From IMG/VR virus record IMGVR_UViG_3300028802_000053, positions 1-25,538 of that record: a stretch of DNA of 25,538 nucleotides. One strand, 5' to 3'. Of the stretch, positions 1 through 25,538 are shown piece by piece (the stretch's first letter is position 1; each line of letters begins with the position of its first letter). Made by a program: the position numbers and the translations under genes. Origin of the DNA: a virus. The notes below the pieces were generated by a model. That model saw only the letters and a list, made by a program, of their open reading frames with translations. It ran no database searches and had not been told where the DNA came from.

Positions 1-146
1 CAGTCGTCGACGCCGGGCACCGACTTGACCTCGACGATGGTGCCCCACTCCCGGTCGTAGTCGATGACCCGGAGTCCGACCACCGGCACTTCGCCGCTGG
101 TCAGCCGGTGCGTGGTGTCGCCCCGGTCCGCATGGATGCCGCTCAT
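1..146 (-). CDS. Hypothetical protein, C-terminus cut by window edge
   Basis: Leftward reading frame of 48 codons that runs off the left edge of the window, so the C-terminus is missing. The ATG overlaps the TGA of the upstream gene (ATGA at 143-146), which implies translational coupling in the same operon. The visible part contains VPVVGLRVIDYDREWGTIVEV, resembling a small beta-rich domain, but I recognise no family and assign no function. Frame choice rests on the overlap and G/C-rich third positions. Confidence 0.65.
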   Translation of the reverse strand, partial: MSGIHADRGDTTHRLTSGEVPVVGLRVIDYDREWGTIVEVKSVPGVDD

Positions 147-391
147 GACGCCTCCCGATTGACCGGCAGGTCGTCGGTCAGCGGGTGCATCTCGCGGGCC
201 ACCGCGATGCCGTACTTGCGCACGTCGAGCAGCCAGCACACCGATGACGGGCTGTCCGGTGCGGCGTGTGTTCGGCAGGTGGTGCAGAGCGGGCTCGGCA
301 TCTCCAGCATGGAACGCTGGTGGAAGTCGGCGTGCGGGTCGTCGGTGTGCTGCGGGATGGGGATCGGGGGGACCCCCCGGATCTCTGACAT
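143..391 (-). CDS. Small Cys-pair hypothetical protein
   Basis: An 82-residue leftward protein. The ATG at 391 is preceded by GAGAAAGG at a normal ribosome-binding distance, and the stop overlaps the next gene's start. It contains a CTTC pair followed by a His and a later WLLDVRKYGIAVAREMHPL segment, compatible with a small metal-binding fold, though only one clear CxxC pair is present. It is the first gene after a hairpin at 438-465. I do not recognise the family. Small Cys-pair proteins recur in this leftward arm (1039-1260, 1868-2056, 2208-2501), which suggests related accessory roles, but that is inference. Confidence 0.7.
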   Translation of the reverse strand: MSEIRGVPPIPIPQHTDDPHADFHQRSMLEMPSPLCTTCRTHAAPDSPSSVCWLLDVRKYGIAVAREMHPLTDDLPVNREAS

Positions 392-416
392 GGGGATGCC
401 TTTCTCGGGGTGGGTG

Positions 417-480
417 GATGAGTCGGATGGCTCGCCGACCGCACCGATCCAGCGACCGGTGCGGTCGACGTGCTAGCCGA
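417..480 (-). repeat. Intergenic module, copy A
   Basis: One of three similar intergenic stretches. The left flank reads GATGAGTCGGATGGCTCGCC and the right flank reads TCGACGTGCTAGCCG, with a hairpin between. The right flank includes the stop codon (CTA = TAG on the minus strand) of the leftward gene above. In this copy the central hairpin is ACCGCACCG/CGGTGCGGT rather than the TTTAGT palindrome. Confidence 0.7.
438..465 (-). terminator. Hairpin downstream of 473-784 gene
   Basis: A perfect 9-bp stem (ACCGCACCG at 438-446 pairing with 457-465) with a 10-nt loop lies 8 bases past the leftward stop codon at 473. There is no U-run, as is common for terminators in very GC-rich genomes. It occupies the position that palindromes occupy in the two sister intergenic modules (813-880 and 2526-2597). 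Confidence 0.55.
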
Positions 481-784
481 AGAACAACTTGGAGGTGATG
501 CGGCCACCCATGTAGGTGACGTTGGCCGACCCGGGGAACGAGCCGCACGCACGGTAGGACCGGATGACCATGCTGTACGGACCGGAGCCGGACGAGATGG
601 TGACCGAGCCCTTCGACCCGACGATGGCGGCGACCCGGGTCAGGGTCATGCCGTTCTTGATCGCACGGAACTCGGTGCGAGACATGCACGGCCGAGTGTC
701 GGCCGACGCTGCCGGTGCGACACCAACGGCGGTGAGCATGGCGGCGGCGACGAGTGCTGCGATGGTGATCTTCTTGCGGAACAT
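473..784 (-). CDS. Exported small protein, SmpA/BLIP-like fold candidate
   Basis: A 103-residue leftward protein. It begins MFRKK, then a hydrophobic stretch ending in an AxA-type signal peptidase site (ASA-DTRP, around residue 28), so it is very likely secreted. The mature part (about 75 residues) has the pattern F.AIKNGMTLTRVAAIVG..G, seen in SmpA/OmlA and beta-lactamase-inhibitor-protein-like domains, and two cysteines that could form a disulphide. The ATG at 784 follows GGATCATCCCCA. The family resemblance is from pattern memory only. A secreted protein in a phage's leftward arm could act in host-surface modification, exclusion or lysogenic expression, but nothing here proves any of these. 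Confidence 0.8.
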   Translation of the reverse strand: MFRKKITIAALVAAAMLTAVGVAPAASADTRPCMSRTEFRAIKNGMTLTRVAAIVGSKGSVTISSGSGPYSMVIRSYRACGSFPGSANVTYMGGRITSKLFFG

Positions 785-812
785 TGGGGATGATCCAATC
801 TTGTGTTGGAGA

Positions 813-880
813 GACGAGCCGGACGGCTCGCCGAGCCAGCCGTTTAGTGACTAAACGACGGGCTCGACGTGCTAGCCGGG
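813..880 (-). repeat. Intergenic module, copy B
   Basis: Second copy of the intergenic module: GACGAGCCGGACGGCTCGCC on the left, CTCGACGTGCTAGCCGG on the right. Here the central hairpin is the 15-bp palindrome at 842-856. The right flank again carries the TAG of the upstream leftward gene (872-1030). Confidence 0.75.
842..856. promoter_or_regulatory. Operator-like palindrome 1
   Basis: GTTTAGTGACTAAAC, an exact member of the 15-bp palindrome family (7-bp arms around a central G or C). It lies 16 bases past the stop of the leftward gene 872-1030 and upstream of 473-784. It is AT-rich in a GC-rich sequence. It could be a repressor site, a terminator stem, or both. Confidence 0.85.
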
Positions 881-1030
881 ACGGTTGTGCACGATGACCT
901 CGGTGTCGCTGACCCGCCGGATGCGGGCAGCCTGACCGTCGGCCAGGTGCAGCGCGGCGCGCCACACCTGCGGGTGCACGGTGTAGGTGATGACCGGGGC
1001 AGGCTGACGCTTCGGCTCCGGTCGGGGCAT
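872..1030 (-). CDS. Small hypothetical protein, 52 aa
   Basis: A 52-residue leftward gene starting with ATG at 1030 and ending in TAG at 872. It begins MPRPEPKRQPAPVITYTVHP and ends EVIVHNRPG. The body (VWRAALHLADGQAARIRRVSD) looks like one helix followed by beta strands. It follows the stop of 1039-1260 by eight bases in the same direction, so it is probably the third gene of the operon driven from about 1700. It has no recognisable family. Support comes from strong third-position G/C bias and from its fit between neighbours; it is below common length cut-offs and easily missed. Confidence 0.7.
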   Translation of the reverse strand: MPRPEPKRQPAPVITYTVHPQVWRAALHLADGQAARIRRVSDTEVIVHNRPG

Positions 1031-1038
1031 CGGCCGCC

Positions 1039-1260
1039 TCACCCGCACTCACCGGCGTGGACGAGGTGACAGGTTGGGCAGGTCGGTGCGGGTGCCTTCG
1101 ACGTGGCGTACCCGCACACCTGGCAGACCGGCAGGGTGACCCGCTCGACCTCGGTGGCCAGGTGGTACGAGTCGGTCCGCCAGTTGCGCAGCGCACGGCA
1201 GTCGGTGGTGACGTGCTGCACCTTCGGCTGCCCGTCCACCACGTACCGGTCGCCGGTCAC
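1039..1260 (-). CDS. Small zinc-ribbon-like hypothetical protein
   Basis: A 73-residue leftward protein with a GTG start overlapping the TGA of the upstream gene (GTGA at 1257-1260). The C-terminal half carries CQVCG and CPTCH pairs about 18 residues apart, a plausible treble-clef or ribbon zinc site, plus an upstream HVTTDC segment. The N-terminal half (DRYVVDGQPKVQHV) looks beta-rich. Its function is unknown. The zinc site is inferred from Cys spacing only. Confidence 0.75.
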   Translation of the reverse strand: MTGDRYVVDGQPKVQHVTTDCRALRNWRTDSYHLATEVERVTLPVCQVCGYATSKAPAPTCPTCHLVHAGECG

Positions 1261-1556
1261 CGGACGACCGCCTTGACTGCGGTGACCTGGCCGTCGGTCC
1301 AGCCGTCGGCGACGGCCTCGACCATGGCGACGAGGGTGCCGAGGTAGCGGACCTCGATGCCGACCGGGCCGAAGGTGGCGACCGCCTCACGCAAGGTGAA
1401 GTAGGAGCCGGGCCGGTGGAAGGCGGAGGCGGACACGAACTCCAGGTCCTGCCCGGCCTTGATGGCGGCGCGGAGCGCGACCTTGGTGGGCCGCCCGCCC
1501 GCCGGGTGCAGACGGGTGAGCGCCTGGTTGGTCATGGTTGCGGGGATGTACTGCAC
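1257..1556 (-). CDS. Hypothetical protein, first gene of a leftward operon
   Basis: A 99-residue protein. I use the GTG at 1556 because AAAGGA lies six bases before it; an internal ATG at codon 8 (1535) is the alternative. It contains a basic N-terminal part (RPTKVALRAAIKAG) and a compact FTLREAVATFGPVGIEVRYLG segment ending in a helix. The family is not recognised. It is first after the leftward promoter at 1698-1726, with a leader of about 135 nt containing a hairpin and palindrome 2, so its expression is probably the most tightly controlled in this operon. Confidence 0.75.
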   Translation of the reverse strand: MQYIPATMTNQALTRLHPAGGRPTKVALRAAIKAGQDLEFVSASAFHRPGSYFTLREAVATFGPVGIEVRYLGTLVAMVEAVADGWTDGQVTAVKAVVR

Positions 1557-1577
1557 GGTGATCCTTTCGGTGCCGCC

Positions 1578-1592
1578 GTTTAGTCACTAAAC
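1578..1592. promoter_or_regulatory. Operator-like palindrome 2
   Basis: Exact GTTTAGTCACTAAAC, here extended by GCC/GGC to a 21-bp inverted repeat (1575-1595). It sits in the 5' leader of the leftward operon, between the promoter at 1698-1726 and the GTG start at 1556. A bound protein there would act as a roadblock rather than at RNA polymerase binding. Confidence 0.85.
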
Positions 1593-1637
1593 GGCGAGGG
1601 GGGATGACGGCTGCCAGGTGAGGCGGCCGGAGCGTGC

Positions 1638-1688
1638 GAGTAGGAGCCTGCCAGCGGACTCGGGGGAGATCCGGGCAGACTCCTACTC
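1638..1688 (-). other. 5'-leader hairpin just after the transcription start
   Basis: Inverted repeat GAGTAGGAG (1638-1646) with CTCCTACTC (1680-1688), extended inward by CTGCC/GGCAG after one mismatch. This gives a stem of about 15 bp. Relative to the leftward promoter at 1698-1726 the predicted start is near 1691, so the hairpin would form almost exactly at the 5' end of the mRNA. Possible roles are transcript stabilisation or attenuation. Confidence 0.55.
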
Positions 1689-1697
1689 ACAAGACAA

Positions 1698-1726
1698 AGT
1701 CTACCATAGTGTGGCAAGTGTGTCAA
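1698..1726 (-). promoter_or_regulatory. Leftward sigma70-type promoter PL1
   Basis: On the minus strand: TTGACA (1726-1721), a 17-bp spacer, then TAGACT (1703-1698). The surrounding 60 bp are distinctly AT-richer than the genes. It would drive 1257-1556, 1039-1260 and 872-1030. The -35 block TTGACACACTTGCC is shared, with one mismatch, with the second leftward promoter at 3874-3902. Confidence 0.75.
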
Positions 1727-1828
1727 ATCGGACACAGGTCTGTTCTGGGGTGTGGCATGGTGTGCAGAACGGCCAGCCGGTCCCCCGTTCCGGCCAGCCG
1801 TCAGCCACCGGGGATGCCCGGCAGGCGG

Positions 1829-1862
1829 GGGCGGGTGGTCTCGTGACCGTGGCCACCCGCCC
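1829..1862 (-). terminator. Terminator hairpin after the 1868-2501 operon
   Basis: Perfect 10-bp stem GGGCGGGTGG (1829-1838) with CCACCCGCCC (1853-1862), just beyond the leftward stop at 1868. The loop holds a small GGTC/GACC inner stem. It separates this operon from promoter PL1. The rest of the roughly 270-bp gap at 1598-1867 holds no gene I can support. Confidence 0.65.
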
Positions 1863-1867
1863 TCCCC

Positions 1868-2056
1868 TCACACCAGCGGCGGCTGGCACAGGTGGGTCGG
1901 CTGAGGGTCCAGCGTCACCTCCCCCCGGACCGCTGCGAGCAGCGTCTCCGGCGGGTACTGCCAGCCGCAGTGCGGGCACGGTGTGGGCAGGGTGCGGCCC
2001 GCGAGTTGGCTGAGCACGTCGGCCACCGCCTGGCTGATGTGGACGGGCTCGGTCAT
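1868..2056 (-). CDS. Small CPHC-motif hypothetical protein
   Basis: A 62-residue leftward protein with its ATG overlapping the preceding gene's TGA (2053-2056). It has an N-terminal helix (ISQAVADVLSQLAG) followed by CPHCGWQYPPETL and a late Cys (HLCQPPLV), so a small zinc site is possible. It is last in a three-gene coupled operon (2208-2501, 2053-2211, 1868-2056) and is followed by a strong hairpin. The family is not recognised. Confidence 0.75.
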   Translation of the reverse strand: MTEPVHISQAVADVLSQLAGRTLPTPCPHCGWQYPPETLLAAVRGEVTLDPQPTHLCQPPLV

Positions 2057-2211
2057 TCGCACACCATCCCCGTCTCGGTCGGGTAGCAGGCGCGCGGACC
2101 GGGCTCCGGATCGGCCGGGGCGAGGATCGCTGCGACAAGGCACGCGCCGAGCGCGAGCAGCCCGATGAGGATCAGTAGCCCGGTGAGTTGGTCCCGCGCG
2201 GTGCGGCTCAT
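2053..2211 (-). CDS. Small membrane protein, 52 aa
   Basis: A 52-residue leftward gene with ATGA overlaps at both ends (2208-2211 and 2053-2056), which fixes both start and stop. Residues 9-31 (LTGLLILIGLLALG and on) form one transmembrane helix. The short exterior tail carries two cysteines (RACYPTETGMVCE) that could pair by disulphide. The basic N-terminus (MSRTARDQ) suggests the N-terminus stays in the cytoplasm. The function is unknown. A lysogenic exclusion protein is one possibility by size and topology, but that is inference. Confidence 0.75.
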   Translation of the reverse strand: MSRTARDQLTGLLILIGLLALGACLVAAILAPADPEPGPRACYPTETGMVCE

Positions 2212-2501
2212 CGGTCGGCCAGGGTGCGCAGCGCAGCGAGCGCGGTCATCCGCCGGTCGTACCGCTCGACCTCGGCGCGCGCCGACCGGGCCGCGTCGGC
2301 GGCTGCGATGCGGGCACGGAAGTCGGCGTCGGCTGCCCGCAGTGCGACGACCTCACGCTCCAGCCAGGCCAGGCAGTCGGGGCAGTACGGCATGACCGGC
2401 GCGTCGGCGCTGGCCAGGGTGAGCAGCCGCCCGCAGAGGGCGCGGACACGCTCACCGGGGAGAGTGCCGTCGGGCACGTAGTGCGAGTGGATCTCGGTCA
2501 T
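2208..2501 (-). CDS. Hypothetical protein with CPDC pair and coiled helix
   Basis: A 97-residue leftward protein. The ATG at 2501 follows AGAGAGGTCATCCCC. The N-terminal part reads MTEIHSHYVPDGTLPGERVRALCG, with a CPDC pair about 20 residues later, like small actinophage zinc-finger proteins that combine a lone Cys and a CxxC. The C-terminal 50 residues are an Ala/Arg-rich amphipathic helix, probably coiled coil. It is first in a coupled three-gene operon. No function is assigned. Confidence 0.75.
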   Translation of the reverse strand: MTEIHSHYVPDGTLPGERVRALCGRLLTLASADAPVMPYCPDCLAWLEREVVALRAADADFRARIAAADAARSARAEVERYDRRMTALAALRTLADR

Positions 2502-2525
2502 GGGGATGACCTCTCTGTGAGGTGA

Positions 2526-2597
2526 GATGAGCCGGATGACTCGCCGAACCGCCCGGTCTTTAGTGACTAAACCGGGCGGCTCGACGTGCGGGCCGGT
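2526..2597 (-). repeat. Intergenic module, copy C
   Basis: Third copy of the module: GATGAGCCGGATGACTCGCC at left, CTCGACGTGCGGGCCGG at right, enclosing a CCGCCCGG/CCGGGCGG stem that carries palindrome 3 at its tip. The stop of the leftward gene 2599-2943 is just outside the right edge. Confidence 0.75.
2558..2572. promoter_or_regulatory. Operator-like palindrome 3 (one mismatch)
   Basis: CTTTAGTGACTAAAC matches the family at 14 of 15 positions (first base C instead of G). It forms the inner part of a longer hairpin with GC-rich outer arms. It lies between the end of 2599-2943 and the start of 2208-2501, both leftward, a position where it could both end and repress transcription. Confidence 0.8.
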
Positions 2598-2598
2598 C

Positions 2599-2943
2599 CT
2601 AGAACAGTTCGGCGTAGCCGTCGGGGCAGACGACCAGCCGCTCCGCACCGATGCGGTGACGGAGGCAGTTCTCCCACCGTCGGTGGTCGGCGTCGGGTGA
2701 GCCACCCTCGGCCATGGCATCGGCCAGCGGTTGACCGACGTGCCGCCACGGCCCGACCGTGAGACACCACTGGTCGTCGGCGTACGCGCCGCGCAGATGG
2801 TGGCAGCGGTGCGCGTCGGGCACGTTGGTTGACGTCTCGGGGCGCAGCACCCGCCAGTGCCGGTGGGTGCAGGCATCGGCGGGTGAGCCTGCCCCGATGA
2901 CCGCGACCACCGCGAGGGTGAGCGCGAGGATGGTACGTCGCAT
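2599..2943 (-). CDS. Exported cysteine-containing hypothetical protein
   Basis: A 114-residue leftward protein whose ATG at 2943 follows GATTGGATCATC. Residues 1-24 form a clear signal peptide (MRRTILALTLAVVAVIGAGSP, then ADA). The mature part is rich in His, Trp and Arg, with four cysteines (for example ADACTHRHW, HRCHHLRGAY, WENCLRH and VVCPDGY) suited to two disulphides. The family is not recognised. Like 473-784 it is exported and sits alone between intergenic hairpins and palindromes, as expected for an independently expressed accessory gene. Confidence 0.8.
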   Translation of the reverse strand: MRRTILALTLAVVAVIGAGSPADACTHRHWRVLRPETSTNVPDAHRCHHLRGAYADDQWCLTVGPWRHVGQPLADAMAEGGSPDADHRRWENCLRHRIGAERLVVCPDGYAELF

Positions 2944-3018
2944 GATGATCCAATCCGGTAGGGGATGACCGAGCCCGGTTGACCGGGCACGGGTGGCGGA
3001 ACGGCGGCTGCCGAACCT

Positions 3019-3054
3019 GCACCCGTCACGGTCGGGGAGGACCGTGACGGGTGC
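3019..3054. terminator. Strong hairpin upstream of 2599-2943
   Basis: Perfect 15-bp stem: GCACCCGTCACGGTC (3019-3033) with its complement at 3040-3054, and a 6-nt loop. With the hairpin at 3109-3143 it brackets palindrome 4. There is no U-run. It could terminate in either direction or act as an mRNA 5' structure for 2599-2943. The roughly 200-bp gap at 2944-3152 contains only these elements and a small GCCCGGT/ACCGGGC repeat at 2973-2988. Confidence 0.6.
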
Positions 3055-3068
3055 GGACGGGGCAGACG

Positions 3069-3083
3069 GTTTAGTCACTAAAC
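3069..3083. promoter_or_regulatory. Operator-like palindrome 4
   Basis: Exact GTTTAGTCACTAAAC lying between two strong hairpins (3019-3054 and 3109-3143), downstream of the leftward gene 3153-3803 and upstream of 2599-2943. Confidence 0.85.
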
Positions 3084-3108
3084 CGGCGTGAGCACCTGCA
3101 CAACTGGC

Positions 3109-3143
3109 GATGGCCCGCCACCCTCTCGGGGTGGCGGGCCATC
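3109..3143 (-). terminator. Terminator hairpin after the 3153-3803 gene
   Basis: Perfect 15-bp stem GATGGCCCGCCACCC (3109-3123) with its complement at 3129-3143 and a 5-nt loop, starting 10 bases beyond the leftward stop codon at 3153. This is the strongest hairpin in the window and the likely end of the first leftward transcript. Confidence 0.7.
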
Positions 3144-3152
3144 GGCCGGGTG

Positions 3153-3803
3153 CTACGCGGCGGCGGCGGCCTTGTCGGCCTTCGCCCGGACGGTCACCTC
3201 GCGCTTGACGATCTTGTCGAGCGCGCTCTCGATCTTGGCCCAGCCCTCGCGGTCGGTGCCCTTGACGATCTTGTCGAGCATCCCGACCAAGATCATCGCC
3301 TGGTCGGTGGGGTCGGTCACCCCGGCCAGCACGTCGGTCGGCGCGTCGGTCGTGCCATCGTTCGGCTTGCCATCCTTGGCCGCCGTGCGACGCTTGCCGT
3401 CCGGCTCCCGGGTGGTGGCGATGGCCGCCGTGATCGTCTCGACCGTGGCGTCGTCGGCCATGATGGCATCCGCGACGGCCTTGTCGTTGGCGGCCGCCTT
3501 GAACGCGAGCACCTGCCAGACGGGCGAGTCGGTCGTGACGCCGACGACGAGCGCGCGACCCAACCGCTTCCACAGCGTGACGGTCGCGGGTGCCACATCG
3601 TAGGTGGCCGCGTAGTCACGCGCCGTCGGGTAGGTGGCATCCTTCCCGATCAGACCGGCCGAGTAGGCGCACTCCGTCGCGTAGGCGGCGTCCGCCGTCA
3701 AGTTGCGCACCTTGCCCGCCGCCGTGCGGTACGACTTGGCAGTGCGCTTCACCAGCGTGTCAGCAACCTTCGGGTCCGACACGCGAGCATAGGACTCAGA
3801 CAT
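3153..3803 (-). CDS. Possible HTH regulator, first leftward gene at the divergence
   Basis: A 216-residue protein from ATG 3803 (MSESYARVSD). GGGAG lies about ten bases upstream; a GTG at 3809 would add two residues and cannot be excluded. Around residues 60-90 the segment PTARDYAATYDVAPATVTLWKR has helix-turn-helix spacing, with a turn at DVAP and a second helix VTLWKRLGRAL. The C-terminal half has Lys/Asp-rich linkers and a long charged helix (DKIVKREVTVRAKADK). It sits alone behind the leftward promoter at 3874-3902 with a palindrome just upstream. That is where a phage control gene would sit, so it is one candidate for the protein that reads the palindromes. The HTH assignment is by eye only. 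Confidence 0.75.
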   Translation of the reverse strand: MSESYARVSDPKVADTLVKRTAKSYRTAAGKVRNLTADAAYATECAYSAGLIGKDATYPTARDYAATYDVAPATVTLWKRLGRALVVGVTTDSPVWQVLAFKAAANDKAVADAIMADDATVETITAAIATTREPDGKRRTAAKDGKPNDGTTDAPTDVLAGVTDPTDQAMILVGMLDKIVKGTDREGWAKIESALDKIVKREVTVRAKADKAAAAA

Positions 3804-3873
3804 GATCACTACTCTCCCGACCCGCTACGCGGGCCGCGTACGTGGCTTGGGCGGTTCCCTTGCCAACACCAGA

Positions 3874-3902
3874 ATCATCTCACCGTTGGGCATGTGTGTC
3901 AA
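3874..3902 (-). promoter_or_regulatory. Leftward promoter PL2
   Basis: On the minus strand: TTGACA (3902-3897), 17-bp spacer, GATGAT (3879-3874). The -35 block TTGACACACATGCC matches PL1 at 13 of 14 positions. Palindrome 5 lies 15 bp upstream of the -35, a position suited to activation or to control of divergent transcription. The leader carries a CCCGC/GCGGG hairpin at about 3827-3839. Confidence 0.6.
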
Positions 3903-3917
3903 GTTGACCATGGTCCC

Positions 3918-3932
3918 GTTTAGTCACTAAAC
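3918..3932. promoter_or_regulatory. Operator-like palindrome 5, divergence region
   Basis: Exact GTTTAGTCACTAAAC between the leftward gene 3153-3803 and the rightward gene starting near 4005. The following bases CGTGTG are also found after palindrome 6, so these two sites share about 21 bp. No convincing rightward promoter is visible between here and 4005. Confidence 0.85.
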
Positions 3933-4004
3933 GTGTGACCTACGCCACACCCCCGCCACCCCCGGTCCCCACCCGCCGCCCCGGAGGGTGCGCTAGGCCG
4001 CCGG

Positions 4005-4310
4005 GTGGGTGGTTGGGAAATCTGGTGGGTTCTGTTTACGGTCCTGGCCTGGGGGTTTACGGTGCGGGAGTTTCGTATACGGTGGCTGGCGGTGGGCGAT
4101 CGGCGCGGGAGGTTACTGGTGAGTAGGCCGTCGGGTACGGAGGGTGGCAGGCCGGTGGTGCTGTCGGTGAGGCTGTCCCGGAGGGAGGCGGATCTGCTGG
4201 ACTTTGTGTGTCAGCACTGGGGGTTGAACCAGGCGCAGGCGGTGCGCATGCTGGTCCTCGCGGAGGCCGTGAAGGTGCAGGGCGGGGTCGGGCAGGACCC
4301 CGGCGTTTAG
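4005..4310 (+). CDS. RHH-like protein with N-terminal membrane segment
   Basis: Reading frame of 101 residues from GTG 4005. Residues 4-22 (WEIWWVLFTVLAWGF) form a membrane helix followed by Arg-rich sequence. Residues 50-90 (VVLSVRLSRREADLLDFV, then GLNQAQAVRMLVLAEAV) look like a ribbon-helix-helix or similar strand-helix-helix DNA-binding unit. The GTG at 4119 is a strong alternative start: GGGAGG lies six bases before it, and it would give a soluble 63-residue form. Codon use differs from its neighbours (TTT, TTA, ATA, AGG), hinting at separate ancestry. The stop codon TAG lies inside palindrome 6. Function unproven. Confidence 0.55.
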   Translation: MGGWEIWWVLFTVLAWGFTVREFRIRWLAVGDRRGRLLVSRPSGTEGGRPVVLSVRLSRREADLLDFVCQHWGLNQAQAVRMLVLAEAVKVQGGVGQDPGV

Positions 4311-4319
4311 TCACTAAAC
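4305..4319. promoter_or_regulatory. Operator-like palindrome 6, overlaps a stop codon and a -35 region
   Basis: Exact GTTTAGTCACTAAAC. The TAG at 4308-4310 ends the upstream gene, and the right end of the site covers the expected -35 position of the promoter before the RHH gene at 4352. Binding here would block that promoter. Confidence 0.88.
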
Positions 4320-4344
4320 GTGTGGCACACAATGGTGCTAAGGT
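4316..4344 (+). promoter_or_regulatory. Candidate promoter for a leaderless RHH transcript
   Basis: Extended -10 TGCTAAGGT (hexamer 4339-4344) lies seven bases before the GTG at 4352, so the predicted start falls at or next to the start codon. The -35 region is poor (AAACGT) and overlaps palindrome 6, which suggests the promoter is controlled by whatever binds there. The sequence CACACAATGGT resembles CACACTATGGT in PL1. Confidence 0.45.
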
Positions 4345-4351
4345 CATTCTT

Positions 4352-4516
4352 GTGCCACGTCATCCGATGCCGCCGGGGCAGGCCCGGGACGCCACCCTGC
4401 GGGTCCGCGTCAAGCCCGCCACCGTCACCCGCCTGGACACCCTTCGCGGCCAGCGGTCCCGCTCCGAGGTGGTCCGCGAAGCCCTCGCCGACTGGATCAG
4501 CAGGAGAACCCGATGA
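4352..4516 (+). CDS. Ribbon-helix-helix DNA-binding protein
   Basis: A 54-residue protein from GTG 4352; only a weak AAGG lies upstream and the transcript may be leaderless. ATLRVRVKPATVTRLDTLRG, then RSRSEVVREALADWI, has the classic CopG/Arc order: a strand with alternating residues (TLRVRV), helix 1, a turn, then a helix starting with the SEVVREAL motif. Such dimers bind short palindromic operators, and palindrome 6 abuts its own promoter, so autoregulation and recognition of the other palindromes are attractive. This is inference. The stop overlaps the next start (ATGA, 4513-4516), tying it to the rightward operon. Confidence 0.8.
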   Translation: MPRHPMPPGQARDATLRVRVKPATVTRLDTLRGQRSRSEVVREALADWISRRTR

Positions 4517-4719
4517 GCCTCACCGCACCCCCCGACGGGCACTGGCACCGGCGCACCCCCGACCCCATCAAGACCGACAGCAGGCGGCGCTGGTACGGCT
4601 GCACCGAGACCACCTGCGACTGGCAGGTCGCGGTCAACCGCACCGACCGGTCCGAGATCCGCTTCCCACCCGGCCACGACCACGCCGCCGTCGCCGTCGA
4701 GTACGCCGAAGACCAGTGA
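4513..4719 (+). CDS. Small hypothetical protein
   Basis: A 68-residue protein with overlaps at both ends (ATGA at 4513, GTGA at 4716-4719). The sequence is polar, beta-like and Trp-rich: DGHWHRRTPDPIKT, then RRRWYGCTETTCDWQV, with two cysteines five residues apart. This layout resembles a small zinc or nucleic-acid-binding fold, but I do not recognise it. It is translationally coupled to the RHH gene and to the next gene. Confidence 0.75.
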   Translation: MSLTAPPDGHWHRRTPDPIKTDSRRRWYGCTETTCDWQVAVNRTDRSEIRFPPGHDHAAVAVEYAEDQ

Positions 4720-5051
4720 CCCAGCCCAGGGTGGAGCACGCCTGCCAGATCATGCACGACGCCTACGAGGCCGCAGCCGCCGAGGCGGGCTGGCAGACCC
4801 AGCAGGCATCCCGGGTGCCATGGGCCGACGTGCCCGAAGCCAACAAGGCCACCATGCGGGCCGCCGTCACCGCCCTGCTCGGCTGGCTCGACACCACCGA
4901 GACCGTGCAGATCATGGACATGACCGGCACCGTCGAGACCATCGAGGTGCCACCCCACCGGCACCGCCGGGTCACCGTGCTGCGCACCGAATGGCAGGAC
5001 GGCAACAAGGTCCGGGTCTGGGCCTGCGACTGTGGCCACGAACTCACCTAG
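4716..5051 (+). CDS. Conserved-type actinophage hypothetical protein
   Basis: A 111-residue protein from GTG 4716, overlapping the previous stop. The N-terminal 55 residues (ACQIMHDAYEAAAAEAGW, then VPWADVPEANKATMRAAV) recall a helical domain common in actinophages that resembles RyR-type repeats: His-Asp pair, W.. VPE, then a terminal helix. The C-terminal part is beta-rich (VTVLRTEW) and ends in WACDCGHELT with a CxC. The function is unknown, and the RyR comparison is from memory of patterns. Confidence 0.75.
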   Translation: MTQPRVEHACQIMHDAYEAAAAEAGWQTQQASRVPWADVPEANKATMRAAVTALLGWLDTTETVQIMDMTGTVETIEVPPHRHRRVTVLRTEWQDGNKVRVWACDCGHELT

Positions 5052-5122
5052 GCGACGCCCCATGGGTGCGGCCATCGAGGCCACACTGGTCGTGACACTC
5101 GCCCAGGCCCAGGAGGACCGCC

Positions 5123-5335
5123 GTGCCCGCCACCAAGATGCACACCTGCCGGTGCCACGGCGGGACCGGGGCCAACAAGTGGACCAAGAAGGTCACCGTC
5201 AAGAAGACCGCGAAGACGGCCAAGAAGGGCGGCAAGACCAAACCGACCAAGGTCACCGCCAAGAAGATCACCCCGAAGAAGGCGGCCCCCAAGAAAGCCG
5301 CCGCCTCCAAGGGCGCGAAATGCGACTGCACCTAG
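5123..5335 (+). CDS. Lysine-rich histone H1-like protein with CxC ends
   Basis: A 70-residue protein from GTG 5123, with AGGAGG 10 bases upstream. Residues 18-62 are almost entirely Lys, Thr, Ala and Pro (KKVTVKKTAKTAKKGGKTK, then PKKAAPKKAAASKG), like the C-terminal tails of histone H1 and bacterial H1-like or Lsr2-accompanying proteins. CRCHGG near the N-terminus and CDCT at the C-terminus put a CxC at each end. It is likely DNA- or RNA-binding. It lies four bases before the ParB-like gene, so the two may act together on DNA. The overlapping alternative frame starting at 5062 is poorer in third-position G/C. Confidence 0.8.
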   Translation: MPATKMHTCRCHGGTGANKWTKKVTVKKTAKTAKKGGKTKPTKVTAKKITPKKAAPKKAAASKGAKCDCT

Positions 5336-5339
5336 ACCC

Positions 5340-5924
5340 GTGATCCGCTCCGGCATCGTCACCATCCACGACGACCTCGCCCCGCTGCTGGTCGACATCG
5401 ACACCGTCCACCAGCACCCCGCCAACTACAACAACGGCGACCTCGACAAGATCATCGAGTCGGTGGAGATGAACGGGGTGTACCGGCCCGTCTACGTCCA
5501 GACCGCCACCGACTACATCGTCGCAGGCAACCACCTGTGGGAAGCGTGCAAGACGTTGGGGGCCACCCAGATCCCGGCCGCCCACCTCGACATCGACGAC
5601 ACCACCGCACTGCGGATCATGGTCGCCGACAACTGGATCGCCTCCCTCGCCGTCCCCGACAACTCCCTGCTGCTGCCCATCCTGGAACACCTCCAGACAA
5701 CCGACGGGCTGCGCGGTACCGGCCTCGCCGACCACGACCTGGCCGCCATCCGCGCCCTCGCCGAGATCCCGGCAGGCTACGACGACTTCGCCCAGTGGCC
5801 GCTGATCGCGGTCCGGGTCCCACCCCACGTCCGGCGTGCCTACCTGCGCCTCACCGAGCAGGCCGTCGGCGACCGGGAACGCTTCGAGTTGATGCTGCGG
5901 CTGGCAGGCTGGGATGGGCACTGA
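5340..5924 (+). CDS. ParB-like nuclease-domain protein
   Basis: A 194-residue protein from GTG 5340. The ParB/Sulfiredoxin-type N-terminal domain is visible: VDIDTVHQHPANYNNGDLD, then SVEMNGVYRPVYV (matching the usual NG..P..V strand), then YIVAGNHLWEA (the GxHRxxA-like phosphate-binding box, here GNHLWEA), then ALRIMVADNWIA. The remainder is helical with no clear ParB HTH, so it is the phage ParB-domain type rather than a chromosome-partition ParB. Possible roles are nucleotide-dependent DNA binding or nicking. It follows the H1-like gene and overlaps the next gene. Confidence 0.82.
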   Translation: MIRSGIVTIHDDLAPLLVDIDTVHQHPANYNNGDLDKIIESVEMNGVYRPVYVQTATDYIVAGNHLWEACKTLGATQIPAAHLDIDDTTALRIMVADNWIASLAVPDNSLLLPILEHLQTTDGLRGTGLADHDLAAIRALAEIPAGYDDFAQWPLIAVRVPPHVRRAYLRLTEQAVGDRERFELMLRLAGWDGH

Positions 5925-6144
5925 CCGCAGCGCCCGCTCCGAAGCCCGCTGGGCCGCCCGGTACGCACGCGGAGGGTACGTCGCCCCCACCGAGGCGGAC
6001 TGGCTGACCCGCTGGGCGGAACGCCCCCAGTTGTACGACGACCTCTACGCTGTCGTCTTCGGCGGTGCCACCCTGATCCGGATCACCGCCCAGCGCCGGG
6101 CCGACGCCGCCCGGGAAGCCGAACACCGGCAGGCCCACGGCTGA
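5914..6144 (+). CDS. Small hypothetical protein
   Basis: A 76-residue basic protein whose ATG lies within the last codons of the ParB-like gene. The sequence is helical and charged: RSARSEARWAARYARGGY, then WAERPQLYDDLYAVVFGGATL, ending in an Arg/Ala/Glu-rich helix. There is no recognised domain. The overlap and G/C-rich third positions support it being real and co-translated with the ParB-like protein. Confidence 0.7.
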   Translation: MGTDRSARSEARWAARYARGGYVAPTEADWLTRWAERPQLYDDLYAVVFGGATLIRITAQRRADAAREAEHRQAHG

Positions 6145-6166
6145 GGCATCCCCGCAGGACAGGAGC

Positions 6167-6301
6167 ATGATGAGCCCAGTGACCGTCACCGTACCCACCT
6201 TCCCGCCGGTACCCGACGAGCCCGACCGGCCCGTCCCGGACCCCACCGACCCCGTCGGGGACCCCACCGACCCAGACCCGGACGACCCGTTCAACCGATG
6301 A
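6167..6301 (+). CDS. Pro/Asp-rich mini-protein, 44 aa
   Basis: A 44-residue frame starting ATGATG at 6167, with ACAGGAG just upstream. The second half is a low-complexity Pro-Asp sequence with repeated PDPTDP units, so it is acidic and unstructured. It ends 10 bases before the next start. The small size makes it easy to miss; frame quality and the ribosome-binding site support translation. The function is unknown. Confidence 0.6.
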   Translation: MMSPVTVTVPTFPPVPDEPDRPVPDPTDPVGDPTDPDPDDPFNR

Positions 6302-6311
6302 GGAGCACCCC

Positions 6312-6509
6312 GTGACCGACAACCCCGAGGCTGGCAACCCCACCGAACTCATCATGGGAACCGTCGCGGAAGCCGACACCTCCCACGTCGACGGCGTCAT
6401 CGAGTCGGTGGCCGAGGAGCACAACGACAGTCCCGAGCCGGTCTCCGTCGCCGACCAGCAGGTCGAGGACGACAAGGACAAGCCCAAGGACGAGGCACCC
6501 GTCGAGTGA
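6312..6509 (+). CDS. Acidic small hypothetical protein
   Basis: A 65-residue, strongly acidic protein from GTG 6312 with GAGGAG upstream. Residues 40-65 (DQQVEDDKDKPKDEAPVE) are disordered and charged. It overlaps the endolysin start (GTGA at 6506-6509). Its place directly before the lysin may mean co-expression with lysis genes, but no function can be stated. Confidence 0.7.
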   Translation: MTDNPEAGNPTELIMGTVAEADTSHVDGVIESVAEEHNDSPEPVSVADQQVEDDKDKPKDEAPVE

Positions 6510-7495
6510 CCTACACCTGGGCGACCTGGCTGCCCGACGCGCTGCGCGCCGAAGGCTGCACCGTCGTGACCTACGACGGCTGGAAGAACCGGGGCCGCCC
6601 CGCCTCCACCGGCGAGTTCGACCCGTACGCCGCGCTCTGGCACCACACCGGCACCCACTCGTCCAAGGCTGACCCGAACCCGTCCCTGTCGGTCTGCATC
6701 AACGGCAGGCCCGACCTGGCCGGACCGCTCTGCCAGGTGCTCATCGGCTACGACGGGGTCTGCCACGTCATCGCCGCTGGGCGGGCCAACCACGCCGGGA
6801 CCTGCAACGGGGCCGGACCCACCAAGTCCGGCGACGGCAACGCCCAGATGGTCGGCTTCGAGATCGACTTCGACGGCAGCCAGCAGATGTCCGACGTGCA
6901 GTACGACGCTGCCATCCGGGCCGGGGCCGCCGTCGTGAAGCACTACGAGCACGACCAGGACTACTGCCTGGGCCACAAGGAAACCTCGACCACCGGCAAG
7001 TGGGACCCCGGCGGCTACTCGATGGACGCCATGCGCAAGGCGGTCAAGGACCACCTGGCCAGCGGAGGAGGAGACGACATGCCGGAGTACGTGAGCCTGT
7101 CCGGGCCGGGATTCACCCTGACCCCCGACGCCGACTGGACGCCGGTGAAGATGACCACCGAGTCCGCCGACTCGGGCGGCATCCACCCCGACGGCTACGC
7201 CTGGCTGAACCTGGGCGGGGCCAAGTACATGGCCCAGGTCCGGCTCAACGACTGCGAGCGGGAAACCCCGGACACCACCGTGGTGGTCCGGTGGGCCGAG
7301 TACGACAAGGAGTCCGGCGCGTTCGTGTCCGCCCCGGCCCCCGCCGAGTACCCGCTGACCACCGGCACCACCGGCATCCACGACCACTGCATTGACTCCT
7401 GCTCGAAGGCCAACCGCATCCGCCCCGAGGTGAAAGCCAGGTCCGGCCGGGTCACGGTCGGCGGGGTGGGGCTGACCGCGCTGTACTGGCGCTAG
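6506..7495 (+). CDS. Endolysin, N-acetylmuramoyl-L-alanine amidase
   Basis: A 329-residue protein from GTG 6506. It cleaves the amide bond between MurNAc and the stem peptide in the host wall. The amidase_2/PGRP domain spans about residues 5-190: ALWHHTGTHSS with the zinc-ligand His pair at 46-47, a central VGFEID strand, and CLGHKE plus KWDPGG, giving His157 and Lys165-x-Asp167, the usual ligand set. The C-terminal 140 residues (from about MPEYVSLSGPG) are beta-rich with several Cys and resemble no cell-wall-binding repeat I know; they may form a new wall-binding or sandwich domain. There is no signal peptide, so a holin is needed. Holin-like genes follow. Confidence 0.9.
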   Translation: MTYTWATWLPDALRAEGCTVVTYDGWKNRGRPASTGEFDPYAALWHHTGTHSSKADPNPSLSVCINGRPDLAGPLCQVLIGYDGVCHVIAAGRANHAGTCNGAGPTKSGDGNAQMVGFEIDFDGSQQMSDVQYDAAIRAGAAVVKHYEHDQDYCLGHKETSTTGKWDPGGYSMDAMRKAVKDHLASGGGDDMPEYVSLSGPGFTLTPDADWTPVKMTTESADSGGIHPDGYAWLNLGGAKYMAQVRLNDCERETPDTTVVVRWAEYDKESGAFVSAPAPAEYPLTTGTTGIHDHCIDSCSKANRIRPEVKARSGRVTVGGVGLTALYWR

Positions 7496-7497
7496 TC

Positions 7498-7674
7498 GTG
7501 GCCACCACCGTGGTCACCGAGGACATCGACGGCGTCGGCCCGGTCCAGTTCCTCATCGACCCCGACGTGCCGATGGTCGTCACCGGGGTCGGTGAGATGG
7601 CCGAGATGTCCTACGCGGCCGTCCGGGTGCGGGCCGCCCAACTGCTCGCCGAAGCGCAGGCCGACCCGCCGTGA
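7498..7674 (+). CDS. Small hypothetical protein in lysis cassette
   Basis: A 58-residue protein from GTG 7498, two bases after the endolysin stop, ending in a GTGA overlap with the holin-like gene (7671-7674). It begins MATTVVTEDIDGVGPVQFLI and ends in an Ala-rich helix (AAVRVRAAQLLAEAQAD). It has no membrane segment. The family is not recognised. Confidence 0.7.
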   Translation: MATTVVTEDIDGVGPVQFLIDPDVPMVVTGVGEMAEMSYAAVRVRAAQLLAEAQADPP

Positions 7675-7925
7675 AACTCGGCCTTGCGGGGAGGCCCACC
7701 GCTGACGTGCTGCTGATCATGATCGCGGGCACCATCTGCTTCACCGTGATCATGTCCGGCGGCACCGTTGCCGTCATCGAGATCATCCACCCGGAGGTGG
7801 ACACCAGCCAGGCGTTCGCCGCCATCTCCGACGTGATCAACACCCTGATCGGGCTGCTCGCCGGGTTCCTCGCCGGACGTACCGAAGGCACCATGCGGGA
7901 GCGGGAGAGGACCGACCCGAAGTGA
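7671..7925 (+). CDS. Holin-like membrane protein
   Basis: An 84-residue protein from GTG 7671. Two membrane segments are visible: residues 12-38 ([18 protein letters not shown] and on) and about 52-68 ([16 protein letters not shown]). A charged C-terminal tail (RERERTDPK) follows, as in many small phage holins. It sits two genes after the amidase and overlaps its neighbours on both sides. Holin function is inferred from topology and context; no conserved holin signature is certain. Confidence 0.65.
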
Positions 7926-8491
7926 GCCTGCTCGGTCGGATCACCGGCAACCCGATCATCGGGTTCGGGCTGGCCGGGCTGCTCACCGCGCTCGCCCTCG
8001 GGATGGCCATCGTCGTCCCCGAGCCCACCGCCCCCGTCGCCAGCACCGCCAGCAGCCCCGGACCCACCGGTCCACCCGGACCCGCCGGACCAGCAGGCCC
8101 GGCCGGGGTCGACGGGGCACCCGGCACCGACGGGACGGACGGGGCACCCGGTGTCGACGGCACCAACGGACTGGACGGCCTGGACGGGGCGACCGGCCCG
8201 GTCGGGGCCACCGGAGGACGTGGCCCGGCCGGTCAGCGCGGACCGCGCGGCGCGACGGGTCCGCAAGGTGATGCGGGTTCGCCGGGAGACGTGGGTCCTC
8301 CCGGGGCCGCCGGAGCCACCGGACCGACCGGGCCACCCGGACCAGCGGGGCCAGCGGGGGTAGCAGGACCAGCAGGCCCGCCGGGGCCAGCCGGACTGGC
8401 CTGCCCACCAGGCTTCACCCCGACCACCATCAGCGTCCACCAGCGTGAGCCGGTCGACGCCGACCGGGTCATCTTCGTCTGCGCCCAGTGA
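7922..8491 (+). CDS. Membrane-anchored collagen-like protein
   Basis: A 189-residue protein. Residues 10-32 ([19 protein letters not shown]) form a membrane helix. Residues about 46-160 are almost unbroken Gly-X-Y triplets ([16 protein letters not shown] and similar), which should form a trimeric collagen helix. The C-terminal 30 residues ([10 protein letters not shown], then DRVIFVCAQ) are a small beta tip with two Cys. A collagen rod on a membrane anchor inside a lysis cassette is unusual; it could be a spanin-like or periplasm-crossing element, or a virion protein transcribed here. It starts at GTG 7922, overlapping the holin-like gene. Confidence 0.8.
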
Positions 8492-8505
8492 GGGAGGTGA
8501 AGACC

Positions 8506-8601
8506 ATGACCGTGAATCTCAACACGGTGGTCGTGCTGTTGCTGCTAATCCTGATTGGGGTCATTCTGTTGCTGTTCGGGGTGGACTTCTCCACGAACTA
8601 A
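8506..8601 (+). CDS. 31-residue single-pass membrane protein
   Basis: A very short frame with a near-ideal ribosome-binding site (GGGAGGTGAAGACC before ATG 8506). MTVNLN is followed by a 20-residue Leu/Val/Ile helix ([18 protein letters not shown]) and the tail VDFSTN. It is last in the lysis cassette, directly before a terminator hairpin. Size and topology suit a second holin or holin regulator, but the role is unproven. It is well below usual gene-calling length limits. Confidence 0.7.
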
Positions 8602-8608
8602 CGAGGAA

Positions 8609-8650
8609 GCCGACCGGGAGGGTCTAACCCCCCAGGCCCGCCCGGTCGGC
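8609..8650 (+). terminator. Terminator hairpin after the lysis cassette
   Basis: Perfect 10-bp stem GCCGACCGGG (8609-8618) with CCCGGTCGGC (8641-8650) and a 22-nt loop, eight bases after the TAA at 8601. There is no U-tract. The following 80 bases to the terminase gene hold no promoter I can defend. Confidence 0.6.
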
Positions 8651-8731
8651 TGTCGTGCTAGACGCTACCCAGCGATCTTCGGCCGGGCTATCGTCCGGCC
8701 GCACCGAGGTGATCCGCCGAACGGAGGACAG

Positions 8732-9268
8732 GTGCAGCAGCAGGACTCCTCCGACCCGACCGGGGTGGCGAAGGTCGACAGCACCGTCAACCAGGGGTCG
8801 CTGCGTCGGGCACGCACCCGCAAGTCGAACGCCGCCATCCAGATGAAGTTGGCCGGTGCCACCTGGGAGGAGATCGCCCGAGCGCTCGGCTACCCCACCG
8901 CCCGGCAGGCCCTGGTCGCTACCGAGAAGGCGCTGGAACGCCAACTGCACACCGAGGACCGGGACCAGATGCGGCGACTGGCCGGTGCCCGGCTCGACCG
9001 GCTGCTGCTCGGGGTCTGGCCCAAGGCCATCGACGGTGCCCACCCGGAGCACCTGATCGCGGTCACCAAGGCCCGCGAGATCGTCGACCGGTACGCCAAA
9101 CTGTTCGGCCTGGACGCGCCCACCGAGATCGTGGTGCACACCCCCACCCAGTCCGAACTGGAAGCGTGGGTCACCCGGGTCGCCCAGTTGCGGACCCCGC
9201 TCGTCGAGGAGTACGACATCCTGGACGGCGAGGTCGTCGAGGAGCCGCCGCAGGCACTGGAGGGCTGA
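8732..9268 (+). CDS. Terminase small subunit
   Basis: A 178-residue protein from GTG 8732, preceded by ACGGAGGAC. It recognises phage DNA and delivers it to the large subunit. Residues 35-65 (IQMKLAGATWEEIARALGY, then ARQALVATEKAL) form a helix-turn-helix. The middle is a long helical stretch with RLDRLLLGVWPKA and TKAREIVDRYAKLFGLDAP, typical of actinophage small terminases, and the acidic tail ends EEPPQALEG. Context supports the call, since the large subunit follows after two small frames. A farther upstream start in the same frame is possible but would run into the terminator hairpin. Confidence 0.8.
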   Translation: MQQQDSSDPTGVAKVDSTVNQGSLRRARTRKSNAAIQMKLAGATWEEIARALGYPTARQALVATEKALERQLHTEDRDQMRRLAGARLDRLLLGVWPKAIDGAHPEHLIAVTKAREIVDRYAKLFGLDAPTEIVVHTPTQSELEAWVTRVAQLRTPLVEEYDILDGEVVEEPPQALEG

Positions 9269-9269
9269 C

Positions 9270-9596
9270 GTGCCGTTCCGACTCAACGGGTTCGACCGGT
9301 CGAAGATCCAGTTCACCACCGGGTCCTGGATGCCGTCGATGATCTATCAGGCGTGTCTGGCTACCGGCACCGTGTCCGGCACCGTGTACTGCCAGCGGGC
9401 CGTCTGCGAGGCGCTGGCCCGCGACCTGGGACTGGACCTGGACACCCTGCTCGCCGACCTGCCCGCCCCGCGCGGCCCCAGCGCCCACCTGTTCGACCCG
9501 ACCGAGAACACCATGAACCGGTTCCCCATCACCCACGACCAGACCGGCGGTGTCGTGATGGTCGGCCCGGCGAACACCGTCGAGGAAGTCCAGTGA
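9270..9596 (+). CDS. Hypothetical protein between terminase genes
   Basis: A 108-residue protein from GTG 9270, one base after the small terminase stop. It begins MPFRLNGFDRSKIQFTTGSW and contains ALARDLGLDLDTLLADLPAP, a helix pair. The C-terminal half (ENTMNRFPITHDQTGGVVMV) is beta-like. The family is not recognised. Its place in the terminase operon suggests packaging or head assembly, without direct evidence. Confidence 0.7.
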   Translation: MPFRLNGFDRSKIQFTTGSWMPSMIYQACLATGTVSGTVYCQRAVCEALARDLGLDLDTLLADLPAPRGPSAHLFDPTENTMNRFPITHDQTGGVVMVGPANTVEEVQ

Positions 9597-9627
9597 GAAA
9601 CGTGGGGCAGGTGGGTAGCATGCAACC

Positions 9628-9822
9628 ATGGCGAAGGTCCGGTGGAGCCAGCGGTGCGCTGGCGGCTGCGGCACCTGGCTGTCCGTCGGCTGCCAGGCCA
9701 CCCGGTTGCACCGCTCCTGGTGGTGCCAGCCGTGCCTGACCGTCCACCTGGAGACCTGCCAGGTCTGGACGACTACCGGAACTGGAAGCCCGACGCGCAG
9801 GCCCGAGCCCTCGCTCTCCTGA
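9628..9822 (+). CDS. Cys-rich ribbon frame overlapping the terminase start
   Basis: A 64-residue frame from ATG 9628. CAGGCGTWLSVGC, then WWCQPC and a later Cys, has zinc-ribbon spacing. Third positions are strongly G/C until about 9769 (TCQVW), after which the signal moves to the large-terminase frame one base back. Either this is a short zinc protein overlapping the terminase by about 90 bases, or it encodes the true N-terminus of the terminase joined by a -1 frameshift or a sequencing indel. No ribosome-binding site is visible, and a -10-like TAGCAT lies six bases before the ATG. A 9-bp hairpin (9810-9833) spans its stop. Confidence 0.55.
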   Translation: MAKVRWSQRCAGGCGTWLSVGCQATRLHRSWWCQPCLTVHLETCQVWTTTGTGSPTRRPEPSLS

Positions 9823-11144
9823 GAGAGAGCGAGGAGTCCTCGTGGCGGCCGTTCTACTGCAAGGACCCCACCTGCGACGGGCACCCGCACGCCGACTGGG
9901 AGTGGGAGCACGCCCGCCCCGACCAGCGGCCACCGTCCTGGTCCGCCGACTGGCTGACCCTGCTGCTGTCCGGCGGGCGCGGCTCCGGCAAGACCCGGAC
10001 CGGCTCCGAGATCAGCCACCGGGTCACCCGGCTCACCCCGCGCGTCGCACTGATCGCCGCCACCGGCCCCGACCTGCGCGACACCATGGTGGAAGGCGTG
10101 TCCGGCATCCTGGCCTGCTCACCGCCCGGTGCCCGCCCCGAGTGGGAGCCGTCGAAGAAGAAACTGACCTGGCCCAACGGCTGCATCGGGCACGGCTTCT
10201 CCGCCGAGGAACCGGACCGGCTGCGCGGCCCCCAGTTCGGCTTCGCCTGGGCCGACGAGCCCGCCCACTACCCGCTCGGGCAGACCGTCTGGGACAACAT
10301 GCTGTTCGGCCTGCGGATGGGCCGCAACCCCAAGGTGGTGGCCACCTCGACCCCGAAGCCGACCAAGTTCTTCAAGAGCATCGTCGCCGACCCGCTGACC
10401 GTGGTGCACCGGCCCTCCACGTACGCGAACCTGGCGAACCTGGCCGACACCTTCAAGCGGGTCATCCTCAACCGGTACGAGGGCACCCGGCTGGGCCGCC
10501 AGGAACTGCACGGCGAGATCCTGGAGGATGTCGAGGGCGCGCTGTGGTCCTGGGACATGTTCCAGTGGGTCGACGAGGCACCGCCGCTGATCCGGATCGT
10601 GGTCGGCGTCGACCCGGCCGGTGGGCACAAGCCGACCAACGACGAGACCGGCATCATCACCGTCGGGATCGGCGCGGACAAGAACCTGTACGTGCTCTCC
10701 GACGCCTCCGACCGGTACACCCCGGCGGGCTGGGCCACCAAGGCCAACGACGAGTACGAGGACTTCTCCGCCGACGCGATCGTGCCGGAGAAGAACTACG
10801 GCGGCGAGATGGTCAAGCACACCCTGGAGTCCTCCGGGTACCGGGGCGCTAGGGTCATCCCGGTCACCTCCCGGCGGGGCAAGGCGATCCGGGCCGAGCC
10901 GATCGTGGCGCTGTACGAGAAGCACCGGGTGTTCCACGTCGGCAAGCGCGGGGACCTGGCGCAGTTGGAAGACGAGCAGACCACCTGGGTGCCGGGCGAC
11001 GGCGACTCGCCGAACCGGCTGGACGCCCTGGTGCACGCCGCGACCGAACTGGCCAGGGGCGCGATGCCGTCGGTCATCTCCAACCCGAACGACCTGCTGC
11101 GCAACCGCGAGGTTCCGGTCCCCCGGCACCTGCGGGCCGTTTAG
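9732..11144 (+). CDS. Terminase large subunit
   Basis: Packaging motor ATPase and headful or cos nuclease of about 470 residues. Walker A GGRGSGKT is at residues 81-88, and the Walker B acidic pair (FAWADEPAH) is at Asp175/Glu176. The RNase H-like nuclease part starts with IVVGVDPAGG (Asp294) and continues to PNRLDALVHAATELARG. The start is uncertain: GTG 9732 or 9723, or an ATG at 9642 whose first 40 codons look non-coding (poor third-position bias). The neighbouring frame at 9628 may contribute the N-terminus. The stop TAG at 11142 is inside palindrome 7. Confidence 0.92.
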   Translation: MPDRPPGDLPGLDDYRNWKPDAQARALALLRESEESSWRPFYCKDPTCDGHPHADWEWEHARPDQRPPSWSADWLTLLLSGGRGSGKTRTGSEISHRVTRLTPRVALIAATGPDLRDTMVEGVSGILACSPPGARPEWEPSKKKLTWPNGCIGHGFSAEEPDRLRGPQFGFAWADEPAHYPLGQTVWDNMLFGLRMGRNPKVVATSTPKPTKFFKSIVADPLTVVHRPSTYANLANLADTFKRVILNRYEGTRLGRQELHGEILEDVEGALWSWDMFQWVDEAPPLIRIVVGVDPAGGHKPTNDETGIITVGIGADKNLYVLSDASDRYTPAGWATKANDEYEDFSADAIVPEKNYGGEMVKHTLESSGYRGARVIPVTSRRGKAIRAEPIVALYEKHRVFHVGKRGDLAQLEDEQTTWVPGDGDSPNRLDALVHAATELARGAMPSVISNPNDLLRNREVPVPRHLRAV

Positions 11145-11153
11145 TCACTAAAC
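11139..11153. promoter_or_regulatory. Operator-like palindrome 7
   Basis: Exact GTTTAGTCACTAAAC. It supplies the TAG stop of the large terminase (11142-11144) and lies immediately before GGAGG, the ribosome-binding site of the next gene. A bound protein here would separate packaging genes from the following cluster. Confidence 0.88.
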
Positions 11154-11165
11154 GCGGAGGTGGTC

Positions 11166-11501
11166 ATGGACCGCTGGGACGGCCTGAGCCACTTCACCGT
11201 GCTGGCCGCCGTGCTGGTCGGCGTGCTGTCGGTGGCCCGCACCGCCCGGCTGCTCACCTTCGATGACTTCCCGCCGGTGCTCTGGGCGCGGACCCGGTAC
11301 CTGGCTGCGGTCGGGCCGAGCGGCAAGTGGGCACCGCTGGCCAAGTGCCCGTTCTGCGTCGCGCCCTACCTGGCGGCCGGGATGCTGGCCTGGGCCTACC
11401 TGTCGGACCTGCACTGGACCTGGTGGGTGGCCAACGGCTGGTGGGCCGGGTCGTACGTGGCCGCGATCGTCGTCGCCTACGACGAGCCCCCAGAGGAATG
11501 A
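11166..11501 (+). CDS. DUF1360-like membrane protein
   Basis: A 111-residue protein from ATG 11166; GGAGG lies five bases upstream, favouring it over the in-frame GTG at 11160. There are membrane segments near residues 8-25 and at about 60-105 (APYLAAGMLAWAYL, then WWVANGWWAGSYVAAIVV). ARLLTFDDFPPVLWAR and CPFCVAPYLA match the pattern of the DUF1360 family common in actinophages, where the CPxC sits at the membrane face. The biochemical role of that family is unknown. It starts a new unit after palindrome 7. Confidence 0.8.
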   Translation: MDRWDGLSHFTVLAAVLVGVLSVARTARLLTFDDFPPVLWARTRYLAAVGPSGKWAPLAKCPFCVAPYLAAGMLAWAYLSDLHWTWWVANGWWAGSYVAAIVVAYDEPPEE

Positions 11502-11521
11502 TCAACGAGTAGCCTGCGGTC

Positions 11522-11899
11522 ATGGCCGCCGCCTGTGTCGTCGTACCGCTCGGCCCCGCCTGTGTGAACCTGACGGGCGTGCGGGCCGGGGACCGGAACG
11601 TGATGACGGCGACCATCACCTCCAAGGGCGAGGCGGTCGACCTGACCGGCAAGACCCTCACCGCGCAGGCTCGCAAGTCGGCCACCGCCACCACCGACCC
11701 GCTGGACGCGGTCGTCACCGTGGACGATGCGCTCGCCGGGAAGATCACCATCCGCTGGCCGGGTGACAAGGTGACCACCCTGCTCGCCGGGAAAGCCACC
11801 TGGGCCGGGGTGTGGGACCTCCAAGTCGCCGAGCCCGGTCAGGACCCGCTGACCGTGGCCGCCGGATCGTTCGCAGCGGAGATGGATGTCACCCGGTGA
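11522..11899 (+). CDS. Probable fibre/baseplate-associated protein, BppU-N-like
   Basis: A 125-residue protein from ATG 11522. There is no ribosome-binding site, but TAGCCT lies six bases before the ATG, so translation may be leaderless. After a short N-terminal stretch, VRAGDRNVMTATITSKGEAV, then DLTGKTLTAQARKS, matches the start of BppU-N-like baseplate or fibre adaptor domains (GD..T...I, then DLTG.T). A beta-rich body follows (ITIRWPGDKVTTLLAG, then GVWDLQVAEPG). It overlaps the next, collagen-like gene. A virion attachment role is inferred from this pattern and the neighbouring fibre genes. Confidence 0.65.
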   Translation: MAAACVVVPLGPACVNLTGVRAGDRNVMTATITSKGEAVDLTGKTLTAQARKSATATTDPLDAVVTVDDALAGKITIRWPGDKVTTLLAGKATWAGVWDLQVAEPGQDPLTVAAGSFAAEMDVTR

Positions 11900-12237
11900 G
11901 CATCCATCTCGACATCGAACTGGCCGACGCGACCGTCGTCGTCGACCGTGTCGAGGACTACCAACTGGACCTGGCCACCGACATGCCGAGCATCGAGTTC
12001 GGTGTGCCTGGACCCTCCGGACCTCCCGGTCCACCCGGCCCGGCTGGGGCTAGCACCGCAACGCAGGTGTCCTTCGCGCCGGTCGGTGACCTCGCCGCCA
12101 CCAACGTGCAGGCTGCGCTCACCGAAGTGGACGCCGAGAAGCCGCCGTACGCCTACGTTGACAGCCACGGCGTGTACGTCAGCCCAACCCCTCCCGCCGA
12201 CCCGACCCAGTGGGCACTCTGGGTGGACTCGTCCTGA
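11896..12237 (+). CDS. Short collagen-containing fibre protein
   Basis: A 113-residue protein from GTG 11896 (GTGA overlap). The N-terminal 35 residues are beta-like (DIELADATVVVDRVEDYQLD), followed by six Gly-X-Y triplets (GPSGPPGPPGPAG). Then comes FAPVGDLAATNVQAALTEVD, a motif widespread in tail fibre proteins just before receptor-binding parts, and a short C-terminal tip (YVSPTPPADPTQWALWVDSS). A trimeric fibre adaptor is likely. Confidence 0.75.
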   Translation: MSIHLDIELADATVVVDRVEDYQLDLATDMPSIEFGVPGPSGPPGPPGPAGASTATQVSFAPVGDLAATNVQAALTEVDAEKPPYAYVDSHGVYVSPTPPADPTQWALWVDSS

Positions 12238-12252
12238 CCCGAAGGGAACCGC

Positions 12253-12624
12253 ATGTACCGAGTGTGTGACATCTGTGGCGGGGTCGACGACCACCCACGC
12301 CATTCATTCAGTGGCGTCATCAACGACAACTGGCCCGTCGACGAGTCGCTGTCCGGGACGGTGTCGGCCAACGCAGAGCAGGCGTTCCACGACGGCCTCG
12401 TCTCGTTCGAGGAGGCCAACGCCATCATCTGCGCCTACGGCGACACCACCTCCACCGACCGGCACATCGACTGCTGCGCCAGCGCTGGGTGCCCGCTCGC
12501 CGGGACCATCGACGGCTGCGACATCCGGGCCGCGCGGGCCGCCGGTGGCACCGGCCAGGTCATGGTCGACGCGGCGATGGCCATCCGGGACGAGAACCCC
12601 GAGCACTACAACCCGGAGGGCTGA
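12253..12624 (+). CDS. Cys/His-rich hypothetical protein
   Basis: A 123-residue protein from ATG 12253 with AAGGG upstream. It starts MYRVCDICGGVDDHPRHSF, a clear zinc-ribbon-like CxxC plus His set. A later HIDCCASAGCPLAGTIDGC segment has four Cys, enough for a second metal site. The C-terminal helix is RAAGGTGQVMVDAAMAIRDE. Such proteins are common near fibre genes of actinophages, but I know no function. It lies between fibre genes and is probably virion-associated or assembly-related. Confidence 0.75.
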   Translation: MYRVCDICGGVDDHPRHSFSGVINDNWPVDESLSGTVSANAEQAFHDGLVSFEEANAIICAYGDTTSTDRHIDCCASAGCPLAGTIDGCDIRAARAAGGTGQVMVDAAMAIRDENPEHYNPEG

Positions 12625-12627
12625 CCC

Positions 12628-13020
12628 ATGGTTGTCGGTCTGCACCCAGTCAACCTGGCGAACAAGTGGCTCGACATGCTGCGCGCCGTCGCGTTCACCG
12701 CCCCCGCTGCGCTCTACGTCAAGTTGCACCTCGGTGACCCCGGTGGCGCTGCCACCACGACACCGAGCACCAACACCACCCGGGTGGTGATGACCCTGGC
12801 GGCAGCCGCTGCCGGTGTCGTGTCGCTGACCGGCACCCAGCCGTCCTGGTCGTCATGGGCCAACGGCAACGAGACCATCAGCCACCTCTCGGTGTGGGAC
12901 AACCTGACAGTCGGCAACTTCCTGCTGTCCGCCGCGCTCACCACCCCGAAGGCCGTCACCAACGGGGACACCCTGACGGTGACCTCGTTCCAGGTGAGCC
13001 TCGCCCCGCTGGCCGCCTGA
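12628..13020 (+). CDS. Probable minor tail/fibre protein
   Basis: A 130-residue protein from ATG 12628; GGAGGG is upstream. The pattern LANKWLDMLRAVAFTAPAALYVKLHLGDPG, then NTTRVVMTLAAAAAG, then SWANGNETISHLSVWD, resembles a recurrent actinophage structural family (a helix, then ALYVKLHxGDPG, then beta strands). Members are usually annotated as minor tail or fibre proteins. It lies between fibre genes, in keeping with that. The assignment is by family pattern, not by search. Confidence 0.7.
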   Translation: MVVGLHPVNLANKWLDMLRAVAFTAPAALYVKLHLGDPGGAATTTPSTNTTRVVMTLAAAAAGVVSLTGTQPSWSSWANGNETISHLSVWDNLTVGNFLLSAALTTPKAVTNGDTLTVTSFQVSLAPLAA

Positions 13021-13050
13021 CCTGGGCGGACGTTAGGGGCAGGGTCCTGA

Positions 13051-16000
13051 ATGGCTGTCACCAGGCTAGGTCTGCTCGGCTCAGCGCAGGACAAGGTTTC
13101 CGGCACCACCCTGGCCATCACCAACAGCAGTGGTGCGACCATCCCGGCCGGGACTCTGCTGGCCATCGCGTTCACGTTCGACAACCACGCCTCGGTCACC
13201 GCCACCGTTACCTCCCTGTCGAACGGTGCCGGAGGCGCGGCATGGACGCTGACCCCGGTGAACGGTTCCGGTGCTTCAACGACCGCCGGGTCCGGGATCT
13301 GGCTCCGGGCCGGATACGTCGTCACCGCCACCGCGATTGCCCCGAGCGCGACCATCACCACGATCACGTTCGCCAACGCCGTGGTGGCGAAGGCCGCCGT
13401 CGTCACCGGCTACGCGGGTGCCTCGGCCACCTTGCGCGGCACCTCCGGTTCGGGCACCGGCACCGGAGGCTCGGCCTCCGCCACGACCTCGGGAACCGCT
13501 CTCGTCGCGGGTGACCTCGTCATCGGGTTCATCGGCGCGGAGAACACCACGATCACCGGCGACACGGACACCATCTTCGGCACCTGGTCGACGATGGTGT
13601 CCATCGCCACCTCCGGCGGTTCCGGTGCCACCAACGCGCTCGCCGGTATCCAGGACAAGATCGTCAATGCCACTGGCAGTCAGACGTTCAACCCGATCGG
13701 CGGCGGCGCGGACTGCGCCGCCCAGGTCATCAGCCTCCAGCCCGCCCCGCCCCCGGCCATCACCCTCGCCGCGTACGGCTTCTACGCCGACGGCACCGAG
13801 TCCGGTGCTGCGACGCTGGCCGCCCAGGACACCGCCCCCAGCGTGGACATCTCCAGTGCCGACCAGAACATGGCGCTGCGGATCAGGTTGCAGTCCACCA
13901 ACGCCAGTGCGATTCCGTCCACCAGCGACTTCCAGTTGGAGTGGGAGAAGAACGCCAGTGGCACCTGGAACGCCGTCTCCGCTGGGGCCGCCTCGTACTC
14001 CAGTGCCAACGCCAGCAACAACGACTACCTGCAAGGGTCGGGCGACTTCTTCGGGGAGGCGTTCCTCGGCAACGGTGCGGCCCTGTCCAAGTTGAGCATG
14101 TGGCTGCGCACGTCGGGGTCGATGGCCGGGGTCACCGTCACCGCCGAACTGTATGCGCACACCGGCACGTTCGGAGTGAACGGCGTAGGCACCGGGTCCC
14201 CGCTGGCGACCTCCACGACAAGGCTCGGCTCGGCGCTCTCGGGGACGACCTTCCAGATGGAGGACTTCGTCTTCGACGGCACCTTCACCCTGGTCAACGG
14301 CACCCCGTACGTCATCGGGGTCACCGCCACCGGACCGCTGGCCATCGCCGGACCCAGCATCTGGATCGGGATGGACGACACGTCACCCACGTCACCCGGC
14401 ACCGGGGTGAACCGGGTCAGCAGTGCCTGGGCGGGCCTCGACTACATCGACTACATCTTCTCCGTCACCACGGTCAGCGCTGTGCTCGCCTACGTTTCAC
14501 CGAACCTGACCGACGCCGGTGTTACCACCAGACGACTCACGGTCGGCACCGGGGCGTTCACCGCAGGTGAGGTGTCCGAGGACGGCCTGGTCGACGACCT
14601 CGGCTGGCCGGGGAACAACTACACCGAGGTGCTGTACCCGATCACCCTGATGCGGGCCGCGCTGGCCAACGGTGACACCATCCGGTTCCGGGTCACCAAA
14701 GACGGCGCGACAACCGACATGACCTACACGGCGGTTCCCACGCTGACCGTCACCGCCGGGCCAGTGCCGGTCACCATCGGGGCGTCCCTCGCCGTCACCG
14801 CCACCATCGGTGCCGCTGCCGTCGAGACCGGCATCGCCGGGGCATCCCTGGCAGTCACCGCCACCATCGCTGCTGCCGCAGTGCGGGCTGCCCCGGTTGC
14901 AGCCGGGTTGGCTGTCACTGCGACGGTCACTGCCGCCGGTGGTGGGGTCATCGCCGCTCCGAGCGCCGGTTTGGCGGCGACCGCGACCATCACCGCCGGG
15001 GCTGTACCCACCCGAGGAGTGGGCGCGGCGCTGGCCGTCACGGCGACCACGACGGCGGGTGCCGTACCCACCGTTGCCGTTGCCGGGACGACGCTGGCCG
15101 TTGTTGCCACGGTCACCACCGGGGCGATCGGGGTCCGACCCGCAGCGGCCGGGCTGGCCGTCACCGCCACCATCGGGGCGGACCTGACCCGGCTCCAGCC
15201 AGCCGGTGCCGCCCTCGCCGTGACCGCGTCGATCGCCGCTGGTGCCGTCGTGGTGAAGGCAACGGTCAGCGCCGACGCGGCCCTGGCTGTGGTGGCGACC
15301 ATCAGCGCCGGGGCGGGCCGTGGCCAGCCGCTCGACACAACCTTGGCGGTCACCGCGACGATCACCGCCGGTGCCCTGCAAGTCGTCGGTGTCGGCGCAT
15401 CCCTCGCCATCACTGCCACCGCGACAGCAGGGGCCGTCCGGGTCGCACCGGCCGACACCGGCCTGGCCGTCACCGCCACCATCTCGGCGGGGCTGGCCAG
15501 GGTCCAGTTGTCCGGCGCATCACTGGCCGTGACCGCGTCGATCACCACCGGTGCACTGCCGGTCGCTGCGGTGACCGCTGGACTGGTCGTCACTGCCACG
15601 GTCAGCGCGGGAGCCGCCCCGACTCACGTCATCGCCGCCGGACTCGCCATCACTGCCACCACGACAGCGGGGGCCGCCGGGGTCCAGTTCGCCGGGGCTT
15701 CGCTGGCCGTCGTCGCCACCGTGACGACCGGGGCCATCCCTACCCGGACCGTCGGGGCCGCGCTCGCGGTCACCGCCACCACCACGGCTGGCGCTGCCCG
15801 AGCCCTGTTCGTCGGCACCAACACCCTCGCCGTCACGGCGAGCATCACGGCCGCGCCGACCGGTGGCCAGCCGGTTGCCGCCAACCCACTGGCCGTCACT
15901 GCGACCATCACCGCCGGGGCACTGGCCGGGGTCCGGGTCACCGGCAACGCACTTGCCATCGTCGCCACCGTCACGACCGGAGCCGCAGTCCTCCGGCCCA

Positions 16001-16347
16001 CCGGCGCGACCCTCGCTGTCACCGCAACCGCCACGGCAGGTGCGGTAGCCGGGGTCCGGGTTGCCGCCAACCTGCTGGCCGTCACCGCAACCATCTCGAC
16101 CGGTGCGGCCCGGTTTGTCGTCGCCGGTGCCGCACTCGCCATCACTGCCACCACGGTCACCGGTGGCAGTGTGATGACACCGAAACTTGCCGGGGCTGCC
16201 CTGGCAGTGACGACTACGATCACCGCCGACGCGACCATCTTCCGGCTGCCCACCAAGATATGGGTGGACGATCACTGGGAGATCAAACCGGTCTTCCGGT
16301 GGAACGGGACACAGTGGGTTCCGGCCAAGATCGCGCTGCCCACATGA
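13051..16347 (+). CDS. Giant repeat fibre protein, 1098 aa
   Basis: ATG 13051, with AGGGGCAGGG upstream. Residues 1-230 are a Ser/Thr/Gly/Ala-rich beta domain. Residues 235-575 hold one or more beta-sandwich domains (LAAYGFYADGTES, then MALRIRLQST, then KLSMWLRTSG). Residues 578-1061 consist of 24 tandem imperfect repeats of about 20 residues around LAVTATITAGA. The last 35 residues form a distinct tip with two aromatic strands (WVDDHWEIKPVFRWNGTQWVPAK). The short hydrophobic-polar alternation in the repeats suits a beta-solenoid or fibrous shaft. It is likely a virion fibre ending in the tip domain. No enzymatic motif is seen. Confidence 0.75.
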   Translation: MAVTRLGLLGSAQDKVSGTTLAITNSSGATIPAGTLLAIAFTFDNHASVTATVTSLSNGAGGAAWTLTPVNGSGASTTAGSGIWLRAGYVVTATAIAPSATITTITFANAVVAKAAVVTGYAGASATLRGTSGSGTGTGGSASATTSGTALVAGDLVIGFIGAENTTITGDTDTIFGTWSTMVSIATSGGSGATNALAGIQDKIVNATGSQTFNPIGGGADCAAQVISLQPAPPPAITLAAYGFYADGTESGAATLAAQDTAPSVDISSADQNMALRIRLQSTNASAIPSTSDFQLEWEKNASGTWNAVSAGAASYSSANASNNDYLQGSGDFFGEAFLGNGAALSKLSMWLRTSGSMAGVTVTAELYAHTGTFGVNGVGTGSPLATSTTRLGSALSGTTFQMEDFVFDGTFTLVNGTPYVIGVTATGPLAIAGPSIWIGMDDTSPTSPGTGVNRVSSAWAGLDYIDYIFSVTTVSAVLAYVSPNLTDAGVTTRRLTVGTGAFTAGEVSEDGLVDDLGWPGNNYTEVLYPITLMRAALANGDTIRFRVTKDGATTDMTYTAVPTLTVTAGPVPVTIGASLAVTATIGAAAVETGIAGASLAVTATIAAAAVRAAPVAAGLAVTATVTAAGGGVIAAPSAGLAATATITAGAVPTRGVGAALAVTATTTAGAVPTVAVAGTTLAVVATVTTGAIGVRPAAAGLAVTATIGADLTRLQPAGAALAVTASIAAGAVVVKATVSADAALAVVATISAGAGRGQPLDTTLAVTATITAGALQVVGVGASLAITATATAGAVRVAPADTGLAVTATISAGLARVQLSGASLAVTASITTGALPVAAVTAGLVVTATVSAGAAPTHVIAAGLAITATTTAGAAGVQFAGASLAVVATVTTGAIPTRTVGAALAVTATTTAGAARALFVGTNTLAVTASITAAPTGGQPVAANPLAVTATITAGALAGVRVTGNALAIVATVTTGAAVLRPTGATLAVTATATAGAVAGVRVAANLLAVTATISTGAARFVVAGAALAITATTVTGGSVMTPKLAGAALAVTTTITADATIFRLPTKIWVDDHWEIKPVFRWNGTQWVPAKIALPT
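14782..16233 (+). repeat. 24 tandem fibre repeats
   Basis: In-frame repeats of roughly 57-66 bp, each coding a variant of (A/G)LAVTAT(I/T)(T/S)AGA plus a variable 6-9 residue connector. Copies differ in many synonymous and connector positions, so the array is old or diversified rather than freshly duplicated. Repeat length varies (for example, longer connectors from copy 18 onward, often starting with Asn before the LAV core). Confidence 0.85.
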
Positions 16348-16395
16348 CCAACCCTGTGCAACACTCCCGACGAGGAAGCCTCGGTAGGTGAACTG

Positions 16396-18159
16396 ATGCC
16401 ACGACGGACGAGACAGCAGCCGCCCGTCATCCCGACGAGCGCACTGGTCGCCTCCAGTACCCGCTACCCCGGGAAGTCTGCGCGGATCTACCAGCCCCGA
16501 CAGGACTGGCAGCGTGAGTGTTACCGGCACTACGCCATCTGCGGGGAGGCCAGGTTCGCCGCCAGGTTCTTCGGCAACGCCTGCTCCCGGGCGGCGCTGG
16601 CCACCGGGGAGGTGCAGGCCGGGGTGGTCAAAGAGACGCCGACCGGGCCAGCCGCCGACATGCTGGCCGCACTGTTCAACGGCCGGGACGGCCAGACCCA
16701 GATGCTGGACGCGATCGGGGTGCACCTCACGATCGCCGGGGAGTGCTACCTGGTCGGCCGCCAGGTCGAGGGCGCGGACGTGTGGGAGGTCGTCTCCTGC
16801 ATGGAGATGGTGGTACAGGGTGAGTCGTGGTCCATCAACTATGGCGACGGCCTGCCGCCGGTGATGCTCGGCGAAGACGATGTCATCATCCGGATCTGGC
16901 TACCGAACCCGGCCCGCCGGATCGAGGCCGACTCGGCGTTCCGCTCGCTGTTGCCGATCCTCGGCGAGATCGAATGGCTGACCCGGCACGTCTTCGCCCA
17001 GATCACCTCCCGTCTGGCAGGCGCTGGCATCCTGCTGATGCCGCAGGGCATGACCTTCCCGCCGCCGCCGGACCAGAACGGGGCAGCGACGGAGACGACC
17101 AACGACGCAGACGCCTTCATGCTCACCCTGGCCGACGCGATGATGACCCCGATTCAGGACCCGTCGTCACCGGCCGCGATGGTGCCGATCGTGGTGACCG
17201 CACCGGACGAGGCCATCGACAAGCCCCGGCTGCTGACGTTCTGGTCCGACCTCGACGACGCCGCCAAGGACCTGCGCGGTGAGGCGATCCGCCGGTTCGC
17301 CCTCGGCATGGACCTGCCGCCGGAGCAGATCCTCGGGATGGGCAGTCACGGTGGCTCCGGTGGCGGCCGATCCACCGGGGTCAGTCACTGGGGTGCCTGG
17401 CAGATCGAGGAGTCCACCGTCAAGATGCACATCGAGCCGATGCTCGATGTCATCGTCAACGCCCTCACGATGGGCTACCTGCGGCCCGGCCTGGACGACG
17501 ACCTGGTCGCCGTCATCGTGTATGACACGTCCCGGCTGCGGCTGCGCCCGGACCGGTCCAAGGAAGCCTTCGAGTTGTACGACCGGGGGCTGCTGTCCGT
17601 GGAGGCGCTGCTGCGGGAGAACGGCTTCGACATCGACGACCTGCCCGACGAGATCGGGTTCCGCCGCTGGCTGCTGGTCAAGGTGGCCTCCGGTTCGTCC
17701 ACCCCCGAGCAGGTCCAGGCGGCGCTGGGTGCGCTCGGTGTCGACCTGGGCGACGTGCTGTCCGAGGCGATCCCCCGGCAGTCCCCGCAGCCGCCGTCAC
17801 TGGAGGAGCACCCGCAGCGGCCCCGCACCCCGGCGGAGCGCAGCGCGCTGCTCGCCGCCAGCGAGGCCCTGGTGTTCCGGGCACTGGAGCGGGCCGGGAA
17901 CCGGCTGCGGCAGTCCACCGCCAAGCCGCCCGGGGTCCCCGCCTACGAGACCCACGTTTACATCCGGGCCAACGGCTCGTGTGACCGGCTACTGGAAGAC
18001 GCCTGGTCGTGCGCACCGCAGATCCTGGACGGCATCGCCGACCCCCTGACGGTGGTGCCGGTGCTCAACTCCTACTGCCAGGCCCTGCTGACCGAGCAGT
18101 CACCGCACCAGCGGGACCGCCTCGACGGCTGGCTGCAACTCGCGGAGGCCGTCACATGA
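16396..18159 (+). CDS. Portal protein
   Basis: A 587-residue protein from ATG 16396 with AGGTGA upstream. It forms the dodecameric ring at the capsid vertex through which DNA is packaged. Evidence is the N-terminal wing region (WQRECYRHYAICGEARFAARF), the WEVVSCMEM and EDDVIIRIWLPNPARRIEADSA segment with the usual 'P.P...Y/ADS..RS' helix, the IPxxxxGAGxLLxP-like ASRLAGAGILLMP stretch, a helical clip/stem (DLRGEAIRRFALGMDLPPEQILG) and a long C-terminal tail. Size and the following MuF gene support it. It overlaps the next start by ATGA. Confidence 0.88.
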   Translation: MPRRTRQQPPVIPTSALVASSTRYPGKSARIYQPRQDWQRECYRHYAICGEARFAARFFGNACSRAALATGEVQAGVVKETPTGPAADMLAALFNGRDGQTQMLDAIGVHLTIAGECYLVGRQVEGADVWEVVSCMEMVVQGESWSINYGDGLPPVMLGEDDVIIRIWLPNPARRIEADSAFRSLLPILGEIEWLTRHVFAQITSRLAGAGILLMPQGMTFPPPPDQNGAATETTNDADAFMLTLADAMMTPIQDPSSPAAMVPIVVTAPDEAIDKPRLLTFWSDLDDAAKDLRGEAIRRFALGMDLPPEQILGMGSHGGSGGGRSTGVSHWGAWQIEESTVKMHIEPMLDVIVNALTMGYLRPGLDDDLVAVIVYDTSRLRLRPDRSKEAFELYDRGLLSVEALLRENGFDIDDLPDEIGFRRWLLVKVASGSSTPEQVQAALGALGVDLGDVLSEAIPRQSPQPPSLEEHPQRPRTPAERSALLAASEALVFRALERAGNRLRQSTAKPPGVPAYETHVYIRANGSCDRLLEDAWSCAPQILDGIADPLTVVPVLNSYCQALLTEQSPHQRDRLDGWLQLAEAVT

Positions 18160-21131
18160 TCGTGCTCGCACTGGAGGAGTTCGCCGCCAAGCGACGCGGC
18201 GACCAGACCGACCTGGAGCAGTCGCTGTTCCCCTTCGTCTCGGAGGCGATGGACGCCTACCCGGTGCAGGGGTGGTACGACGACCTGCTCCGTGAGGTGG
18301 CCCGCGCCTACCTGTCGGTGTTCCACAACGAGGGCGGCACCGGCCAGCCGAAGCCGAACGCCCGCGACTTCGTGGCCGACGTGCGGACCGCGCTGGACAA
18401 GACCGAGAGCCCCGACGAGAACACCGTCGCCCGGGTTAGTACCTGGCTGTCCACCGCCATCCTGAACGGCGCGACCCAGGCGGCTGCCGCCTCCGACGAG
18501 GAGTTCCTGGTCATGGAGTGGGTGACCATGCACGACTCCTCGGTGCGCCCCGCCCACCACGACACAGAGGGCCAGCAGCGCCCGCCCGGCGTGCCGTTCG
18601 ACGTGGACGGTGCCCCGATGCGCTACCCCGGTGACCCGCTGGCCCCGATCGGACTGTGGATCAACTGCCGGTGCACGCTCGCCCCGGTGCTCGGCAGCGA
18701 GGCCGCGTCGATCGCGCGCAAGGCGATGCGCCGCGCGGTGGACTCGCTGGATGCCTCCGTCGACACCGAGACCTCGCTGGTGCTGGTCGCGCTGCCCGCC
18801 GAGGCCGACCCGGTGCACCAGATCGGCGACGAAGACAAGCACCTGACCTTGATCTGGCTGGGTAAAGGCTCAGCCGCTGACCGCGAGAAGATCGGAGCGG
18901 CGGTCGCCGACGTGGCCGACATGGTCGGCGAGCCGTTCCAGGTGGCCGTGTCCGGGCAGGGCAGTCTCGGACCGGACCATGCCAAGGTGTGGTTCGTCGA
19001 GTCACCGATGGTGCAGGCCGTGCACGACGTGCTGCTCGACGACTCCGAGGTCGCCGAGGCGTTCGAGTTGGCCGACCAGACCCACCCGCATTTCGTCCCG
19101 CACGTCACCATCGGCTACGGCGAGGACACCCCCGCCGAGGCCACCGACATCGAATCCATCCTGTTCGACCGGCTGGCCGTCTGGGACGGTGAAGCACGGA
19201 CCGAGTACCCGGTAGGAGACGCCATGACGGACACCGAGACCGAGGCACCGCAGCAGGAAGCCGAGCCGCAGGAGGAGCAGGTCATGTCACAGCCGGTGCC
19301 GTGGCACGGCGTCCTCGCGCCGGAAGGCGTGTGGTCCGGGGACAAGCGGCGCTTCGCCGAGGGGTCGCTGCGGTTCCGGGACCTGCCGATCCCGCTGACC
19401 TGGCAGAAGGCCAGCAGCGAGGGCCACGGCGGCTCCGTCGTGGTCGCCCGCATCGACGAGATCGAGCGGGTCGGCAACATGATGCAGGCCTCCGGGGTAT
19501 TCCTCGCCACGCCGGAAGCCGACGAGGCGGTCGGGCTGGTTGCGCAGTTCGGCCGCTTCGGCGTGTCCGTCGACGCCGACGACGCCGAGTTCGACTTCGA
19601 CGAGGAGACCTCCGAGATCACCTTCACCTCGGCCCGGATCGCGTCCGCGTCGATGGTGTCGATCCCGGCGTTCGCCGAGGCGTTCATCGCCCTCGGTGGC
19701 TGGTCCGACGGTGAGCCCGCCGTGGAGGCCGTCCCGCTGGACCCGGCGATGATGCCGGACGACACCGAGTGCGACCCGGACGCTCCGGACTACGAGGAGT
19801 GCCTGGCCCGGCAGAAGGAAGCCCCGGCCGCCGCCGGGGTGATGTTCGTCTCGGACAAGCCGTGGTCGGACTTCACCGCCGCCGACTACACCGACCAGCA
19901 GTGGAAGTCGGCCTGCTGCCTGCACGTCGCCGACACCATGAACAAGTCGGACCACAAGTTGCCGATCAAGGAGCCGGGTGGTGCGCTGAACCGGAACGGG
20001 GTGCACGCGGCGGCAGCCCGGTTCAACCAGGTGCAGGCCCCGGCCCCCGCGAAGGCAGCGGCCAAGCGGACCCTGCGCGGCGCGTACGGCACGCTCGGCG
20101 AGGACCCGCCGGACGTGTTGAAAGCGGCCGTCATCCTGCCCGAGCAGTTCAAGCGCGGACCCGGCTGGGTCACCAACCCGGTCGCCACCAAGCGTCTCCA
20201 CGACTACTGGACGGTGCCCGGCCACGAGGGCTACGCCAAGATCGGCTGGGGTGTGCCGGGCGACTTCGACCGGTGCCGCGCCGAGGTCGGCTCAGAGATC
20301 GCCGAGAACTCCCCGGACAAGACCCGGTTCCTCAACCAGATATGCGCGCAGTGGCACCACGACGCGCTCGGCTACTGGCCGGGACGGCCGACCTCCGGGG
20401 ACACCAGGCAGTTCGAGGGTGACCCGGCACCGGCGCTGACGCTGCTCGCGTCCGGCGGGTTCTGCGCACCGTCCGAGTGGTTCCAGGACCCGGTGCTGCC
20501 GGAACTGACCCCGCTTACCGTCACCGAGAAGGGCCGGGTCTTCGGCCACCTCGCCGGGTGGTCGACCTGCCACATCGGGTACGAGGACATGTGCGTCTCC
20601 CCGCCGCACAGCGCGTCGAACTACGCCTACTTCCGCACCGGCTCGGTCATGACCGACGCCGGGATGGTTCCGGTCGGCAACATCACCATCGGCGGCGGAC
20701 ACGCCTCACCGGGGCTACGACCGAAGGCAGCACTGGCGCACTACGACTCGACCTCCACGGCGGTCTGCGACGTGGCCGCCGGTGAGGACGAGTACGGGAT
20801 CTGGCTGGCCGGGTGGGTCCGGCCCGGCACCTCCGACGAGCAGGTCGCCGCGCTGCGCGCGTCCGGCCCGTCCGGGGACTGGCGGCGGATCGGTGGCGAG
20901 ATGGAACTGATCGCTGCCCTCGCCGTCAACGTGCAAGGATTCCCGGTGCCCCGGGTCGGGGTGCAGGACGCCGTCCAGGTCGCCCTGGTCGCGGCCGGTA
21001 CCGTCGAGCGCCCGGAGCCGGTCGCGGCGCTGGACATGGACGCGCTGGCCGCCGAGGTGGAGCGCAACATCATGGCCCGCCAGGACCGCCGGAACCAGAT
21101 GGCGGCGCTGGCTGCCCGAGTCGGAGGGTGA
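18156..21131 (+). CDS. Multidomain head protein: MuF + 2H phosphoesterase + protease + extra domains
   Basis: A 991-residue protein from ATG 18156, coupled to the portal gene. Residues 1-190 are a MuF-type minor head domain (MEWVTMHDSSVRPAHHDTEG, then yPGDPLAP and INCRC). Residues 205-345 are a 2H phosphoesterase: HLT at 229-231 and HVT at 316-318, 87 apart, as in LigT-like enzymes. Residues 378-515 resemble a prohead serine protease (GHGGSVVVARIDEI with His424; FGVSVDADDAEF with Ser471). Then come conserved actinophage modules: SDKPWSDFTAADYT with HKLPIKEPGGALNRNG (about 567-650), DYW with WGVPGDFDRC (about 685-735), and GRVFGHLAGWSTCHIGY through SGDWR (about 785-930). A coiled C-terminus follows. 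It is probably a self-processing head-assembly protein. Confidence 0.85.
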   Translation: MIVLALEEFAAKRRGDQTDLEQSLFPFVSEAMDAYPVQGWYDDLLREVARAYLSVFHNEGGTGQPKPNARDFVADVRTALDKTESPDENTVARVSTWLSTAILNGATQAAAASDEEFLVMEWVTMHDSSVRPAHHDTEGQQRPPGVPFDVDGAPMRYPGDPLAPIGLWINCRCTLAPVLGSEAASIARKAMRRAVDSLDASVDTETSLVLVALPAEADPVHQIGDEDKHLTLIWLGKGSAADREKIGAAVADVADMVGEPFQVAVSGQGSLGPDHAKVWFVESPMVQAVHDVLLDDSEVAEAFELADQTHPHFVPHVTIGYGEDTPAEATDIESILFDRLAVWDGEARTEYPVGDAMTDTETEAPQQEAEPQEEQVMSQPVPWHGVLAPEGVWSGDKRRFAEGSLRFRDLPIPLTWQKASSEGHGGSVVVARIDEIERVGNMMQASGVFLATPEADEAVGLVAQFGRFGVSVDADDAEFDFDEETSEITFTSARIASASMVSIPAFAEAFIALGGWSDGEPAVEAVPLDPAMMPDDTECDPDAPDYEECLARQKEAPAAAGVMFVSDKPWSDFTAADYTDQQWKSACCLHVADTMNKSDHKLPIKEPGGALNRNGVHAAAARFNQVQAPAPAKAAAKRTLRGAYGTLGEDPPDVLKAAVILPEQFKRGPGWVTNPVATKRLHDYWTVPGHEGYAKIGWGVPGDFDRCRAEVGSEIAENSPDKTRFLNQICAQWHHDALGYWPGRPTSGDTRQFEGDPAPALTLLASGGFCAPSEWFQDPVLPELTPLTVTEKGRVFGHLAGWSTCHIGYEDMCVSPPHSASNYAYFRTGSVMTDAGMVPVGNITIGGGHASPGLRPKAALAHYDSTSTAVCDVAAGEDEYGIWLAGWVRPGTSDEQVAALRASGPSGDWRRIGGEMELIAALAVNVQGFPVPRVGVQDAVQVALVAAGTVERPEPVAALDMDALAAEVERNIMARQDRRNQMAALAARVGG

Positions 21132-21134
21132 GCG

Positions 21135-21287
21135 ATGGGGTGCAACTGCGGGAAGACGAAGTCGACCCAGAACTTCGTCTACACGAATCCGGCCACCGGT
21201 GCCAAGGTGATCTATCGCACGGAGGTCGAGGCGCGTGCCGCCCAGATCCGCAACAGCGGCGGGACGTACGTCGCTGTCCCGCGTTAG
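21135..21287 (+). CDS. Small MGCNCG head-region protein, 50 aa
   Basis: A 50-residue protein from ATG 21135, starting MGCNCGKTKSTQNFVYTNPA and ending GGTYVAVPR. The N-terminal CxC followed by Lys-rich sequence and a short beta-helix-beta (VIYRTEVEARAAQIRNSG) matches a small family often found next to actinophage head genes (DUF7196-like by recollection). A ribosome-binding site is present (GGAGGGTGAGCG). The role is unknown; it may bind metal or virion components. Confidence 0.75.
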   Translation: MGCNCGKTKSTQNFVYTNPATGAKVIYRTEVEARAAQIRNSGGTYVAVPR

Positions 21288-21402
21288 GTGGGTCGCGCAG
21301 TACCTGGCGGCCGTTGCGCTCGTCGCCGGTGTCATCGTCATTAGCCTGGTGCTCGGTGCTGCCCTGCTGGGCGTCGTGTTCCTGCTGCTGTTCCACGAAT
21401 GA
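21235..21402 (+). CDS. Small single-pass membrane protein overlapping its neighbour
   Basis: A 55-residue frame from GTG 21235, with GGAGG ten bases upstream, both inside the preceding gene, so the two overlap by 53 bases. The basic N-terminus (RSATAAGRTSLSRVRWVAQ) is followed by one long hydrophobic helix (YLAAVALVAGVIVISLVLG and on) ending LLFHE. No start with good context exists after the previous stop, which forces the overlap; TTG/CTG starts inside are the alternative. The gene ends eight bases before palindrome 8. Function unknown. Confidence 0.55.
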   Translation: MPPRSATAAGRTSLSRVRWVAQYLAAVALVAGVIVISLVLGAALLGVVFLLLFHE

Positions 21403-21409
21403 CCTCCGC

Positions 21410-21424
21410 GTTTAGTCACTAAAC
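21410..21424. promoter_or_regulatory. Operator-like palindrome 8
   Basis: Exact GTTTAGTCACTAAAC, eight bases after a stop codon and about 125 bases before the major capsid gene. The gap 21425-21548 also holds a CCCCTC/GAGGGG inverted repeat (21444-21456). I see no promoter there good enough to call. Confidence 0.85.
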
Positions 21425-21548
21425 CGACGCACCCGTTCCCAGACCCCTCTGAGGGGAGTACCGTCCGACGCAGATCATCACGGCGGCCTTGGTGCCCCGG
21501 CTGCATAGCGCGTAGCGCACAACGCCCGGACCACCCGTAGGAGCCACC

Positions 21549-23159
21549 GTGTTCGAGATCCTGAGCAACCTCGCGGAACTCAGCGACGAGCGACTTGCCG
21601 AATACGGCACCGAGGTCCGCGCCGCGTTCGACGCGCTCATCGCCGCCGAGTCCCCCACCACCGAGCAGATCGAGCAGGCCGAGGCGTACGCCGACGCCAT
21701 CGACGCGGTCGAGACCGAGACGGCCTCCCGTGTCACCGCCGCCGAGGCGCTGGCCGAGCGCACCGCCGCGCTGCGCACCCGCTTCACCGAGGCACCGCCC
21801 GAGCCCGACCCCGCCGAGGCGGAGGCCGAGGCCAACGACGACGGCGAGAACGACAGCGGCGACGAGTCCGCACCCGAGTCCACCCAGGCCGCTGCCCGGC
21901 CCCGGGTCCGCGAACTCGCCACCCGGGTCCCCCGGCCCCGCGCCCCCGCCGCGACCCGGACCCCGGTGGTCATCACCGCCGCAGCCGACGTACCCGAGTT
22001 CTCCACCGGCTCCGCGCTGGAGTCGATGGCCACGGTCGGCACGGCCCTGCTGAACCGGATGCGCGGGTTCGGCACCCCGTCCGGCGACGGCAAGACCGAG
22101 AACCTCCAGCACTACGGGGTGGCCGCGTTCCGGCTGGACTTCCCGCCCGAACTGACCATCGACCGGCACTCCGACGACATGGAGGTGCTGACCTACGCGG
22201 GCCGCGAGGCTCGCCTGCCGGGCAACTCGCTGGTCGCCTCCGGCGGCTGGTGCGCCCCGTCGGAGACCCTGTACGACCTCTGCGCTGGCGAGACGACCGA
22301 GGGCATCCTGTCCGTGCCCGAGGTCAACGTGGCCCGGGGTGGCATCAAGTACACGTCCGGCCCTGACTTCTCGACGATCTACTCGGCCGTCGGGTTCTGC
22401 CAGACCGAGGCGCAGGCCATCTCGGGCACCGCCAAGACTTGCTTCGAGGTGCCCTGCCCGTCCTTCACCGAGGTCCGCCTCGACGTGTGTGGGCTGTGCA
22501 TCAAGGCCCCGATCCTCACCAACTCGGCGTACCCCGAACTGGTCCAGCGTTGGCTGTCCGGCTCGCTGATCGCCCACCAGCACAAGATGAACGCCAAGGT
22601 CATCGCCGCGATGGCGACCGCCGCCGGTGCCGCCAAGGTCATCGCTGGCATCGGCACCACCGCCGGTGACACCCTCGGCGGGCTGGAACTGATCGCCGAC
22701 GGACTGCGCCAGAAGTACCGCCTGTCGCAGTCGGCGACCCTGGAGGTCGTGGTCCCGTTCTGGGTGAAGGGCGCGATCCGCTCCGACCTGTCGAACCGGA
22801 CCGGCACCTCCGGTGCGGAGGCGATCACCGACGCGCAGATCACGGCGCACTTCGGTGCCCGCAACCTGTCCGTGTCGTTCGTCTACGACTGGCAGGACCT
22901 GGCGACCCCGCCCGCAGTGGCCTACCCGACGACCTACCAGGCGCTGGTCTACCCGGCCGGGACGTTCATCAAGGGCACCTCGGACGTGATCAACCTCAAC
23001 GCCGTCTACGACGCGGCGTCGCTCGCGCAGAACATCTACACCGCGCTGTTCTTCGAGGAAGGCGTCCTGGTCGCCAAGATGTGCAACGAGGCGGCCCTGG
23101 TCACCCTGCCGATCTGCAACGCCGGTCGCTCGGGTGCCGCGAACTTCACCTGCCCCTGA
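21549..23159 (+). CDS. Major capsid protein, HK97-type with N-terminal scaffold
   Basis: A 536-residue protein from GTG 21549 with GTAGGAGCC upstream. Residues 1-80 form a coiled coil (LAELSDERLAEYGTEVRAAF and on) like the HK97 delta/scaffold domain. Next come an acidic linker and a basic stretch (RPRVRELATRVPRPRAPAA, about 117-135), where the protease would cut. The shell domain follows: LPGNSLVASGGWCAPSE and LTNSAYPELVQRWLSGSLIAHQHKMN, then LEVVVPFWVKGAIRSDLS (P-domain and spine-like), ending GAANFTCP. It has ten cysteines, all in the shell part. Position after the protease and before tail genes is classical. Confidence 0.9.
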   Translation: MFEILSNLAELSDERLAEYGTEVRAAFDALIAAESPTTEQIEQAEAYADAIDAVETETASRVTAAEALAERTAALRTRFTEAPPEPDPAEAEAEANDDGENDSGDESAPESTQAAARPRVRELATRVPRPRAPAATRTPVVITAAADVPEFSTGSALESMATVGTALLNRMRGFGTPSGDGKTENLQHYGVAAFRLDFPPELTIDRHSDDMEVLTYAGREARLPGNSLVASGGWCAPSETLYDLCAGETTEGILSVPEVNVARGGIKYTSGPDFSTIYSAVGFCQTEAQAISGTAKTCFEVPCPSFTEVRLDVCGLCIKAPILTNSAYPELVQRWLSGSLIAHQHKMNAKVIAAMATAAGAAKVIAGIGTTAGDTLGGLELIADGLRQKYRLSQSATLEVVVPFWVKGAIRSDLSNRTGTSGAEAITDAQITAHFGARNLSVSFVYDWQDLATPPAVAYPTTYQALVYPAGTFIKGTSDVINLNAVYDAASLAQNIYTALFFEEGVLVAKMCNEAALVTLPICNAGRSGAANFTCP

Positions 23160-23171
23160 CCGTGACGTAGC

Positions 23172-23194
23172 GGGCCGGTAAAGCGCCCCGGCCC
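23172..23194 (+). terminator. Small hairpin after the capsid gene
   Basis: GGGCCGG (23172-23178) with CCGGCCC (23188-23194), 7-bp stem and 9-nt loop, 12 bases after the capsid stop. Partial termination or mRNA end-protection here would lower downstream expression relative to the capsid gene. Confidence 0.45.
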
Positions 23195-23218
23195 CTACCG
23201 AACGAGAGGAGGCGGCGC

Positions 23219-24379
23219 ATGACGGAGATGCTGGTCAGGCCGTCGTCGTTCGACTTCCCCGCCCCGGTCCGCCCGATCGGCACCCTCCTGGATGTGGCGA
23301 GCGTCCAGGAGGGGATCGGTTGGCTGGAACCGGGTGGGCTGGTCGAGTCCTACAACTGCCTCATCCTGGACTCGGCCGCCGTCTGGCCGTGCCCGGCTGT
23401 CACCTTGGCTGCCCCGGTTTCGACCGCGCCGTCGACGGTCACCTCCGGTGGCACGCTGGCCGCCGGGACCTACCGGGCGGTCATCACGGCGGTCAACGCC
23501 CGGGGCGAGACCATCGCCTCGGCCGAGCAGTCCCAGGTCACCACCGGTGCCGCGTCCACGATCACCTGGAAGTGGAACGCGGTCACCGGCGCAACGGCCT
23601 ACAAGGTCTACATCACCGGCGTGGGTGGTGCCACGGGCACTGCGACGTACGCAGCCACCGTCACCGCCCCGACGGTCCAGTACGTCCAGACCGCACCGCG
23701 CACCGCCGGTGGTGCCGCACCGCCCACCTCGAACACCGCCACCACCCCCGCCAACAAGACCTTCGAGGCCCCCGGCTGGCAGGACGGCTTCCGGTTCGCG
23801 GTGTACGGCGGCATCAAGTGCAAGGGTCCCGGCTTCGACATGGCCGAGGCCGAGACCAAGACGCGGGCCGCTTTCGAGGCGATGGAGTCGGTCGGCGTCG
23901 AGCGGGCACTGATGAACACCCGGTTCGTCGACGGTGCGGCATGGGACCCGGCCACCGACCTGACCCCGGCCGGTGGCGCGGTCAGCGCGGCGATCGGCCT
24001 GGCGATGCTGGAGGGGGACGCGGCGTGCCGTTACGCCGGGACCCCCATCATCCATGCACCCCGGGCCGTCGCCTCGTTGCTGACCGGGTTCCAGGGTTCG
24101 GTGGTCCGGGAGGGCAACCGGCTGGAGACGAAACTGGGTTCGCTGGTGGCCGCCGGTGGCGGCTACGCCTGCCCCAACTCCAGCCCGCTCGGTGCCGCAC
24201 CGGCCGCCGGTGAGGCGTGGATGTACGCCTCCGGCGCGGTGTCGGTGGCGCGCGGTGAACTGCTGATCAAGTCCGACATCGACCGGGACCAGAACGACGT
24301 GTACGTCCTGGCCGAGCGGGCCTACGTCGCGGCCGTGGACTGCTACACGGCAGCGGTGCGGGTGAAGGTCACGACATGA
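23219..24379 (+). CDS. Capsid-like structural protein with Ig/FN3-like insertion
   Basis: A 386-residue protein from ATG 23219; GAGAGGAGG lies just upstream. Residues 1-59 begin a capsid-associated fold (SFDFPAPVRPIGTLLDVASV, then WLEPGGL and VWPCP). Residues about 60-179 are an inserted Ig/FN3-like beta sandwich: GGTLAAGTYRAVITAVNARG, then TITWKWNAVTGATAYKVYI, typical of fibronectin-III. The main fold resumes at KTFEAPGWQDGFRFAVYGG and continues with RAAFEAMESVGVERALMNTRF and IHAPRAVASLL. It could be a second, pentamer-type capsid protein or a decoration protein; the sequence does not decide. The stop overlaps the next start (ATGA). Confidence 0.7.
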   Translation: MTEMLVRPSSFDFPAPVRPIGTLLDVASVQEGIGWLEPGGLVESYNCLILDSAAVWPCPAVTLAAPVSTAPSTVTSGGTLAAGTYRAVITAVNARGETIASAEQSQVTTGAASTITWKWNAVTGATAYKVYITGVGGATGTATYAATVTAPTVQYVQTAPRTAGGAAPPTSNTATTPANKTFEAPGWQDGFRFAVYGGIKCKGPGFDMAEAETKTRAAFEAMESVGVERALMNTRFVDGAAWDPATDLTPAGGAVSAAIGLAMLEGDAACRYAGTPIIHAPRAVASLLTGFQGSVVREGNRLETKLGSLVAAGGGYACPNSSPLGAAPAAGEAWMYASGAVSVARGELLIKSDIDRDQNDVYVLAERAYVAAVDCYTAAVRVKVTT

Positions 24380-24600
24380 CCAACGTGGTGGAGGTGCCCT
24401 TCGGCGACAGCCCGTCCGAGACGGCGACGCTCCTGCTCGCCGCAGCGGAGGAACTTGGCCGGGACGCCTCCGAGGTGCGAACCACGGCGGGCGCGTTTCT
24501 CGTCCCGCAAGAGATCGTCGAACAGGTGAGCGCCGAGCGGCCGGAGGAGACTCCACCGGCGCGGCCCAGAAGGTCCCGAGCAGCGGCCCAGGAGGAGTAA
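24376..24600 (+). CDS. Small hypothetical head/tail-region protein
   Basis: A 74-residue protein whose ATG overlaps the previous stop. The N-terminal half (VVEVPFGDSPSETATLLLAAAEELGRDASEV) is strand-helix, then GAFLVPQEIVEQV. The C-terminal 25 residues are Arg/Pro/Ala/Glu-rich and disordered. The position between capsid and tail tube genes suggests a connector-like or head-decoration role, but no motif confirms it. Confidence 0.7.
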   Translation: MTNVVEVPFGDSPSETATLLLAAAEELGRDASEVRTTAGAFLVPQEIVEQVSAERPEETPPARPRRSRAAAQEE

Positions 24601-24603
24601 GTC

Positions 24604-25491
24604 ATGGCTGGTAGCAAGTGCTTCGCCCTGGTGCGTGGCCGAGCCATGCGCGTCACCCGGCTGGACGGCTGTGGCGCAGTGGTGCTCGGCGCGACCTCCA
24701 AGGTGGTCTCGGACGGCTTCATCACCGTGGCGCTGACCGCGAACACCGACGAGGGCACCACCATCAGCGTCACCAACGCGGCAGGCAAGGTCTGCATCCT
24801 GGACGAGCCGTGCCCGCAGTTCACCGGCTACACCGTGGAGGTCGCGTTCTGCGGTGTCGACCCCGACCTGTACCAGTTGATGACCGGCCAGCCGGTCGTC
24901 GTCAACGCCACCGGTGAGGCGATCGGGTTCAAGATGAACTCCGACGTGGACGCCTGCGACTCCGGGTTCGCCCTGGAGGTCTGGTCGAACGTCCCGGCGG
25001 CGGTCTGCGAGGAGGGCGAGGGGCAGCAGTACGGCTACTTCCTCATCCCGTTCCTGCGCGGCGGCGTCATCGGCGACTTCACCATCGGCAACGACGCGGT
25101 GAACTTCACCCTGTCCGGCGCATCCAGCAAGGACGGCAACGCCTGGGACGTGGGACCGTACAACGTGATCAGCGGTGCGGGTGGTGCCCCGGCGAAGTTG
25201 CTGGAGGCGCTGGACCCGAACGACCACCTGCACGTCCAACTGACCTCGGTCGCCCCGCCCGACCCGACCTGCGGTGGTGCCGCCATCGGCGTCCCGGCCA
25301 CCGGCGCGACCGCTGGCATCCCCGGCACGTTCACCCCGGCGAACTCCTACGGTCCGGCGAACTTCGCCTCCATGACGGGGGTCACCGCGAGTCCGGCCAC
25401 CGCCTGGACCACCGGCCAGTACGTCGTGCTCGGCGACGGTTCGCTGGCGCACTGGACCGGCACGGCCTGGGCAACGGGGGCCAAGCCGTAG
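24604..25491 (+). CDS. Probable tail tube (major tail) protein
   Basis: A 295-residue protein from ATG 24604; GGAGGAG lies just upstream. The body is beta-rich with an ordered set of features seen in actinophage major tail proteins: RVTRLDGCGAVVLGATSKVV at the start, DEPCPQFTGYTVEVAFCGVDP, LYQLMTGQPVV, then GEAIGFKMNSDVDAC and a long beta C-terminal domain (FTIGNDAVNFTLSGASSKDG). The last 45 residues (SMTGVTASPATAWTTGQYVVL, then AHWTGTAWATG) look like a short Ig-like or carbohydrate-associated add-on. Position after head genes and before a terminator agrees with high, separately controlled expression. Family assignment is by pattern. Confidence 0.7.
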   Translation: MAGSKCFALVRGRAMRVTRLDGCGAVVLGATSKVVSDGFITVALTANTDEGTTISVTNAAGKVCILDEPCPQFTGYTVEVAFCGVDPDLYQLMTGQPVVVNATGEAIGFKMNSDVDACDSGFALEVWSNVPAAVCEEGEGQQYGYFLIPFLRGGVIGDFTIGNDAVNFTLSGASSKDGNAWDVGPYNVISGAGGAPAKLLEALDPNDHLHVQLTSVAPPDPTCGGAAIGVPATGATAGIPGTFTPANSYGPANFASMTGVTASPATAWTTGQYVVLGDGSLAHWTGTAWATGAKP

Positions 25492-25506
25492 GAGTCTGGC
25501 ATCAGC

Positions 25507-25538
25507 AGCCCCGAGCACCCGCATCGGTGCCCGGGGCT
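25507..25538 (+). terminator. Terminator hairpin after the tail tube gene
   Basis: AGCCCCG (25507-25513) with CGGGGCT (25532-25538), continued inward by GCACC/GGTGC after one A.C mismatch; 6-nt loop. It begins 15 bases after the stop at 25491. The window ends at the last stem base, so a U-tract cannot be judged. Confidence 0.75.

Follow-up and report, generated by a model that had tools for sequence, protein, structure and literature searches.

The analysed window comprises the 25,538 bases of a virus record, for which no close DNA-level relative has been found among 50,697 phage records. Genes for a terminase, a portal, a major head protein and a major tail protein have been located in it (Table 1), and downstream of the portal gene lies a frame at 18156-21131 that is open throughout, its 991 codons giving 991 residues, with a starting ATG overlapping the portal gene's stop codon. 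The closest relatives of its product belong to Arthrobacter, Microbacterium and Curtobacterium phages (identity about 35-42%), and the same fusion order of domains has been observed in homologues from Arthrobacter and Microbacterium phages. We read the frame as a gene for head assembly in a tailed phage that has actinobacterial phages as its relatives, a reading that is judged jointly with the whole explanation developed below and shares its evenly balanced probability. Fusion of a capsid maturation protease with a MuF-like domain has been reported for Microbacterium cluster EG phages (PMC7302621), and the window gene resembles such actinobacteriophage fusions in its place between the portal and major capsid genes and in the joining of MuF and protease; unlike the description given here, the available portion of that paper names neither a 2H domain nor an internal start. 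In the Microbacterium phages Hyperion and Squash, the MuF-protease fusion carries a 2H domain.

Between the terminase and the portal, a further open frame of 1098 residues is present (13051-16347, + strand), for which no Pfam, PHROG or tblastn match has been obtained (tblastn against the 50,697 phage records), whereas in several annotated relatives this interval contains small gene(s) only.

Table 1. Features of the window and the evidence by which they have been assigned.
Feature	Coordinates	Strand	Evidence
Terminase	9642-11144		Pfam or PHROG match
Portal gene, directly upstream	16396..18159	+	PHROG 776, E=1e-129
Full-length frame, MuF - 2H - protease - further modules	18156..21131	+	Translation, Pfam, PHROG
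MuF-like minor head domain, residues 1-186	18156..18713	+	PF04233 match at 104-175
Linker MuF/2H, mostly predicted disordered, low confidence at 186-204	18714..18773	+	AF2 pLDDT < 50
2H (LigT-like) phosphoesterase domain, residues about 207-353	18774..19214	+	Pfam, AF2 fold
First catalytic motif H-L-T, 229-231	18840..18848	+	H and T kept in 56/56 aligned homologues covering the region
Second catalytic motif H-V-T, 316-318	19101..19109	+	Kept in 57/57, partly selected by search pattern
Internal Shine-Dalgarno (SD) AGGAG, from rare A-ending codons GTA GGA	19214..19218	+	Sequence, codon-use tests
Predicted nested gene from ATG codon 357, 635-aa protease without MuF and 2H	19224..21131	+	Conservation
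Linker 2H/protease, predicted disordered, residues 357-377	19224..19286	+	AF2 low pLDDT (about 356-377)
Maturation protease domain, residues about 380-515, invariant S471	19293..19700	+	T4 gp21 fold match; PHROG 2263
Most conserved C-terminal module, residues 766-976	20451..21083	+	PHROG 21470, E=3e-89; PHROG 18402, E=2e-70
Major head protein gene, downstream	21549..23159	+	PHROG 777, E=6e-146
Major tail protein	24604-25491		Pfam or PHROG match

Domains of the 991-residue frame

The amino-terminal region of the protein matches PF04233 with an E-value of 4e-4, which lies under Pfam's curated cut-off, while 27 of the 29 relatives match this family and PHROG head-morphogenesis families match at E=2.8e-17 (PHROG 2468). 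W122, D127, H134 and C171-R172-C173 are conserved in this region, and both the sequence domain and the position in the head module beside the portal are those of the MuF class. The linkers that follow MuF and 2H are predicted to be disordered, and these places on both sides of the 2H domain could be where release occurs.

Regarding the 2H domain, the Pfam profile PF13563 has a cut-off of 27 bits, which the whole protein passes with 28.3; the isolated domain scores 32.4 (E=1.2e-7), and the profile matches 45 of 46 homologous domains. An AlphaFold2 model, built from the alignment of these 46 domains, has reached a mean pLDDT of 92.6, and its top structural neighbours in the PDB are all 2H enzymes with Z-scores of 10-14: TT0787 (1iuh, 13.8), plant CPDase (13.5), E. 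coli LigT (12.4), Usb1 (12.2), rotavirus VP3 (12.0), Acb1 (7t26, 10.2) and the penguinpox cGAMP phosphodiesterase (10.1, rmsd 2.7 Å over 129 residues). A sequence-profile search of the PDB ranks the penguinpox enzyme first (E=2.8e-7) and LigT PH0099 behind it (1.9e-5). The Pfam family Acb1 (PF23474) matches 7 of the 46 homologous domains, at best with 4.6e-5, and no match to it has been found for the window's own domain at E 0.01. HxT occurs twice in 91 of 94 homologous domains detected by profile in the loci, the exceptions being two truncated domains and one with HxS in the second motif. As the second motif formed part of some search patterns, its conservation is in part a product of the search; none of these patterns contained the first motif, and in isolates found by an unbiased search the second stays HxT or HxS. 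Thus the two H-x-T/S motifs and, in the predicted structure, the two-lobed fold of the 2H superfamily are both present, and a chance origin of the motif pair has been rejected on the profile match, the predicted fold and the conservation.

Downstream of the second linker, residues 374-503 superpose on T4 gp21 (5jbl) with Z 10.9 and an rmsd of 3.2 Å over 126 residues and on herpesvirus proteases with Z 8-10, which is the fold of the herpes/HK97/T4-type maturation proteases, and S471 is invariant across 29 sequences. The PHROG families that match the C-terminal module are labelled 'head maturation protease' or unknown; within this module, C805-H806, C813 and S906-G-D-W-R are invariant in 29 relatives. 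A tandem duplication of the protease, considered for the similar strand-helix patterns of residues 382-513 and 773-925, has been discarded, as profile-profile comparison gives no support (hhalign probability 1%).

The preliminary description of this DNA had already placed MuF, 2H, a serine prohead protease pattern and further modules in one frame, and profiles and predicted folds bear this arrangement out, the protease being of the T4-gp21/herpes type at about 380-513. The HLT and HVT motifs are indeed found at residues 229 and 316, and the PF13563 profile backs the 2H assignment beyond the motifs alone. Of the checks named there, structure prediction yields the 2H fold with high confidence, and the inspection of relatives for loss of either histidine has found both motifs retained, at the frequency given above.

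The predicted internal start behind the 2H domain

Codon 357, directly past the 2H domain, is an ATG that follows GTA GGA GAC GCC, so that AGGAG stands five bases upstream of it. At the equivalent site, relatives with or without 2H read GAA GGA GTC ACC ATG, GCA AAG GAG AAG ACC ATG or CTA GGA GAG CAG ATG; the purine block and the start have been retained across relatives, and the amino acids and the codon phase vary (EGVTM vs KEKTM). Where a glycine codon stands three before the ATG, it and the codon preceding it are A-ending in 34 of 39 cases, where 5.1 would be expected from each gene's own codon usage (P about 1e-29, shared ancestry ignored). To control for ancestry, A-ending codons have been counted over 128 aligned codon columns of the protease; they average 3.8%, the highest share (49%) belongs to a glutamate column, and columns dominated by glycine stay at or below 20%. 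Shuffling of the codon order in the linker has likewise pointed to a non-random arrangement (Fisher p=2e-11, 35 non-redundant relatives). An SD energy of -7 kcal/mol or lower is reached by 69% of the linker ATGs, compared with 19% of other in-frame ATGs. Of the 42 loci in a wider 2H set, 32 have a start codon no more than 9 codons past the domain, and 30 of these 32 starts have an SD energy of -6 or lower, as opposed to 30% of other ATGs. RNA structure at the internal start is lower than elsewhere in the gene (p=1e-8; shared ancestry is ignored in all P values for the internal start).

When the SD energy has been compared with synonymous recoding at fixed amino acids, the difference has not been significant (Fisher p=0.46), because the linker is rich in glutamate and glycine, and purines are encoded by EG, KE and GE in any case. 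Codon choice and codon order, and not SD strength alone, are what supports the internal start. What distinguishes a nested head gene, a conserved ribosome-binding site with an in-frame start beyond coding needs, is found here, even though the fixed-amino-acid energy test by itself is not significant. The start after 2H is missing in 10 of the 42 2H loci, and the loci L052 and L053 are likewise without a start before the protease, whereas in L063-L065 the protease has a gene of its own, which opens with the same kind of start signal. Another in-frame ATG, located at 19284 inside the linker between 2H and protease and preceded by GGAGGAG, is not conserved.

From these sequence comparisons, the apparent fusion is probably a nested gene, which would yield a long MuF-2H-protease chain and, from 19224, a separate protease of 635 residues that lacks MuF and 2H and would begin just ahead of the gp21-like fold. 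The single fused protein of the preliminary description therefore stands as one open frame and is probably incomplete as an account of the products, since the internal start should yield a separate protease. In the simplest history, two adjacent genes have lost the intervening stop while the second start has stayed in use; the gene for MuF and that for the maturation protease would thus have merged into one open frame, in which the latter retained a ribosome-binding site and a start codon of its own. We consider it unlikely that the full-length chain is the single product and that the SD-like stretch is either a relic from a time when the protease had a gene of its own or a side effect of an acidic and glycine-rich linker. 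The null result at fixed amino acids and the absence of the signal from some relatives would agree with such a relic, but it does not account for A-ending codons in most cases at a site type that elsewhere averages a few per cent, for a signal written in different codon phases, or for the low RNA structure at the site.

An in-frame internal start that gives a shorter co-terminal head-assembly product is known from lambda C/Nu3, and the short product predicted for the window would be co-terminal in the same way. In lambda, however, the short product is a scaffold within the protease gene, whereas in the window it would be the protease itself, and the window's long form adds MuF and an enzyme cargo. 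Nothing relevant on internal starts in MuF/maturation-protease genes, on Acb1 packaged in virions or on nested protease/scaffold genes has come out of searches of the open literature, which does not prove their absence. For the conserved internal start and for the quantified turnover of the 2H cassette described below, no earlier description has been found; the rest is mostly of a known kind.

Gain, loss and relocation of the 2H domain

In many close IMG/VR relatives, the segment of about residues 187-357 that holds the 2H domain is cleanly absent between flanks that are about 60-70% identical; among those concerned are L009, L010, L025 and L029-L032, and 2H-less relatives are 62-69% identical on both sides of the gap. 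On a tree of the protease and C-terminal modules of 84 relatives, the presence of 2H changes at least 14 times by parsimony, and at least 4 times when only well-supported branches are counted. Among isolated phages, 919 records match the 991-residue protein, 89 of them with a 2H domain. That the domain is dispensable and missing from many close relatives would fit a structural spacer or a binding module of the head without a catalytic role in infection. Both HxT motifs have nevertheless been kept in nearly all homologous domains, two truncations and a single HxS apart, although identity drops to about 30%, and we regard a spacer as very improbable.

The position of the domain varies as well. 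It has been relocated behind the protease in L052/L053 and stands there, as also in L119/L121, at ORF residues 383-539 in place of a variable module, with no internal start before the protease. It is found at the end of the 'portal' protein in Hendrix, mid-way in a separate protease gene in JKSyngboy, and at the opening of a MuF-less protease gene in Kithara. Thus, with 2H domains in portal, protease and MuF chains and in genes beside the terminase, the domain keeps to the company of head genes while its exact attachment varies, and since it travels with the protease in L052/L053 and JKSyngboy, its co-delivery with MuF is not strict.

Several further arrangements have been noted. In L120 (match at 5001-5468), a single frame comprises portal (2-576), MuF (639-816) and 2H (835-990), while in its relatives L122-L125 the portal stays a separate ORF. 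L081, L080 and L082 (ReqiPepy6 gp013, Mossy 13, Miek 6) are separate genes with 2H plus further residues, located immediately upstream of the terminase and behind lysis or structural genes, and they are labelled 'RNA ligase' or hypothetical. L045/L046 carry an insertion of ~150 residues near ORF 592-747 in another inter-domain linker (between residues 743 and 754 of the 991-residue protein), which is possibly a second cargo slot. Scanning of the 2H alignment against bacterial genome contigs has confirmed no relative, and PADLOC has returned no match.

Proposed delivery and possible substrates of the enzyme

Fusions of 2H to MuF and portal in polyvalent proteins have been reported before (Iyer, Burroughs, Aravind 2017, PMC5512222), where, in the available part of the text, such 2H domains are described as not associated with RNA ligases and an RNase or an anti-nucleotide-signal action is proposed; the idea of injection has been repeated for MuF/portal-fused 2H in PMC9503650. 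The proposal of the preliminary description, a 2H enzyme that is fused to MuF, packaged and injected against nucleotide signals, is therefore prior art for this kind of fusion. The window's 2H is fused to MuF like those proteins and, unlike them, is followed by a maturation protease with an internal start in between; a nested start is not mentioned in the available portions of either paper. Avipox LigT-like enzymes have been found to cleave cGAMP (PMC11410667). With these cGAMP phosphodiesterases and with Acb1 of phages T4 and FBB1, the window's domain has the 2H fold and the HxT pair in common; those enzymes are free, whereas the window's 2H sits in a virion assembly protein and its substrate is a prediction.

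In the mechanism that we propose, the long chain would place the 2H phosphoesterase next to the portal within the prohead, where the protease would cut the flexible linkers, so that MuF-2H or free 2H would stay in the head and would enter the host along with the DNA. There, it would most likely hydrolyse immune nucleotide signals, i.e., cyclic or 2',5'-linked oligonucleotides. The short product would comprise the protease and the downstream modules, and MuF and 2H would be supplied by the long product only, which would result in few enzyme copies per head. While domains, fold, motifs, cassette turnover and the start signal have been computed directly, we infer the use of the start, the cleavage, the packaging and retention, the injection and the substrate, and as a whole this explanation appears to us about as probable as its contrary.

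As for the substrate, none of the 17 2H-bearing phage records sampled has an Rnl2-type ligase, and Hendrix is the sole record with RtcB, which the other 16 lack; a search for Rnl1-type ligases (PF09511) has given no match in the control genomes and is uninformative. The scarcity of RNA-ligase partners, together with the sequence tie to the cGAMP phosphodiesterase, tilts the balance towards counter-defence, which is mildly favoured over RNA repair on these sequence data. The tRNA repair that the preliminary description had offered as an option has thus been weakened, as 16 of the 17 records have neither ligase, and a role on cyclic phosphates is still conceivable, hydrolysis of 2',3'-cyclic phosphate ends being possible without a phage ligase. 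In overall structure, LigT and CPDase (Z 12-14) are at least as near to the 2H domain as the cGAMP enzymes are (Z 10). With the same delivery and nested start, the domain might act on RNA ends, opening 2',3'-cyclic phosphates left by anticodon nucleases or toxins, or as an Usb1-like RNase, and would then protect or attack RNA in the newly infected cell, which we take to be somewhat unlikely. CPDase, LigT and Usb1 as the highest-scoring folds (12-14), the annotation of many relatives as 'RNA ligase', the RNase option put forward in the available text of PMC5512222 and the RtcB of Hendrix speak for such an RNA-end enzyme; the joint lack of both ligases in the other records and a cGAMP phosphodiesterase as the nearest PDB sequence argue against it.

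The gene may serve as a nested loader of cargo, in which an effector-bearing chain is made beside an effector-free protease, initiation at the two starts sets the number of enzyme copies per head, and the interval that separates MuF from the internal start serves as a slot for the repeated gain and loss of a signal-destroying enzyme; we advance this tentatively, its probability falling just short of an even balance. The nested start suggests how loading could be arranged, with few copies of a large enzyme tethered to the assembly machinery and enough free protease made alongside. Known anti-CBASS enzymes such as Acb1 are probably made once infection has begun. A 2H enzyme delivered with the DNA would act before phage gene expression, early enough to meet nucleotide-based immunity when it is triggered. 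As relatives propagate on laboratory Arthrobacter and Microbacterium strains, packaging and function are directly testable, and if the proposal is true, many genes now labelled 'MuF-protease fusion' or 'RNA ligase' would need a corrected annotation.
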